Shown here: piece after piece, positions 1-64,000 of the stretch
How positions within the stretch are numbered: position 1 is the stretch's first letter
Layout: each line of letters opens with the position of its first letter
Assembly: GCF_000376785.1 (NCBI RefSeq)
Contig: NZ_AQXX01000133.1
Location: 62,001 to 126,000 of the forward strand
Reading direction: 5' to 3'
Origin: Hahella ganghwensis DSM 17046
GTDB lineage: Bacteria; Pseudomonadota; Gammaproteobacteria; Pseudomonadales; Oleiphilaceae
DNA length: 64,000 nucleotides
Notes under the pieces: generated by a model
Databases searched by the model: none
What the model was told of the DNA's origin: nothing
The model's input: only the letters and a program-made list of their open reading frames with translations
Program-made: the position numbers and the translations under genes

Positions 1-609
1 CTGACCCGGACAGGAGATCTCGCCAATGTTATCGCGGGAGTCGATGCCGCAAGAGAAGCTGGATTTGAGCGTATCAAAATCAATTCTGTCATCATGCGGG
101 GGCGGAATGAGGACGAAGTGCTGGAGCTGGTAGATTTCGCGCGAGACCGGCAGCTCGATTTGTCCTTTATTGAGGAAATGCCGCTAGGGCATATTACTGA
201 ACATGATCGCCAGTTATCCTTCATCTCCAGCAGTGAACTTCGTGAGTTAATTACGAAGATATATCCACTAAGTCCGGCAAACTCGAGTGAGGCCACAGGT
301 ACTGGTGGGCCCTCGGATTATTATACGATGCAGGGCACCTCAACGCGTCTCGGATTTATTTCGCCTCATAGTCATAACTTCTGTCACTTGTGCAATCGGG
401 TGAGAGTGACGGTTGAGGGGCGCTTGTTGCTATGCCTTGGGAATGAGCATTCTGTTGATCTAAGAGAGGTCTTGCGGACTCATCCCGGGAATCTTGAAGT
501 GCTTCAACAGACTATTCGTGATGCAATGAATATCAAGCCGGAAAGGCACTACTTTAATCTTGAGGAAGAGCCCCAGATTGTCCGGTTTATGAATATGACC
601 GGCGGCTAA
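1..609 (+). CDS. moaA: GTP 3',8-cyclase MoaA, C-terminal part (truncated by window edge)
   Basis: The reading frame is open from base 1 and lacks its start, so this is the C-terminal two thirds of MoaA, the radical-SAM enzyme that begins molybdenum cofactor synthesis from GTP. Visible family features are the FIEEMPLG segment and the second iron-sulfur cluster motif CHLC followed by 13 residues and a third Cys (around 380-435), which binds the GTP-side 4Fe-4S cluster. The N-terminal radical-SAM CxxxCxxC lies outside the window. Mo cofactor is needed by the nitrate reductase encoded at 38.7-41.4 kb. The stop is TAA. Identification rests on strong motif matches. Confidence 0.95.
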
Positions 610-728
610 GTCCTTCAGTAGGAAGGAGATAGAAGCCTATTTAACGTTGCTGATAAAGCATCAAAAGTTGGGAGTTCGTGGCTGATCTGCTAAAATCGGC
701 GCCCCAATCAGGTTCAGAGGGTCCATGA

Positions 729-1367
729 GTGTCTGTCACTTACATTGCAAGCTGTAAATTGCCAACGCCATTCGGTGTCTTTGATATGCATGGATTCCAG
801 GAAGAGGCAACGCAAAAAGAGCACGTTGCCCTTACTCTGGGAAATATAGCGTCTCCTGAACCTATTCTTGCCCGTACCCACTCTGAATGCCTGACCGGTG
901 ATGCACTCTTCAGTATGCGCTGTGATTGCGGCTACCAGTTGGATGAGGCTTTGCGCAGCATCGCTTCGGAAGGGCGTGGGATTCTTCTTTATCTGCGCCA
1001 GGAAGGGCGCGGTATTGGTCTGCTGAATAAGATCAAAGCCTACAAGTTTCAGGACGAAGGTGCGGATACGGTTGAGGCAAATGAAAAACTTGGTTTTGCG
1101 GCAGATTTGAGGGACTACAGTATTTGTAAGCCTATGCTTGAGCATTTGGGGATCAGTCGAATTCGCCTCATGACCAATAACCCCAGGAAGGTCGACTCTC
1201 TACGTCAGCTTGGCATAGATGTGGTTGAGCGAGTGTCTCTGGAAGTTGGAAGGAATCCCCATAACCAGCACTATCTGGCAACCAAGGCCGGTAAGCTTGG
1301 GCACTGGCTGACAACTCACCAGGATGACGAGGATCCGGCTGAACTGGTAGTTGATGCCCAGAAATAG
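729..1367 (+). CDS. ribA: GTP cyclohydrolase II (riboflavin synthesis)
   Basis: RibA opens GTP to the pyrimidine precursor of riboflavin, releasing formate and pyrophosphate. The 212-residue protein carries the zinc ligands C54, C65 and C67 within HSECLTGD...RCDCG, at the same numbers as in E. coli RibA, and the GTP-binding RQEGRGIGL segment. The start is GTG at 729. An ATG at 725 is in another frame and stops quickly. It is about 15 residues longer than E. coli RibA, mostly at the C-terminus. It stands between moaA and the convergent dxs operon, with no FMN riboswitch visible in the 120 bases before it. Confidence 0.95.
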
Positions 1368-1445
1368 GCCGTTATTTTACCTAATTAAAAAACTCGGATT
1401 ACAACAGGCCGCGATGAATCCGGGCAGAAAATGAGGCAAAGGCAC

Positions 1446-3380
1446 TCAGTCAAGAGTGCCTGTTTTATCCGGGGTCATCCCAAGTAGTTCCAATCTCTGC
1501 GCAATGCTCTCGGCAATACCTGCCGTATCCAATCCAACTTCTGCGTGTAACTCTGCAGGTTTACCGTGCTCGATAAACTGATCCGGAAGGCCAAGTAACA
1601 GAGTTGGTATGCTGACAGCAGATTGGGTAAGGAGTTCGACAACGCCGGACCCGGCTCCCCCATGAATACTGTTTTCCTCAAGAGTGACCAGAAGATCATG
1701 TTGGCCAGCACAGTTTAGAATGGCTTCTGCGTCCAGCGGTTTGACGAAACGCATGTCCAGGAGGGTGTAATTATTGGTCTCAGCGATTGGTTTGACAGTC
1801 TCAAGCAGAGTCCCGAATGCCAGAATGGCGACTTTCTTGCCCTGTCTGATCCATCTGGCCTTGCCAATTTCCACCGCTTCCAGTGAGTCCTCAATTTCAG
1901 ATCCTGGACCAGAGCCTCTGGGATAGCGGACAGCGCTGGGACCTTGGTGGTGATAGCCAGTAGAAAGCAGCTTGCGTGTCTCATTCTCATCAGAGGGAGC
2001 CATGATCACCATGTTGGGAATACAGCGCAAAAATGTGAGATCAAAACTGCCGGCGTGGGTTGGGCCGTCTTCACCTACCAGTCCGGCACGATCGATGGCG
2101 AATAGTACATCGAGATTCTGTATCGCGACATCGTGGATCAGTTGATCATAGGCCCGTTGCAGAAAGGTTGAGTATATTGCCACAACCGGTTTGGCTTCAT
2201 CACAGGCGAGGCCTGCTGCCAGAGTGACAGCATGCTGCTCGGCGATTGCCACATCGTAGTAGCGCTCCGGATACTGATTTGAAAACGCCAGCAGGTCAGA
2301 GCCTTCACACATTGCCGGCGTGATACCCACCAGGCGATCATCTGCGGCAGCCATATCGCAAAGCCATTGACCAAAAACATTGGAATATTTGAGCTTTTTG
2401 GCGGCGGGAGGCTGTGTGTCCTGTACCTTGGGCTTCGGCTCGATCTTGTTGATGGCGTGGTATCCGATGGGGTCGGACTCTGCTGGTGCAAAGCCTTTTC
2501 CTTTCTGGGTCACTACATGCAGAAACTGTGGTCCGCTCAATTCTTTGATGTTGCCGAGTGTTTCGACCAGCAGGGGAAGATCGTGGCCATCGATGGGGCC
2601 GATGTAATTAAAGCCCAGCTCTTCAAAGAGTGTGCCCGGTGCCACCATGCCCTTGAAATGTTCTTCCGTCTTCCGTGCCAGTTCCATCAGACCTGGAGTG
2701 CTTTGTAGTACACGTTTACCACTGTCACGGACACTATTGTAGGTTTTGGAGGCAAGAATTTTAGCGAAATAGTTCGATAGTCCGCCAACATTGTGGGAGA
2801 TCGACATGTCGTTGTCATTCAGGATGACCAGCAGATCTGTGCCAGTATCGGCGGCATGATTAAGAGCTTCGAAGGCCATTCCGGCCGTCATGGCGCCGTC
2901 GCCAATGACGGCAATGGATTTTCTTGGTTTTTCCTGCATGCGGGCGGCAATGGCCATACCGAGTGCAGCACTGATTGAGGTGCTTGAATGTCCGACGCCG
3001 AAAGTGTCGTAGGGGCTTTCGTCACGATTTGGGAATGCGGCCAGACCATCTTTCTGACGAATGGTCGACATTTGCTCGCGGCGACCGGTCAGGATTTTGT
3101 GTGGATAGGCTTGATGGCCCACATCCCAGACCAGACGGTCTTCCGGAGTGTTGAATATAAAGTGCAGAGCGATGGTCAGCTCCACCACGCCCAGGCCCGC
3201 GCCGAAATGCCCGCCTGTCTGACCTACACTGAACAATAAGAAGGCTCTCAACTCGTGGGCCAGGCGCAAAAGCTCGCTGTCATTGAGCAGGCGCAATTGG
3301 GCTGGGGAGTCTATCCGGTCCAGCAGGGGAGTGTTGGGGCGGCGAGTTGGTATTTCTTGGAAAACGTAGGGCTTCTGCAT
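1446..3380 (-). CDS. dxs: 1-deoxy-D-xylulose-5-phosphate synthase
   Basis: DXS condenses pyruvate and glyceraldehyde-3-phosphate in the first step of the MEP isoprenoid pathway, using thiamine diphosphate and Mg2+. Visible features include the N-terminal [12 protein letters not shown], the cofactor motif GDGAMTAG followed by ILNDNDMSI, the transketolase-type [15 protein letters not shown] segment and a C-terminal domain with RYPRGSG. I chose the ATG at 3380 ([11 protein letters not shown]), which gives 644 residues and aligns with the Pseudomonas N-terminus. In-frame ATGs at 3404 and 3425 would add 8 or 15 residues, and none has a good Shine-Dalgarno sequence. It is the last gene of xseB-ispA-dxs, 188 bases after ispA. 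Confidence 0.96.
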
Positions 3381-3568
3381 GGCCAGCGGGCTATCTATAT
3401 CCATAAGGTCAAATTCGCCGCACATTATAAGCGAAGTTAAGGCTAATCACACGGTCTGACATGAGGATTGGGATATATCGCCATAATTTGCCAGAATTGA
3501 GAGGAAAATCGTCAGAAAGTGGCTGGTTCGATGTTGGACTTATCGGTTCTACGGGGGCGCTTCTCAGG

Positions 3569-4486
3569 TCAGTAAGTGCGCTCGATAATAAAAGACGCCA
3601 ATTGCTGTAACCGACTGTTTTGCAAATTGAGTTTTTCCAGGCTCTTGAGCGCTGATTGATACAGCAGGTCTGCTTTACTCTTGGCACCATCAACACCAAG
3701 CAGGCTGGTATAGGTAGGTTTATTATTGGCGGCGTCTTTACCTTGGGTTTTTCCAAGCCTTTGGGTATCGCTTTCAATATCAATGATGTCATCGCGAACC
3801 TGGAATGCCAGTCCAATGGAGCGGGCAAACGTGCGGAGGGGCTCAATCAGGTCCTGGCAGTTTCGCTGACAGGATAAGGCTCCCATGACAACGCTGGCTT
3901 CAATGATGGCTCCGGTTTTGTTGAGATGCATGAACTCCAGCTCTTCCAGGGCGAGGTTTTGGCCGACGGCTGCAAGGTCTATCGCCTGGCCTCCGACCAT
4001 GCCGCTGTCACTGCTGGCTTTGGTGAGCTCCCTGATCATGGCGAGACGGAAGTCGGCCGAAATATTCTCGAATTCACTCAAGTGCTGAAAAGCCAGTGCC
4101 TGAAGTGCGTCTCCCACCAGGATTGCCGTAGCCTCGTCATAAGCGATATGGCAGGTCGGTTTACCTCGGCGTAGATCATCGTCATCCATGGCGGGAAGGT
4201 CATCATGGACCAAGGAATAGGAATGAATCATTTCAACTGCCGCGGCCGGTCCGAGTCCGAGCTCCGTATTTCCTCCCAAAGCTTCTATGGTCGCAAATAC
4301 CAGTAGTGGTCGAACTCGTTTGCCACCGTTCAGTACACTGTAACGCATCGCCTCACGCAAAAGTGATTGAGCACCTTGCGGTAAAGGGAGTATCTGGTCC
4401 AGGTATTGGTCGATCAGTTGGCGGTGATGGTTTGAGAAGCTGGTGAAATCAGCGATTAATTCGTTATTCACCGTTTGGCTCGTCAA
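3569..4486 (-). CDS. ispA: farnesyl diphosphate synthase (geranyltranstransferase)
   Basis: IspA elongates dimethylallyl diphosphate to farnesyl diphosphate. The two aspartate-rich Mg2+-binding motifs are clear: DDLPAMDDDDLRRGKPT (first, DDxxxxD type as in bacterial enzymes) and DDIIDIESD (second). At 305 residues it is close to E. coli IspA (299). The start is uncertain: a TTG at 4486 gives the full frame, while a GTG at 4471 overlaps the xseB stop and would remove five residues. Either way it overlaps the end of xseB, which implies translational coupling. Together with dxs downstream it supplies isoprenoid precursors for quinones and undecaprenyl phosphate. Confidence 0.95.
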   Translation of the reverse strand: MTSQTVNNELIADFTSFSNHHRQLIDQYLDQILPLPQGAQSLLREAMRYSVLNGGKRVRPLLVFATIEALGGNTELGLGPAAAVEMIHSYSLVHDDLPAMDDDDLRRGKPTCHIAYDEATAILVGDALQALAFQHLSEFENISADFRLAMIRELTKASSDSGMVGGQAIDLAAVGQNLALEELEFMHLNKTGAIIEASVVMGALSCQRNCQDLIEPLRTFARSIGLAFQVRDDIIDIESDTQRLGKTQGKDAANNKPTYTSLLGVDGAKSKADLLYQSALKSLEKLNLQNSRLQQLASFIIERTY

Positions 4487-4706
4487 ATGGTTTTTCCGAT
4501 GTGGTGTTCTGGTCTTCCACCAATTGGGTCACTCTTTGCTCTGCGTTTTTTAGAGCCTGCTGGCATTGACGGGTTAACTGAACTCCCTCTTCAAATGCCA
4601 CAAGGGCGTCTTCCAGGTTCAGTTCGCCTTGTTCCAGTTTGTTGACCAGCTCCTCAAGTCGGGCAAGGGAGTCTTCAAAAGTTGATGTAGAGGGTGTTTT
4701 GCTCAT
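4464..4706 (-). CDS. xseB: exodeoxyribonuclease VII small subunit
   Basis: This 80-residue protein has the typical XseB helix-pair sequence SFEDSLARLEELVNKLEQGELNLEDALVAFEEGVQL (residues about 9-45) with a short acidic tail. XseB associates in several copies with XseA to degrade single-stranded DNA. XseA is not in the window. The gene opens the xseB-ispA-dxs operon, an order common in gammaproteobacteria, and its stop overlaps the ispA start by about 20 bases. Confidence 0.93.
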   Translation of the reverse strand: MSKTPSTSTFEDSLARLEELVNKLEQGELNLEDALVAFEEGVQLTRQCQQALKNAEQRVTQLVEDQNTTSEKPFDEPNGE

Positions 4707-4846
4707 GGTTTCACTGATTGTACTGCCATATTAAATGCTGACTGGTCCAGCTGCGCTAACCCTACCGCAGCCGCCGGAAAGGGTCAATTATAATAAATTT
4801 GTTGCAGCCCCTGTGTTCAGAAAGAATTCTTTACTCTCTTAACTAA

Positions 4847-4877
4847 GGTTTGGAAAATACAGAAATTTTTCCAAACC
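4847..4877. repeat. perfect 11-bp inverted repeat upstream of pomA
   Basis: Arms at 4847-4857 (GGTTTGGAAAA) and 4867-4877 (its exact complement) flank a 9-base loop. The repeat sits in the 262-base divergent gap between xseB and pomA. A -10-like TATACT follows at 4883-4888, so the repeat would cover the -35 area of a plus-strand promoter. It may be an operator. No T-run follows, so a terminator is less likely. Confidence 0.5.
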
Positions 4878-4968
4878 CTGACTATACTTTTCGTGATTCT
4901 CTAATCCGCAGCAGAAAGGCTGAGAACTCAGTGCATAGTTTGTCAATTTCCCTGAATAGGAGTGTTAA

Positions 4969-5733
4969 GTGGATTTAGCAACCCTGCTGGGCCTCATTGG
5001 AGGCATTGCTATCGTGGCTATGGCAATGTTGCTTGGAGGCTCTTTGGCGCTGTTTATCAATGTACCCTCCATTCTTATTGTTTTTGTTGGTACGTTACTT
5101 GTTGTGTTGATGAAATTTTCCCTGAATCAGTTTTTGGGAGCGGGCAAAGTCGCAACCAAAGCTTTCATGTTTAAACTGGATAAACCTGAGGAACTGATTG
5201 AGACGGTTGTGGAACTTGCCGATGCTGCTCGTAAGGGAGGGTTGCTCTCATTGGAAGGGAAGGAGATTCCCAATCAATTTTTGGCCAAAGGCATTCAACT
5301 ACTGATAGACGGACATGATGCCGATGTTGTTCGGGCATTGATGGGGAAGGATAAAAATCTTGCGGTGGAAAGGCATTCTCAAGGGGCTATGGTTTTTTCC
5401 GCCATGGGAGATGTAGCTCCGGCGATGGGGATGATTGGCACATTGATAGGCCTGGTGGCAATGCTCTCCAATATGGATGACCCGAAGTCTATTGGGCCTG
5501 CTATGGCTGTGGCTCTGTTAACCACGCTGTACGGAGCGATGCTGGCCAATATGATTGCCATTCCTATTGCCGACAAGCTGAAAATCAGAATGGCAGAGGA
5601 GGAGCGTATTAAGTCCATGGTAATCGATGCTCTGCTCGCAATTCAGGCGGGACAGAATCCGCGAGTTATTGAGACCATGCTGAGAACCTACCTGCCTGAA
5701 GGCAAGCGGCAGGTGGCTGAAGAAGCTGCTTGA
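4969..5733 (+). CDS. pomA: flagellar stator protein PomA (MotA family, Na+ type)
   Basis: PomA is the four-helix stator subunit that turns ion flow into flagellar torque. The 254 residues follow Vibrio PomA closely: N-terminal MDLATLLGLIGG, the central MDDPKSIGPAMAVALLTTLYG segment with the helix 3/4 residues, and the cytoplasmic NPRVIETMLRTYL tail. The GTG start at 4969 is preceded by TAGGAG. Residue 31 is Asn (LFINVPS), where Vibrio PomA has Asp31, a residue that affects sodium use there. pomB follows after 32 bases, so the two form an operon. Confidence 0.95.
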   Translation: MDLATLLGLIGGIAIVAMAMLLGGSLALFINVPSILIVFVGTLLVVLMKFSLNQFLGAGKVATKAFMFKLDKPEELIETVVELADAARKGGLLSLEGKEIPNQFLAKGIQLLIDGHDADVVRALMGKDKNLAVERHSQGAMVFSAMGDVAPAMGMIGTLIGLVAMLSNMDDPKSIGPAMAVALLTTLYGAMLANMIAIPIADKLKIRMAEEERIKSMVIDALLAIQAGQNPRVIETMLRTYLPEGKRQVAEEAA

Positions 5734-5765
5734 TCGCCTGATACAGAATAGTCGAGTAGTTCCCG

Positions 5766-6749
5766 ATGAGTGATGAAGAAGAAAAGAAATGTGATTGTCC
5801 GCCGAGGTTGCCTGCCTGGATGGCGACTTTTGCGGATCTCATGTCTCTGCTTATGTGCTTCTTCGTTTTGCTGTTGTCCTTTTCCGAAATGGACGTACTG
5901 AAGTTCAAGCGGCTGGCCGGTTCAATGCGTGAAGCCTTTGGTGTGCAGAATGTGATTAATGTGACCAGCATTCCCAAAGGAACCAGTGTGGTGGCACAGG
6001 AGTTCAGCCCTGGTAAGCCTGATCCAACCCCCATTCAGACCGTTATGCAGCAGACGACAATTGCAGACCTGCCTAACCTGGAACAGGTTTGTGAGCAGGA
6101 AGTGGAGAAGGCGCTAAAAGAAGAATGCCCCAAAGTTCAGGGGGAAGAACTCAGCGATATTGTTCTGGAAAAGATCAAAATGCTGGTCGAAGAGACTGAA
6201 AATGACGCTATCACCATGGCGTCAGCCCTAGAGCAGGAAGTTCGCAATAACCAGGTGGAAGTCGAGACCCGTGGCCGAAAGATTGTTATCCGGGTGCAGG
6301 AAAAAGGTTCTTTTGAATCCGGTTCGGCGGATCTGAACCCTGAGTTTTACCCGGTTATCGACAAGTTGGTCGAATTACTTTCTGAAATGGAAGGTTCAGT
6401 ATCGGTGGAAGGTCATTCAGACAGCATCCCCATTCGCACCGCGCGATTTCGGTCCAACTGGGACCTTTCTGCGCAAAGGGCTCTGGAGGTGGCGCATGCG
6501 TTATTCGATTCAGGAGAGCTGGATCAATCACGCTTTAATATTGGGGGGTATGCAGATACTCACCCGCTGGTACCGAATGACAGTCCTGAAAATCGGGCTA
6601 GGAATCGTCGTGTAGAGATTATTTTGCAACAACCATTGGATGAGCAGACGAAGGAGGAAATCAGGCAGGCGAGGGATGTTGCACCTGGTGTAATTCCGGA
6701 TAATGAACTGAACGACTGGGGTGGGTTGTCCCCCGATGAGATTTTCTAG
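5766..6749 (+). CDS. pomB: flagellar stator protein PomB (MotB family, Na+ type)
   Basis: PomB anchors the stator to peptidoglycan and carries the ion-binding Asp. Residues 1-16 are cytoplasmic and contain CDCPP. One membrane helix follows with TFADLMSLLMCFFVLLL, where D24 is the sodium-binding aspartate (same number as Vibrio PomB). After the plug and linker, an OmpA-like peptidoglycan-binding domain runs from about 190 to 290, with VEGHSDS and NRRVEI motifs. The length is 327 residues against 315 in Vibrio. The long acidic linker (about residues 95-150) is the main difference. The stop lies about 100 bases before the PilZ gene. Confidence 0.95.
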   Translation: MSDEEEKKCDCPPRLPAWMATFADLMSLLMCFFVLLLSFSEMDVLKFKRLAGSMREAFGVQNVINVTSIPKGTSVVAQEFSPGKPDPTPIQTVMQQTTIADLPNLEQVCEQEVEKALKEECPKVQGEELSDIVLEKIKMLVEETENDAITMASALEQEVRNNQVEVETRGRKIVIRVQEKGSFESGSADLNPEFYPVIDKLVELLSEMEGSVSVEGHSDSIPIRTARFRSNWDLSAQRALEVAHALFDSGELDQSRFNIGGYADTHPLVPNDSPENRARNRRVEIILQQPLDEQTKEEIRQARDVAPGVIPDNELNDWGGLSPDEIF

Positions 6750-6855
6750 CTGCAAGCCTGAAGTCGAATGAGATCGTCGCGTAAACGGCGACGCATAGAA
6801 GGCAAGAACTCTGTGCAGTGTTCTTGAAGATTGCAGTGCTCTGGGAGATTAAAGT

Positions 6856-7518
6856 ATGTCGCAACCACAACATGAGCGAAGACGTTATTTTCGGATTAAC
6901 GATACGCTTGATCTGAGCTTCCGTACCCTGCAGGTCGGGGAACTGGTGGAGTCAGGAACCTCTCTTCGCAGTCGATCTGCCCAATGGTTAAAACTGGAAA
7001 ACGACATTCATATTGCGCTGGATAAAGTACGTCAGCAATCAGCAGAAGTAGCTGACGTGCTCGCGTTGTTCAATCAAAAAATCAACTTACTGGAAAGCGA
7101 TATGGAAGCTGGATCCAGTGATGATTTTATCTATCAGCCCTCGGCATCCGTCAATATCAGTGCCTGCGGCATTGCCTTCCAGGTTCAGGAGCAGTTATTT
7201 GTGGGATCTTCGCTGCAGCTGCATTTACGTTTATACCCGACAATGGTTGAGCTGACGATAGGAGCGACCGTTATTGCTTGCGAGGCGCAGGATGTCGAGA
7301 ATAAGACGCAGGATGATGAGGCTCAGGAAACCACAGATGAGGCCCAGAACACCACTAGCGAAAAGAAAGGTCTGGATAGTGGGCAAGGTCTGTTCCTGGT
7401 CAGGGCGGACTTTACTCATTTGCAGGAAGAAGCCCAGGAGGTTTTGATTCAGCATGTCCTGAGATGTCAGACCAAAGAACTCAAACAGAGAAGGGAAGCC
7501 CGAAATCGCCAGTCATGA
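6856..7518 (+). CDS. PilZ-type c-di-GMP-binding protein
   Basis: The 220-residue protein starts with RRRYFR (an RxxxR motif) and later has NISACG (the N/DxSxxG motif), the two c-di-GMP contact motifs of PilZ domains. They are separated by about 120 residues, which include a likely coiled coil (about 45-80), so the PilZ elements are split across the chain. A low-complexity acidic stretch (about 146-175) precedes a final helical part. It lies directly after pomAB, a position that suggests a role in coupling c-di-GMP to motility, though that is inference. No catalytic domain is seen. Confidence 0.8.
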   Translation: MSQPQHERRRYFRINDTLDLSFRTLQVGELVESGTSLRSRSAQWLKLENDIHIALDKVRQQSAEVADVLALFNQKINLLESDMEAGSSDDFIYQPSASVNISACGIAFQVQEQLFVGSSLQLHLRLYPTMVELTIGATVIACEAQDVENKTQDDEAQETTDEAQNTTSEKKGLDSGQGLFLVRADFTHLQEEAQEVLIQHVLRCQTKELKQRREARNRQS

Positions 7519-7560
7519 CCTTGTATGGCCATGACTCACCAGCTTCATGTCTCATCATAA

Positions 7561-8355
7561 CTATGTCTCGTTTTTTCCATCTGGCAGGAGCTTGATGATT
7601 TCCTCTTTCTCCCCAATGACGCCCTCATGGTTAAAATTTCTTTCCAGTATTTTGATTCGACGTTCTTTGTTCCAGGTCAGAATGGTGCTCGCTCGAGTAC
7701 CATAAGTGGGAGAACGAATAAAGCGGGAAGACAGTAATCTTTCCAGATGTTGATCAATGCCTGTATCTGGTAATAGCTCGTCAGGAGCTTGCTCACCGTT
7801 GGCAAGTAATTCCCATAGTGAGTTCATATCTTTCGAGGCATCAAGGCTGTTTGCTTCAATGATGCTCCTGAATTGTTGCAGTCCCTGGCTGACTTTTGGC
7901 CACTCAGCATTCAGAAGGCCGTTGCTCAGACCGTAAAAACCTGGTGGCAGAACTCTATGGAAGTCAGGAGCCCGGTTGCTGCAGTAGATCAACGCCTCTC
8001 CATCGTAGCTTAGTGTGTTAAACCCGCCATAGTCTTGAGCTTTTTCTGACAGAGTCGCAGTTACAAAGTTCTTTTGGGAGGAGGTCAGTAGCAGATCCTT
8101 CACCAGATTGCCGCGTGACAGAGGCGCTGGTGTAGAGTGCCCCGATCGAAAGTTGGTAACGGCAGCAAAGCGCCCTTCACGGTGAACGCCCATCCAGGTC
8201 CCGCCTTCCTTAAGATCCCGGCCAGCGTATATGTCTGGCTGGTCGTCCCAGCGATGCAAAGACTGAGTCGGCCGTTCGTAAAACTCGTCACGATTTGCCG
8301 CCACAATCAGCGGATAATCCGGTTGCATGTTATAGGCAGCAAATATCAGGCACAT
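7561..8355 (-). CDS. NRDE/TANGO2 family protein
   Basis: The N-terminus MCLIFAAYNM followed by VAANRDEFYERPT holds the Asn-Arg-Asp-Glu motif that names the family, and GTWMGV with AAVTNFR matches the next conserved block. The Cys at position 2 would become N-terminal after Met removal, as in N-terminal nucleophile folds. The bacterial members have no settled function. Human TANGO2 is linked to lipid and heme handling. At 264 residues it has the usual length. It is transcribed divergently from the TauE-type gene across a 107-base gap. Confidence 0.88.
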   Translation of the reverse strand: MCLIFAAYNMQPDYPLIVAANRDEFYERPTQSLHRWDDQPDIYAGRDLKEGGTWMGVHREGRFAAVTNFRSGHSTPAPLSRGNLVKDLLLTSSQKNFVTATLSEKAQDYGGFNTLSYDGEALIYCSNRAPDFHRVLPPGFYGLSNGLLNAEWPKVSQGLQQFRSIIEANSLDASKDMNSLWELLANGEQAPDELLPDTGIDQHLERLLSSRFIRSPTYGTRASTILTWNKERRIKILERNFNHEGVIGEKEEIIKLLPDGKNET

Positions 8356-8462
8356 ATTAAGAGACGCTCGTCGTCGATCGAAATGAATTTGTGTATCATA
8401 CCAGCTTTATTTTTTCTGGTGCCCGGTTGTGGGCTGTGAAATAAGCCTGAAACGAGGGCAGA

Positions 8463-9263
8463 ATGGTATTTCTGACATACATGATTCTGGGCGCAATGGC
8501 CGGTGTCCTGGCGGGACTATTCGGTATTGGGGGCGGCCTGATCATCGTACCTGTACTGATTTTCAGTTTTGATATCCTGAAGGTAGATCCTTCTGTATCT
8601 ACACACCTTGCCGTAGGAACTTCACTGGGCACGATCATCTTCACATCGCTGTCTTCGATTAAATCACATCATGACAAGGGGGCTGTATTATGGCCTGTGT
8701 TCCGACCGATGGCCGTTGGTCTTGTGGTGGGTTCCATGTTCGGTGTGTTGACTGCGGGTCTCCTTTCGGGAATGGCGCTACGTCTGGTGATAGGAATATT
8801 TGCTGTCATTATTGGCATTAAAATGGCCCTGGCCGCACAGCCGAAGCCACATCGCAATCTCCCAGGTAATGCCTCACTGGCAGCTGTGGGGGGAGGGATC
8901 GGTTGGGCTTCTGCCATATTTGGTATTGGCGGAGGTTCTCTGTCCGTTCCTTATATGACCTGGTGTAATGTACGCATGCAACAGGCTGTCGGCACGTCTG
9001 CTGCCTGTGGGTTCCCTATAGCTTTGATGGGAGCTCTGACTAATATATATGAAGGCTATGGTGACGCAGCATTGCCTGAGTGGAGTCTGGGCTTTATCTA
9101 CCTGCCAGCTCTGGTGGGCATTGTGCTGACCAGTGTGCCATTTGCTCGGGTTGGAGCAAAACTGGCCCATAGATTGCCCAGCACTACATTAAAACGAATT
9201 TTTTCCATTCTATTATTCATTGTCGGAGGAAGATTCCTCTATCAAGCCTGGGGGGCACTGTGA
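8463..9263 (+). CDS. TauE/SafE family membrane transporter (sulfite/organic anion exporter type)
   Basis: The 266-residue protein is strongly hydrophobic with about eight membrane segments and the duplicated half structure of the TauE/SafE (DUF81) family. FGIGGG occurs near residue 20 and again near residue 155, followed each time by a proline-containing turn. Members export sulfite, sulfoacetate or related anions, and the substrate here cannot be read. Its stop overlaps the lgt start by four bases (GTGA), so the two genes are translationally coupled, a neighbourhood seen in other gammaproteobacteria. Confidence 0.9.
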
Positions 9264-10096
9264 CGGAACGCTGGTTTGACTATCCCAATATTGACCCGGT
9301 AGCGATCTCGCTGGGGCCACTGCAGATTCACTGGTACGGCATTATGTACCTAATTGGCTTTGGTGCTGCCTGGTGGCTGGGTAAATACCGAGCACGGAAA
9401 TCCTATACGCCGCTACAGGAACTGCAGGTCGCTGATCTGGTGTTCTGGTGTGCCCTGGGGGTCGTCATTGGTGGGCGTTTGGGGTATGTATTTTTCTATA
9501 ATTTTGAAAAATTTCTTGAGGACCCCATCTGGTTGTTTAAAGTCTGGACTGGCGGAATGTCCTTTCATGGCGGATTGATTGGCGTGATTGTCGCCATGTG
9601 GCTCTATGGTCGTTCACTTGGGTTGAAGTTTTTTCAGATTGCAGATTTCGTTGCTCCATTGGTCCCCATTGGTCTTGGAACCGGCCGGTTGGGGAATTTC
9701 ATCGGCGGTGAACTATGGGGAAAAGTCACTGATGTGCCCTGGGCAATGATATTTCCTCGAGATCCTCTGGCTGCAGCCAGGCATCCTTCCCAGCTATACC
9801 AGTTTGCGCTGGAAGGCGTCGCGCTGTTCTGTATTCTATGGTTTTTCTCCCGGAAGCCCCGGCCACGCATGATGGTGTCCGGGTTGTTTTTGCTTTGTTA
9901 CGGTATTTTCCGGATTCTGGTCGAGTTTGTCCGCGAGCCTGATGCTCACATCGGATACCTCGCATGGGGATGGCTGACCGAGGGACAGCTTCTGTCCATG
10001 CCAATGGTCATCATTGGTCTGCTGTTCATCGGCTGGGGGTGGAAGTTTCACCAGGGCGAGCAGGTGCAGTCGACGGCTAAAGCCAGTAAAAGCTAA
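9260..10096 (+). CDS. lgt: prolipoprotein diacylglyceryl transferase
   Basis: Lgt attaches diacylglycerol to the lipobox cysteine of prolipoproteins in the inner membrane. The GTG start overlaps the previous stop. The 278-residue protein has about seven membrane helices, the MSFHGGLIG motif with the essential His, the Lgt signature [17 protein letters not shown], and HPSQLYQ. It is the maturation enzyme for lipoproteins such as RlpA and the YceK-like protein further along the window. thyA follows after 62 bases, the usual lgt-thyA order. Confidence 0.96.
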
Positions 10097-10158
10097 AGAG
10101 AAAATATCCAGTCAAAGTCTGAATCGTTAAAGGTCATTTAGGTAAAAAGGTAAGCAGT

Positions 10159-10953
10159 ATGCAGCAATACCTCGACATGATGAGGTTTGTCCGAAATCAC
10201 GGAAACGTCAAAACTGATCGCACCGGTACCGGTACGCTAAGTACATTTGGTTATCAGATGCGCTTTGATCTGCAAAAAGGCTTTCCTTTGTTGACCACTA
10301 AAAAGCTGCACATTCGGTCTATTGTGTATGAGTTGCTGTGGTTTCTGAACGGGGATACCAATGTTCGTTATCTGCAGGAGAACGGGGTCTCGATATGGGA
10401 TGAATGGGCTGACGGCGAGGGTGATCTCGGACCGGTATACGGCTACCAGTGGCGTAGCTGGCCTGCCCCGGATGGTGGGCATGTGGATCAGATCACGAAC
10501 GTGCTGCAGCAGATTAGAAACAATCCGGATTCCAGGCGTCATCTGGTGGTTGCCTATAACCCTGCCTTTGTGGATCAGATGGCGCTCCCTCCTTGTCATG
10601 CCATGTTCCAATTCTATGTGGCGGATGGTCGTCTGTCTTGTCAGTTGTACCAGAGAAGTGCGGATATTTTTCTGGGGGTGCCGTTCAATATTGCCAGCTA
10701 TGCCCTGTTGACCCATATGTTTGCACAGCAATGTGATCTGGAAGTTGGTGATTTTGTGTGGACCGGTGGCGATGTGCATTTGTACCAGAATCACTTGGAG
10801 CAGGCCGACGAACAACTGTCCAGGGAGACCAGAGAGTTGCCTCGTCTGAAAATCAAGCGGAGGCCCGAAACTTTGTTTGATTACCAGTATGAGGATTTTG
10901 AAATCACCGGATATGATCCGCACCCTCATATCAAGGCGCCAGTAGCAGTATAA
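10159..10953 (+). CDS. thyA: thymidylate synthase
   Basis: ThyA methylates dUMP to dTMP using methylene-tetrahydrofolate, producing dihydrofolate. The 264 residues equal the E. coli enzyme exactly. The nucleophile is C146 in [10 protein letters not shown], and the dUMP-binding [18 protein letters not shown] and GDVHLYQNH motifs are intact. The folA product downstream regenerates tetrahydrofolate, so the pair forms a closed cycle within one operon (18-base gap). Confidence 0.97.
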
Positions 10954-10971
10954 GCCGGAGATAAATATCTG

Positions 10972-11481
10972 ATGACCCTATCCAAGTCGATGGTTTTACC
11001 CAAACTTTCCCTGATTGTGGCACGGGCCCGTAATGGCGTGATTGGAGTAAATAACCAATTACCCTGGCGGCTACCCAATGACCTTCAATACTTTAAGCGC
11101 ATTACCATGGGTAAGCCGATTGTGATGGGGCGTAAAACCTATGACTCCATTGGCAGACCATTACCTGGAAGAAGCAATATCGTCGTGACCCGTAACCCGG
11201 ATTGGCGGGAAGAGGGTGTCATTGCTGTGCATTCGTTACAGCAGGCACTTGAAAAAGTCGGCGAGGCAGAAGAGGTTATGTTAATTGGGGGAGCTGAGTT
11301 ATACCGTCAGGGAATGGAGTACGCCTCAACCGTTTATTTGACTGAAGTGAAAGCGGAGCCAGAAGGCGATGCCTATTTTCCGGAGCTTTCCTCGGAGTGG
11401 CGGGAAGTTAGCCGGGAAAGCCATACAGCAGATGACAAAAATCAGTTCGACCACGATTTCATTGTGTTCGAGCGTCACTGA
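10972..11481 (+). CDS. folA: dihydrofolate reductase
   Basis: DHFR reduces dihydrofolate to tetrahydrofolate with NADPH. The 169-residue protein shows GVIGVNNQLPWRLPNDLQYF (substrate site with the acidic D in the PNDL stretch), GRKTYDSIG (NADPH site) and the IGGAELY motif. The ATG at 10972 is preceded by GGAG about 13 bases upstream. An internal ATG at 10990 (MVLPKLS) is a possible alternative start and would better match the usual family length of about 160. Last gene of lgt-thyA-folA. Confidence 0.95.
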   Translation: MTLSKSMVLPKLSLIVARARNGVIGVNNQLPWRLPNDLQYFKRITMGKPIVMGRKTYDSIGRPLPGRSNIVVTRNPDWREEGVIAVHSLQQALEKVGEAEEVMLIGGAELYRQGMEYASTVYLTEVKAEPEGDAYFPELSSEWREVSRESHTADDKNQFDHDFIVFERH

Positions 11482-11602
11482 TCAGTTCTGTCAAAAAATT
11501 GAAGCCGAATTGGCATTTTGATGTCATTTTTTTTACATGAATATCTCGGCTTAATTTGAAGTCTTTAACGTTCTGCTCTATTTTTTATCAAAAATTAAAA
11601 GT

Positions 11603-11619
11603 CTGGCTAGATTCTTGCT
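11603..11619 (+). promoter_or_regulatory. sigma-54 promoter of the PEP-CTERM gene
   Basis: CTGGCTAGATTCTTGCT matches the sigma-54 consensus (YTGGCACGrNNNTTGCW) with GG at 11605-11606 and GC at 11617-11618, exactly ten bases apart. The predicted start of transcription is near 11630, leaving about 22 bases of leader with a CGGGAG ribosome site before the ATG at 11652. Sigma-54 control by PrsK/PrsR is the known pattern for PEP-CTERM systems. No enhancer site was identified with confidence upstream. Confidence 0.75.
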
Positions 11620-11651
11620 TAATCTAGGCTGTTAAGCGGGAGACTTAAATT

Positions 11652-12422
11652 ATGAAAACCTTTAGCAAGCTATTGATGGTGGCGGGTTCACTCGTGGCAA
11701 TTCCTGCCATGGCAGCAACCCAAACCTGGAATTTGAATAGCGGTACACTCAACCATTCCTATAACGGTAATGTGATGACCGTTAACGGAGCAGATGGAAA
11801 CAGCCTGCAATTGTCTGGTTGGTCTGATACCGGTGGTTCCGGGGATTCCAACATCCAGAACGGAAAGTTGAGCTATAGCAGCAGCTATGGACTAATGTTG
11901 CAAAACCGTGATGAGGACAATTCAGTTCCTTCGCACTCAATTGATAACTACGGCGATGACTATGACATGGTGTTGCTGTCGTTTGAGGATGCGATCAACT
12001 TGGAAGGCTTCTCAATCGGATGGGCAACTGAACAATACAGTGGTGGCCAGGCTGATGTGACAATAGCTGCCTTTACTGGGGCTGGTGATTTCAGTTTCGC
12101 ATCCAGCGACACTTGGTCGAGCGTCTTTAATGATGGTTGGTCGACTGTTGCCCATTACGGCAACGTTAGCGACTATAGCTATCAAGCTGTTGACACTGAT
12201 CTGACCTCCAAATACTGGCTGATCGGTGCCTACAATCCGATATTTACTGGTGGTGACTCTCACAACGGACCTGGTGCAGGTTATAGAGATGGTATGAAGT
12301 TGGCGGCTGTGACCGGTTCCACGCATACCCCTCCAACCACAGTACCAGAGCCTGGAGCCTTGGCAATACTTGCCGCCGGTTTTGCTGGTTTGGTAGCCAG
12401 ACGGAAAAAAGCCAAAGCGTAA
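11652..12422 (+). CDS. PEP-CTERM exosortase-dependent surface protein
   Basis: The 256-residue protein has an N-terminal Sec signal (MKTFSKLL, hydrophobic core, cleavage near AMA-A at about residue 22). The C-terminal tripartite sorting signal has VPEP at 231-234, then a hydrophobic helix, then the basic tail ARRKKAKA. Exosortase would cut at the PEP motif. The middle is rich in Gly, Ser, Asn and Asp and has no catalytic motif I recognise. It resembles short XDP1-type exosortase-dependent proteins, which is a resemblance and not a proven assignment. It has its own sigma-54 promoter and terminator. The exosortase gene itself is not in the window. Confidence 0.88.
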   Translation: MKTFSKLLMVAGSLVAIPAMAATQTWNLNSGTLNHSYNGNVMTVNGADGNSLQLSGWSDTGGSGDSNIQNGKLSYSSSYGLMLQNRDEDNSVPSHSIDNYGDDYDMVLLSFEDAINLEGFSIGWATEQYSGGQADVTIAAFTGAGDFSFASSDTWSSVFNDGWSTVAHYGNVSDYSYQAVDTDLTSKYWLIGAYNPIFTGGDSHNGPGAGYRDGMKLAAVTGSTHTPPTTVPEPGALAILAAGFAGLVARRKKAKA

Positions 12423-12443
12423 TCATTGCTTTGGTTGACCTAT

Positions 12444-12472
12444 AAAAGGCGAAACGTTGTTTCGCCTTTTTT
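12444..12472 (+). terminator. rho-independent terminator after the PEP-CTERM gene
   Basis: An 11-base stem (AAAAGGCGAAA at 12444-12454, complement at 12460-12470) with a short loop runs into a T-rich end (TTTTTTG). This separates the PEP-CTERM transcript from the TPR gene that follows. Confidence 0.85.
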
Positions 12473-12562
12473 GTTGGCCTGATGAGTGAAATTGGTTTAC
12501 AAATACCAGTTTGACTTAATCTGTTGAATTCTTATTTTCTCGCCTGGACTTCAATATTCATT

Positions 12563-15367
12563 ATGCAGCACCTAAATACCCTGTCAGTTACGTTTACACT
12601 CCTGTTGGTTTTATTTTCACATGCTGTTGTCGCTGATGAAGTTGTCGATAACTATGAGCTGGCAACAAAAGCCTTCAATGAAAAAAAATCCAATGAAGCT
12701 TTTATCTATCTCAAGAATGCCCTGCAGAAAAATCCCGATCACCTGCCATCGAAAATACTTTTGAGCAAGGTATACCTGGACGCGGGGAACATGGAGGCTG
12801 CTGAATTGGAGTTGAATGATGCACTTGGGCTTGGGGCTGATATAAATCTCCTGTTGCCGATGCTCGGGAGTGCTCTGGTATTGCAGGAGAAAGCTGATGA
12901 TGTGCTGAATCTGGAGAAATTCAACTCCCGGTTAACAAAGCCTAATCAGTTTGAGTTGGCTCTGTTGAAGGGGCAAGCATACCTGATCAAGGAAGATGAA
13001 ACGCTGGCCCAAATGCAATTTGAGCAGGCGCTTAAAATACTGCCGAACAGTATTCGCGGTATGAATACCCTCGCTACACTTTATTTGAAGATTGGTTGGC
13101 TCGACAAAGCTGACCTGATGATCAAGCAGTCCCTCGATATTGACAGCGATAATGAAAAAACACTGGTGCTGAGCGGCGACCTGGCCGCACGTCAGGGTAA
13201 CCTTGAAGCCGCATTGGATAGTTATCTGGCGGCATTTGACCAGGATAATGATGATCCCAGGATTCTTCGCAGTCTGGTGTCGATTTACCTCAAAATGAAC
13301 AATCGTGAGGAAGTCAAACGCTACATCAACCTGATACTGACTCAGTCGCCAAACGATCCGGCCGCTACATTAATCAATGCCTGGCTGTTAATTGAAGACA
13401 ATGACTATGATGTCGCCCAACAATCTCTGGCGGATCTGACGGCGCAATTGTCTTTACTGGATGATCCTGAACTGGCTCAGGATGCGTCGCTTCTGTTTAT
13501 TCAGGGAGCTTCGGAATTCATTCAGGGAAATCTGGAAAAAGCCAAGAAGCAGCTTGAACTGTATTTATCCCGTGAGCCTTCGAATCTGGCCGCATTGCGC
13601 ATGCTGACAGAAGTTTATGTGAAAAGCGGTAATGCCCGTAAAGCAAGAGAGCTACTGGAGAGCAGACGTCATGACATTGTGGCTGATGCAGGTCTTCAGT
13701 TCCGTCTAGTGCAGCTTTATATCAATGAAGGGAAAATGCTGTCGGCAGACCAACTGCTGGACACATTGGAAGCCAGATATCCTAACAGCTCTTTTATCAT
13801 CTATCTGAAAGCGTTGATAGAGAAGGGGCGCAAACGCCCTCAACAGGCGCTGGATTTGCTCAATTCGGTGACGTTCAAAGAGGCTGAGCCACTCTCTTTT
13901 GCATTGCTTCGCGGTGAATTGCTGATGCAGTTGAACCGACTTGATGAAGCCAGAGCCATTGCAGACGATTTTGTCGAGAGACAGGCTGAGCGGATTGATG
14001 TTCTGAATTACATTGCCGCGGTTTATCTCAGGTCAGAGCAGGTGGATACTGCAATGACTTTCATTGAAAAGGTGCTGGCAAAAGACAGCGCAGATCTGAA
14101 TGCTTTGTTTAACAAAGCTATTGCTTTGAAGTCCAAAGGGCAGACTGAAGAGGCCCAGAAGCTCCTCAGCAGTATTCTTGAGATAAATGATCAGCACACA
14201 CCTTCCTATCTGCTGCTGGCGCGTATCGAAATGCAGGAAGGAAAGCTGGAAAATGCTCTCAGTCGCGCCAATAAAGTTCTGGTCTATAACGCTGCCAATC
14301 CACAAGCGCTGGAAACCAAACTGGCGATCTATAAGCAGCAGCAAAATTGGGTGGAGGCGCTGGAGACTGTCCGACAACTCAATAAGCTGGACAGGTTGAA
14401 TACATCCTATCTGGTGGAGTTGGTCAATGTTCTGACCAGATTGGGACGGCAGAGTGAAACAGAACGCTATTTCAAGATTCTTCAAAGTATCTGGAGCGAA
14501 GATGCGGATAATCTTGGATACCTTGCCAGGCTACAGATGTCTGCAGGACAACCTGATGCGGCACTTGAGAGTATGGAAAAAGCTGTGCAACTGGCTCCAA
14601 AGTCTCTGGAAATGCAACTGGGACTCTCCCGTCTACACTTTTCAATTGGTCAACTGGATAAGGCTGAGGAAATGGCAGACAGGATGGAGAGCCAGTTCGG
14701 CCGACAGACAGAGGTGATTGTGCTGAAAGGCGATCTGGCTCAGGCACGTGGAAGTCTTGAAAGTGCCAGAGCTGCTTATTATGAGGCTTTGAAAAGTTCG
14801 CCTGACAGCCCGCCGATTCTGTTCAACCTATATCAACTGACCCTCAGTAATGTGGGAGAAGAGCAGTTTGCTTCCATGATGGAAAGCAAAGTCAATTCAG
14901 ACGGCGCTTTGCCCTGGATGAGGAAGCTGCTGGCAGATAGTTACCTTAACCGCGGGATGTTGGAAGAAGCCCGGAAGCATTACGAAAAGCTGAGGGCTGT
15001 TCCTGGTTTGGAGAATGATCCGGCGATACTGAACAACCTGGCTAATATTTATGCGGACTCTGATTTGGCCAAGGCCCTGGATATGGCACTTAAAGGGCTT
15101 GATCAAGATGCCAAAAATCCGGCTTTGCTGGATACAGTAGGCTGGATTCTGGCTCGTCAGGAAAAATACAAGGAAGCCTTGCCCTATCTGCGGAATGCCT
15201 ACAGCGTTGACGCAAGCAGTGGTGAAATCAGGTATCACCTAGGCTACACATTATTGAAGCTGGATCGTTCCAGAGAAGCATTGGTTGAGCTTGAAGCTGC
15301 CGTGGCAGCAGGAGACTCCTATGCTGACTATGCCGAGGCCAAGGCTTTGCTGGAATCGCAGAAGTAG
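12563..15367 (+). CDS. prsT: PrsT-type TPR-repeat protein of the PEP-CTERM system
   Basis: The protein has about 934 residues, with a signal peptide followed by an almost unbroken array of tetratricopeptide repeats (from about residue 30 to the end). The opening ALQKNPDHLPSKILLSKVY and ALGLGAD blocks fit the PEP-CTERM system TPR family known as PrsT. Known PrsT proteins are usually lipoproteins. Here the signal ends AVVADE without a lipobox Cys, so it is probably periplasmic. The ATG at 12563 is preferred because it puts the signal at the N-terminus. A TTG at 12524 would extend it by 13 residues. Neither has a clear ribosome site. Adjacency to the PEP-CTERM gene supports the role in exopolysaccharide/surface-protein export. 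Confidence 0.8.
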   Translation: MQHLNTLSVTFTLLLVLFSHAVVADEVVDNYELATKAFNEKKSNEAFIYLKNALQKNPDHLPSKILLSKVYLDAGNMEAAELELNDALGLGADINLLLPMLGSALVLQEKADDVLNLEKFNSRLTKPNQFELALLKGQAYLIKEDETLAQMQFEQALKILPNSIRGMNTLATLYLKIGWLDKADLMIKQSLDIDSDNEKTLVLSGDLAARQGNLEAALDSYLAAFDQDNDDPRILRSLVSIYLKMNNREEVKRYINLILTQSPNDPAATLINAWLLIEDNDYDVAQQSLADLTAQLSLLDDPELAQDASLLFIQGASEFIQGNLEKAKKQLELYLSREPSNLAALRMLTEVYVKSGNARKARELLESRRHDIVADAGLQFRLVQLYINEGKMLSADQLLDTLEARYPNSSFIIYLKALIEKGRKRPQQALDLLNSVTFKEAEPLSFALLRGELLMQLNRLDEARAIADDFVERQAERIDVLNYIAAVYLRSEQVDTAMTFIEKVLAKDSADLNALFNKAIALKSKGQTEEAQKLLSSILEINDQHTPSYLLLARIEMQEGKLENALSRANKVLVYNAANPQALETKLAIYKQQQNWVEALETVRQLNKLDRLNTSYLVELVNVLTRLGRQSETERYFKILQSIWSEDADNLGYLARLQMSAGQPDAALESMEKAVQLAPKSLEMQLGLSRLHFSIGQLDKAEEMADRMESQFGRQTEVIVLKGDLAQARGSLESARAAYYEALKSSPDSPPILFNLYQLTLSNVGEEQFASMMESKVNSDGALPWMRKLLADSYLNRGMLEEARKHYEKLRAVPGLENDPAILNNLANIYADSDLAKALDMALKGLDQDAKNPALLDTVGWILARQEKYKEALPYLRNAYSVDASSGEIRYHLGYTLLKLDRSREALVELEAAVAAGDSYADYAEAKALLESQK

Positions 15368-15382
15368 TCACAGGGATGTAGT

Positions 15383-15407
15383 CCTGTCCCGGAATTTCCG
15401 GGACAGG
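15383..15407. terminator. hairpin between convergent prsT and ilvD
   Basis: CCTGTCCCGGAA at 15383-15394 pairs with its complement at 15396-15407, a GC-rich stem between two converging genes. It lacks a long T-run on either side, so it is a likely but weak bidirectional terminator. Confidence 0.55.
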
Positions 15408-15417
15408 AGTTTAACGA

Positions 15418-17259
15418 TTAGAGCAGAGATTTATCTCTGACAGCACCTTTGTCGGCAGAAGTGGCCAGCAGTGCGTAGGCTTTCAGTGCGGTGGTGACTT
15501 TGCGCGGGCGCTGTTTGGCAGGCTTCCAGGCACTATCGCCTTTTGCGTTCATCGCGTTCCGGCGCTGTTCCAGTTCCTCGGCACTTAACTCTACGTTAAT
15601 AGAGCGGTTGGGAATGTCGATCAAGATTGTATCCCCTTCCTCTATTAAGCCAATGGCGCCGCCAGCTGCCGCTTCTGGCGAGCAATGCCCAATAGACAGG
15701 CCTGAGGTGCCGCCGGAGAAACGGCCATCTGTCAGGAGTGCACAGGCTTTACCCAATCCTTTGGATTTGAGATAGCTGGTAGGGTAGAGCATTTCCTGCA
15801 TACCTGGGCCGCCTTTGGGACCCTCATAGCGGATGATGACCACATCTCCTTCTTTCACTTCGTCCCCCAGGATACCTTTAACGGCATCGTCCTGGCTTTC
15901 GAAGATTTTGGCACTTCCCTTGAAAACCAGGATGCTGTCGTCCACACCGGCGGTTTTTACGATACAGCCGTCTTCGGCGATATTGCCGTAAAGGACGGCC
16001 AGCCCACCTTCCTTGCTGTAAGCGTGCTCGTCATTGCGGATACAGCCATTTTCCCGGTCAAGGTCCAGTGCTGGCCAGCGAGTCGACTGACTGAAAGCGG
16101 TTTGGGTCGGGATGCCGGCGGGGCCAGCTTTATAGAAAGTGCGGACTTTTTCGTCTTCTGTACGCACGATATCCCACTGGTTGATCGCATCCAGAAGCGT
16201 TTTGCTGTGAACTGTGGGAACATCCGTATGGATCAGTCCTGCGCGTTCCAGTTCCCCCAGAATGCCCATAATGCCACCGGCTCTGTGAACGTCCTCAATA
16301 TGGTATAGAGGCGTGTTCGGAGCGACTTTGCAGAACTGGCCGACTTTACGGGACAGTTGGTCGATATGGGTCATGCTGAAATCCACTTCAGCTTCCTGGG
16401 CTGCAGCCAGCAGGTGCAGGATAGTGTTAGTGGAACCACCCATGGCGATATCCATGGTCATCGCATTCTCAAAAGACTTAAAGCTGGCGATTGAGCGGGG
16501 CAATACCGATTCGTCATTTTCTTCATAGTATTGACGTGTGATCCCGACAATGCGGCGCGCAGCCTCCAGAAACAGCTCTTCGCGGTCCGCATGAGTTGCC
16601 AGCATTGTGCCGTTGCCAGGCAGTGAAAGCCCGATGGCTTCGGTCAGGCAGTTCATGGAGTTGGCCGTGAACATGCCGGAGCATGAGCCGCAGGTCGGGC
16701 AGGCTGATCGCTCATACTCTTCCGCCAGCTCGTCAGAGGCGTTGGAATCGGCGGCAATGACCATGGCATCCACCAGGTCGAGCTTATGTTCTGCCAGCTT
16801 GGTCTTGCCGGCTTCCATTGGTCCCCCGGAAACGAAGATGGTAGGGATATTCAATCTCAGGGCGGCCATCAACATCCCTGGCGTAATCTTGTCACAGTTG
16901 GAGATGCATACCAGGGCATCTGCACAGTGAGCGTTGGCCATATATTCGACGGAATCAGCAATGATTTCTCGAGACGGTAGGCTGTAAAGCATGCCGTCAT
17001 GGCCCATGGCAATACCGTCGTCTACGGCAATGGTATTGAACTCTTTGGCGACGGCTCCCGCCGCCTCAATTTCCCGGCAAACCAGTTGCCCAAGGTCTTT
17101 CAGGTGTACGTGACCAGGTACAAATTGGGTGAAGGAATTGGCGACAGCAATAATGGGCTTGTCAAAATCCTCGGATTTCATCCCGGTGGCCCGCCATAAA
17201 GCTCGGGCTCCGGCCATATTGCGGCCTTGTGTAGTTGTCGCTGAACGATAGGTCGGCAT
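15418..17259 (-). CDS. ilvD: dihydroxy-acid dehydratase
   Basis: IlvD dehydrates dihydroxy-isovalerate and dihydroxy-methylvalerate in valine and isoleucine synthesis using an iron-sulfur cluster. At 613 residues it matches E. coli (616). The cluster cysteines lie in [11 protein letters not shown] and in [19 protein letters not shown], and the C-terminal [10 protein letters not shown] motif is present. The ATG at 17259 ([14 protein letters not shown]) has GGAG upstream. It is transcribed alone toward the prsT end. No attenuator or leader peptide was evident in the upstream gap. Confidence 0.97.
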
Positions 17260-17684
17260 GTCGTGCTCCGTACATCCTGATTTTTAATGAGACCAGACGT
17301 GAAAGAATAGCATTAATAGATTGGCCTATAAATGCTTTGAAGCGGCGCTATCTGGCTCAAAAGGGCTAAGCTTGGGGCTGCTGAGTGTCTGGTTGAATTT
17401 CTGTTTTTTTACTGAGGTGGCATTCGCTGATTAGACATAGTAAGTTATTTTTCATGGAAGCGCTCTGGAAGTTGCGTCCCAGAAACGGTTTAGGCCGACT
17501 TCAGTGGTGTTTGTCAGTGCTGCTGTGAAGCTTTGAGTGGTGTCACTGAAAAATGTTTGTTGGTGTACCAGATTGTCTGGCGGACGCAAGAGTAAAATCT
17601 TTGCTATAAACAATGTAATGAGTTGCACCGGTAAGACCTTAGCATAGACCGGATTCGACAATAAACGAGAGAGACGGAATCCTG
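17260..17684. other. 425-base divergent gap, ilvD / HDOD gene
   Basis: This gap separates two divergent genes and must hold both promoters. I see TATAAA at 17605-17610 on the plus strand without a convincing -35. I see no RNA gene, no leader peptide rich in branched amino acids and no strong hairpin. Nothing else can be supported here. Confidence 0.5.
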
Positions 17685-18932
17685 ATGGACGACATCAAAC
17701 ATAATCTGGACGCGCTTAAACATTTTAATCTCCTGGAAAAACTGGCAGATGAGCAGCTCGTGGTACTGGCCTCCCGAGCTGACTGCCGTGAGTACCGAAA
17801 AGGTCAGGTGATACTCGAGCATGGCAGTCAGGACAGCTCTGATTATTATCTGCTCGAAGGTGAAGTAAAGCTTGAGGCCAAAGATGGACGCAGTGTTCAG
17901 GTTGTTGCCGGCTCTGACAGGTCCAGACAGCCGATCGCACATCTGCAGCCCCGCCAGTACAAAGTGACGGCGTTGAAGGCGTCAACCATGCTGATTGTTG
18001 ATCAGCCAACGCTGACTCAAATGCTGAAAAATGCGCCTCAAGAGTTTTCCATGGGGGAAGCAGAATCAGCGTCGGAACACGCTGACAATCCAGCCTATGC
18101 GATCGTTTCATCCTTTTATCAGGATCTGAATGCCCACAGGCTCAGTCTGCCAAGCCTGCCTGATCTGGCCATGCGCATTCGTACGATGACTGAGCAGAAT
18201 GACTGCAATATTGTGGATGTAGCAAAAGCTATCATGCGGGATCCATCCATTACCGCGAAACTGATCCATGCTGCCAACAGCCCGCTGTACCGTGGGTTCA
18301 AGGAAATTGAGAGCTGCGAAGATGCCGTAGTGCGGCTGGGATTGGATGCTACGCGGCAACTGATTACGATTTTTACACTGCGGGAACTGTTCAAGAGTAA
18401 GTACGAACTCCTGCAGAAGAAAATGTCGGCATTGTGGCAACACTCCATGGAAGTCGGCAGTATTGCCTTTGTACTTGCGCGCATGACGCCTGGCTTGAAA
18501 CCCGAACAGGCCATGCTTGCTGGAATCCTGCATGATATAGGCGTGGTGCCGGTGATTCGGTATGCCGAGGAGCATCCGGTTCTCAGGTCCCATCAGGACA
18601 TGCTGGATGCCATCATCCCAGAGGTGCGAGGTGAAATCGGCTGCGCTCTGTTGGAGAACTGGAGTTTTCCGTCAGTGTTTGTCGAGGCTGCGCGCGAAGC
18701 TGAAAATTATTCCTATGATTCCGGTAAGGAGACCGCGAGTTATGCCGATATTGTCATCGTGGCCCAGGTACATGCTTTTATTGGCAAGCCTGAGCACGCT
18801 TCAATACCGCAGATGGAACATATACCGGCCTTTCATAAATTGGCTCTCGGTGAATTATCTCCCCAGAGAAGCCTTCAGGTGATGCAGATGGCCAAGGAAG
18901 AGATTGAAGGGATGCAGGCGGTGTTGCGCTAG
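17685..18932 (+). CDS. cyclic-nucleotide-binding-like plus HDOD domain protein
   Basis: The 415-residue protein has an N-terminal CAP_ED/cNMP-binding-like beta barrel (about residues 15-110; GQVILEHGSQDSSDYYLLEGEV is its typical core) followed by an HDOD domain (about 140-340; LPSLPDLAMRI, then DPSITAKLIHAANSP). A HD pair occurs in AGILHDIGV. HDOD proteins serve as non-catalytic signalling scaffolds in motility, biofilm and stress control. The cNMP pocket lacks a clear phosphate-binding RxA arginine motif that I can point to, so ligand binding is uncertain. It is monocistronic and followed by the convergent channel gene. Confidence 0.87.
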   Translation: MDDIKHNLDALKHFNLLEKLADEQLVVLASRADCREYRKGQVILEHGSQDSSDYYLLEGEVKLEAKDGRSVQVVAGSDRSRQPIAHLQPRQYKVTALKASTMLIVDQPTLTQMLKNAPQEFSMGEAESASEHADNPAYAIVSSFYQDLNAHRLSLPSLPDLAMRIRTMTEQNDCNIVDVAKAIMRDPSITAKLIHAANSPLYRGFKEIESCEDAVVRLGLDATRQLITIFTLRELFKSKYELLQKKMSALWQHSMEVGSIAFVLARMTPGLKPEQAMLAGILHDIGVVPVIRYAEEHPVLRSHQDMLDAIIPEVRGEIGCALLENWSFPSVFVEAAREAENYSYDSGKETASYADIVIVAQVHAFIGKPEHASIPQMEHIPAFHKLALGELSPQRSLQVMQMAKEEIEGMQAVLR

Positions 18933-18984
18933 TGAAAGTCTCGCCGCCTGACCAGATATCATAGTGGGTGGGGTAAAGCTTGCT

Positions 18985-19824
18985 TCAGTCCTTGCTTTTC
19001 TTGGAGGTGGTGCTGGTATTTGATGTCGACTTTGAGTCGGAACCCGCCAAACTCTCAAGTAATGCGCGCATTTCTGCCAGTTCTGATTCCAGTCGATTAA
19101 CTTTACGCAGTATCTCGTTTTCCTTTCGGCGCAGTTGGCTTTCATCTTCGCTGAGGAAAAAGGCGGCAAAGCTGGCGGTCAGGGCGGAAATCATTCCCAG
19201 TCCCATGACAATCAGCACAGAGGCGAATAGCCTGCCAGCCGTGCTTTCCGGCACGATATCGCCATAGCCCACTGTTGTCATTGTCACCAGTGCCCACCAG
19301 ATGCCATCCATCGGGTTAGAAATACCTGGTTCTATGCCCGCGATGATAAATCCAGCCATGATGATTATGACAAACCCCAGAGCCAGGGTCGTGCCCAGAT
19401 TGTGACGTGACAGTAGTTTACGGGTGGTCTTTGAAATCTGTAGGAACAGGCCCAGCATTGCCAGGATTCGCAGGGTTCTTAGAGCACCGGTAAATGGGAA
19501 GTACCACCAGATCAGAGGAAAGCCGAAAAAGATAATGACGAGGTTGATCCAGTTACGTTTGAGATAGGTCATCTTCTTGTCGACAAGAGTGGTGAGGATC
19601 AGCGTTTCTGCCAGGAAGAACAGCCACACGATCCAGTCCGTCACACCGATAACGGCCTCAGTCAGGTGGTGTCCGGCCTCCAGGTACCAGGAAACGATAA
19701 TCCAGAGCGCCAATAGAATCATTGGCCATTCCAGATAACCGGCCCAACGTTTTGCCTTTGCATTTTCTCGGTTGTCTACGCCGGCCAATCCGAAAATGTG
19801 GCTGATATTGTCTTGGTTGGGCAT
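18985..19824 (-). CDS. voltage-gated-type potassium channel
   Basis: The 279-residue protein has six hydrophobic segments and the K+ selectivity filter TVGYGD at residues 184-189, preceded by the pore helix GIWWALVTMT. Segment four (GALRTLRILAML and beyond, about 113-138) carries spaced arginines like a voltage sensor. A C-terminal coiled coil (about 225-262; rich in Leu, Glu, Arg) probably supports tetramer assembly. It would be a homotetramer in the inner membrane. Gene symbol is left empty because several KcsA/Kch/KvAP types fit. Confidence 0.92.
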   Translation of the reverse strand: MPNQDNISHIFGLAGVDNRENAKAKRWAGYLEWPMILLALWIIVSWYLEAGHHLTEAVIGVTDWIVWLFFLAETLILTTLVDKKMTYLKRNWINLVIIFFGFPLIWWYFPFTGALRTLRILAMLGLFLQISKTTRKLLSRHNLGTTLALGFVIIIMAGFIIAGIEPGISNPMDGIWWALVTMTTVGYGDIVPESTAGRLFASVLIVMGLGMISALTASFAAFFLSEDESQLRRKENEILRKVNRLESELAEMRALLESLAGSDSKSTSNTSTTSKKSKD

Positions 19825-20019
19825 GAAAATTCGTCCAGATTTTCTGTCTACGCTGACATACGCCGCTTAGGCGTTTCTGGTCAGCTTGCGGTTAATAATC
19901 CAACGCCAGCCAGAGATGAACTGAAGGCGTAACACATTTGCTTTCCTTAACAAGCAGTGACTAATATCAGAATAGTCTTTTGTCGACGTGCAGAAGCCGC
20001 GACAAAGTATAAAGGATTT

Positions 20020-20037
20020 TTACCCGCTGTCGGGTAA
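20020..20037 (+). repeat. 7-bp hairpin in the leader of the LON-domain gene
   Basis: TTACCCG at 20020-20026 pairs with CGGGTAA at 20031-20037 around a 4-base loop, 36 bases before the ATG at 20073. It may affect leader stability. No T-run follows. Confidence 0.35.
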
Positions 20038-20072
20038 ATGTCTGGAATGTCGTCTAGCATAAGGACCAGACC

Positions 20073-20669
20073 ATGGAGCTGTCCAATTCGTATCAGCATG
20101 TTCCTCTGTTTCCCTTGAAAACTGTGTTGTGTCCCAAAGGGCGGCTTCCGCTGCAGATATTTGAACAACGCTACTTGCATATGATTTCGACCTGCCTGAA
20201 GGAAGAGGCTGGGTTTGTTGTGGTGCTGATCAAAGAAGGACAGGAGGCCGGGCAGGATGTCAGCATGTTTGACATGGGAACCTACGCAAAGGTCGTTGAC
20301 TTCCAGCAGTTACCTAATGGTTTGCTGGGAATCACCGTTGAGGGAATCAGCAAAGTCGCTATCCATCATGTCAGTCAGCAGGAAGACGGGCTTTATGTGG
20401 GGGATTTACTCCCTGTGCCGGTAGAGGAAGAACGGAGTATTCCCGACAGCTTTTTTGAGCTTGCAGAGTTGCTGGAAGAGCTGCTTCGTCACCCGGTCGT
20501 CAAATTGTTGGGAATGAATGTGAATTACACTGATGCCAGAGAGGTGGGGTGGCGTCTAACTGAGCTTTTACCGTTGGAGTTACAGGATAAGCAGTACCTA
20601 CTGACATTGGACAACCCCGTGTATCGGCTTGAACAGATCAGGTACCTGATTCACGTACTGGCTGAATAG
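20073..20669 (+). CDS. LON substrate-binding domain protein
   Basis: The 198 residues form a stand-alone Lon N-terminal (PUA-like) domain: VPLFPLKTVLCPKGRLPLQIFEQRY near the start is the family hallmark, followed by a helical bundle. There is no AAA+ ATPase or protease Ser-Lys dyad, so it cannot act as a protease itself. Such proteins are widespread in proteobacteria with unclear function, possibly as adaptors. It stands alone between the divergent channel gene and the convergent DedA-PAP2 gene. Confidence 0.9.
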   Translation: MELSNSYQHVPLFPLKTVLCPKGRLPLQIFEQRYLHMISTCLKEEAGFVVVLIKEGQEAGQDVSMFDMGTYAKVVDFQQLPNGLLGITVEGISKVAIHHVSQQEDGLYVGDLLPVPVEEERSIPDSFFELAELLEELLRHPVVKLLGMNVNYTDAREVGWRLTELLPLELQDKQYLLTLDNPVYRLEQIRYLIHVLAE

Positions 20670-20714
20670 TGCTAATAAGTTTACTTGCCCAACAGCATGG
20701 CTGTTCTCTGTGGC

Positions 20715-22190
20715 CTATGTTGGCATCCGCTGAAAGTTCGACATCGCGTCTGGCAAAAACGTAAACAGATAACCTGCTGCCAGTATCGCCGCCCCAAAGC
20801 CAAAAGTTACCAGCCATCTGTTATGCCATATGGGCATGCGGTCGTAGGGGCTTTGCAGTGTCCTGACCAATCCACACAGCATCAGCCCAAGTAAGGTGCC
20901 GCCGATAATATCGCTAAGCCAGTGGACCTGCAGATAAAGCCGACTGCTGGCGATCAGTAAAACCCAGATTCCGCCGAGGATATAGATATGCCAGCGGTGG
21001 TGAGGCATGTTTTCCCGGGCAATGAATGCTGTTATCAGTCCGTAAGCGAGTATAGCGCCACTGGTATGTCCGCTGGGGTAGGCGAATGAATCCGGTATAC
21101 CTGGACTATCAGGACGACTGATGGCCAGGAAGGCTTTCAATATTTTGGTCAATGCGTGAGTTGCCAGTCCTCCTGCAATGCAGAAAAGAGCCAGCGCTAT
21201 ATGCTTTCGGAGCAGCAAAAGCAGGACAAACCAGCCGAAAACCAGATATAAAAACGCTGGATCTCCCAACAGAGTCAGGCCGACAAATACGATATCCAGA
21301 GCTGGAATCTGGATGGCGTTCAGTACCTCAGTAACCGTCTGATCAAGGTGTTGAATGGCGGGCAGATTCAGTGTCAGCAAAGTGAAAAATAAGAAGCCAA
21401 GCAGCCCCCCCGTAAACAAGAGCGCAGAGCTGATAGGGTACTCTCTTTCCCCTTGGCGGACGCTGTATGCGTTATCCCAAATTCGGTGGGCAAATCTTGA
21501 TTGGTCAAATCTGTTGCCAATCCATTGATAGAATGGACCTGTGGGGCGAAGGTGCCACTGTAATTGAGTAAATAAACCGGCCGTCAGTACGATGATCAGA
21601 AGCAGCGTGCCCAGAACGGGGTAAAAATGATTGGGCAAGGGAGTTTCAATATCAATGGCTGACCCCACCAGGAATCCTGGCAGTATATACCAGGGTGCCC
21701 ATGCCAGGGCGGAAGCGACATTAAAGGTGAAGAACCTTGCCGGAGGCATTCCTAATGCTCCGACCGCCAGCGGCAAAAAGCATCTTAAGGGGCCTACAAA
21801 TCTCCCGATGACGACACTTTTGCCGCCGTGTCGGTGAAAGAAACGCTCAGACTGTGTAATCAGGTCTGGGTAGCGGGATAACGGCCATATCGACCGGGTT
21901 CGATCGCTGAAGTTTCGGCCGATATAAAAACTGATACCGTCACCTGCCACCGCACCGAAAAATGCCGAAATCAACGTGATTTCCAAGCTTAGTGCACCAC
22001 CGCCTGCGAGGGCTGCAAGAGCAAACAGCAATACAACGCCCGGAATAAAAACACCGATAATGACCAGAGACTCAAAGAAAGAAGCCAGGAAGATGGTTAT
22101 TGCCAGCAGTTCAGGGTACTGGCCGACCCAGGCGATGCTCTGGTTAATCCAGCCCCCGAAATCCATACCTTTGTTTGTATCTCCAATCAT
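20715..22190 (-). CDS. DedA-PAP2 fusion membrane protein (lipid phosphatase)
   Basis: The first 200 residues or so form a DedA/VTT domain (FFESLVIIGVFIPG, later GRFVGPLRCFLPLAVG). The rest is a PAP2 phosphatase with all three catalytic motifs: KAFLAISRP (KxxxxxxRP), PSGH and SSRLYLQVHWLSD. PAP2 enzymes of this kind dephosphorylate phosphatidylglycerol phosphate, phosphatidate or undecaprenyl diphosphate. DedA proteins are proposed lipid scramblases or transporters, so the fusion suggests coupled flipping and dephosphorylation. The length is 491 residues. The ATG at 22190 is used, and an internal ATG at 22166 is also possible. Confidence 0.9.
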   Translation of the reverse strand: MIGDTNKGMDFGGWINQSIAWVGQYPELLAITIFLASFFESLVIIGVFIPGVVLLFALAALAGGGALSLEITLISAFFGAVAGDGISFYIGRNFSDRTRSIWPLSRYPDLITQSERFFHRHGGKSVVIGRFVGPLRCFLPLAVGALGMPPARFFTFNVASALAWAPWYILPGFLVGSAIDIETPLPNHFYPVLGTLLLIIVLTAGLFTQLQWHLRPTGPFYQWIGNRFDQSRFAHRIWDNAYSVRQGEREYPISSALLFTGGLLGFLFFTLLTLNLPAIQHLDQTVTEVLNAIQIPALDIVFVGLTLLGDPAFLYLVFGWFVLLLLLRKHIALALFCIAGGLATHALTKILKAFLAISRPDSPGIPDSFAYPSGHTSGAILAYGLITAFIARENMPHHRWHIYILGGIWVLLIASSRLYLQVHWLSDIIGGTLLGLMLCGLVRTLQSPYDRMPIWHNRWLVTFGFGAAILAAGYLFTFLPDAMSNFQRMPT

Positions 22191-22269
22191 GCTGCCGGTA
22201 ATGTTGTACCCGGCGTAGTCATCGTTGTCGCTTTATTCTAAGTAGCACACAGAGGTTTGAGAAGCCCCG

Positions 22270-23253
22270 TTATCTCTTGCTGAGTATGACTTTGTTGCGT
22301 CCGGATTTCTGGGCTTGTTTCAGGGCTCCCTGAGCTCTTTCCAGGAGGAGTTTATCGTCGACTTCGCCTGCTGACCGGGTCAGACAACCAACGGAAATAT
22401 TCAGCTTGTCCACGACCGGCCAAGTCTGTTCTTCAACACTACGGCGTAGGCGTTCAGCGATCACCAGGAGGCCTTCTTCCGGAGTGACGGGTAAAAGAAT
22501 GTAGAAACGCCCTCTTTCAGCGTGGTAGATACTGTCACCGGCGCGAGTTGCCTGTAGCAGGCGTTGTCCAAAGGCCGCCAGGAGTTCATTGGCAAAGTTC
22601 GGGCCGTGCACTTCCAACTGCTGATCAAAGAAGTCAATTTCCAGGAGGATGATGGACAATGGGTGCGCAGTTGATTCCGAACGTGATATCTCCTGCTTCA
22701 GTGTGAAGTCCAGGTGTTTGAGATTGTAGGCTCCGGTTGTGGGATCTTTGATGGAGACTTCTACCAGAAATCGGGATTTATGGTGGTAGAGATAGGCGTA
22801 CATGCCCGCCAGGCCGACCAATAGAGAGTAACTGGTTGCGAATCTCAGGGTGGTGTAAAAACTCTCGTTCAGAGACAGCGCCAGGCTGCTGCAGACAAGG
22901 GTGGCAATATTGAAGACGAAGGCTTTTTTCAATGGCAGGAGTAAAAAGCTGAAAAGTCCCAGGCCATAAAGCCAGTGACTGATCGCGGTTTCTCCCAATC
23001 CGAGCTGAATGACGATGACCACCAGCATAAAAGCCAGTACGCAGAGGTGTCCCCGATGGGCTCCAAGATCACTGCGCCGGCTCCATGCGTACACGGCGCC
23101 AATCAGCATGATCGGGGCCAGTAGTATACTCATGTAGAACAGATCGTAGAGCCCGTAACGAACGTTTTGTACGGCCATAAACAACAGTAAAAATGCACAG
23201 GTAACGTAAAGAGCAATACGTGCACGGGTACGCAAATAAGATTCAGCCAGCAA
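22270..23253 (-). CDS. membrane protein with degenerate GGDEF domain
   Basis: The 327 residues comprise about six membrane segments (about 12-155) and a C-terminal GGDEF-type fold opening with the usual DPTTGAYN (170-177). The active-site loop reads HAERGRF (244-250) in place of a GGDEF signature, so diguanylate cyclase activity is unlikely. It could act as a c-di-GMP or GTP sensor or as a partner. The TTG start at 23253 overlaps the stop of the upstream gene by 11 bases and has GAGGAG at a good distance, so the pair is translationally coupled. Confidence 0.82.
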   Translation of the reverse strand: MLAESYLRTRARIALYVTCAFLLLFMAVQNVRYGLYDLFYMSILLAPIMLIGAVYAWSRRSDLGAHRGHLCVLAFMLVVIVIQLGLGETAISHWLYGLGLFSFLLLPLKKAFVFNIATLVCSSLALSLNESFYTTLRFATSYSLLVGLAGMYAYLYHHKSRFLVEVSIKDPTTGAYNLKHLDFTLKQEISRSESTAHPLSIILLEIDFFDQQLEVHGPNFANELLAAFGQRLLQATRAGDSIYHAERGRFYILLPVTPEEGLLVIAERLRRSVEEQTWPVVDKLNISVGCLTRSAGEVDDKLLLERAQGALKQAQKSGRNKVILSKR

Positions 23254-24247
23254 GGTTCGTCTCCTCAGTGGTTGCTATATCGAGATAGGCAACGGTGTGG
23301 TTATTCCCTTTGGATCTGGCAACAGTCAACGCTTTTTTTGCATTGGCGATCAGTGTTTCCGCAGTATCTCCCACGTTCAGGGTTGATACGCCAATACTGA
23401 TGGACACTGTATGTTCGCGGGAGCTCAGTTCCTGGCGGGTCTTCAGTCTTAACTGGGCGGCCTTTTTATTGGCCTCTTTCGAACCGGTATGGGGGAGTAC
23501 GATAATAAAGTCGACAGTTTCGTATCGATAATAACTGTCAAAAAGTCGTAGGTTTTCATGCAGAAGTCCGCCGAGACGATGCAGCAGATGGTCCCGTTCT
23601 TCCTGGCTCGCCAGGTCGGTTGCCGCGGTGTCAAGACTCAACGCCAGTACTGACAGGTCTGTGCCTTCGCGCTCACTTCTCAATACTTCCTTGTCCAGAT
23701 CCTGAATCAGATACTCTCGGGTGCAGGCCAGGGTCAGATTGTCGGTGCGGCGTAAGGGGCGCAATTGCTGTTCCTTGATTTCCCGGAGATAGACAAAAGC
23801 CAGGGTCATGGCAAGACTCAGCAGATAGATGAAAAAAATCTGTACTTTTTCCGGCCCTTGGTAGTAACCGATAAGAGCAACAGCGAGAGCAATAGAATAG
23901 CCTGCTGTCAGAAATGTGGCGATCTGGATCCGATATATCAAGAAAGCGATCAATGGCAGGATATAACACCACTGTTCGGTGGTATGTTGATACTTTGTCA
24001 AACTGGCAAGTGTCGTCACAATTAAAAAACCGACAATAACATGAGACAGCCACATAGGCGCTGGCTTCTCGCTGTTGCGGGCGTTCAATCGCCAGTTGGC
24101 AGTGAGTAGAATGGCAAAGATTACGGCAAACCCAAGCATTAACCACTCACCGCTGAACATTGATCCAAGGGCGAGAATGGCCGCGACGACCGACGCCAGG
24201 GAGTAGGCTTTACTGCGAAGTTGATTATTTAGCTCGACGGGTGTCAT
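23243..24247 (-). CDS. membrane protein with degenerate GGDEF domain (upstream partner)
   Basis: From the ATG at 24247 the protein has 334 residues with six or so membrane segments (about 18-155) and a GGDEF-like C-terminal domain. The expected DxLT entry is DNLTLACTR (169-177), and the active loop is YETVDF (242-247) where a cyclase has GGDEF. An in-frame ATG at 24313 would add 22 residues but has no ribosome site. It shares layout with the following gene, so the two look like diverged duplicates. It is transcribed divergently from proA. Confidence 0.8.
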   Translation of the reverse strand: MTPVELNNQLRSKAYSLASVVAAILALGSMFSGEWLMLGFAVIFAILLTANWRLNARNSEKPAPMWLSHVIVGFLIVTTLASLTKYQHTTEQWCYILPLIAFLIYRIQIATFLTAGYSIALAVALIGYYQGPEKVQIFFIYLLSLAMTLAFVYLREIKEQQLRPLRRTDNLTLACTREYLIQDLDKEVLRSEREGTDLSVLALSLDTAATDLASQEERDHLLHRLGGLLHENLRLFDSYYRYETVDFIIVLPHTGSKEANKKAAQLRLKTRQELSSREHTVSISIGVSTLNVGDTAETLIANAKKALTVARSKGNNHTVAYLDIATTEETNLAG

Positions 24248-24340
24248 CCAGGTCTCTTGAGGTGTAGTTGTTATTCGTGGCTCGGGATGCGAAACTCCTT
24301 GAATCCCAATCAAACGTTTCTGGGCATGGCCCAGTTAACG

Positions 24341-24346
24341 TATAAT
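24341..24346 (+). promoter_or_regulatory. -10-like TATAAT upstream of proA
   Basis: A perfect TATAAT lies 55 bases before the proA ATG, in the gap divergent from the GGDEF-like pair. No good -35 hexamer is seen at 17 bases, so this is a tentative sigma-70 element. Confidence 0.4.
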
Positions 24347-24401
24347 ATGCCGTTTATAGCAAATTACGAAACACTGAAGCAAAGCAGAGGGCTTTGAATT
24401 A

Positions 24402-25658
24402 ATGGATATCGATGCGTATATGTGCGAAGTCGGGCAACAGGCCCGTGCTGCATCACGACAAATTGCCAAAGCATCCACAGGCGCCAAAAACGCTGCTCTC
24501 CTGGCCATAGCCGATGAGATCGAGGCAAATCGGGACGTCCTGATGGCGGAAAATCAGAAAGACCTAGAAGCAGGTCGGGCTAATGGCCTGGAACCGGCTC
24601 TGCTGGATCGCCTTGAACTGACGCCGGCACGTATCGATACCATGATTGAAGGCCTGAAACAGGTTTCTGCCCTGCCGGATCCGGTAGGTGAGGTGACCGG
24701 TTTGAACTACCGCCCCAGTGGTATCCAGGTGGGCAAGATGCGTGTGCCACTTGGAGTTGTGGGAATTATTTATGAGAGTCGCCCCAATGTCACGGTGGAA
24801 GCCGCCAGTCTATGCCTGAAATCCGGTAACGCCACTATTTTGCGTGGAGGCAGTGAAGCCATACACTCTAATCAGGCCGTTGCTGCTTGCATTGCCAATG
24901 GGTTGAGCACTGCGGGTCTGCCTGAAACCGTAGTGCAAGTGATTAAGACCACGGACCGGGCAGCGGTTGGACACCTGATTGCCATGCCTGAGTTTGTGGA
25001 TGTTATTGTTCCCCGTGGTGGTAAAGGGCTGATTGAACGCATCAGTCGTGAAGCCAAAGTGCCGGTGATCAAGCACCTGGATGGTATCTGTCATGTTTAC
25101 ATCGACCGGGATGCGAATCTGGATAAGGCCGTCAATATTGCCCTGAATGCCAAAACCCATCGTTATGGCACCTGCAATACGATGGAGACACTGTTGGTGG
25201 ATGCGCCTATCGCTCAGACGGTTTTGCCTTTACTGGCCGAACAGTATCGAGATAAAGGCGTCGAATTACGTGGATGCGAGCGGACCCGGGAAATTCTGAG
25301 TGATGCGTTACCTGCGACTGAAGAAGACTGGCAAACGGAATATCTTGCTCCTATTCTGGCGATTCGTGTTGTCGATGATGTGAATGCTGCCATCGATCAC
25401 ATCAATACCTACAGCTCACAGCACACCGATGCGATAGTCACGGAGAATTACACCAGAAGCCGCCAGTTTGTGGCTGAAGTGGATTCAAGTTCTGTGATGG
25501 TGAATGCATCGACCCGTTTCGCTGATGGATTCGAATATGGACTGGGAGCTGAAGTGGGAATTTCAACCGATAAAATCCATGCCCGGGGCCCGGTTGGGCT
25601 GGAAGGGCTGACCTCTCAGAAGTATGTTGTATACGGTGAAGGGCATATCCGTCAGTAG
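24402..25658 (+). CDS. proA: gamma-glutamyl phosphate reductase
   Basis: ProA reduces gamma-glutamyl phosphate to glutamate semialdehyde with NADPH in proline synthesis. The 418-residue protein has the nucleophile C258 in [11 protein letters not shown], the NADP-binding [11 protein letters not shown] segment and the C-terminal [14 protein letters not shown]. It leads the proA-nadD-rsfS-rlmH gene string, the same order as in Pseudomonas aeruginosa. ProB is not in the window. Confidence 0.97.
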
Positions 25659-25708
25659 GTTTGTTTCCACAATATGAGTTTCACATCCTTCAATAAGGCG
25701 AACCGCTA

Positions 25709-26362
25709 GTGCCATCTCCTTTGGTGGTGCTTGGCGGCACCTTTGATCCGGTTCATCATGCGCATCTCCGTACTGCCCTGGAAATTCAGCAATTGCTGGG
25801 GAACGATACGGTTGTGCATTTAATGCCTAGCGGCGATCCGCGGCATCGTGCTGCGCCGCACGCCTCTGCTCTTCATCGCCTGGAAATGCTCAAGCTGGCT
25901 GTTTCCGGAGAATCTCGTCTGGTTGTCAGCGATATGGAAGTCAAGCGTACTGGGGCGACCTACACGGTTGATACTCTTGAAGAACTACGGGCAAAGGAAG
26001 GTCCGGACCGGCCGATTATATTTGTCATGGGAGGAGATGCATTTCTATCTCTGCCAAAATGGCATCGATGGGTGGAAATTATTCGGCTAGCCCATATAAT
26101 GGTTATTAATAGGCCGAATTGGTCAAATATTGGACAGGGTGAATTGAGCGAATTTTTACTAAGGCACAACGCAACCAGCCTGAATGAACTTACCGAATTA
26201 CCCAGTGGGCGCATAGCCGAATGTGCGCTTACCCAGCTGGACATATCCAGCACTCAGGTCCGCACTCTGTTGAAAGCGGGCCAATCCCCCCGGTTTTTAA
26301 TCCCAGATTTGGTGTTGGACTATATCCGTTCACACCATCTATACGGCAGCACTGATGCTTGA
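25709..26362 (+). CDS. nadD: nicotinate-nucleotide adenylyltransferase
   Basis: NadD makes deamido-NAD from nicotinate mononucleotide and ATP. The 217-residue protein shows the nucleotidyltransferase motif GGTFDPVHHAHL (residues 9-20) and the second ATP motif ISSTQVR near the C-terminus. The start is GTG at 25709, placed directly before the conserved SPLVVLGGTFDP. It lies 50 bases after proA. Confidence 0.96.
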   Translation: MPSPLVVLGGTFDPVHHAHLRTALEIQQLLGNDTVVHLMPSGDPRHRAAPHASALHRLEMLKLAVSGESRLVVSDMEVKRTGATYTVDTLEELRAKEGPDRPIIFVMGGDAFLSLPKWHRWVEIIRLAHIMVINRPNWSNIGQGELSEFLLRHNATSLNELTELPSGRIAECALTQLDISSTQVRTLLKAGQSPRFLIPDLVLDYIRSHHLYGSTDA

Positions 26363-26403
26363 TCAGTTGTCTGTCAACTCAACCAAACCCTCTATGAGGC
26401 ATT

Positions 26404-26760
26404 ATGGAGACTGATACTCTGAAAGATATCGTCATTAAAGCTTTGGAAGATCTCAAAGCGAAAGATATTTCGGTTCTTGATGTAAAAGACCGAACCAGCG
26501 TCACTGACTATATGATTATTGCCAGTGGTACTTCCAACCGACATGTTAAGTCTATTGCCGATAACCTGGTTACCGAAGTCAAGGCCAATGGTGTCCGTCC
26601 TTTCGGATCTGAAGGCGGTGCTGCTTCGGATTGGATTCTGGTGGATCTGGGCGATATTGTGGTGCATGTCATGTTGCCGGCAGCCCGGGAATTTTATGAC
26701 CTGGAACGCTTCTGGCGGGATGCTCCCGTTGAGGAAAATCTGACCAGCCAGATGCACTAA
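26404..26760 (+). CDS. rsfS: ribosome silencing factor RsfS
   Basis: RsfS binds ribosomal protein L14 and blocks subunit joining when nutrients fall. The 118-residue protein has the family core [20 protein letters not shown], then [16 protein letters not shown] and the YDLERFW end. It is 42 bases after nadD and 9 bases before rlmH, a conserved trio. Confidence 0.96.
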
Positions 26761-26769
26761 CTCGCAGCC

Positions 26770-27240
26770 ATGCGTATTCGTATCATGGCTGTGGGCAGTA
26801 AAATGCCCCGCTGGGTCGAGGACGGCAGCAGTGAGTATCTGAAAAGGATGCCCAGAGATATGCCGCTCTCAATCCAGGAGATTCCTCTGGCCAAACGTCA
26901 GAAAAACGCTGATCCGGAAAAGCTCAAGGCTGCGGAAGGGGATAGCATTTTGGCACAGCTTTCGTCTTCTGATCACGTGGTTGCCCTTGAGGTTAAGGGG
27001 AAACCCTGGTCAACGATGGAGCTGTCCCGGCAGCTCGACCGCTGGCGGATGTCCGGAAAGGATGTGGCTTTGCTGGTTGGCGGGCCTGACGGCCTGAGTG
27101 ATTCCTGCCGTCAGCGAGCGGATCAACAGTGGTCACTATCCCCTCTGACGTTGCCTCACCCGCTGGTGAGGGTCATTCTCACCGAGCAGATATACAGGGC
27201 CTGGAGTGTGTTGCAGGGACATCCTTACCATCGCGAGTAA
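26770..27240 (+). CDS. rlmH: 23S rRNA pseudouridine-1915 N3-methyltransferase RlmH
   Basis: RlmH methylates pseudouridine 1915 in helix 69 of 23S rRNA on the assembled ribosome. The 156-residue SPOUT-class protein has the cofactor loop LLVGGPDGLSDSC and the C-terminal knot end LTEQIYRAWSVLQGHPYHR. The family length is 155-156, so the ATG at 26770 is right. Confidence 0.97.
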   Translation: MRIRIMAVGSKMPRWVEDGSSEYLKRMPRDMPLSIQEIPLAKRQKNADPEKLKAAEGDSILAQLSSSDHVVALEVKGKPWSTMELSRQLDRWRMSGKDVALLVGGPDGLSDSCRQRADQQWSLSPLTLPHPLVRVILTEQIYRAWSVLQGHPYHRE

Positions 27241-27282
27241 GATCACGGGTAAGGTTAACAGACCCTAATTATGAGTCGGATG

Positions 27283-27343
27283 AAAAATTGGCTACCATTT
27301 AAGTTAGACTCTGGCGGAAAGTAAGAGCTTGTGGCCAATTTTT
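27283..27343. repeat. 10-bp inverted repeat between rlmH and mrdA
   Basis: AAAAATTGGC at 27283-27292 is exactly complementary to GCCAATTTTT at 27334-27343, with 41 bases between. The gap upstream of mrdA is 172 bases long. The arms could form a large RNA stem or be a protein-binding repeat. No function is shown by the sequence. Confidence 0.4.
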
Positions 27344-27412
27344 CTGGCAATTCATGCCGGGTTACTCATAATGTTGCAACAATACCGATACGGTTAATAT
27401 CCAGCTGAGTCC

Positions 27413-29263
27413 ATGGCCTCTAGAGAATTCAAGGATCACTATCGCGAACAGCGAATCTTCGTTAACAGGACTATTGCCGCTGTCCTCGTTGTATTTATGA
27501 TGATTTGCGTGTTGGCAGCGCGTTATTACTACTTGCAGGTGGTGCAACATGATGTATTCAGCACCTTGTCTGATCGCAACAGAATGCAGTTGCAGCCTAT
27601 CACGCCGACCCGGGGGCTGATTTATGACCGAAATGGCGTGCTGCTGGCAGACAATCAGCCAACATTTTCTCTCACCATCGTTAAAGAACGGGTTTCCGAC
27701 ATGGAGGAAACCCTAACCTCTCTGTCGGATCTTATAGAAATCACTCCAGAAGATCTGGCCTCTTTTGAGAAGCGCCTCTATCAGCGGCGACGCTCCTATG
27801 AGTCTGTCACTCTGAAAACCCGACTGACCGAGGATGAAATCGCCCGGATTGCCGTTAATCGGCATCTACTCTCTGGTGTAGAGGTTGAAGCAGAATTGAT
27901 CCGCTATTATCCGCAGGGGGAAGACTTTGCCCATATGCTTGGATATGTGGGTCGCATCAGCGAACAAGAGCTGAAGAATGTAGACCCTGCCAACTATAGT
28001 GGTACCCAGTATTACGGCAAGCTTGGTGTAGAAGGGCACTACGAAGAGTTGCTCCATGGCAAGGCGGGCTTTCAGACTGTTGAGACTGATGTGAGAGGAC
28101 GGGTCCTTCGTGTGCTCGAAAAAGTGGCACCTGCACCCGGTGCGGACATCTCCCTGCATATAGATACCGAGCTGCAAAAAGTGGCAGTGCAGGCGTTGGG
28201 GGAGCGAAAAGGTGCGGTGGTGGCCATTGATCCCAGCACTGGCGGCATTCTGGCGTTGGTCAGTACGCCGAGTTTTGATCCCAATCTGTTTGTGACGGGA
28301 ATCGATACCGCAAGCTATCAGGCACTGCAGAGCTCTCCGGCTATTCCACTGTTTAACCGGGCCTTGCGTGGACAATATCCACCGGGGTCGACGATCAAGC
28401 CTTTCATTGGTCTGGCAGGGCTGGATACCGAAAAGGTCAATACCGGAACCACGGTATGGGATCCGGGTTATTACCAGTTGAAAGGGGATGATCGGAAATA
28501 TCGGGACTGGAAACGCCAGGGGCACGGGTGGGTTGATCTGAAAGCGGCTATTGCTGAATCCTGTGACGTTTATTTCTATGACCTTGGCTACCGGATGGGG
28601 GTCGATCCCATGTTTGATTACATGTACCGATTCGGATTCGGCCAGCTCACAGCCTATGACATTGATAATGCCCGGGAGGGGATATTGCCCTCCAAAGAGT
28701 GGAAACGTGGTATGAAGGGACTGCCCTGGTTTCCGGGGGATTCCATTAATATGTCCATTGGGCAGGGCTTCATGCTGACAACGCCGTTACAGCTCGCCAC
28801 TGGAGCTGCCGTTCTTGCCAACCGGGGCAAATGGGTGGCTCCTCGGCTGATTAGGACGATTAATGAGGTGGAGGTCACTGATGTACCATCTCCAGAGGAT
28901 GTCAAAGTCAACCAGGAATGGTACTGGGACTACATTATCAAAGCCATGGAAGAAGTGATGCACGGGAGGCATGGCACCGCCCGTGGTAGTGCTCGTGGTG
29001 CAGAGTATCGTATGGCGGGCAAAACCGGAACTGCTCAGGTGATCGGGATCAAGCAGGGAGAAAGGTATGATGCCGATGCCATCGCAGAGGAATACCGGGA
29101 CCATGGACTTTATATCGGCTTTGCGCCGGTCAATAATCCACGAATCGCATTGGCCGTTGTCGTGGAAAACGGTGGAGGGGGCAGCAGTGCGGCTGCGCCG
29201 GTTGCCAGAAAGGTATTTGATGCCTATCTGGTAGGTTCAACTCAACTACAGGCAGCAAATTAA
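27413..29263 (+). CDS. mrdA: penicillin-binding protein 2 (elongasome transpeptidase)
   Basis: PBP2 cross-links peptidoglycan during rod elongation with RodA. The 616-residue protein has one N-terminal membrane helix (about 21-43), a dimerisation domain beginning with PTRGLIYDRNG, and a transpeptidase domain with STIK (S326 nucleophile, K329), SCD in AESCDVYFYD and KTGT in AGKTGTAQVIG. rodA follows after 67 bases. Confidence 0.97.
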   Translation: MASREFKDHYREQRIFVNRTIAAVLVVFMMICVLAARYYYLQVVQHDVFSTLSDRNRMQLQPITPTRGLIYDRNGVLLADNQPTFSLTIVKERVSDMEETLTSLSDLIEITPEDLASFEKRLYQRRRSYESVTLKTRLTEDEIARIAVNRHLLSGVEVEAELIRYYPQGEDFAHMLGYVGRISEQELKNVDPANYSGTQYYGKLGVEGHYEELLHGKAGFQTVETDVRGRVLRVLEKVAPAPGADISLHIDTELQKVAVQALGERKGAVVAIDPSTGGILALVSTPSFDPNLFVTGIDTASYQALQSSPAIPLFNRALRGQYPPGSTIKPFIGLAGLDTEKVNTGTTVWDPGYYQLKGDDRKYRDWKRQGHGWVDLKAAIAESCDVYFYDLGYRMGVDPMFDYMYRFGFGQLTAYDIDNAREGILPSKEWKRGMKGLPWFPGDSINMSIGQGFMLTTPLQLATGAAVLANRGKWVAPRLIRTINEVEVTDVPSPEDVKVNQEWYWDYIIKAMEEVMHGRHGTARGSARGAEYRMAGKTGTAQVIGIKQGERYDADAIAEEYRDHGLYIGFAPVNNPRIALAVVVENGGGGSSAAAPVARKVFDAYLVGSTQLQAAN

Positions 29264-29330
29264 GTCAAAGGTGATAAGAGACGTGACCGGGTTCAGTACA
29301 AAGCGCTGCATCAGAGAGGAGGGCTATTAG

Positions 29331-30482
29331 ATGGCCCAGGGTGATTTTATCCGGCAATTGCCAGGGGCTGAGAGTCACTTCAGTCGTCGGCCCGGATTGT
29401 CTGATGTGATTCATATTGACTGGCCTCTGCTGGTGCTGTTGCTGATTCTTATCAGCTCCGGTCTGTTTGTTTTATATAGTGGTAGCGGCCAGAGTCTGGC
29501 GGATGTGAAGAAGCAAGGAATCCACTTTATTGTCGCTCTGGTTTTAATGATTACCGTGGCGCAGATTGATCCGGCTGTGTTGCGGCGTTGGGCCCCCTGG
29601 GTATTTTTGCTTGGTTTGATAGGCCTGGTGGCGGTGTTGCTGGCGGGGGCTGATGCCAAAGGAGCGCAGCGCTGGTTGAAAATACCCGGTGTCGGCGCCC
29701 GCATACAACCCTCGGAATTTATGAAAATCGCGGTTCCCATGATGGTGTCCTGGTATTTGGCAGACCGCACGCTACCTCCCAGTTTCAAGCATATCATTGG
29801 CACCTTGATTATTGTTGCCATCCCCGCTGCGCTGATTGTTATTCAGCCGGATCTGGGGACCTCTATATTGATTGCCGCTTCGGGAATATTTGTCCTGGTC
29901 TTTGCCGGGCTGGGATTGCGCTGGATTCTGGGCTTTTGCGGCTGTGTGGCGGCATTTGCTCCAATCATGTGGTTATTTGGCATGAAGGAATACCAGAAGC
30001 AGCGGGTATTGACGATGCTGGACCCGGAGCAAGACCCACTGGGTGCGGGCTGGAACATTATTCAGTCAAAGACAGCCATCGGCTCTGGCGGACTGGAAGG
30101 CAAAGGATGGCTGGGCGGTACCCAGTCCCAGTTGGATTTCCTGCCTGAAAGCCATACAGATTTTATTATCGCCGTATTTGCTGAAGAATTTGGATTCATT
30201 GGCGTATCTGTACTTTTATTGCTTTATGCCATGATTATTTACCGAGGTCTGTATATTGCCATGAAAGGGCAGGATACCTTTTCCCGCCTGTTGGCAGGCT
30301 CCCTGACTATGACATTCTTCGTCTATGTATTTGTGAATATGGGCATGGTCAGTGGGATTCTGCCGGTTGTTGGGGTGCCGCTTCCTTTGGTCAGCTATGG
30401 GGGAACATCGGTGTTGACCCTGATGGTCTCCTTCGGGATTCTGATGTCTATTCAGACGCACCGGAAGATGTTGCCTCGTTAG
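29331..30482 (+). CDS. rodA: peptidoglycan glycosyltransferase RodA
   Basis: RodA polymerises glycan strands as partner of PBP2. The 383-residue SEDS-family protein has about ten membrane helices and the conserved LPESHTDFIIAVFAEEFGF and GVPLPLVSYGGTS segments, including the acidic catalytic region. The ATG at 29331 has a strong GAGGAGG ribosome site. A candidate small frame begins seven bases after its stop. Confidence 0.97.
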   Translation: MAQGDFIRQLPGAESHFSRRPGLSDVIHIDWPLLVLLLILISSGLFVLYSGSGQSLADVKKQGIHFIVALVLMITVAQIDPAVLRRWAPWVFLLGLIGLVAVLLAGADAKGAQRWLKIPGVGARIQPSEFMKIAVPMMVSWYLADRTLPPSFKHIIGTLIIVAIPAALIVIQPDLGTSILIAASGIFVLVFAGLGLRWILGFCGCVAAFAPIMWLFGMKEYQKQRVLTMLDPEQDPLGAGWNIIQSKTAIGSGGLEGKGWLGGTQSQLDFLPESHTDFIIAVFAEEFGFIGVSVLLLLYAMIIYRGLYIAMKGQDTFSRLLAGSLTMTFFVYVFVNMGMVSGILPVVGVPLPLVSYGGTSVLTLMVSFGILMSIQTHRKMLPR

Positions 30483-30488
30483 GAAGTA

Positions 30489-30602
30489 ATGGATCCTTTC
30501 CAGCTCAGGGAGTTAGCAGCTTTTAATATGGAGCAAAAGCGATGGGGTTGGTGGCTAGTGAACCATTGGATTTTCTTATTGGTGGCCATGGAGTTGGGTT
30601 AA
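30489..30602 (+). CDS. possible 37-residue small membrane protein after rodA
   Basis: A short frame begins MDPFQLRELAAFNMEQ and then has a hydrophobic, Trp-rich stretch (WWLVNHWIFLLVAM), ending TAA at 30602. AGGAAG, overlapping the end of rodA, lies five bases before its ATG, so it could be translated by coupling. I do not recognise it. It may be a chance frame. The 185-base rodA-mltB gap otherwise holds only the hairpin at 30614-30631. Confidence 0.3.
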   Translation: MDPFQLRELAAFNMEQKRWGWWLVNHWIFLLVAMELG

Positions 30603-30613
30603 AGAAGATGAAT

Positions 30614-30631
30614 GAGCAATTTCCATTGCTC
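30614..30631 (+). terminator. hairpin upstream of mltB
   Basis: GAGCAAT at 30614-30620 pairs with ATTGCTC at 30625-30631 around TTCC, followed by a weak TTAT. It may be a partial terminator or an mRNA stabilising stem between rodA and mltB. Confidence 0.4.
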
Positions 30632-30667
30632 TTATCCGCATTTGATATTGAAAAAAAGAAACGATAA

Positions 30668-31708
30668 ATGAAACGAGTGAAGTGGTTGATCCCGGCTGTT
30701 CTGGGAGTTGTCGTGAATACTGGTGTTCAGGCCAGCGACGATGTGACGTACAAGCAGCGAGAAGAAGCCCGGCAGTTTATTGATGAAATGGTGGAAAAAC
30801 ACCAGTTTGATAAAGCCGAGCTGTCGACTCTATTTGCAAAAGCAGAAAAGAAACAGAAGATCATTGATGCAATCAGTCGTCCGGCAGAGCGTGTCCTGAC
30901 CTGGAAAGAATACCGGGAAATATTTCTGACCGAAAGCCGCATCGCCGGTGGCCTGGAGTTTCTTCAAGCTCACCAGAAAGCACTTCATGCCGCAGAAGAA
31001 AAGTTTGGTGTACCGGCAGAAGTCATTACTGCTGTCATTGGTGTTGAAACTCTATACGGCAAACACAAAGGTCGCTACAGAGTTGTGGATGCCCTTTCCA
31101 CACTGGCTTTTGATTATCCCCCACGAAGCAAATTCTTCCGTAGCGAACTGGAGCAGTTTCTGCTGCTGGCCAGAGAACAGAAATTTGATCCTCTCTCCAT
31201 GTACGGTTCTTACGCAGGTGCAATGGGCTTCGGTCAGTTTATCTCCAGTAGTTACCGGCGGTATGCCATCGACTTTGATGGCGACGAAAAAGCTGACCTG
31301 TTGGAAAATCGGACGGATGCTATCGGCAGTGTTGCCAACTATCTGTCCCAACACGGCTGGCAGGCAGGTAAGGATGTTGTTGTGAAAGCTGGCGTAGATG
31401 AGGTGGAAGGGAAAGTGAAAGTCGTGAAAACGCTGAAACTGGATAGCCGCGTCAGCGATCTGAAGGATAAAGGTATTACCTTTACGTCCTCTGCGCAGGG
31501 GGATGACAAAGCACGTCTGCTCATGCTGCAAGGACAGCATGGTAATGAATACTGGATGGCGCTTAATAACTTCTATGTGATCACCCGATATAACCATAGT
31601 GACCTCTATGCCATGGCGGTTTATCAGCTCAGTCAGGCAATCAGGCAGAAATCAGAGACGATGAAGAGCCATGAAACCAAAGCGGCAGAATCAGAGGTGA
31701 GTTCGTGA
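30668..31708 (+). CDS. mltB: lytic murein transglycosylase B
   Basis: MltB cleaves peptidoglycan glycan strands to anhydro-muropeptides. The 346-residue protein has a signal-like N-terminus (MKRVKWLIPAVLGVV), the catalytic Glu127 in GVETLYGKHKG and the SYAGAMGFGQFISSSYRRYA motif. Unlike E. coli MltB no lipobox is seen, so it is probably soluble in the periplasm (SltB type). The C-terminal 15 residues or so are charged and not conserved. Its stop overlaps the rlpA start. Confidence 0.94.
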   Translation: MKRVKWLIPAVLGVVVNTGVQASDDVTYKQREEARQFIDEMVEKHQFDKAELSTLFAKAEKKQKIIDAISRPAERVLTWKEYREIFLTESRIAGGLEFLQAHQKALHAAEEKFGVPAEVITAVIGVETLYGKHKGRYRVVDALSTLAFDYPPRSKFFRSELEQFLLLAREQKFDPLSMYGSYAGAMGFGQFISSSYRRYAIDFDGDEKADLLENRTDAIGSVANYLSQHGWQAGKDVVVKAGVDEVEGKVKVVKTLKLDSRVSDLKDKGITFTSSAQGDDKARLLMLQGQHGNEYWMALNNFYVITRYNHSDLYAMAVYQLSQAIRQKSETMKSHETKAAESEVSS

Positions 31709-32625
31709 CTGCCATTGGTGCTGCACATAGAGGCCTCATTGTTTATAGCGATTACCTCATGCGTCATACGCGTTTGCCCCTGGTTTGGATTTTGACTGGC
31801 GCATTGCTCCTTCTGATGTCCGGATGCGGAGGAAACTCATCACGCTACCATCTCTCTCAGGATCGGGGGCCGGAGGACTCTTCGTTCAATCCCCATTCTG
31901 TTGCCGAGCCGACACCTCGGGTTGAGCCGAAAAGTCGCGGCGGGAACAAGTCTCCCTATCAGGTCTGGGGGAAAACCTATTATGTGATGGATAATGCCAA
32001 TGGATACGTGGCTGAAGGGATTGCTTCCTGGTATGGCAAGAAATTCCATGGCTATAAGACTTCCAATGGTGAAACCTATGATATGTATGGGTTTACTGCC
32101 GCCCACCGGAGTCTCCCGCTGCCAACTTACGCGAGAATCACGAATCTGGCCAATGGTGCTCAGGTCGTCGTGCGAGTCAATGACCGTGGCCCTTTTCACA
32201 GTGACCGGATTATCGATCTTTCTTATGCGGCGGCGAAAAAACTGGGATACGTGAATAAAGGGACGGCAAGGGTCAGGATTGAGGCCTATCCCTATAAATC
32301 CGATTCCACGATTGCAGACCAGATTGAGTCAACGGTACCACCGTCGTCCACTTCGTCGGCTCCTGCCGGAGCAGAGGGATTCTTTCTTCAGGTCGGCGCA
32401 TTCAGCAATGAAATAGCGGCGATACGTACGCTCAATCGGGTTAGCGCATTGTTGGATGCCCCGGTGTTTGTCAGTAAGGGTGAATCTGGAACTCCCGTCT
32501 ATCGGGTCAGAGTGGGGCCATTCAGTGGAGAAAGGGAAGCCCGGCGTTTCCTTGATATACTACAACGTGCCGCTTATCCCGATGCTCTGTTGATAAAACG
32601 CCCGTTGGCTGAAGCCAATAGCTGA
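31705..32625 (+). CDS. rlpA: rare lipoprotein A, DPBB and SPOR domains
   Basis: RlpA is an outer membrane lipoprotein that in Pseudomonas cleaves denuded glycan strands at septa. The GTG start overlaps the mltB stop (GTGA) and has GAGGTG six bases before it. An ATG at 31759 (MRHTRLPL) would give a more usual short signal. The lipobox ends LLMSGC. A double-psi beta-barrel follows (about 120-205, GIASWYGKKFHGYKTSNGE, VRVNDRGPF), then a C-terminal SPOR domain (about 230-300, FFLQVGAFSN, VYRVRVGPF), which binds denuded peptidoglycan. Part of the mrdA-dacA elongation cluster. Confidence 0.94.
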   Translation: MTAIGAAHRGLIVYSDYLMRHTRLPLVWILTGALLLLMSGCGGNSSRYHLSQDRGPEDSSFNPHSVAEPTPRVEPKSRGGNKSPYQVWGKTYYVMDNANGYVAEGIASWYGKKFHGYKTSNGETYDMYGFTAAHRSLPLPTYARITNLANGAQVVVRVNDRGPFHSDRIIDLSYAAAKKLGYVNKGTARVRIEAYPYKSDSTIADQIESTVPPSSTSSAPAGAEGFFLQVGAFSNEIAAIRTLNRVSALLDAPVFVSKGESGTPVYRVRVGPFSGEREARRFLDILQRAAYPDALLIKRPLAEANS

Positions 32626-32742
32626 TGGCCTGATTTCATGAACTCGACGAAGGCCCAAGGTTATAGATCATCGGTATTACGCCATGGTAATGATGGCTGG
32701 AGGTGAATTCGTGGTCACTTTCCGATACTATTTCTCGAATTA

Positions 32743-32770
32743 TTAACCTGTGCCGTTTATGACAGGTTAA
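32743..32770. repeat. 9-bp inverted repeat upstream of dacA
   Basis: TTAACCTGT at 32743-32751 is exactly complementary to ACAGGTTAA at 32762-32770. It precedes a -10-like TATATT at 32779-32784, so it would cover the -35 area of a dacA promoter and may be an operator or the end of the rlpA transcript. Confidence 0.45.
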
Positions 32771-32821
32771 TCACTGTATATATTCATCCCATATTAAAAA
32801 TCAAAGAGTCCAGAGTATCCG

Positions 32822-33982
32822 ATGTCGCATCCAAGGATGAAAGTCTTTCTTGCCTTTATTCTCAGTCTGTTCACTTGTCAGGTTCTTGCTGTACAGTCGG
32901 CGCTGATTCCTGCGCCGCCTCAGATTGCAGGTACTTCCTATATATTGATGGATGCCGAAAGTGGAGCCATCATCGTAGAGCATAACGCGCACGAACAGTT
33001 GCCGCCTGCCAGCCTGACCAAGATGATGACCTCTTACATACTCGATTATGAGGTGAGTAAGGGGAACGTTAATTTCACCGATGAAGTGCCTATCAGCGTC
33101 AATGCCTGGAAGACAGGCGGCTCAAAAATGTTTATCCGGGAGGGGACAACAGTTCCGCTTGAGGATTTGCTCAAAGGGATCGTTATCCAGTCGGGCAACG
33201 ATGCGAGTGTCGCGGTAGCGGAATATCTCGCCGGTAGTGAAGATGCGTTTGCTTCGATTATGAATCAGCATGCCACACGTCTGGGCATGAAAAACTCCAA
33301 TTTCATGAATGCCACGGGCCTGCCGGGTGAAAATCATTATTCATCGGCATACGATCTGGCGATGTTGGCCAATGCCATCATTAATGATTTTCCTGAGCAG
33401 TATCCGATTTATTCAGAAAAATATTTCACTTTTAACAATATCCGTCAGCCCAACCGTAATTTACTACTGTGGCGTGATAAAAGTGTTGATGGACTTAAGA
33501 CCGGACACACGGATGAAGCTGGATATTGCCTGGTAGCCTCTGCTGTGCGTGATGGCATGCGCCTGATTAGCGTGGTAATGGGCACCAAGAGCGAAGAGGC
33601 CAGGGCCAGAGAAACCCTGAAGCTGCTTAACTATGGTTTCCGTTACTATGAGACCCATAAGTTGTACGCGGCTGGCGAAAAACTGTTGGACAGCGAACTC
33701 TGGGCAGGCCAGGTGGATCAACTGCCTTTAGGACTGGCGAAGCAGGTCATCGTGACGATCCCGCGTGGCCAAAAAGCAGCTCTTGAAGCATCAGTGGACG
33801 TGGACAAGGTTATCAAGGCGCCAGTTCAGACCGGTGATGAATTAGGTCAGTTGAAGGTTAAACTGGGTGATTCCCTGATCGTTGATGAACCAGTAGTGGC
33901 TTTGCAGACGGTAGAGGAAGCTGGCTTCTTTAAGCGTATCTGGCATGCCATCGTTTTGTTTTTCCTGGGATTATTCGAATAA
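32822..33982 (+). CDS. dacA: D-alanyl-D-alanine carboxypeptidase (PBP5 type)
   Basis: DacA removes the terminal D-Ala from muropeptides. The 386-residue protein has a signal peptide ending near VLAVQS, the SLTK active site (S64, K67), SGN in QSGNDASVA and KTG in GLKTGHTDEAG, and a C-terminal amphipathic helix that anchors it to the membrane (FFKRIWHAIVLFFLGLFE). DacA-family domain 2 lies at about 290-375. Confidence 0.97.
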   Translation: MSHPRMKVFLAFILSLFTCQVLAVQSALIPAPPQIAGTSYILMDAESGAIIVEHNAHEQLPPASLTKMMTSYILDYEVSKGNVNFTDEVPISVNAWKTGGSKMFIREGTTVPLEDLLKGIVIQSGNDASVAVAEYLAGSEDAFASIMNQHATRLGMKNSNFMNATGLPGENHYSSAYDLAMLANAIINDFPEQYPIYSEKYFTFNNIRQPNRNLLLWRDKSVDGLKTGHTDEAGYCLVASAVRDGMRLISVVMGTKSEEARARETLKLLNYGFRYYETHKLYAAGEKLLDSELWAGQVDQLPLGLAKQVIVTIPRGQKAALEASVDVDKVIKAPVQTGDELGQLKVKLGDSLIVDEPVVALQTVEEAGFFKRIWHAIVLFFLGLFE

Positions 33983-34183
33983 TCCGTTATCTGCCGGGCT
34001 TCATTCAGAGGTCCGGTAACTCCTTCGATTTGCCCCGCTTATAGATGAATTTACAGTGTAAATTCGCTACTGGCGTCTCCAGCGGTTAAAATTACCCCTA
34101 ATTGGATTTTTCCTGATAGATTCTCTGGTCGTCATATTCTCCAGAAGAAGTAACGTCTTTAACGTATGTAGGTAGGTTGCGTA

Positions 34184-34447
34184 GTGTCCGAAACGCCCAA
34201 AATCGAGTTTCCCTGTGACTATCCCCTCAAAGTGATTGGCCATGCCGAGCCGGATTTTAAAGAGGTGGTGGTTGAAATCGTCAAGGAGCATTATCCGGCG
34301 TTTACCGAATCCTCCGTAGAAGTGATCGATAGCCGGAACGGGCGATTCGCCTCACTCAGGTTTTCGATTGTTGCCGAAAGTGAAGACCACGTTAAGACAC
34401 TCTTTGTTGCCCTGAAAGCACACAAATATGTGCAAATGGTTCTATAG
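34184..34447 (+). CDS. ybeD: YbeD/DUF493 family protein
   Basis: The 87-residue protein has the DUF493 fold sequence [20 protein letters not shown] and ends HKYVQMVL, typical of YbeD. The family has an ACT-like fold, and its function remains unsettled. The GTG at 34184 is the start. Its place between dacA and lipB is conserved in E. coli and Pseudomonas. Confidence 0.94.
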
Positions 34448-34470
34448 GTTTCATTTCTGGGGCGCCCGTC

Positions 34471-35145
34471 ATGTCTGAAAATGAACTTCAACCACAACAG
34501 GATATTGTCGTCCGAAACTTCGGTGTGATGCCCTATGAGCCGGTATGGAAGGCTATGCAGGGATTCACCCAGCACCGGGACGATGAAAGCCCGGATGAGA
34601 TATGGCTGCTGCAACATGAGCGGGTATTCACTCAGGGACAGGCGGGCAAGGCCGAGCACGTATTGATGCCGGGCGATATTCCTGTCGTGAAAGTCGACCG
34701 TGGTGGGCAGGTGACTTACCATGGCCCCGGCCAACTAATGGCGTATTTACTGTTACGTCTGCCAAGACTCAAAATAGGGGTGCGCGATCTGGTGACTGCC
34801 ATCGAACAGACGACAGTCGATACACTGGCAACCTATGACATCGAAGCCTACCCCAAGCCAGATGCCCCGGGGGTATATGTTGATGAAGCCAAAATCGCTT
34901 CACTGGGGTTGAGAATACGACGTGGATCATCCTTTCATGGTCTGGCTCTGAACATAAATATGGACCTGGAACCGTTTCAACGTATCAACCCTTGTGGATA
35001 TGCGGGTTTGCGTATGACCCAGGTTTCTGATTTAAACCCGGCAGCCACTCTGTCGGATGTGGCTGCCCGCTGGCTGGAGCTGATGACTCAGCGTCTGGGC
35101 TATCGGAATATTATTGAAAAAAGAGGTTTACCCGAATATGAGTGA
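34471..35145 (+). CDS. lipB: octanoyl-[acyl-carrier-protein] transferase LipB
   Basis: LipB moves octanoate from acyl carrier protein to lipoyl domains of 2-oxoacid dehydrogenases. The 224-residue protein has [15 protein letters not shown], the catalytic Lys in [10 protein letters not shown] and the acyl-accepting C175 in [13 protein letters not shown]. Its stop overlaps the lipA start, so the two steps of lipoate synthesis are coupled. Confidence 0.96.
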
Positions 35146-36136
35146 TGCCATGACTGACGGTTCACTGCAAAAAGCGTCAAAAGCGCCGGTTAAAAGGGTG
35201 GAGCAGGGTGTTAAGCTGAGAGGCTACGACAAAGTGGCCCGTAACCCTGTCAAAATTATCGCGACTGATAATATGCCCCGTAAACCTGACTGGATTCGGG
35301 TCCGTCTCTCGAGCTCTCCGGCAGTGGAAGAAATCAAGAAAAAACTACGTAAGCTCAACTTGCATTCAGTTTGTGAAGAAGCAGCCTGTCCAAACCTGAG
35401 TGAATGTTTCAGTCATGGGACTGCGACATTCATGATTATGGGGGACATCTGTACCCGTCGTTGCCCATTCTGTGATGTTGCCCATGGGCGTCCCAATCCT
35501 CTGGATGAAAACGAGCCGACCCATTTGGCACAGGCCATCGGGGAAATGGGGCTGAAATATGTGGTCGTAACGTCCGTGGACCGTGACGACTTGCGCGATG
35601 GTGGGGCTGCTCACTTTGCCAAATGTATCAGCGAATCACGCAAATATAGCCCGAATCTGAAGATTGAAGTGCTGGTACCGGATTTCCGGGGTCGTATGGA
35701 TGTTGCCCTTGAGATCCTGAAAGATACCCCGCCAGACGTGTTCAACCATAACCTGGAAACGGTACCTCGTCTGTATAAGAAAGCCCGTCCAGGCGCTGAC
35801 TATGATTGGTCATTGAAGCTGTTGAAGCGCTTTAAAGAGTTTGCTCCTGAGGTGCCAACCAAGTCTGGTCTGATGCTCGGCCTGGGAGAAGAACTCGAAG
35901 AAGTGAAGCAGGTGATGCGTGACCTACGTGAACACAATACCGACATGCTGACACTTGGGCAGTATCTGGCTCCCTCCAAGGACCATTTACCAGTAGAACG
36001 TTTCGTGACACCTGAGGAATTCCAGGAACTTGCCGATTACGGCTACGAGATCGGCTTCAAGCAAGTGGCAAGCGGACCTCTGGTTCGTTCTTCTTATCAC
36101 GCGGACAAGCAGGCTGCGGGCGAAATCGTTAACTAG
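35138..36136 (+). CDS. lipA: lipoyl synthase
   Basis: LipA is a radical-SAM enzyme that inserts two sulfurs into protein-bound octanoate. From the ATG at 35138 it has 332 residues with the auxiliary cluster motif C79-x4-C84-x5-C90, the radical-SAM CTRRCPFC (C105, C109, C112) and the C-terminal [10 protein letters not shown] serine motif. The ATG overlaps the lipB stop by eight bases, and GAGG lies upstream. A TTG at 35114 is open in frame but unlikely. Confidence 0.97.
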
Positions 36137-36391
36137 TCCCCAGCATTGATGTTGGAGATCTGATGGGCACATGGAGGTGCCTGCATTCACTTTGTAATTC
36201 CCTTATAATCCTCCCAGCTTTCTTCGATTTCTGAATCCCGAACATCAACTACAGGGAGTTTAGGTATCGGGAATAGACGCGTCCTTAAAGATTTTTTCGC
36301 TGTAAGTCCGAAATACCCGCCAACTTTCTGGTGTGGTTATGGCCTGAAAGTTTTCGGGACATCCAAATCAATCAATTCCTATACCCATTAC

Positions 36392-37861
36392 ATGGTAGAC
36401 AAATCCAAACATCATTCTGTTCAACGTATTAAAACCGGAAGTTTTGAGCGTCGCCTGAGTTTGACTCGGGCGGGTGTCATGGCCGGCTCAAGATTGGCAG
36501 GTAACATGGCCGCCAATTTGTTTTCCTCCAGAGACAAGAAAGAGCAGCGCAAGCGTGAAGCACTTTCCCGGCAGGCTCATTACCTGGTCGAGGAGCTGGG
36601 GCACCTGAAAGGCAGTGTGGTGAAGATTGGTCAGGTCATGGCCTTATACGGAGAGCATTTTCTGCCGGTGGAAGTCACGGAGGCCCTGCACACCCTGGAA
36701 GATAAAACCACCGCCCTGGAATGGCCAGTAATGCGGAAGGTGCTGGTTCGGGAGTTGGGTGAAGACAGGTTGGCTGAACTTGAAATTGAGCATGAGCCAC
36801 TGGGAGCTGCCTCCTTAGGGCAGGTCCATAAGGCAGTACGCAAGTCTGACGGCAAAGTACTGTGCATGAAAATCCAGTACCCAGGCGTTGCGGATGCCAT
36901 CGACAGTGATATCAATTCGGTTGCCACACTACTGAAAATGGCTCGAATGGTGTCCATGGGGCGGGATTTCGATGAATGGCTGGAAGAAGTTCGGAATATG
37001 ATGCACCGGGAGGTCAATTACGAACTGGAGCTCGAAACTACCCGGCGTTTCGGAGAAATGCTTAAAGGTGATGACCGTTTCATCGTTCCCGAAGTTTTTC
37101 CAGAATATTCTTCCGGACATGTGATTACCACTTCTTTCGAGCACGGTGTTGGGGTCGGGGATTCTTCTGTTGCAGCGTTGCCCTTGGCGCGTCGAAATCA
37201 TTTGGCAAAAGCCGCTCTAGAATTATTTCTACGCGAACTCTTTTCCTGGAGTGAGTTACAGACAGATCCTAACTTTGGCAATTACCGGATTCGAATCGGA
37301 GAGGGTTCTGGTCAGTCCGCTGAAGGGGCTAGTCAGACAGCTGAAGGCTCTAGTCAATCCGCTGAAGGCTCTGACCAAATCGTATTGCTGGATTTCGGGG
37401 CCGTACAGAAATACCCGCCGGCGTTTATTGAACCGGTTTGTCAGATGATCAGGGCATCTTACGAGCATGATCTCGACTCAGTAATAGAAGGGGCGATCCG
37501 TCTGAAATTCATGCGGCGGGAATGGCCGGATTCCGTTCTCCAAGAGTTTGGTGAAGTCTGTATGGCTGTTCTGGAACCTTTGGGGCCGGAAAGTCTGACT
37601 GTGCCTGCCAGCGCCATGAATGACAACGGAGAATACCGCTGGAAACAAAGCGATCTTCCCACCCGAATCGCCAAACGCGCGACCCGATCGGCAATTAGCC
37701 GTTACTTTCAGATTCCACCCAAAGAGTTTGTATTCCTGAACCGTAAATTGGTCGGGGTGTACACCTTTCTTTCTGTGCTGGGGGCCGAGTTTAATGGTCG
37801 GGAGATTCTGACTCCCTATTTATATCCTGAAGAGAATGGTGCTGAACCAGAAGAGCATTGA
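36392..37861 (+). CDS. ABC1/AarF-family atypical kinase with internal repeat
   Basis: The 489-residue protein shows ABC1 (UbiB-like) hallmarks: KIGQ in VVKIGQVMALYGE, the alanine-rich nucleotide loop GAASLGQVHKA, MKIQYPG, the catalytic QTDPNFGNY and the metal-binding LLDFGA. Family members aid ubiquinone metabolism as ATPases. It lacks the two C-terminal membrane helices of E. coli UbiB and is not in a ubiE-ubiJ-ubiB cluster, so I give no symbol. An unusual 7-residue tandem repeat (GSSQSAE type, residues about 305-329) is inserted just before LLDFG. Monocistronic. Confidence 0.88.
   Translation: MVDKSKHHSVQRIKTGSFERRLSLTRAGVMAGSRLAGNMAANLFSSRDKKEQRKREALSRQAHYLVEELGHLKGSVVKIGQVMALYGEHFLPVEVTEALHTLEDKTTALEWPVMRKVLVRELGEDRLAELEIEHEPLGAASLGQVHKAVRKSDGKVLCMKIQYPGVADAIDSDINSVATLLKMARMVSMGRDFDEWLEEVRNMMHREVNYELELETTRRFGEMLKGDDRFIVPEVFPEYSSGHVITTSFEHGVGVGDSSVAALPLARRNHLAKAALELFLRELFSWSELQTDPNFGNYRIRIGEGSGQSAEGASQTAEGSSQSAEGSDQIVLLDFGAVQKYPPAFIEPVCQMIRASYEHDLDSVIEGAIRLKFMRREWPDSVLQEFGEVCMAVLEPLGPESLTVPASAMNDNGEYRWKQSDLPTRIAKRATRSAISRYFQIPPKEFVFLNRKLVGVYTFLSVLGAEFNGREILTPYLYPEENGAEPEEH
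37304..37378 (+). repeat. 21-bp tandem repeat inside the ABC1 kinase gene
   Basis: Three complete copies (37304-37324, 37325-37345, 37346-37366) and half of a fourth encode G-[SA]-[GSD]-Q-[ST]-A-E. The unit is a multiple of three, so copy number changes keep the frame. Its place between the QTDPNFGN and DFG motifs is a surface loop in ABC1 kinases. Confidence 0.85.
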
Positions 37862-38252
37862 GCAGTTCCACCAGACTCTAAGAAAGTCGGGTTATTGCCA
37901 GGTGAGTATCGGATGTCTGGACGGCATTGATTAAACTTCCCTTGCCATTGATATATTTGATGCTGCTTCGTTTTGGCTGAAGTGGCCGTCGTTCCTTTAC
38001 AGGTCAATCGCAGTGTCCGTCCTACATGATTGACCTTCTTCACCAATCTGCAATATCTATCCTATAACCTTTTCGAGCTTATAGGGTTCCAGGGCTGGTG
38101 AGATGTCTTTGGAAGTCCAACTCTTTGAATCCCCTCACGCTATTACAATCTGTTATCGGGTAATCTCTGTTTCCGGGCAAAGCTTTAGCCCAATAATAAT
38201 GATAGAAAACAATAACGATTGAAAAATTATAACGATAGATAAGCCTCATATT
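37862..38252. other. 391-base gap between the ABC1 kinase and the YceK-like gene
   Basis: The gap ends with about 55 AT-rich bases directly before the next ATG and holds an imperfect hairpin (GGGC...GCCC with an AAGCTTT core near 38176-38193). I see no RNA gene or coding frame with support. It probably carries the promoter of the lipoprotein gene. Confidence 0.4.
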
Positions 38253-38609
38253 ATGTTGTTAATCCGATTGGCCGCCACTATCGGCATTCTAGTACTTGTT
38301 TTATTTCAAACCGGATGCGGAACCATTAATACCGTTGGCAGACCGGAACACATTGCTGCCAATAACCTGAAAGAGGCTGGGAGTTATTGTTCCCGGCTGC
38401 CCAGGGTATACAGCGGAGTCAGCTACGGGTTGTGCCTTATGTACGGTCGTCCAGCACCTGTACACAGTTGGCAGGGAACGGAAAAAGCCGTCACCATGTG
38501 GGCGGTCGATCTGGTTGCCTCGGGCATTCTGGATACCCTTGCCTTACCCTATACCCTTTATGATCAGTCCCGATATGGTGATATCGAATTGCGTACGCAT
38601 TCTGATTGA
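38253..38609 (+). CDS. YceK/YidQ-family lipoprotein
   Basis: The 118-residue protein has a lipoprotein signal ending LFQTGC (Cys about 22). The mature part carries YCSRLPRVYSGVSYG and the C-terminal DTLALPYTLYDQ, both typical of the YceK/YidQ (DUF1375) outer-membrane lipoproteins. The function of the family is unknown. It stands alone, facing the nasA gene across a shared terminator. Confidence 0.85.
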   Translation: MLLIRLAATIGILVLVLFQTGCGTINTVGRPEHIAANNLKEAGSYCSRLPRVYSGVSYGLCLMYGRPAPVHSWQGTEKAVTMWAVDLVASGILDTLALPYTLYDQSRYGDIELRTHSD

Positions 38610-38615
38610 TTGAGG

Positions 38616-38640
38616 AAAAAGAGGAGCCATAAAGGCTCCT
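38616..38640 (-). terminator. terminator shared by the YceK-like gene and nasA
   Basis: AGGAGCC at 38622-38628 pairs with GGCTCCT at 38634-38640 around ATAAA. On the minus strand the stem is followed by CTTTTTC, a good U-tract for ending the nasA transcript. On the plus strand the tail is less T-rich. Confidence 0.7.
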
Positions 38641-38694
38641 TCGCGGAGGAGCGAGTCGTTGCTGATAATGACTCCTCACAAATCGTAGCAGGGC

Positions 38695-41400
38695 TTAACC
38701 GGCGTCTTCCAGTAAGGCTTGTAGTTCAGGAATGCATGAGCCACAGTTGGTGCCTGCGTTCAGGCATTGTCCTATCGCCTCAACTGATGATAGCTGTTTT
38801 TCCTCTATGGTCGTGCGTATGGTCTTTTCGCCTACGCCAAAGCAGGCGCAGACTGTCTTGCCGGTATTTGCGGCGCTGTTCATTGGAATCCCTGCCAGCA
38901 GACCGAGCCGATCCTGATCTGTCAGATGATCTGCTTCAAACAGGCTGGCCAGCCAGGATCTTTCCGGTAACTGATTGGTTGGAGAAATAAACAGGCAACT
39001 GGTCAGCTGTCCGTTGACGAATGCTGCTGAACGATATTTCCCGGCAGACGGGTCTGAATATTCCTGCCATTCCTCGTTCTCTATTCCACTCAAAAGTAAA
39101 TGCCGGCTCCAATTACCGATATCAGCGATGGGGGCATCCCCCGCCAGTTCATAACGGTAGAAATTACGTCCCACAACTTTCACCCAGTAAGCTATTCCTT
39201 CTACCGCCAGAGGTTGCCGGGAAAACACAAAACCATACCAGTTGGCTGCAAAGGGTTTGACGTTAACCGGAGTATGTTTGCTTTCCGGCTGGCCGGAGTA
39301 GGGGTCGGTAATGGGGTTAACCAAGGTTCCCATTCGCCCCGCACTGGATAGTTGCCCGGTCCAGTGCATGGGAACGAACACCTGCCCGGGTTGCAGGTTT
39401 TCTGTAATCTGTACCCTTGCCAACATCTCACCGTAACGGGACTGGACTTGAACCAGACTGTCCTGAGGGGCATGGATTCTGTCTGCATCGCTGGGGTGAA
39501 TCTCACAAAACGGTTCTGCGATATGTTGATTCAGTTGCGGAGCCAGACCGGTGCGAGTCATGGTGTGCCACTGATCACGGATTCTGCCGGTGTTAAGCAC
39601 CAGTGGATACTCTTCTGACAAGCTTGCCTGGGGGAGGGTAGGGGTAATCGGAAGTAATCTGGCTTTCCTGTTAGGGGTGAAGAATTGCCCATCTGCAAAC
39701 AGACGGGGAGTGCCTGTCGTTTCTGTCAATCCTTTGTCTGAATCTCCCGAGCCTGCCAGCGGCCACTGAAATGGCGCGAGTTGTTCGTATTGCTGCCGGG
39801 AGATACCCTTCAGTGCCGAGATATTGAAGTCACGAAGAGTGCCTTCCATTGAGTTTTCAAAGCCGGATAAAGCAGCATGCTCGGCAAAAATGTCGCGACT
39901 GGATTGATAGTTGAATTCCTGGCCGAATCCCATTCTTTTGGCGACTTCGCAAAGCGCCCACCAGTCTGGCTTGGCGTCCCCCATCGGTGGAAGCAGAGCT
40001 CTTTGTCTTGAGATTCGTCGCTCGGAGTTGGTAACGGTACCGTCTTTTTCTCCCCAACCCAGTGCTGGTAAAAGGATATTGGCGTATTCGGCGGTATCGG
40101 TCTGATGGATGCAATCGGACACAATGACTGTATCGCAGCGGGACAGTGCTTGTGCCACTCGGTTGGCGTTAGGCAGGCTGACCGCAGGATTGGTGCCCAT
40201 GATCCAGATGGCTTTGATTGTTCCATCTGCTACCGCTTCAAATAGCTCAACCGCCTTCAGGCCTGGCTGGCTGACCATATTCGGTGCGTGCCAGAAACGA
40301 CCGACTCTTGCGATATCTTCAGGAGCGAAATCCATATGTGCGGCCAACTGGTTGGCCAGGCCGCCGACTTCCCGACCACCCATGGCGTTCGGTTGCCCGG
40401 TTAGAGAAAAAGGCCCCATTCCTGGCTTTCCTATACGGCCGGTTGCCAGGTGACAGTTAATAATGGCGTTAACCTTATCGGAGCCACTACTCGATTGATT
40501 GATACCTTGAGAGTAGACAGATACCGATTTTTCCGTTCGCCGGAACCAGTCAAACAGAGTGGCAACTTCTGATTCTCTGATACCGCATTGCCGCGCAACC
40601 GTCACGATATCGCCGGCTGTTTCGTTGGCTGCCTTGATTGCTGCCCCAAAACCTTCAGTGTGATTTTCCAGAAACTCGTAGTTAATTGCCCCCAGGCGAC
40701 TGAGATAAGCCAACAGGCCATTAAACAGGAAAGCGTCACTACCGGGATTGATCGGTAAAAATAAATCGGCAATGTCACAGGTGGCGGTACGGCGTGGATC
40801 GATGACCACCACTTTCATTTCCGGACGCTGTTTTTTGGCTGCCTTAATACGCTGAAATATGATTGGATGGCACCAGGCAGTGTTTGAACCGGTGAGCAGA
40901 ATCAAGTCTGCCTGTTCCAGATCTTCATAGTTACCCGGCACCGTATCTGTGCCGAAGGCCCGTTTATGGCCAACAACGGAGGATGACATGCAAAGCCTGG
41001 AATTGGTGTCCACATTGGCTGAGCCGATAAACCCTTTCATCAGCTTGTTGGCAACGTAATAGTCTTCGGTCAGTAACTGTCCGGAAAGATAAAAGGCAAT
41101 AGCGTCAGGCCCATGTTGATCTATCACCTTTGCAAGACGGCTGGACACTTGATCCAGAGCGCTATTCCAGGATGTTTCCTGGCCGTCGACGATCGGATGA
41201 AGAAGCCTGTTTTCCGGCCCAAGAGTATCCGCCAATGCTGTCCCTTTAGAGCACAGTCGACCAAAATTGGCCGGATGGTCGGATTGGCCTTTGATTTCTA
41301 CCTGTCGAGTGTCGGTATCAATCACTTGGGCGGTGATACCACAACCTACTCCACAGTAAGCGCAGGTAGTATGAATGTTGGAGGCACATTGAGCTGACAT
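38695..41400 (-). CDS. nasA: assimilatory nitrate reductase catalytic subunit
   Basis: The 901-residue protein reduces nitrate to nitrite in the cytoplasm. It has an N-terminal 4Fe-4S motif C13-x2-C16-x3-C20 with C50, the Mo-bis-MGD domain (RLCMSSSVVGHK with its Cys likely the Mo ligand, GTNPAVSLPNANR), a molybdopterin dinucleotide domain near 600-700 (LNTGRIRDQWHTMTRTG), and a C-terminal BFD-type 2Fe-2S domain (CACFGVGEKTI, GTNCGSC). That last domain lets it accept electrons without a separate small subunit. nirD and nirB lie upstream on the same strand. Confidence 0.95.
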   Translation of the reverse strand: MSAQCASNIHTTCAYCGVGCGITAQVIDTDTRQVEIKGQSDHPANFGRLCSKGTALADTLGPENRLLHPIVDGQETSWNSALDQVSSRLAKVIDQHGPDAIAFYLSGQLLTEDYYVANKLMKGFIGSANVDTNSRLCMSSSVVGHKRAFGTDTVPGNYEDLEQADLILLTGSNTAWCHPIIFQRIKAAKKQRPEMKVVVIDPRRTATCDIADLFLPINPGSDAFLFNGLLAYLSRLGAINYEFLENHTEGFGAAIKAANETAGDIVTVARQCGIRESEVATLFDWFRRTEKSVSVYSQGINQSSSGSDKVNAIINCHLATGRIGKPGMGPFSLTGQPNAMGGREVGGLANQLAAHMDFAPEDIARVGRFWHAPNMVSQPGLKAVELFEAVADGTIKAIWIMGTNPAVSLPNANRVAQALSRCDTVIVSDCIHQTDTAEYANILLPALGWGEKDGTVTNSERRISRQRALLPPMGDAKPDWWALCEVAKRMGFGQEFNYQSSRDIFAEHAALSGFENSMEGTLRDFNISALKGISRQQYEQLAPFQWPLAGSGDSDKGLTETTGTPRLFADGQFFTPNRKARLLPITPTLPQASLSEEYPLVLNTGRIRDQWHTMTRTGLAPQLNQHIAEPFCEIHPSDADRIHAPQDSLVQVQSRYGEMLARVQITENLQPGQVFVPMHWTGQLSSAGRMGTLVNPITDPYSGQPESKHTPVNVKPFAANWYGFVFSRQPLAVEGIAYWVKVVGRNFYRYELAGDAPIADIGNWSRHLLLSGIENEEWQEYSDPSAGKYRSAAFVNGQLTSCLFISPTNQLPERSWLASLFEADHLTDQDRLGLLAGIPMNSAANTGKTVCACFGVGEKTIRTTIEEKQLSSVEAIGQCLNAGTNCGSCIPELQALLEDAG

Positions 41401-41559
41401 GGCGTATCCAAATGATGACTTTATTCTATGACGGTAACTGTCTTTTGCCTGATCTTTGCCCGTTCCTCACTGGGACGCTTCTAAAGCGCCTCAGGAAAAG
41501 GGAAATGGTACGGTCTGGGCGGGGACCGAAACCGCACCACTTCCGGCGGGGAAACGGAC

Positions 41560-41895
41560 TTAGCCGGTCTGGCGTTCCTGCTCGAGCGACAGATAAATAC
41601 GATTATTTTCCAGTTTAGTCGGATAGGCAGGCGTACAACCACTATCGAATCCCTGCGCTTCTCCGTCGAGCAGACTGATCACCCAATTATGTAGAGGACA
41701 GGTAACCTGATTGCCATGAACAATTCCCTGGGAAAGAGCGCCGCCTTTGTGCGGGCACTTATCTCTCAGGGCGAAAACTTTATCTTCTTTGGTACGGAAT
41801 ATGGCGATATCGCCATGGACAGACCCGACAACTCTCGCGCCCAGTTTGGGGATATCTTCCAGAAGTCCAATATCAATCCACTGTGTCATAACCAA
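41560..41895 (-). CDS. nirD: nitrite reductase (NADH) small subunit
   Basis: NirD partners NirB in reducing nitrite to ammonia. The 111-residue protein has a Rieske-type fold with all four cluster ligands present (C47, H49, C66, H69 in CPHKGG and CPLHNW). In E. coli NirD the ligands are missing, so this one probably binds a 2Fe-2S cluster. It follows nirB after 180 bases and precedes nasA by 159 bases. Confidence 0.93.
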   Translation of the reverse strand: MVMTQWIDIGLLEDIPKLGARVVGSVHGDIAIFRTKEDKVFALRDKCPHKGGALSQGIVHGNQVTCPLHNWVISLLDGEAQGFDSGCTPAYPTKLENNRIYLSLEQERQTG

Positions 41896-42075
41896 ATCTC
41901 AATACGGGGCCAAACTGGTGTTGGCCGTTGATACATCAGCGGTGGTTACGTCCTGGTTTACGCACCGCGTTTTTCAGCTCGTGGCTTATGCCTTGTTATA
42001 TTCCTGAAATTATTTCGCATGACAGTACCGACTCGGCATGCTTTCCGTTCAGGTCGGAAATTCTCATGTTTCTGA

Positions 42076-44526
42076 TCAGTTAACCTGGGTCAGTGGAATA
42101 AACTCATGTTTCTCCACATTCTGACTGGCCCTCTCTGCCCAGGGATCGACCTGTGCGTACTTCTGGGATTCGAGGAATCGGGCATGAAAAGCCTTGCGCT
42201 GCTCCGGGTTTTCCACAATTTCTGATTTGATATAGCTCAGGCCAACACGTTCCACCCAGGGGGCCGTTCTCTCATTGTGTCGACCCTGTTCACGATACAT
42301 CTGCATAAAGGCGCCGGCGTATTCCATAACTTCCTCTTCTGTAGACACTTTGCACAGATAGTCGCAGGCTCTGACTTTGATGCCCCCGTTACCGGCAACA
42401 TACAGCTCCCAGCCCGAATCCACGGCTACGACACCAAAATCTTTGATAGTCGCCTCAGCACAATTTCTGGGGCAACCTGAAACAGCCATCTTGACCTTGG
42501 CCGGCGTCCAGGAACCCCACGTCATTTTTTCCAGCTTGATACCCATTCCCGTGGAGTCCTGGGTGCCGAAACGACAGAACTCAGAACCTACGCAGGTTTT
42601 GACTGTTCTCAATGCCTTGCCGTAGGCATGTCCGGAGACCATGCCGGCATCGTTCAAATCTTTCCAGATGTCTGGTAAGTCTTCTTTTTTGACGCCGAGT
42701 AGATCAATGCGTTGTCCTCCAGTGACTTTGACGCAAGGCACATGATATTTATCGGCAGCGTCAGCGATGGCTCGTAATTCATCCGGCGTTGTCACCCCAC
42801 CCCACATCCGTGGAATAACGCTGTAGGTGTTGTCCTTCTGGATATTGGCGTGAACCCTCTCGTTGATGAAGCGGGAGCGGGGATCATCGACTTTCTCCGT
42901 AGGCCATGCGCACACCAGGTAATAGTTGATTGCCGGTCGGCAGACATGACAGCCATCCGCGGAGTCCCATTCCAGGAAGGCTGATACCTCATGAAAGGAC
43001 TTTAGGCCGTTTTCGGTAATGGCATTGCGGACACTGTCGTGACTGTGCTTAGTACAGCCGCATATGGGTTTCTCACTGGGGCTGTCGCTATAGTTTCCAC
43101 CGACAGTGGCAGTCAGAATCTGTTCCACCAATCCTGTGCACGAGCCGCAGGAAGCAGAGGCTTTAGTGGCTGAGCGAACATCATCCAGAGTGAAAAGTTT
43201 ATTGTCTGTAATGGCTTTGACGATGTCCCCTTTACAGATTCCGTTACATCCGCAGACCTCCGCATCGTCCGGCATATCGACGATGGCATTCTGGCCCTGA
43301 TGTCCCGCATCGCCGACAAAATGTTGGCCAAATATCAGTGCATCACGGAAGTCGGCCACGCTGGTTTTTTCACGCATCAGATTGAAATACCAGGACCCTT
43401 CGACAGTGTCTCCGTAAAGAACGGAACCAATAATACGGTCGTCTTTCAGGACCAGCTTCTTGTAGATACCACGACTTGGATCCTGGAAGACAATCTGTTC
43501 GCTGTCGTTATCCCCCAGAAAGTTGCCGGCAGAAAACAGGTCGATACCCGTCACTTTCAGTTTGGTGGAAACTTCTTTCTGCTTGTAGATACCGATCCCG
43601 TAGCCAGCCAGGTGATTGGAGCAGACCTTGGCCTGATCCCAAATCGGGGCGACCAGTCCGAATAACTCTCCCCGGTGTTGGACACACTCCCCAACGGCGT
43701 AGATACATGGATCGTAGGTCTGCATGGTGTCGTTAACGACAATGCCTCTTTCACAATACAGACCGATGGATTGAGCCAGTTCCGTATTGGGACGAATACC
43801 GGCTGCCATAACGACGATATCAGCCGGCAAGGTTTCGCCTGTATCAAACTTGATACTTTTCACCTGGCCATGTTCATCGCCCTCGAAGCAGGAGGTATTG
43901 GCCGACATACGGAATTTCATTCCCCGTTGTTCCAGGGCTTTCTGTAGATAAGTGGCGGAGGTGGTGTCCAACTGCCGGTTCATCAGAACGTCAAGGTTGT
44001 GCACGACGGTCACATCCATGCCTTGCTTAAGCAGTCCATTGGCTGCCTCAAGGCCAAGCAGACCGCCTCCGATCACGATGGCATGCTGTTTACACTTAGC
44101 AGCACTCAGCATGGTGTCGACGTCTGAAATATCCCGGAAGGCGATGACACCTTTAAGGTCTTTGCCTGGTACCGGAATAATGAAAGGAGATGAACCGGTG
44201 GCCAGCAGAAGGCGATCATATTCAGCTTCCGTTCCGTCTGCGGCGTAAACCACTTTATTGCGGCGGTCTACTTTGGTGACCCGCTTTTCATATCCGGCAT
44301 GTAGTGTAATGTTATTCGTGGCGTACCACTCGAGATCATTGATCATGATGTCATTAAGTGTTTTTTCCCCGGACAGGAGAGGAGACAGCATGATCCGGTT
44401 ATAGTTACCGTGAGGTTCTGCTCCAAATACCGTAATTTCGTATTTGTCGGATGCTATCTTCAACAGCTCTTCGACAGTTCTCATTCCTGCCATGCCATTT
44501 CCGATAACCACCAGCTTCTGTTTCAT
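42076..44526 (-). CDS. nirB: nitrite reductase (NADH) large subunit
   Basis: NirB carries FAD, a 2Fe-2S, a 4Fe-4S and siroheme, and reduces nitrite to ammonia. The order of domains is: NAD(P)/FAD Rossmann region (VVIGNGMAGMRTVEELL, residues 4-20; DIVVMAAGIRPNT), BFD-like cysteine motifs (CGCNGICKGDIV, CGSCTGLVEQIL, and a second CGCTKHSHD and CHVCRPAINYY), a ferredoxin-like half domain, then siroheme cysteines in GSEFCRFGTQ and SGCPRNCAEA. The ATG at 44526 is chosen for its GGAGAAG site. The frame is open upstream to 44583. The length is 816 residues. Confidence 0.95.
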   Translation of the reverse strand: MKQKLVVIGNGMAGMRTVEELLKIASDKYEITVFGAEPHGNYNRIMLSPLLSGEKTLNDIMINDLEWYATNNITLHAGYEKRVTKVDRRNKVVYAADGTEAEYDRLLLATGSSPFIIPVPGKDLKGVIAFRDISDVDTMLSAAKCKQHAIVIGGGLLGLEAANGLLKQGMDVTVVHNLDVLMNRQLDTTSATYLQKALEQRGMKFRMSANTSCFEGDEHGQVKSIKFDTGETLPADIVVMAAGIRPNTELAQSIGLYCERGIVVNDTMQTYDPCIYAVGECVQHRGELFGLVAPIWDQAKVCSNHLAGYGIGIYKQKEVSTKLKVTGIDLFSAGNFLGDNDSEQIVFQDPSRGIYKKLVLKDDRIIGSVLYGDTVEGSWYFNLMREKTSVADFRDALIFGQHFVGDAGHQGQNAIVDMPDDAEVCGCNGICKGDIVKAITDNKLFTLDDVRSATKASASCGSCTGLVEQILTATVGGNYSDSPSEKPICGCTKHSHDSVRNAITENGLKSFHEVSAFLEWDSADGCHVCRPAINYYLVCAWPTEKVDDPRSRFINERVHANIQKDNTYSVIPRMWGGVTTPDELRAIADAADKYHVPCVKVTGGQRIDLLGVKKEDLPDIWKDLNDAGMVSGHAYGKALRTVKTCVGSEFCRFGTQDSTGMGIKLEKMTWGSWTPAKVKMAVSGCPRNCAEATIKDFGVVAVDSGWELYVAGNGGIKVRACDYLCKVSTEEEVMEYAGAFMQMYREQGRHNERTAPWVERVGLSYIKSEIVENPEQRKAFHARFLESQKYAQVDPWAERASQNVEKHEFIPLTQVN

Positions 44527-44547
44527 GATCTTCTCCACATTTAAATA

Positions 44548-44567
44548 GCAGGATGAGCGTTTCCTGC
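44548..44567 (-). repeat. leader hairpin before nirB
   Basis: GCAGGA at 44548-44553 pairs with TCCTGC at 44562-44567 around an 8-base loop, within the transcript leader just before the nirB ribosome site. It could be a target for post-initiation control of the kind seen in nas operons (NasR or NasT antitermination), but the required pair of loops is not clear. Confidence 0.4.
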
Positions 44568-44612
44568 AATTGGGGTTCTGCAATCCGCGTATTCTGAACT
44601 TGCTTAGTGCTA

Positions 44613-44628
44613 AGCAGGATAAGTGCCA
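44613..44628 (-). promoter_or_regulatory. sigma-54-like promoter of nirB
   Basis: On the minus strand the sequence TGGCACTTATCCTGCT matches TGGCACGnnnnTTGCW at 10 of 12 fixed positions, with GG and GC ten bases apart. The predicted start is near 44603, giving a 77-base leader before the nirB ATG. Confidence 0.65.
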
Positions 44629-44814
44629 TGTTGCTTTGTTATTCTAATAACCTATTGATATCTAAAAACAAAAAACTTGTCGTGACACAAGCTGGTGCAG
44701 CTTCCCTCGAATAAATTCAAGTGAGAATGTCTGTTTTTGAACTATTTGAGTGCGACAACTTGTCTGCTTGCACCAAAAACAAGATCAAAATGGTGCGTAT
44801 TGAGAATTTCAGTG

Positions 44815-44831
44815 TGCACATAGTTGGTGCG
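44815..44831. promoter_or_regulatory. NtrC-type binding site
   Basis: TGCACATAGTTGGTGCG contains the GCAC-N7-GTGC core of NtrC sites. It lies about 140-125 bases upstream of the predicted narK start and about 210-230 upstream of the nirB start, distances usual for NtrC enhancers. Confidence 0.7.
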
Positions 44832-44927
44832 TTACTTTGAGTTTGTCCGGAAATTTATTTTCAACTTATTGAAAGAAAAGAAGATGTTGGTCAGATGTTG
44901 GTAAGACGAATGCTTCGTGTCAGGCAT

Positions 44928-44943
44928 TGGCATGTCTTTTGTA
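44928..44943 (+). promoter_or_regulatory. sigma-54-like promoter of narK
   Basis: TGGCATGTCTTTTGTA fits the sigma-54 pattern except that the -12 element is TTGT, not TTGC. GG is correctly placed relative to GT. The start would be near 44955, 27 bases before the ATG. The imperfect -12 lowers confidence. Confidence 0.5.
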
Positions 44944-44981
44944 GATAGAGACTGCATAACTAGTGAGCAGAGAGGCTTTCA

Positions 44982-46454
44982 ATGTCGTCAGAAAAACTAA
45001 ATGTTCTGGATTTCAGTCAGGCCAGGATTCGTACTCTACATTTCACCTGGTTCGCGTTCTTTCTAACCTTCGTGATGTGGTTTTCTCATGCCCCGATGAA
45101 GCCTTTCATCATGGAGGCATTCAATATGACCAACGAGCAGTGGAAAGCACTGTTGATACTGAATGTTGCTCTGACTATTCCCGCCAGGATAGTGATAGGC
45201 ATGTTGGTCGACAAGTTTGGTCCAAGGTCGGTGTACAGCCTTTTATTATTGACCTCGGCTTTCCTATGTTGGGGCTTTGCCTTTGCTTCCAGTTATGAGC
45301 AACTTGCGCTGTTCAGGTTCTTGTGCGGATTTATCGGTGCTGGGTTTGTTATTGGCATACGGATGGTGGGGGAATGGTTTCCTGCCAAGACGGTTGGGGT
45401 GGCAGAAGGTATCTATGGCGGATGGGGGAATTTTGGTTCTTCTGCGGCAGCCTGGACGCTGCCTGCCGTGGCGGCATATCTGTATGGTGGAGATGATGGA
45501 TGGCGTTATGCGATCGCAACCACCGGTGTCGTTGCGTTTTTTTACGGCCTGATTTTTTATCGTAAGGTTCGTAATACCCCTAAGGGGTCTACCTATTTTA
45601 AACCCAAGAAAAGCGGTGGCCTGGAAGTCAGTTCATGGAAGGATTTCTGGTTCTATGTCGCGATGAATCTTCCTATGTACCTCGCTCTGGCAGTATTGAC
45701 CTGGAAACTCTCTCCATCAGGTGTCGGATTGCTGTCTGCGACAACGGCCTTGTTGCTATGGATAGGGTTGGTTCTGCTGTTCTTCGTGCAGCTCAGTCAG
45801 ATCTACAAAGTGAATAAAGACCATTTGAAAGATGGTGTCCCTGACATGCAGCGTTATAAGTTCAAGCAGGTCGCTATTCTGGACTGGGCGTACTTCGTTA
45901 CCTTTGGTTCTGAGCTTGCGGTGGTCTCCATGCTGCCTGCTTTTTTCATGGAAACCTTTGATCTGACACCGATCAAGGCAGGACTGTTGGGTGGTGCATT
46001 TGCCCTGATGAATCTGGTCGCACGTCCTGGTGGTGGTTTAATCTCCGACCGGTTTGGCCGTCGTAAAACCCTTTCAATTCTGATCTGTGGGTTGGCAATC
46101 GGCTATATGTTGCTAAGCCAGATTGACAGTGCCTGGGCCATTCCGGTGGCTGTTTTGTCTGTAATGGTCTGCTCCTTCTTCGTACAGGCTGGAGAAGGTG
46201 CTGTTTTCGCCATGGTTCCACTTATCCAGCGTCGTATGACTGGCCAGATTGCGGGAATGGCTGGCGCATATGGCAATGTGGGCGCGGTGACATTTCTTAC
46301 GGTCTATTCCTTTGTGGATGCGGCGACTTTTTTCATGACCATCGCGGGTGCTGCCGCCGTATGTTTCATTGCGGTTCAGTTTCTGGAAGAGCCTCAGGGA
46401 CATATGGTGGAAGTGGATGAAGACGGCAGTGTGCAACTGATAGAAGTCACCTGA
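44982..46454 (+). CDS. narK: NarK-type nitrate/nitrite MFS transporter
   Basis: The 490-residue protein has 12 membrane segments and the nitrate-transporter signatures [19 protein letters not shown] and GWGNFG, plus a later GAYGNVGAV. It would import nitrate for the NasA/NirBD enzymes encoded on the other strand. It lies across the divergent region and next to the phosphatase-kinase gene, the same neighbourhood as the PA1779-PA1783 nitrate genes of P. aeruginosa. Confidence 0.93.
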
Positions 46455-46485
46455 CCTGAGTTATATTCTTTTCATAATATCTGAT

Positions 46486-46501
46486 GGCACAGGGATGTGC
46501 C
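46486..46501 (+). repeat. 6-bp hairpin after narK
   Basis: GGCACA at 46486-46491 pairs with TGTGCC at 46496-46501 around GGGA. No T-run follows. It separates narK from the small frame and the kinase gene. Confidence 0.35.
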
Positions 46502-46512
46502 TCTGGTCCAGA

Positions 46513-46659
46513 ATGATGATGATAAGCTCAAAGAATGAGCTTTCTCCGAATGAAGTGTTTGGTCACTATACTGAAAGCATCAAGGCCTTTTATCTGATAA
46601 GTGAAGGGCTGTATCTGATTGCTAGAGGCCGAGTATCCGACAGATCAGGCGTAAGGTAA
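46513..46659 (+). CDS. possible 48-residue protein upstream of the phosphatase-kinase gene
   Basis: A frame with three initial ATG codons runs from 46513 to a TAA ending 14 bases before the next gene's ATG. The middle (HYTESIKAFYLISEGLYLIARGRV) looks like a plausible amphipathic helix. I see no clear ribosome site and recognise no family. It is too short for confident calling but its position suggests an operon with the next gene. Confidence 0.35.
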   Translation: MMMISSKNELSPNEVFGHYTESIKAFYLISEGLYLIARGRVSDRSGVR

Positions 46660-46672
46660 GAAATCACAGATT

Positions 46673-48406
46673 ATGGTTCTGGGTAATGTATTAACACTGT
46701 CTGTAGACCAGTATTCTTCCCAGGGGGTGAAGTCCCGTAATGAGGATTGTATTGGTATTCGGATACCAGATACGGAAGTGCTGAACTTTAAGGGGGCCGT
46801 CGCGCTCATTGCCGATGGTGTCAGTGCTGCGGAAAACGGTAAGGAAGCGGCAGAAACCTGCGTCATTAACTTTCTTAACGATTATTACTCTACGCCTGAT
46901 TCATGGTCGGTCAAGCAGTCTGCCCAGAAAGTTCTGCTGGCATTGAACCGATGGCTGTATGGACAGAGCCTGAGAGCCCTGAACGAAAGTCGGGGTTATG
47001 TCTGTACTCTCTCAATTCTGGTGCTCAAGTCCACCAAGGCCCATCTTTTCCATGTAGGAGATAGTCGTATTTATCTCATGCGTGGTGGCGTACTGGATCA
47101 ATTGACAACCGATCACACTCAGAGAATCAACGCGGAACAAAGCTATCTGGCCCAGGCAATGGGATTTTCAGCGCATCTTGAGATAGATTATCGGTGTATT
47201 GATCTACAGGAAGGAGATGTTTTTTTTCTGTCCACTGACGGCGTTCACGATTTTCTGACAAAACCGGAACTCAGTCAGGCGCTTGGCGAATTGCCAACGC
47301 GTTTTGAGGGATTGACCCGATGGATGGTTAACGAAGCGCTGAAAAACGGCAGTGACGATAACCTCAGTTGTCAGATTGTGAGGGTGGATAGCCTTGGGCT
47401 TCAAACGGCCAGGGATTACTGTCATGAATTGGGGTTGCTTCCCTTTCCTCCGCCACTGAGTGTGGGGCAGAGGCTTGATGGATATGAAGTAAAACGGATT
47501 ATCCATGAAAGCCACCGGAGCCAGGCGTATTTGGTCGAGGATGTGGAAACCGGGCAGCAATCGGTCATGAAAACCCCGTCAGTGAACTTTGAGGATGACC
47601 CCGCATTTATTGAAAGGTTTCGGCATGAGGAATGGATTGCCGCGCGTGTGCACAATCCCCATGTGGTGAAGCTGGTCGTACCTGCCAGAAGTCGCTCTGC
47701 GCTGTATTATCTGACCGAACATATTCAGGGAGTGCCGATGTCCCGCTGGATTCGGGATAACACTCGGCCGGATATCAATCGGGTGATACAGATTGTTGAG
47801 CAGATCGTGAAGGGCGTTAGGGCTTTTCACCGTAAGGAAACACTGCATCAGGACATCAAACCTGACAATATTCTGATTACCAATGACGATAGGGTCACCC
47901 TGATTGATTTTGGTTCCTGCTGGATCTCCGGTATTCAGGAAATTAACGCGCCGCTGGAACGGGAGCATGCGTTAGGTACTGCCTGTTACAGTGCTCCTGA
48001 ATATGCGCTTGGTGGTAAGGGATCGGTGTTATCGGAGCAATTTTCTGTCGCCGTTGTGGTGTATGAAATGCTGACTGGTGAGCTTCCCTATGGTGAAGGT
48101 TATGAAAAAGCAGCATCCCCGGCCGCTTTCGCCAGACTGACCTATACACCGGCCTATCACTACAATCCTCTGATCCCCGTATGGATGGACGGAGCGCTTA
48201 AAAAAGCGCTTCAACTGGACCCCAGGCGTCGGTACGAGAGCTTCTCAGAGTGGCTGCATGATATGAAGCACCCCAATGCCCGGCTCATGCCTGATCATGC
48301 ATTACCTTTGATAGAGAGAAATCCACTGCGGTTCTGGAAGATATCGGCGGGGGTATTGTTCGCCACACAGTTGATGATGCTGTGGTGGATATTCTCCAGA
48401 GGCTAG
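46673..48406 (+). CDS. bifunctional PP2C phosphatase / Ser-Thr protein kinase
   Basis: The 577-residue protein fuses an N-terminal PP2C phosphatase (about 1-240; metal motifs SRNEDC, IADGVS, STDGVHDF and SDDN) to a protein kinase (about 265-535; VMK lysine, HQDIKPDN catalytic loop, IDFG, YSAPEYALGG) and a final membrane helix (about 553-573). The kinase glycine-rich loop (HESHRSQAYLVED) lacks the GxGxxG pattern. It is the fourth part of the nas neighbourhood in Pseudomonas as well, so it probably adjusts nitrate uptake or reduction, though its target is unknown. Confidence 0.9.
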   Translation: MVLGNVLTLSVDQYSSQGVKSRNEDCIGIRIPDTEVLNFKGAVALIADGVSAAENGKEAAETCVINFLNDYYSTPDSWSVKQSAQKVLLALNRWLYGQSLRALNESRGYVCTLSILVLKSTKAHLFHVGDSRIYLMRGGVLDQLTTDHTQRINAEQSYLAQAMGFSAHLEIDYRCIDLQEGDVFFLSTDGVHDFLTKPELSQALGELPTRFEGLTRWMVNEALKNGSDDNLSCQIVRVDSLGLQTARDYCHELGLLPFPPPLSVGQRLDGYEVKRIIHESHRSQAYLVEDVETGQQSVMKTPSVNFEDDPAFIERFRHEEWIAARVHNPHVVKLVVPARSRSALYYLTEHIQGVPMSRWIRDNTRPDINRVIQIVEQIVKGVRAFHRKETLHQDIKPDNILITNDDRVTLIDFGSCWISGIQEINAPLEREHALGTACYSAPEYALGGKGSVLSEQFSVAVVVYEMLTGELPYGEGYEKAASPAAFARLTYTPAYHYNPLIPVWMDGALKKALQLDPRRRYESFSEWLHDMKHPNARLMPDHALPLIERNPLRFWKISAGVLFATQLMMLWWIFSRG

Positions 48407-48447
48407 AAAGGTCTCAGGACGTTCTCGTACGTAGAGCAGGGTAGGCA

Positions 48448-48510
48448 CTTGAATCAGGCAAGCTCTTGGATCAGGAAAGTACTTGGATCAGGAAAGTACT
48501 TGGATCAGGA
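48448..48510. repeat. 17-bp tandem repeat, about 3.7 copies
   Basis: Units at 48448-48464 (degenerate), 48465-48481 and 48482-48498 (identical, CTTGGATCAGGAAAGTA) and a partial copy at 48499-48510 lie between the convergent kinase and phzF-like genes. The last copy overlaps the phzF-like stop codon. Confidence 0.85.
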
Positions 48511-49302
48511 TTCTCCTGGTACGTGAATTGTGCCCTCAAGATAAAGTTTGCAGTTGCCTACCAGCAAAGTATTGGGTCCTCGATAATGGCTTTCGATCTG
48601 CCCACCACGTGGTGACAACTGTCTGGAGGACAATTCCACTTTGCCCAGGCGCTCTGACCAGTAGGGGGTCAGTGTGCAGTACGCGGAGCCCGTAACGGAA
48701 TCTTCATTGATTCCAACTCGGGGGGCAAAAAAACGGGAGACGAAATCTTCCCGGCTTCCAGGGGCGGTGACGCCAACGCCAAAGACATCCAGCAGTTTCA
48801 ACAGTCGAAAATCAGGTTTCAGGGAGCGAACTTCCGCTTCACTTTCCAAAACCGCAATATAATCTCTGGCTTTCAGAACCTCACGGGGGGTGATGCCTCC
48901 CAGAGCTTCGAGCAGGGCCGGTGGAGGCTCCGTGATTTCTCCTTTGCGACTGGGCAGCAACATGGCATAGCCATTCTTGTGGGGGGTGACTTCCAGTAGG
49001 CCGCTTCGGGTATGAAATTGAACCCGCTGGCCTTTGAAGCCTTCCTTGTAGTAGAGGATATAGGCGGTTGCCAATGTCGCATGTCCGCACAAATCGACCT
49101 CAGACTCGGGCGTGAACCACCTCAGGTCAAAGCCATTGGTCCTGGGAACATAGAAAGCAGTTTCGGAGAGACAGTTTTCAGCAGCGATACTGATTAACGT
49201 TCGATCAGGGAGCCAGTCATCCAAAGGACAGATTCCGGCGGGATTACCGGAAAAAACTTCGCTGGTAAATGCATCAACCTGATAAAAGCGGTGTTTGCTC
49301 AT
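48505..49302 (-). CDS. PhzF-family epimerase/isomerase
   Basis: The 265-residue protein has the PhzF N-terminal VDAFTSEVFSGNPAG motif, the catalytic Glu in CLSETAFYV and FTPESEVDLCGHATLA, and the second-half SVTGSAYCTLTPYW. These belong to the diaminopimelate-epimerase-like fold. Members without phenazine genes nearby act on unknown substrates, and no other phz genes are seen here. It is a single gene on the minus strand. Confidence 0.92.
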   Translation of the reverse strand: MSKHRFYQVDAFTSEVFSGNPAGICPLDDWLPDRTLISIAAENCLSETAFYVPRTNGFDLRWFTPESEVDLCGHATLATAYILYYKEGFKGQRVQFHTRSGLLEVTPHKNGYAMLLPSRKGEITEPPPALLEALGGITPREVLKARDYIAVLESEAEVRSLKPDFRLLKLLDVFGVGVTAPGSREDFVSRFFAPRVGINEDSVTGSAYCTLTPYWSERLGKVELSSRQLSPRGGQIESHYRGPNTLLVGNCKLYLEGTIHVPGES

Positions 49303-49448
49303 ATGCGCCTGCTATTAACCGTATACGGCACTTTGAGAGACATCACCGGTTTTACTGAGGCCGGTGAATTGGCTACCGTGCCAGTGTTATCGTGCGACCC
49401 TGTGAATCACTGTCCAGCTACCAGTGTCATTATCTGACTGCAGCCTGA

Positions 49449-49895
49449 CTATTCGTTTAGAGTCTGTTGAAACCAAAGCTGGGTTTTAATCTTGTTAAAG
49501 CCCTGGTCTTCATAAAATTTATGGGCAGCTTCCCTGTAGGTTTGCGAGCCTACTCGAATAGTAGTAAGTCCCTGACGTTTCGTCCAATCCTTTAGCTCGG
49601 CGACCAGTCTTCGGCCGATTCCTGCCCCTCTTTTGGATTCTGTGACGACCAGGTGGCCGATGATGGCACTTTTTCCTGCTGTGAGAGATTTGGAAGTGTA
49701 GGCCATGGCAAAGCCGCAGACCTGTTCTGATATTTCTGCTACCAGAAGTGCACACTCCGGGTCTGTGGCCAGTTGTTCCAGGTTGGCTTGTAAAACCTTG
49801 TGTTCCATGGGGTAGCCAAGTTCATCCATGAGCAAACGTAAAGCGGCGCCATCTGTGGGCGCCGCTGCTCGAATGATCACATCGCTGTGAGTCAT
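49449..49895 (-). CDS. GNAT N-acetyltransferase
   Basis: The 148-residue protein has the acetyl-CoA loop RGAGIGRRLV, preceded by HLVVTESK, and the C-terminal HKFYEDQGF motif typical of small GNAT enzymes. The acceptor cannot be told. It sits 31 bases after the transporter gene aapP and could share its transcript. Confidence 0.9.
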   Translation of the reverse strand: MTHSDVIIRAAAPTDGAALRLLMDELGYPMEHKVLQANLEQLATDPECALLVAEISEQVCGFAMAYTSKSLTAGKSAIIGHLVVTESKRGAGIGRRLVAELKDWTKRQGLTTIRVGSQTYREAAHKFYEDQGFNKIKTQLWFQQTLNE

Positions 49896-49926
49896 CTTTA
49901 TACTCTTTTAAACTCTGGCTGTTAAC

Positions 49927-50694
49927 TCAGTGCTGCAGAATCTGACTGAGGAACAGTTGGGTCCGCTCATTTTGTGGGTTATGGAAGAACTCTTCTGGTT
50001 CGTTCTCTTCCACAATCTGTCCGGCGTCCATAAAGATGACACGGTCAGCCACAGTTTTCGCGAAGCCCATTTCGTGAGTGACACAGATCATGGTCATGCC
50101 GGATTCCGCCAGTTGCACCATGGTATCCAGTACTTCCTTGATCATTTCCGGATCGAGGGCTGATGTCGGTTCGTCAAACAGCATGACTTCCGGGTTCATA
50201 CACAGACTGCGGGCAATCGCCACACGCTGCTGCTGACCACCGGAAAGCTGACCGGGATACTTATGTGCCTGATGAGGAATTTTGACCCGCTCCAGGTAGT
50301 TCATGGCAACTTCTTCTGCTTCCTTCTGTGGCATTTTGCGGACCCAGATAGGTGCCAGGGTGCAGTTCTGCAATACCGTCAGGTGAGGAAACAGGTTGAA
50401 GTGCTGGAATACCATGCCAACTTCCCGGCGAACACTGTCAATGTTCTTCAGGTCGTTAGTCAGTGGAATATCCTTCACGATAATGTCACCCGCCTGGTGT
50501 TCTTCCAGGCGGTTGATGCAGCGGATCATCGTGGACTTTCCGGAACCGGAAGGTCCACAGACTACGATACGTTCGCCTTTGTACACATCCAGGTTGATGT
50601 CTTTCAACACGTGGAAGGTGCCGTACCATTTATTCACATTTTTTAGCTGAATCATTTTACTGCGGGATTCAGCTGCGTTGCTTTGATTACTCAT
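49927..50694 (-). CDS. aapP: amino-acid ABC transporter ATP-binding protein
   Basis: The 255-residue protein has Walker [10 protein letters not shown], signature LSGGQQQR, Walker [13 protein letters not shown] and the switch His in VTHEMG. The ENTRY sequence near the Q-loop ([19 protein letters not shown]) is typical of polar amino-acid uptake systems. It powers the AapQM permease pair encoded upstream. GGAG precedes the ATG at 50694. Confidence 0.94.
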
Positions 50695-50726
50695 AAAAAC
50701 TCCGCTCTAAATATGTAGCCAGTTGC

Positions 50727-51821
50727 TTAACGATGGCTTGTGTTCAGTTTGCGCTCCAGGGCCTGGCTGTACCGAGACATGCTGAAACAGAAGATCCAGA
50801 ACATGAAGGCGACGAATATGTATCCTTCGACTGAGAAGCCCAGCCAGTTAGGGTCGTTAAGCGCTGACTGTACAATGGCCAGCAGGTCGAAAAGACCGAT
50901 GATCAATACCAGACTGGTGTCTTTGAACAGGGCTATAAACGTGTTCACGATACCAGGGATCATCAGTTTCAGTGCCTGGGGCAGAACGATCAGGAACATG
51001 GTTTTCCAGTAGCTCAGACCCAGTGCCTGGGCAGCTTCGGTCTGGCCTTTGGGAATCGCCTGCAGACCACCACGAACGACTTCGGCCATATAGGCACTTT
51101 GGAACATGGTGACCCCGATCAGGGCTCGCATCAGTTTATCGGTTTCTGCACCGGCACTCATGAACAGTGGCAGCATGACGGAAGCCATGAACAGCACTGT
51201 AATCAGTGGCACACCACGCCAGAACTCGATGTAGACAATACTGATGCTCCGGATGATAGGCATTTCCGAACGGCGCCCGAGGGCCAGCAGGATTCCAATG
51301 GGCAATGAAGCCACGATACCTACTACCGCAATCACCAGAGTCAGCGTCAGACCACCCCATTTATGGGTTTCCACTACCTCAAGGCCGAATAAACCGCCAT
51401 TGAGAAGGTAGTAAGAAATGATCGGGAAACCGACGAGCGTGAACAGAGCAATCCAACCTTTTTTCGGGGTTTTCTCTATCATCATGGAGATGATGCAGGC
51501 CGCGAAGATGAAGAACATCAGGTTGATACGCCAGATCTCGGCTTCTGGAAAGAATCCATAGATAAACTGATCAAAACGGGCATAGATGAATACCCAGCAC
51601 GCGCCAGCTCCGGAACAGTCGTCCCTCGTTGTGCCGATAAAATCGGCATTGAAGAGGCCCCAATTAACGAACCATGCGATACCCCAGGCAATAATCAAGG
51701 CTGCAATGACCGTTAAAACGGAATTAACCGGGCCCGTAAAAAGATGCGCACGCATCCAGCCCACCAGTCCGACAGTATTGGGAGGAGGCGGCTGATCTGG
51801 TAAAGGTTTAAATTCGCTCAT
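50727..51821 (-). CDS. aapM: general L-amino acid ABC permease AapM
   Basis: The 364-residue protein has about eight membrane segments and the permease EAA loop AAQALGLSYWKTMFLIVLPQA near residue 265. It is longer at the N-terminus than ordinary polar amino-acid permeases, as expected of AapM/BztC. The substrate range of the family is broad (Glu, Asp, Gln, His and others). Confidence 0.92.
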   Translation of the reverse strand: MSEFKPLPDQPPPPNTVGLVGWMRAHLFTGPVNSVLTVIAALIIAWGIAWFVNWGLFNADFIGTTRDDCSGAGACWVFIYARFDQFIYGFFPEAEIWRINLMFFIFAACIISMMIEKTPKKGWIALFTLVGFPIISYYLLNGGLFGLEVVETHKWGGLTLTLVIAVVGIVASLPIGILLALGRRSEMPIIRSISIVYIEFWRGVPLITVLFMASVMLPLFMSAGAETDKLMRALIGVTMFQSAYMAEVVRGGLQAIPKGQTEAAQALGLSYWKTMFLIVLPQALKLMIPGIVNTFIALFKDTSLVLIIGLFDLLAIVQSALNDPNWLGFSVEGYIFVAFMFWIFCFSMSRYSQALERKLNTSHR

Positions 51822-51827
51822 CTCAGA

Positions 51828-53015
51828 CTACCTCTCAATCAAAGCTATACGCTTGTTATACCAGTTCATCAATGCAGATGTGGTTAAACTCAGTGTGAGA
51901 TAAACCGCCATCGTCATGAAAATGATTTCCACGGCCTGACCTGTCTGGTTGAGGGTCGTGCCGGCGAATACAGACACAAGGTCCGGGTAGCCGATCGCCG
52001 TTGCCAGAGACGAGTTCTTGGTCAGGTTGAGATACTGGTTGGTCAAGGGAGGGATGATGACACGCATAGCCTGGGGAATAATGATCAGTCGCAGACGCTG
52101 TCCGTTAGTCAGCCCCAGAGCGTTAGCAGCCTCTGATTGTCCATGCGGAACCGCTTCGATACCTGAACGCACCACTTCAGCAATAAACGCTGCGGTGTAA
52201 ATGGTGAGCGCCAATAGCAAGGCGATTAATTCAGGAATAACCACCATTCCATTCTGGAAATTAAAGCCTTTAAGCTCCGGATATTCCAGATACATGGGAG
52301 AGCCAACGATAAAGTAGGTAATCAGAGGCAACCCGATCAGTAATCCCAGTGATGGGAAGAACAGTGGGAAAGTTTTACCGGTTCTCAGTTGGTATTTCTT
52401 CTCGTATCTAACTACGCCGATGATGATTGCGATGGCTGCAAACAGAGCTATCCAGACCGCGCCAAATCCATCTTGAGCGATTGGCTCCGGCATATACAGT
52501 CCACGTACGTTGAAAAAGACAGAATCATTGAAATTGAAACTGTCACGTGGGCTTGGCAGGGCTCTCAGTACAGCAAAGTACCAGAAGAAAATCTGCAGAA
52601 GCAGCGGAATGTTACGGAATATCTCGATATACACAGATGCCAGTTTGGCTATCAGCCAGTTTTTGGACAGACGTGCAATACCGATAATAAACCCAAGAAT
52701 TGTCGCCAGGAAAATACCCAGGACAGATACCAGAACCGTATTCAGTAAGCCGACAATGAATGTTCGGCCATATGAATAAGTCTCGTCAAACGGGACCAGA
52801 GTCTGGAGGATTCCAAAACCGGCTGAATCGTTCAGAAACGCGAAACCGGTTGTGATACCCCGCGCTTCCATGTTGGAAAGCGCATTGTTAATAATGTACA
52901 GGAAGAAAGCGACGACCGCGCCAATAGCGAGTAGCTGGAAAACTACCGAACGTACCGCTGGATCGTTCCAAAAACTTGTTTTCGCTTTTCCCTGTCCGTT
53001 GGATTGATTTGCCAC
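51828..53015 (-). CDS. aapQ: general L-amino acid ABC permease AapQ
   Basis: The 395-residue protein has eight or more membrane segments and the EAA loop AANALGLTNGQRLRLIIIPQAM near residue 300. The start is GTG at 53015 with GGGGAG upstream. It pairs with AapM; the two genes are separated by six bases. Confidence 0.92.
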   Translation of the reverse strand: MANQSNGQGKAKTSFWNDPAVRSVVFQLLAIGAVVAFFLYIINNALSNMEARGITTGFAFLNDSAGFGILQTLVPFDETYSYGRTFIVGLLNTVLVSVLGIFLATILGFIIGIARLSKNWLIAKLASVYIEIFRNIPLLLQIFFWYFAVLRALPSPRDSFNFNDSVFFNVRGLYMPEPIAQDGFGAVWIALFAAIAIIIGVVRYEKKYQLRTGKTFPLFFPSLGLLIGLPLITYFIVGSPMYLEYPELKGFNFQNGMVVIPELIALLLALTIYTAAFIAEVVRSGIEAVPHGQSEAANALGLTNGQRLRLIIIPQAMRVIIPPLTNQYLNLTKNSSLATAIGYPDLVSVFAGTTLNQTGQAVEIIFMTMAVYLTLSLTTSALMNWYNKRIALIER

Positions 53016-53074
53016 TCAGTGATCTCCCCGTGTGATGTCAAAGGAGTTGCTTTTTTGAGTCTTGAACAGGATAA

Positions 53075-53095
53075 GGGCGCACAGGATGTGCGCCC
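53075..53095 (-). repeat. intercistronic hairpin aapJ-aapQ
   Basis: GGGCGCAC at 53075-53082 pairs with GTGCGCCC at 53088-53095 around a 5-base loop. It lies right after the aapJ stop. No U-tract follows on the minus strand, so it probably stabilises aapJ mRNA or gives partial termination, allowing more binding protein than permease. Confidence 0.65.
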
Positions 53096-53113
53096 GGATG
53101 CTGGATCGCTATA

Positions 53114-54130
53114 TTAGCGAATAGGGGGAGCGTATTGCAGACCACCTTTAGTCCACAATGCGTTCAGACCACGAGAGATTCCCAGAGGAGATTCGGAGCC
53201 AACGTTACGCTCGAACATTTCACCGTAGTTACCTACCTGCTTAACAATGTTGAAAGCCCAGGTATCGTCCAGACCAAGGTTTTTGCCCTGACCTGCTTCG
53301 GTGCCCAGCAGACGCTGTACGTTCGGGTTGGTGCTGGATTTCATTTGGTCTGCATTAGCAGAGGTTACACCCAATTCTTCAGCAGCAATCAGTGCAAACA
53401 TTGACCATTTAACAATGTTGAACCATTGGTCATCGCCTTGGCGAACAACCGGTCCCAGAGGTTCTTTGGAGATAACTTCTGGCAGAACCATGGCTGAATC
53501 TGGCTTGGAAAGTTTGATGCGCAGAGCATACAGCTGAGACTGGTCAGAAGTCAGTACGTCACAGCGGCCTGCTTCGAAGCCTTGTACGGTTTGGTCAGAA
53601 GTATCGAAAACGACTGGCTGATATTTCATACCCAGCTCACGGAAGTAGTCAGCGAGGTTCAGCTCAGTGGTGGTACCGGCCTGGATACAGACAGCAGCGC
53701 CGTCCAGTTCCTTGGCACTTTTCACACCCAGCTCTTTGCTGACCATGAAGCCTTGGCCGTCGTAGTAGTTAATACCTGCAAAGTTCAGACCCAGAGAGCC
53801 GTCACGGGTAAGGGTCCAGGTGGTGTTACGGGACAGCATGTCAACTTCGCCGGACTGGAGTGCAGTGAAACGCTCCTTGGCGTTGAGAGGGATGTATTTG
53901 ACTTTGCTTGCGTCACCCAAGGTGGCAGCTGCAACAGCTCGGCAGACATCGACATCCAAGCCTTTCCAGTTACCTTTGTCGTCAGGGTTGGAGAAGCCGG
54001 GGAGGCCCGTGCTGACACCACATTGTACGAAGCCTTTTTTCTTAACATCGTCCAAAGTAGCTGCCATGGAAGCGGTAGAAACCGCGACAAGGCTCAGCGC
54101 CGCAACTGCGGAAACGAGTTGTTTCTTCAT
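53114..54130 (-). CDS. aapJ: amino-acid ABC transporter periplasmic binding protein
   Basis: The 338-residue protein has a signal peptide (MKKQLVSAVAALSLVAVS..., cleavage near SMA-A at about 23) and the binding-protein-3 domain with FVQCGVSTGLPGFS, LDVDVCRAVAAATLG, SGEVDMLSRNTTWT and TSDQSQLYALR, typical of AapJ/BztA. ATG at 54130 has GAGGG upstream. It leads the aapJQMP operon and is the specificity component. Confidence 0.95.
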   Translation of the reverse strand: MKKQLVSAVAALSLVAVSTASMAATLDDVKKKGFVQCGVSTGLPGFSNPDDKGNWKGLDVDVCRAVAAATLGDASKVKYIPLNAKERFTALQSGEVDMLSRNTTWTLTRDGSLGLNFAGINYYDGQGFMVSKELGVKSAKELDGAAVCIQAGTTTELNLADYFRELGMKYQPVVFDTSDQTVQGFEAGRCDVLTSDQSQLYALRIKLSKPDSAMVLPEVISKEPLGPVVRQGDDQWFNIVKWSMFALIAAEELGVTSANADQMKSSTNPNVQRLLGTEAGQGKNLGLDDTWAFNIVKQVGNYGEMFERNVGSESPLGISRGLNALWTKGGLQYAPPIR

Positions 54131-54589
54131 TGTATACCCTCGGTTGGTTGTTTATCGTTCGTTTTTATGACCCGATTTAAGTTAGCACAGTGTTTTTTAG
54201 AAAACGAGAACTGTTTGGATAAAAAAAATCGCTGTTTCGGTAATTACTTATGGGTTGTAAAGTTGCGATAATGTCACATATTTTTCGTTTTTAACTTGTT
54301 GATTATAAAGGAATAAAATCGATAACTTGTCAAAGGTGATAATAAATCTCTGCCTTAAGATGGCGCAAATTCTTCCCCTGAAGTTTCATTGAGGTGCATT
54401 TTGTTCGTCTGGTCGTGTCGTCATGTCATGTTTGAGTACGAATTATGCTTGTTTGTTATGTGATCAGGTTGTTCTGACATTAACCAATTTCCAGTCGACG
54501 TGGTCATCCTAATATCTAATGCTTGGCTATCTTATATATAGGGCACAATGGAAACCTCGAAAAGTTTTTAGGGATATCCGAGGTGAAAA
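54131..54589. other. 459-base divergent gap, aapJ / lyase-like gene
   Basis: On the minus strand TTGACA (54333-54328) and TATAAT (54307-54302) are perfect sigma-70 hexamers, but with 20 bases between them, longer than the usual 17. They would serve aapJ with a leader of about 165 bases. On the plus strand a TATATA box lies near 54533. I see no clear NtrC site or sigma-54 promoter here, and no RNA gene. Confidence 0.4.
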
Positions 54590-55462
54590 ATGACCATTCG
54601 GCCACGTCGCTCTGTTTTATATATGTCCGGGGCAAATTCCCGTTCATTGGAAAAAGCACAAAATCTAAGAGTTGATTCTCTGATTTTTGATCTCGAGGAT
54701 GCGGTAGCTCCCGAACAAAAAATCATTGCTCGGGAGCAGATTGTCGCTGCACTCTCCGGCTATGAATATTCGCACCGGGAAAAAATCATCCGAATTAATA
54801 CGATTGAAAGCGCTTGGGGAAAAGCGGATCTGGCCGCAGCATTATCGTGCAAAGTGGATGCGGTGCTGCTGCCAAAAGTGGAGTCAGCGGAAACCGTCAA
54901 AGAAGTTTGTGCGATGATGGATCAGGCGGACCCAAAGCGTCGTATTGCGCTGTGGGCGATGATCGAAACCCCGCTTGGCGTGTTGAATGTGCAGTCCATT
55001 GCGAACTCTGATCCGCGGATGGAGTGTCTGGTCATGGGCACATCCGATCTTGCGAAAGATTTGCATGCCAGACCGACACATGACCGGGGACCGGTTTTAG
55101 TGTCATTGCACCTCTGTCTGCTGGCGGCCAGGGCATTTGGACTGTCCATCCTTGATGGCGTTCATGTCAATCTTAAAGATGATGCCGGCCTGCGTGCGGT
55201 GGCCAATCAGGGAAGAGATATGGGGTTTGACGGCAAAACGGTGATACATCCCAATCAGATTGATATTGTCAATGAGGTTTTTTCTCCCAATCCCGCAGAA
55301 GTTGAGCAGGCCAGACAGATCGTAAAAGCGTGGCAGCAGGCGCAGGATGAAGGTAAAGGCGTTTGTGTCGTGAACGGCAAACTGGTGGAAAAACTGCATG
55401 TAGATGAGGCGCAACGGGTACTTTCTTTAACTTCCGCTATTGCCGGTCTTCAGGACTACTGA
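54590..55462 (+). CDS. CitE/HpcH-family CoA-ester lyase (malyl-CoA-lyase-like)
   Basis: The 290-residue protein has RSVLYMSGANSRSLEKA, DSLIFDLEDAV (metal-binding Asp/Glu), AMIETPLGVLN and MGTSDLAKDL, which are characteristic of the HpcH/HpaI-CitE TIM-barrel. No citrate lyase alpha, gamma or activator genes are near, so citrate lyase is unlikely. The neighbourhood of glcDEF suggests a substrate yielding glyoxylate, such as malyl-CoA or beta-methylmalyl-CoA. GAGGTG lies six bases before the ATG. Confidence 0.82.
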   Translation: MTIRPRRSVLYMSGANSRSLEKAQNLRVDSLIFDLEDAVAPEQKIIAREQIVAALSGYEYSHREKIIRINTIESAWGKADLAAALSCKVDAVLLPKVESAETVKEVCAMMDQADPKRRIALWAMIETPLGVLNVQSIANSDPRMECLVMGTSDLAKDLHARPTHDRGPVLVSLHLCLLAARAFGLSILDGVHVNLKDDAGLRAVANQGRDMGFDGKTVIHPNQIDIVNEVFSPNPAEVEQARQIVKAWQQAQDEGKGVCVVNGKLVEKLHVDEAQRVLSLTSAIAGLQDY

Positions 55463-55854
55463 TTCTCACTTCTGCGCAATGTTGCGGGCTGTAAATTTAT
55501 GACAGCTCGCTACTCTAAATGCTTTCTTACCTTTATCAGGTGGCGCCTTTTTTCATATTACTCGTATTCATACGACTATTTTTTATTAGAGCCGTATCCA
55601 CACTTGTCACATATACTCATTAGCGGTCATCATGACTCGATTGATGACCGCTTAGTGAGATGAAGGTTTAACTGAAAGAAAGCTTGTATAGGCTGACTGA
55701 ATACAGTTTTGGAATATTGGATGCGTAAAGGCCGGTGATATTTTCAGATATGCCCGTAGTATTTTCAGCTGCCAATGAACAGATCTGGTTAGCAGTACAA
55801 TCGTCATCAGAACAATAATAATGAACACACCTCTGAATGGAGGGATCTTCCTTA
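55463..55854. other. 392-base gap before glcD
   Basis: The gap contains a possible weak terminator of the lyase gene (GGCGCC followed by a T6 run near 55541-55552), the strong 11-bp inverted repeat at 55622-55652, and AT-rich DNA before the GGAGGG ribosome site of glcD. No coding frame with support was found. Confidence 0.4.
55622..55652. repeat. perfect 11-bp inverted repeat upstream of glcD
   Basis: AGCGGTCATCA at 55622-55632 is exactly complementary to TGATGACCGCT at 55642-55652, with a 9-base loop. No T-run follows. It lies about 200 bases before glcD and could be an operator for a local regulator such as GlcC, which is not in the window, or a transcript-end stem. Confidence 0.55.
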
Positions 55855-57282
55855 ATGGCATTAAGCAAAACGCAGATACTGGCTGAGCTTGTCAGTATTT
55901 TACCCAGGCACTGCATCATCAGCGACGAAGAAACCCAGCGCCCTTATGAATGCGATGGGTTATCGGTTTACTGTGAAATGCCCCTTGTTGTTGTCCTGCC
56001 TGAGAGCGTGTCTCAGGTGCAGTCGGTCATCCGGTTATGTCACCAGTATGGTATTCCTCTTGTCGCCAGAGGGGCGGGGACAGGACTATGTGCCGGGGCC
56101 ATGCCACATGCTGAGGGGATTGTTCTCTCGCTTGCCAAATTCAACCGGATTCTGGAAATTGATCCAGATGCACGAACGGCTCGAGTACAGCCGGGAGTTC
56201 GCAACTTGGCGATTACTGAAGCGGCAGAGGATTATGATTTATATTATGCCCCCGATCCTTCATCCCAGATTGCCTGCACCATCGGTGGCAATATTGCCGA
56301 GAACTCCGGAGGAGTGCACTGCCTTAAGTATGGTCTGACGATTCACAATATTCTGGCATTTGACATGCTGACTGCCGAAGGTGAGCTGGTGACAATTGGT
56401 CATGAAGGTCTGGATAGTCCGGGATACGATCTGCTGTCGTTATTGATCGGTTCTGAAGGTATGTTGGGGGTGGTCACCGAGATCACGGTGAAGTTACTGC
56501 CCAAACCTGAAAAAGCCCAGGTGGTGATGGCGGCGTTTGATGATATTGAAATCGCCGGAGAGGCGGTTGCTGGAGTGATCGCGGCTGGAATCATCCCGGG
56601 TGGCTTGGAGATGATGGACAGCTATGCCATTCAGGCCGCCGAGGAATACTGTCATGCCGGTTACCCGACAGATGCCGAAGCACTATTACTATGTGAAATC
56701 GACGGTACGACAGAAGAAGTGCAGGAGCACGTGGACAGGGTCGAGGCCTTATTTCATCAACTGGGCGCCATTACAGTGCGAACCTCTCGCAATGAAGCTG
56801 AGCGGATGCTGCTTTGGAAAGGACGAAAATCCGCCTTTCCGGCAGTCGGGCGAATTTCTCCTGACTATTATTGTATGGACGGCACTATTCCACGAAGTCG
56901 CCTGGCTTATGTTCTTAAACGAATGAATGAAATGTCAGCTCATTATGGATTACGAGTGGCCAATGTGTTTCATGCCGGCGATGGTAATCTGCATCCGTTG
57001 ATTCTATTTGATGCCAATGTGCCTGGTGAACTGGAAAAGACAGAAGAATTTGGCGGCAAAATACTTGAGTTGTGCGTAGAGGTGGGTGGCTGCATCACCG
57101 GAGAACATGGAGTTGGTGTGGAAAAGCTGAAACAGATGCATGCGCAATTCAGCGAAGAAGAGCTGGCACAATTCCACCGGGTCAAGGATGCTTTTGATTC
57201 ACGAGGCATTTTAAATCCTGGAAAGGGGATTCCGTTACTCAAGCGATGCCAGGAATATCGCTCAATTGAATCGGCGAAATAA
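55855..57282 (+). CDS. glcD: glycolate oxidase FAD-binding subunit GlcD
   Basis: GlcD is the flavin subunit of the membrane-linked enzyme oxidising glycolate to glyoxylate. The 475-residue protein has an FAD-binding PCMH domain (RGAGTGLCAGAMP, then SSQIACTIGGNIAENSGG) and the C-terminal FAD-linked oxidase domain with FHAGDGNLHP. The ATG at 55855 has GGAGGG upstream. A frame open to 55837 adds six residues. glcE and glcF follow. Confidence 0.95.
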   Translation: MALSKTQILAELVSILPRHCIISDEETQRPYECDGLSVYCEMPLVVVLPESVSQVQSVIRLCHQYGIPLVARGAGTGLCAGAMPHAEGIVLSLAKFNRILEIDPDARTARVQPGVRNLAITEAAEDYDLYYAPDPSSQIACTIGGNIAENSGGVHCLKYGLTIHNILAFDMLTAEGELVTIGHEGLDSPGYDLLSLLIGSEGMLGVVTEITVKLLPKPEKAQVVMAAFDDIEIAGEAVAGVIAAGIIPGGLEMMDSYAIQAAEEYCHAGYPTDAEALLLCEIDGTTEEVQEHVDRVEALFHQLGAITVRTSRNEAERMLLWKGRKSAFPAVGRISPDYYCMDGTIPRSRLAYVLKRMNEMSAHYGLRVANVFHAGDGNLHPLILFDANVPGELEKTEEFGGKILELCVEVGGCITGEHGVGVEKLKQMHAQFSEEELAQFHRVKDAFDSRGILNPGKGIPLLKRCQEYRSIESAK

Positions 57283-57330
57283 AGTGCCAAATGAATCAAT
57301 AAAAATAATGACTCACGAGAGTGGGACCAA

Positions 57331-58422
57331 TTGAATAACAAAACCGAAACAAAGACAGAAACCGGAAAGAGCCGGGTTACAGACCTCATCGATCAAGTGC
57401 TGGAAGCAAAATCCCGGCATGAACCTCTCAAGATTGTGGGCGGAGGCAGTAAGGATTTTCTTGGCCGGAAGACTAACGGAAAGGTATTGTCAGTCCGCGA
57501 CCATTCCGGTGTTGTGGATTACTCTCCGACAGAGTTGGTCATGACAGCACGTGCCGGCACCCCTTTGGTGGAATTGATATCCCTGTTGGATCAACATCAG
57601 CAGATGCTGGCGTTTGAGCCGCCAGTGATGAATGGACAGGCCACACTCGGCGGCACCCTTGGCGCGAACTGTTCTGGCCCTGCACGTCCCTGGCGTGGAT
57701 CTGTCCGTGATGCAGTGTTGGGAGTGCGGCTGATAAATGGAGAGGGTCAGCATCTGAGGTTTGGCGGTGTGGTCATGAAGAATGTCGCCGGGTACGACCT
57801 GTCGCGAGCTCAGGCAGGAGCAATGGGGACTCTCGGCGTGATCACCGAAGTCAGTATGAAGGTGTTACCCAAGCCCGCCCTTGAGAAAACCCTCGTATTT
57901 CAGTTATCCCAGTCAGAGGCGATCGAGAAACTTTGCAAGTGGCAGAGGCAGCCAAAGCCGCTGAGCGGGGCCGTTTGGGTGAATGGTCAATTGTACCTGC
58001 GAGTTGCGGGCGCCGAGCAAGCTGTTGAAGGAACCATTCAGCAGTGGGGCGGAGACGTGATAGCGTCAGAAGCTTCTCAGCGTTTCTGGTCATCAATCAA
58101 AGAGCAATCGCATGAATTTTTCGGCGGAACCCAGCCGCTTTGGCGGATATCTTTAAAGTCCTCTGCTGGCGTAGTGGACGAAAACATGCTGCTGGATTGG
58201 GGGGGCGCATTGCGCTGGACACGACAAGAGGCTTCACTGGACCAGATTGCACAGCAATGTCGTCCTTTCGGTGGTCTGGTTAGTCTTTATCGTGACGGTG
58301 ACCGGGAAGCCGAAGTTCATGCTCCGATGCCTGAACCATTAAAACGCCTTCACCAACAGTTAAAACAATCACTGGACCCATACGGAATCTTTAACCCCGG
58401 GCGATTATATAGTTGGTTATGA
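57331..58422 (+). CDS. glcE: glycolate oxidase FAD-binding subunit GlcE
   Basis: The 363-residue protein has the PCMH fold of GlcE: VGGGSKDFLGR, GQATLGGTLGANCSGPARPWRG trimmed form (about 105-125) and VVMKNVAGYDLSRAQAGAMG. It ends with the DPYGIFNPGRL motif. The start is TTG at 57331, preceded by GAGTGGGA. The stop is two bases before the glcF ATG. Confidence 0.93.
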   Translation: MNNKTETKTETGKSRVTDLIDQVLEAKSRHEPLKIVGGGSKDFLGRKTNGKVLSVRDHSGVVDYSPTELVMTARAGTPLVELISLLDQHQQMLAFEPPVMNGQATLGGTLGANCSGPARPWRGSVRDAVLGVRLINGEGQHLRFGGVVMKNVAGYDLSRAQAGAMGTLGVITEVSMKVLPKPALEKTLVFQLSQSEAIEKLCKWQRQPKPLSGAVWVNGQLYLRVAGAEQAVEGTIQQWGGDVIASEASQRFWSSIKEQSHEFFGGTQPLWRISLKSSAGVVDENMLLDWGGALRWTRQEASLDQIAQQCRPFGGLVSLYRDGDREAEVHAPMPEPLKRLHQQLKQSLDPYGIFNPGRLYSWL

Positions 58423-58423
58423 G

Positions 58424-59638
58424 ATGAAAACGGATATACACGACCGCTTTAAAAATACACCTGAGGGCCAGGAGGCTGAGTCCATTCTGCGTTCCTGTGT
58501 CCACTGTGGGTTTTGTACTGCCACCTGTCCAACCTATCAGGAGCTTAACGACGAGCGTGACGGTCCCCGAGGGCGTATCTATCTCATCAAACAATTACTG
58601 GAGTCTAATGAGGCGACAGACAAAACACTGACCCACCTTGATCGTTGCCTGACATGTCGTAGTTGTGAAACAACCTGTCCTTCAGGTGTTAAATATGGCC
58701 GGCTTGTGGATATCGGTCGGGAGATTATCGAACAAAAGGTTGAAAGGCCGATAAAAGATAAAGTTATTCGATGGGGACTGCGTCAGGTGTTGCCGAATGA
58801 GCTGATGTTTAAATCACTGCTACAGTTAGGGCACGCTGTTGCACCTGTACTACCTGAAAATCTTAGAAACAAGTTACCAGCGAAACAGTTCACAGGAGCT
58901 TGGCCAGTTCCCAAGCACTCCAGAAAAATGATTGCTTTAAAAGGGTGTGTGCAGGGAGCGGCAACACCTAACACAAATGGGGCGGCAGCAAGAGTACTGG
59001 ATCACATCGGAATTGACCTGATAGAAGTCCCCGAAGCGGGGTGCTGTGGGGCTGTCAATTACCATCTCGCCGATGCGGTCACGGCCAGACAACATGTCCG
59101 ACAGAATATCGATGCCTGGTGGCCGCATGTTGAAGCAGGCGCAGAAGCTCTGGTTATGACGGCATCGGGTTGCGGACTGATGGTGAAGGAATATGGTGAT
59201 GTTCTTAGGTATGATCCTGACTACGCTGAAAAGGCGCGACGTATTTCTGACCTGACATATGACCTGAGTGAAATTCTGAATAACGAAGATCTCTCCGGGC
59301 TAAAGACTAAGTCGGTAGAAAAAGTGGCCGTTCACTGCCCCTGTACGCTTCAGCACGGACAGAAACTACCCGATTCGGTCCAGCAAGTGTTGGAAAAGTG
59401 TGGGGTAGTACCGGCAAGAACGAAAGATAAACATTTATGCTGTGGGTCTGCCGGAACCTATTCCATACTCCAGCCGGAGATGAGTCAGAAGCTGCTCTCC
59501 AACAAAGTAGCTGCCCTGACGATGGACAATCCTGACACTATAGTAACGGCCAATATTGGCTGCCAACTTCATCTGGCGACACAGGCCGAAGTACCAGTGA
59601 AGCACTGGATAGAGTTGGTCGATGAAATCACTTCCTGA
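58424..59638 (+). CDS. glcF: glycolate oxidase iron-sulfur subunit GlcF
   Basis: GlcF passes electrons from the GlcDE flavins to the quinone pool. The 404-residue protein has two 4Fe-4S motifs (C25-x2-C28-x2-C31-x3-C35, and CLTCRSCETTCPSG at about 75-90) and two CCG domains (EAGCCGAVNYH and LCCGSAGTYS). It ends the glcDEF operon. No glcC, glcB or glcG is seen in the window. Confidence 0.95.
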   Translation: MKTDIHDRFKNTPEGQEAESILRSCVHCGFCTATCPTYQELNDERDGPRGRIYLIKQLLESNEATDKTLTHLDRCLTCRSCETTCPSGVKYGRLVDIGREIIEQKVERPIKDKVIRWGLRQVLPNELMFKSLLQLGHAVAPVLPENLRNKLPAKQFTGAWPVPKHSRKMIALKGCVQGAATPNTNGAAARVLDHIGIDLIEVPEAGCCGAVNYHLADAVTARQHVRQNIDAWWPHVEAGAEALVMTASGCGLMVKEYGDVLRYDPDYAEKARRISDLTYDLSEILNNEDLSGLKTKSVEKVAVHCPCTLQHGQKLPDSVQQVLEKCGVVPARTKDKHLCCGSAGTYSILQPEMSQKLLSNKVAALTMDNPDTIVTANIGCQLHLATQAEVPVKHWIELVDEITS

Positions 59639-59962
59639 AAGTGATTGGTGACTATTTGTCTTATAATTGTCCGTCAACTTTTCTCACATTTCTCTGGATC
59701 TGGGTGAAATTGGCTTATTCTGGTGTAAATTTTTTGTCCTCAAATCTTCAAAAATCTAAACCTTCCTATCTTATTGAATAATAAAAGTATTATTAGGTAC
59801 ATCTGCAACTTTCGTTTAGTCCGAACGCGTAGTTTAGAGACTACGGATTAGGCCATATGCGGTCGAATGTCTCACATCCTTGTAGGAAATATCTCACACG
59901 GACTTTCATCAGGTTTGGGTAAAGTGCGGGCTGTGGAGTAGTCATTCATGGAGGTAGTAAAG
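59639..59962. other. 324-base gap after glcF
   Basis: AT-rich DNA with two short hairpins: an AT-only one (AATAATA / TATTATT near 59779-59796) and CGTAGT-TTAGAG-ACTACG near 59828-59845. No U-tract terminator stands out. The last bases carry the GGAGGT site of the small zinc-ribbon gene. Confidence 0.4.
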
Positions 59963-60139
59963 ATGGATAACGCTCAAACAGAACTGTTCGTGTGCCCTTA
60001 TTGTGATAGCCAGAGTTATATGGAAACAGTTCCGTTAGTAGGATCCCTGGCCGGAGTTAATTTGTTGGAGATTCGGAATATCACTTGTCTGGGATGTCAC
60101 CAGGAATTTGAGTGCCGGATGTCGGACGATAAGCCGTAG
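59963..60139 (+). CDS. small zinc-ribbon protein
   Basis: From the ATG at 59963 (GGAGGT seven bases upstream) a 58-residue protein has two CxxC pairs, CPYC near residue 11 and CLGC near residue 44, arranged as a one-metal zinc ribbon. I recognise no specific family. An ATG at 59948 is in frame but overlaps the ribosome site. It leads the small unknown genes that follow. Confidence 0.65.
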   Translation: MDNAQTELFVCPYCDSQSYMETVPLVGSLAGVNLLEIRNITCLGCHQEFECRMSDDKP

Positions 60140-60287
60140 CCGACCAGCTTGAAACAGAGCGTGTTCTCTTGGCGGATATCCAGGGACCAGGAAAGTCTGA
60201 CAAAAGACCGAATGAACAACCAGCAGGTTAGTTCCCGACGACGATATAAGAGGAGTCGCGCAAGTGAAGGCGGGAGGAAAGAAAGCA

Positions 60288-60908
60288 ATGGTCATTGATT
60301 GGAAAGACAAGATTCTGAAGCAATATGTCACCCGGTATAACTATCTGGAGTTGCTATATAGTGAAGTAGCTCTGATCCATTACCGTTGTGAACTGGTCCG
60401 GGATGAAATGAATATACCCGCATATGGGGGGATGAACCGCCGGTTGCTAGCCTTCATGATTGGTTCAATTGAAGGTTTTCTGAAATCCAGCTTTGCCGCA
60501 ACGGAAACATGCCGTACCGAGTTGTTCCACCTGGTGACCATCACCTACGGTTACCTGATTCTGAAAGAAGGTGTCGTTTCCAACGAAGGCGAGTGGTGTG
60601 CCTATATTGCCAGAGTGCAGGATGCCATGGATGCCGAGCATGGTTGGTATTACAAACTGGGTATTGAATCCTGTAACACCTGAGACCCGGAAGAAGATAT
60701 TGCACTGTGGGAAGCGTTGAAAGACCAGCTGCATGAATGTCGTGAAAGACAAAAGATGGCGATGCAGAATCCTCCTACCCGATTCAACGAAAAGAGTCCT
60801 CGGGTCAGATGCGCGCTTTGTCCTAACATCGTTGTAGCCAGCAATGCACAGAAATATATGAACGTACTGATTTGCCCGGATTGTGCCCGAGCTAAAGGTA
60901 TTGAGTAA
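60288..60908 (+). pseudogene. unknown protein, frame interrupted by an in-frame TGA
   Basis: From ATG 60288 (GGAGG nine bases upstream) a frame of 131 residues ends at TGA 60681-60683. The same frame then stays open to TAA at 60908, encoding 74 more residues with a convincing helix (EEDIALWEALKDQL) and a zinc-ribbon pair (CALC and CPDC). No strong restart site exists (TTG 60717, ATG 60756 are possible). The simplest reading is one gene of about 206 codons broken by a nonsense change. Readthrough, or recoding of TGA in a CNT-TGA context, is a less likely alternative. The family is unknown. Confidence 0.55.
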
Positions 60909-60961
60909 GCTTTTTAAGACCTGCTCTGCCTCTGGTTTCCATAGAGCTCAAGCATTGAAAT

Positions 60962-61015
60962 ACAGGGAGTGTCTCTAATCCAGATTTTGGTTTAGAGGCA
61001 TTCCCTGTCTCTTTA
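60962..61015 (+). terminator. 17-bp hairpin with U-rich tail
   Basis: The arms 60962-60978 and 60992-61008 pair at all 17 positions, two of them G-U, with a 13-base loop, followed by CTCTTTATT. It is the strongest RNA hairpin in the region and probably ends transcription of the small unknown genes. Confidence 0.7.
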
Positions 61016-61193
61016 TTGACGAAAGTGTCAGGAGCCTCTGAAGGGGCTGGCAAAGAATCCATGCCAACAACTTTGCTAATACATGCCACCCTGTTGAAAG
61101 ACCAAAATTCCATCTTGATATTCAGTCGCTGATCTTCCTTCTGGCGAAGGTCACCATTTGCTTTTTGATTATTTACTGCTAATAGTTACTTGG

Positions 61194-61265
61194 GGACCTC
61201 TGAAAACTACCTGCGTTGACATTGCAGCGTCAGAAGTTGGCCTCGCCAACGTTTTTCAGAGGTTC
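61194..61265. mobile_element. 72-bp inverted-repeat element, MITE-like (tentative)
   Basis: The ends form 11-bp perfect arms (ACCTCTGAAAA at 61196-61206 and complement at 61253-61263), with an internal GTTGGC-CTC-GCCAAC stem at 61236-61250. The layout resembles a very short non-autonomous element or an IS end remnant. No target-site duplication is clear, and no second copy is seen in the window. Confidence 0.35.
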
Positions 61266-61359
61266 TCTAGCTCTCTACGTGAAAAGAACTTCCGCATTGG
61301 GATAAGCGTATACACGGACTGACAAGTATCCAAATTGGTTAAACCCTTGGGAGTTGACC

Positions 61360-62430
61360 ATGCTGTCTTCTCAAGATCTGTCTGATGATAAGTGTATGGG
61401 GCGAGCCGGGCCTGCAATGGCCAGTTTACACCGCAGGAACAGTTTATACCCCAGATTTGATGCTCTGATAAGTACACCGCTTGTCCTTGTGTTATCCCTC
61501 CTTCTTTTGGTGTTTTGCAGCTTTACCAAGTCTGCTACGGTTGAAACGCTACATCTTCTGATTCCTGCCGGAGAAGGCGGTGGTTGGGATACAACTGCCA
61601 GGGAAGTTGGCCAGGCATTGACTAAAGAAGGACTTGTCAGCCGTGTCTATTATGAGAATTACATTGGCGCCGGCGGTGGTCGGGCATTAATGGACCTGGT
61701 ACATAATCCGGACAGGCACCTTAATACGTTGATGGTGCAGTCTACTCCCTTACTTTTGCGGCACCTAACCAAGACCATTGAGTTCGGTTACCGGGATGTT
61801 AGACCCATCTCCATCATGATTGCAGAGTACCAGGCGCTGGTTGTCTTGGCCGAGTCTGAGTTTCAATCGGCAACAGCTCTCGTTGAGGCGATTCGTCAGC
61901 ATCCCATCCGGTACCCGGTAATTGGCGGTTCTGCCTACGGAAGCCTTGACCATATTTCGTTTGCCATGATCGCTCAGGCAGGCAATCTACCCATCGAGAA
62001 AATTCGCTATGTTGCCTCTGATGGCGGAGGCGAGGCTCTGGAACGCCTGGAGAAAGGATTCGGCGTTGCGCTAATTAGTGGAATAGGTGAGGTCATTCAA
62101 GCCTACCGAAGAGGTAACGTAAGAATTCTTGGGATTACCAGCCCCAAACGACTACCTGAACTACCAGAGGTGAGAACCTTGTCAGAGCAGGGATTGAAGG
62201 TCCATTTTGCGAATTGGCGTGGTTTTTTCGCCAATGCTGATTTGCCCGATGCCAAGGTCTATCAATTCAAAAAAGTTTTGGCCGATCTTAACGGTACTGA
62301 CTACTGGCAACAAATTCTGAAGAAGCACATCTGGTCTGAGTTTTTTCTTCAGGGTGATGAGTTGATGAATTTTTTGCAAGCCCAAGAAAAGGACATGAGG
62401 GAGGCACTGAACTCGTTGAATATTCAATAA
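61360..62430 (+). CDS. TctC-like tripartite tricarboxylate transporter binding protein, copy 1
   Basis: From ATG 61360 (GGGAG upstream) a 356-residue protein has an unusual 37-residue hydrophilic lead, then a membrane-like segment (about 38-57), then the TctC fold opening LIPAGEGGGWDTTAREVG with MVQSTPLLLR, IGGSAYGSLDH and FANWRGFFA. No TctA or TctB gene is visible. The N-terminal lead and absence of a clear signal-peptidase site raise the chance of membrane anchoring. It is a paralog of the gene 78 bases downstream. Confidence 0.85.
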   Translation: MLSSQDLSDDKCMGRAGPAMASLHRRNSLYPRFDALISTPLVLVLSLLLLVFCSFTKSATVETLHLLIPAGEGGGWDTTAREVGQALTKEGLVSRVYYENYIGAGGGRALMDLVHNPDRHLNTLMVQSTPLLLRHLTKTIEFGYRDVRPISIMIAEYQALVVLAESEFQSATALVEAIRQHPIRYPVIGGSAYGSLDHISFAMIAQAGNLPIEKIRYVASDGGGEALERLEKGFGVALISGIGEVIQAYRRGNVRILGITSPKRLPELPEVRTLSEQGLKVHFANWRGFFANADLPDAKVYQFKKVLADLNGTDYWQQILKKHIWSEFFLQGDELMNFLQAQEKDMREALNSLNIQ

Positions 62431-62507
62431 GTGTCACTGCTGATGATTTGGCTGGCTTTCACAGTAGTGAAGGTGGCCGTAACGTTCTTACCTGAGGAGG
62501 CGTTTCA

Positions 62508-63482
62508 ATGAAGAGTGTGATGAGTTTATGTAATACCGGGTGTTGGTTATTGGTGTTGAGCATGTGTTTTGGCATGTCAGCTCATGCTGCCAGCGTCGAT
62601 ACCATCAACTTTCTGATCCCAGGTGGGGAAGGTGGCGGCTGGGATACAACGGCCAGAGAAACGGGTAATGCGCTCAAAGCAACAGGGCTTGTCAGCAATG
62701 TGAGTTTCCGAAATATGTCAGGAGGCGGTGGTGGCCGAGCCCTGGAAAATCTTATTCAGAAAGCGGGAGAGCACGATCAAACACTGATGGTGCAGTCGAC
62801 ACCGCTGATATTAAGAAACCTGACTTCTGTGATAAAAAACGGTTTCCGGGATATTACCCCTGTCAGTCTGATGATTGCCGAATATCAGGTTGTTGTGGTA
62901 CCTGCTGATTCGCCAATCGCCACAGTAGGTGAATTGATCAGTGCTGTTAAAAGTGATTATGCCAAGAACAGTATCATAGGGGGGTCTGCCAAGGGGAGCC
63001 TTGATCATATTACGGCGGTGCTGATTATGGATGCCTCTGGGTTGGATGTGAAAAAGATGCGTTATGTTCCCAGTGACGGTGGAGGGGAGGCGCTTGATCG
63101 CCTTTATAAGAAGGTAGGCTCTGCGCTTGTTACAGGTGTTGGAGAAGTGATCGATGAGGTGAATTCCGGCAAGCTTCGGGTCTTGGGTGTCACCAGCGAG
63201 GAGCGAATTCCTGGCATTGAAGCAAAAACCATGAAGGAGCAGGGGGTCGATGTGGTTTTTGCAAACTGGCGCGGTTTTTTTGCAAAACCAGGACTTTCTG
63301 ACAGCCAAAGAAATCTCTACGCTGATACGTTGCAGGCGTTGACGAAAACAGATGAGTGGAAAGCGATACGGGCCAAGTATGGATGGGAGGATTTCTACAA
63401 ACGTGATGGTGAATTAATGGGATTTCTTGAAACTCAGGAAGAGGCAATACGAAAAACCCTGCAGAGTGTTGATATGCTTTAA
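62508..63482 (+). CDS. TctC-like tripartite tricarboxylate transporter binding protein, copy 2
   Basis: The 324-residue protein has a standard signal peptide (cleavage after SAHA at about residue 27) and the same TctC blocks as copy 1: GGEGGGWDTTARETG, MVQSTPLILRN, IGGSAKGSLDH, FANWRGFFAKPG. GAGGAGG lies before the ATG. Binding proteins of this family capture carboxylates in the periplasm. The membrane proteins may lie elsewhere. Confidence 0.88.
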   Translation: MKSVMSLCNTGCWLLVLSMCFGMSAHAASVDTINFLIPGGEGGGWDTTARETGNALKATGLVSNVSFRNMSGGGGGRALENLIQKAGEHDQTLMVQSTPLILRNLTSVIKNGFRDITPVSLMIAEYQVVVVPADSPIATVGELISAVKSDYAKNSIIGGSAKGSLDHITAVLIMDASGLDVKKMRYVPSDGGGEALDRLYKKVGSALVTGVGEVIDEVNSGKLRVLGVTSEERIPGIEAKTMKEQGVDVVFANWRGFFAKPGLSDSQRNLYADTLQALTKTDEWKAIRAKYGWEDFYKRDGELMGFLETQEEAIRKTLQSVDML

Positions 63483-63892
63483 GTTGGTCCACAAACAAGT
63501 ATCTGACATCGATAGGGAATTATAATGACATCGGCTGTCAGAAAGGCTCCCATTGTGTGAATGCAATAGAAAAGTCTGGCCGATAAAGGGGAAAGTGATA
63601 TTGATCTTTCCCCCTAGTTTATAGAGGTTCAAACCTGGATCTTATCACCAGAGCGAAGCGGCTTAATATAACTGCTACAACGACACAACCCTGCCAAGTT
63701 TTTTAAAGACAAAATCTCAGAAAGCTCAGCCGCAGACATTTATAACTTACCTCACCCGCGACGATTCATTTTCCATATACCAGTCGTCTTGGCTTAAACA
63801 ATGGTCGACGGTGCTTCGCTTCTACCGACAGGTCATCTAAACTCAGCCTCTAATAGCTACTGCTGAACATAAGCGAATGAGGGACTTACTAT
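63483..63892. other. 410-base gap before the last gene
   Basis: It contains the hairpin at 63588-63613 and no supported coding frame. A GAGGG ribosome site lies about ten bases before the ATG at 63893. Confidence 0.4.
63588..63613 (+). terminator. hairpin after the second TctC-like gene
   Basis: GGGGAAAG at 63588-63595 pairs with CTTTCCCC at 63606-63613 around a 10-base loop, followed by CTAGTTTATAG. It may terminate the TctC-like transcript. The tail is only moderately T-rich. Confidence 0.5.
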
Positions 63893-64000
63893 ATGGCGAT
63901 TAAAGTTGGCTTGATCGGGCTTGGATTATCAGGAAGAACCTTCCACTTTCCTTTCTATAAAGTCCTTCCTCAATATGAATTGACGGCAGTGCTCAGCCGT
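63893..64000 (+). CDS. Gfo/Idh/MocA-type oxidoreductase, N-terminus only (cut by window edge)
   Basis: Only 36 codons are present. MAIKVGLIGLGLSGRTFH is the NAD(P)-binding GxGxxG start of the Gfo/Idh/MocA family, and FHFPFYKVLPQYEL fits the YdgJ-like group of inositol or sugar dehydrogenase relatives. The substrate cannot be inferred. Confidence 0.75.
   Translation, partial: MAIKVGLIGLGLSGRTFHFPFYKVLPQYELTAVLSR

Follow-up and report, generated by a model that had tools for sequence, protein, structure and literature searches.

A Putative Two-Way NtrC/Sigma-54 Control Region between the Divergent nirB and narK Genes of Hahella ganghwensis

Introduction

Several proteobacterial systems link nitrate assimilation to general nitrogen control. 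In Pseudomonas stutzeri, an ntrC mutant is reported to be unable to use nitrate and nasT is described as NtrC-regulated (PMC8443478), and in alpha- and betaproteobacteria narK and nitrite reductases are placed within the NtrC regulon (PMC5343134). In Pseudomonadota, NAD(P)H-nitrite reductase genes are reported to show sigma-54 enrichment (PMC12316311), and NtrC is described as acting together with NasTS in Paracoccus (PMC5424462). Divergent sigma-54 operons served by a single enhancer-binding protein, DVU2106, are represented by orp1 and orp2 of Desulfovibrio vulgaris, in which IHF sites lie between the activator sites and the promoters; IHF dependence was shown in an E. coli host, and deletion of DVU0396, one ihf-alpha gene, had no effect in D. 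vulgaris (PMC3897727). No description of the divergent nirB/narK region considered below was found among the listed titles and abstract openings of open-licence papers.

The nirB/narK Locus

The region lies within a 64-kb stretch of the 6.56-Mb, 144-contig genome of Hahella ganghwensis DSM 17046 (hereafter the window), in which nirB and narK are transcribed divergently from either side of a 455-base gap. The genes concerned are as follows.

42076..44526, minus strand: nirB, assimilatory nitrite reductase large subunit, 816 aa (TIGR02374, 928.8 bits, cut-off 578.35)
44982..46454, plus strand: narK, nitrate/nitrite MFS transporter, 490 aa (TIGR00886, 325.2 bits, cut-off 311.7)
41560-41895: nirD-sized frame, likened by size, downstream of nirB
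38695..41400, minus strand: molybdopterin oxidoreductase, downstream of nirB (best models TIGR01591, 485.8 bits, and NF047855 NasC, 437.3 bits, both below the curated cut-offs)
46673..48406, plus strand: PP2C-type phosphatase/Ser-Thr kinase fusion, 577 aa, downstream of narK (kinase and phosphatase model matches below cut-offs)

Genomic context suggests that the molybdopterin oxidoreductase is the assimilatory nitrate reductase and that it probably belongs to the nirB operon; the phosphatase/kinase fusion would likewise share an operon with narK. C-terminal residues ∼830-900 of the nitrate reductase-like protein match NifU and NirB models, a stretch that we take to be perhaps a BFD-like [2Fe-2S] domain. 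A 577-aa frame (6561-8294) is also found 3′ of narK at locus L056, and gave no match at the very strict E-value of 1e-80, the sole test applied. NarK-type genes form another divergent pair at G000:C115:23809-26819 (L136), where no sigma-54 element was detected just upstream of the plus-strand narK-type gene. The regulators that the proposed control would need are encoded in the source genome, as ntrC was recovered by profile search at 759.6 bits, above the model cut-off, and one copy of rpoN was found.

Opposed Sigma-54-Like Elements

Candidate promoters and enhancer sites were scored with weights set by hand from consensus sequences. An element resembling a sigma-54 promoter faces each gene, and from its position a transcription start can be predicted on either side.

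44613..44629, minus strand: sigma-54-like -24/-12 element facing nirB, ATGGCACTTATCCTGCT, GG-N10-GC
44602, minus strand: predicted nirB transcription start, 12 bases past the -12 box, giving a ∼76-nt leader
44927..44943, plus strand: sigma-54-like -24/-12 element facing narK, TTGGCATGTCTTTTGTA, GG-N10-GT
44954, plus strand: predicted narK transcription start, giving a ∼28-nt leader

The core of the nirB-facing element, TGGCACTTATCCTGC, occupies 44628-44614 of the minus strand and has one mismatch to a TGGCAC-N5-TTGC-type pattern; its GG and GC dinucleotides are ten bases apart, as the initial annotation had it, so that the sequence conforms to what is expected of a sigma-54 promoter, and this GG-N10-GC is kept in all eight shuffle-tested gaps from Hahella and its sister genus. 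The narK-facing core, TGGCATGTCTTTTGT, spans 44928-44942 of the plus strand. Here too the annotation was right about the presence of an element, the -12 box of which reads GT rather than GC. In the window and its relatives the narK element departs from GG-N10-GC, the remaining scored positions fitting, and its position and conservation suggest a variant of the sigma-54 consensus. Within the 455-base gap, the best nirB-facing and the best narK-facing scores were each reached by a fraction of 0.004 of 500 dinucleotide shuffles. The starts proposed earlier, 44603 and 44955, each differ by one base from those predicted here. Neither predicted leader shows structure beyond that of shuffled sequences (z 0.66 for nirB, 1.13 for narK). 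Another narK-facing GG-N10-GC candidate, TTGGTAAGACGAATGCT, located 84 bases before narK, was dropped as it has no counterpart among the elements listed for the closest relative of the window, Hahella sp. CCB-MM4 (L003).

The GT variant is confined to a lineage. Among 50 narK loci positive for a sigma-54 element, the -12 dinucleotide is GC in 41 and GT in nine, and all nine GT elements have A as the next base and belong to Hahella and the sister genus g7. In each of the eight shuffle-tested Hahella and g7 gaps, the window included, the narK-facing element carries TTTTGTA at -12, and the nirB-facing elements of two distant loci, L039 and L047, also read TTGTA. Tandem narK genes beside nirB occur at G024:C1:163458-166611, the first having GC and the second GT in its -12 box. 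An exact search with the pattern TGGCAYNNNNTTTGTA, chosen after the site was known, gave a single match in the 6.56-Mb genome, at narK. Across seven Hahella genomes it gave eight matches, six of them at narK (in all six genomes with the gene pair) and the other two at different positions in G004. None was found in the remaining genome, G003, in which the best narK match is only 69% identical. Since the reversed control gave seven matches, the weight of this result comes from position and not from number. The corresponding GC pattern had six matches genus-wide versus 16 for its control, and short exact patterns thus fail to single out sigma-54 promoters on a genome-wide scale.

NtrC-Type Sites between the Putative Promoters

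Between the two elements is a set of sequences resembling the NtrC consensus, TGCAC-N7-GTGCA.

44815..44831: main NtrC-type palindrome, TGCACATAGTTGGTGCG, one mismatch to TGCAC-N7-GTGCA
44694..44699, plus strand: outer NtrC-type half-site, GGTGCA
44738..44754: degenerate NtrC-like site, TGAACTATTTGAGTGCG, whose GTGCG half is 43 bases ahead of the next half-site
44769..44796: half-sites TGCACC (44769-44774) and GGTGC (44792-44796), 17 bases between them

The GCAC-N7-GTGC core of the palindrome, GCACATAGTTGGTGC, lies at 44816-44830, exactly where it was first placed. Its centre is 131 bases from the predicted narK start and 221 bases from the predicted nirB start, in agreement with the earlier estimates of about 130 and 220, and both its sequence and its location conform to what would be expected of an NtrC enhancer (TGCAC-N7-GTGCA-like, ∼100-200 bases upstream of a start). 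Within the gap, the palindrome score was equalled in a fraction of 0.002 of 500 dinucleotide shuffles; the counterpart in Hahella sp. CCB-MM4, TGCACCTAAATGGTGCA, is a perfect NtrC site, and in all eight shuffle-tested Hahella and sister-genus gaps the palindrome has a shuffle frequency of at most 0.04.

Same-strand GTGC half-sites are spaced 43 and 34 bases apart in all six Hahella gaps, with an additional 34-base step in four, suggestive of NtrC sites arrayed in series, each with a single good half. The TGCACC/GGTGC pair noticed earlier is present, with the reported 17 bases between its halves, but the special cooperative arrangement then suggested for it is not supported: among 105 narK loci (450 bases upstream of each), that exact gap occurs in the window and L003 only, and it was rejected as a recurring element. 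The pair reads best as the halves of two neighbouring sites.

Half-sites also show positional enrichment in the wider set of 105 non-duplicate narK loci, which divides into 50 with a narK sigma-54 element scoring at least 0.87 and 55 without one; the second narK of G024 (L017) is among the former, and the first, adjoining nirB, is outside the set. In the 50 positive loci, half-sites are concentrated at -225 to -101 relative to the predicted narK start; the other 55 show no such concentration. Densities, which pool related loci so that counts are not independent, peak in the positive loci at 34 per kb between -150 and -126, are 12-30 per kb in the remaining bins from -225 to -76, and fall to 6-13 at -300 to -226 and 3-6 at -400 to -301, compared with 1.5-4.9 per kb in the other 55 loci, measured from the start codon.

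Elsewhere in the source genome, in the glnA region (L130), the NtrC-like sequences TGCACCAATATTGTGCG and TGCACCAAATTGGTGGC precede a GG-N10-GC element, TTGGCAGATAAATTGCT, and a palindrome is present upstream of ntrB, where no sigma-54 element above threshold was found. A genome-wide search for the NtrC pattern with one mismatch gave a mild excess, 31 matches versus 18 for the reversed control; the window palindrome has two mismatches to that pattern and hence is not among the 31.

Candidate IHF Sites

Sequences matching the IHF consensus, WATCAANNNNTTR, exactly or approximately are found between the putative enhancer and each promoter.

44648..44660, minus strand: IHF-like site, TATCAATAGGTTA, exact consensus match, between enhancer and nirB promoter
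44859..44874: overlapping pair of IHF-like sites, each with one mismatch, weak, between enhancer and narK promoter

The eight gaps contain three exact sites where 0.445 would be expected (a count attained in 2 of 200 shuffles) and 13 sites with one mismatch where 8.15 would be expected (attained in 17 of 200), so that a role for IHF is at most suggested.

Recurrence of the Two-Way Layout

Taken singly, the motifs are close to chance in the window. GCAC-N7-GTGC occurs twice (0.98 expected; 23 of 100 shuffles reach two), the sigma-54 pattern with one mismatch ten times (12.2 expected), and the wide half-site pair with one mismatch twice (1.8 expected); no single motif is significant alone across the 64 kb, and the case is therefore carried by comparison, conservation being stronger evidence than motif counts.

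The same divergent pair was found at seven further loci, five in Hahella and two in g7, and each of the eight gaps, counting the window, contains a narK-facing element, a GG-N10-GC nirB-facing element and an NtrC-like palindrome. More widely, narK relatives were surveyed in the best 80 of 524 matches, among which a narK-facing element scoring at least 0.85 lies within 250 bases at 37 loci, and one facing away at a single locus. Five duplicates (L032, L033, L035, L040, and L044) are counted in these 80 and were removed from the 105-locus set. Eight of the best 80 loci have a nirB-like gene diverging at less than 800 bases, and all eight carry elements both ways; not counted here are L053, whose nirB-like gene lies at a distance of 2750 bases, and L032, which duplicates L003. 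Opposed sigma-54 elements are consequently present in 17 of the 17 divergent nirB-like/narK gaps scored (six from Hahella, three from the sister genus, and eight more distant). Sixteen of these were tested by shuffling, with a frequency of at most 0.03 for every element, and at most 0.004 for both elements in the eight distant gaps; the seventeenth, the narK1/nirB gap of G024, has GG-N10-GC both ways and was read without shuffles. L025, with a 438-base gap to a nirB-like gene and a narK 55% identical, has elements listed in both directions although it was left out of gap scoring.

The nirB-like partners at the eight distant loci are distant from the NirB of the window. Five align along nearly the whole of NirB at 35-37% identity, two correspond to its front half (416 aa, 57-58% identity), and one is a 646-aa relative with 33% identity over 489 residues, those of L064 and L056 having also been checked by family models; thus, the layout is found repeatedly with divergent partners of nirB-like type. 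At L056:3388-4638, as in the divergent gene of L066, the coding sequence covers no more than the NirB front half. The comparison with related genomes proposed in the initial annotation, through these 17 gaps and the enrichment of half-sites at the expected upstream distance, lends support to its central claim of an NtrC-type site between opposed sigma-54 promoters.

Proposed Mechanism and Alternative Explanations

On this sequence evidence, the 455-base gap is very probably a two-way NtrC/sigma-54 control region in which, when nitrogen is limiting, a single array of NtrC enhancer sites activates both promoters. NtrC in its phosphorylated form would bind the palindrome at 44815-44831 and the neighbouring half-sites (44750, 44792) and assemble into an active oligomer, and DNA looping to both sides, perhaps helped by IHF, would allow it to contact sigma-54 RNA polymerase poised at the nirB promoter (predicted start ∼44602) and the narK promoter (predicted start ∼44954). 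With docking sites in the centre and a promoter facing each way, nitrogen scarcity should turn on the two genes jointly, so that nitrate uptake and nitrite/nitrate reduction would be induced in concert. That NtrC is the binding protein and that one enhancer serves both directions is what we infer from the arrangement of the sites.

The identity of the activator bears on this model, as the array could be bound by a different, for example nitrate-specific, sigma-54 activator. Above 140 bits, the NtrC model has 20 additional matches in the genome, which are presumably other sigma-54 activators, and the best palindrome does not exceed chance in six of the eight more distant divergent gaps (shuffle frequency 0.07-0.56). 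In addition, a six-frame domain search, which a diverged protein could escape, gave no match to the ANTAR domain of NasT-type proteins (PF03861) in any of seven Hahella genomes, nor in the four g7 genomes searched (G012, G024, G029, and G034), against 28 of 58 searched genomes with one, so that in Hahella a nitrate signal, if any, would enter some other way. A search for the NIT nitrate-sensing domain also gave no match, but control genomes were equally without one and the result is uninformative. Against another activator, the palindrome and half-sites resemble both the NtrC consensus and the glnA sites of the same genome, and the Hahella sp. CCB-MM4 site is perfect; we consider this alternative unlikely. 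NasT/NasS attenuation was rejected for Hahella, given the lack of an ANTAR match and the leaders unstructured beyond shuffles. A link between the divergent layout and ANTAR absence holds in Hahella and the sister genus but not as a rule: of the eight distant genomes with this layout, three have an ANTAR protein that exceeds the cut-off and one more has a match short of it.

It is less likely still that nirB alone is controlled by sigma-54, the GG-N10-GT sequence being no working promoter and narK being transcribed otherwise, or the conserved stretch being something else such as a terminator hairpin. The replacement of C by T at -12, seen in nine of 50 positive narK loci, those of Hahella and one sister genus, would fit such a reading, as would a terminator-like hairpin with a T tail on the plus strand at 44916-44934 that overlaps the narK element in the window (one found, 0.3 expected). 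This is opposed by the element itself, which is in place in all six Hahella genomes with the gene pair and is kept while the surrounding sequence diverges, by the GC found in 41 of 50 elements at other narK loci, and by the failure to find any sigma-70-like site in 44480-45020, on which ground sigma-70 control was set aside. Chance matching of the motifs, consistent with none being significant by itself across the window, was rejected in view of conservation, position and strand asymmetry, including the positional enrichment of half-sites, and its probability appears negligible.

Building on the two-way NtrC/sigma-54 model, a more elaborate version can be entertained tentatively, though it is probably not correct in full: the half-site array, with its fixed same-strand spacing (43 and 34 bp, and a further 34 in four genomes), may be a true bidirectional enhancer, the conserved TTGTA -12 box may set a different strength or basal level, and in this lineage without NasT nitrogen status alone may regulate the genes.

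Comparison with Known Systems

The region would provide a compact natural case for asking if a pair of sigma-54 promoters in opposite orientation can be served by a single bacterial enhancer, natural counterparts being available for comparison in several other lineages. It also offers a conserved natural -12 variant, GT for GC, the effect of which on sigma-54 promoter behaviour is measurable. Hahella may, moreover, dispense with the usual antiterminator, NasT, in nitrate assimilation.

As a candidate recognized from sequence, it would be a well-supported further case of a known type of control. As in the nas genes of P. stutzeri outlined in PMC8443478 and the proteobacterial NtrC regulons summarized in PMC5343134, nitrite reductase and nitrate transporter genes are preceded by NtrC-type sites, pointing to general nitrogen control; unlike the P. 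stutzeri system as outlined there, nirB and narK of Hahella diverge around one central array of sites, and no ANTAR protein was found in the Hahella genomes searched. With orp1/orp2, as presented in PMC3897727, the region would share two divergent sigma-54 transcription units activated by one enhancer-binding protein, but the activator and the genes differ, and in Hahella an involvement of IHF, at sites between activator sites and promoters, is suggested by sequence only. The closest parallel within the same genome is the glnA upstream region, in which NtrC-like palindromes similarly precede a GG-N10-GC element; in the stretch scanned there, however, one sigma-54 element was found, facing glnA, in place of the opposed pair that flanks the nirB/narK array.
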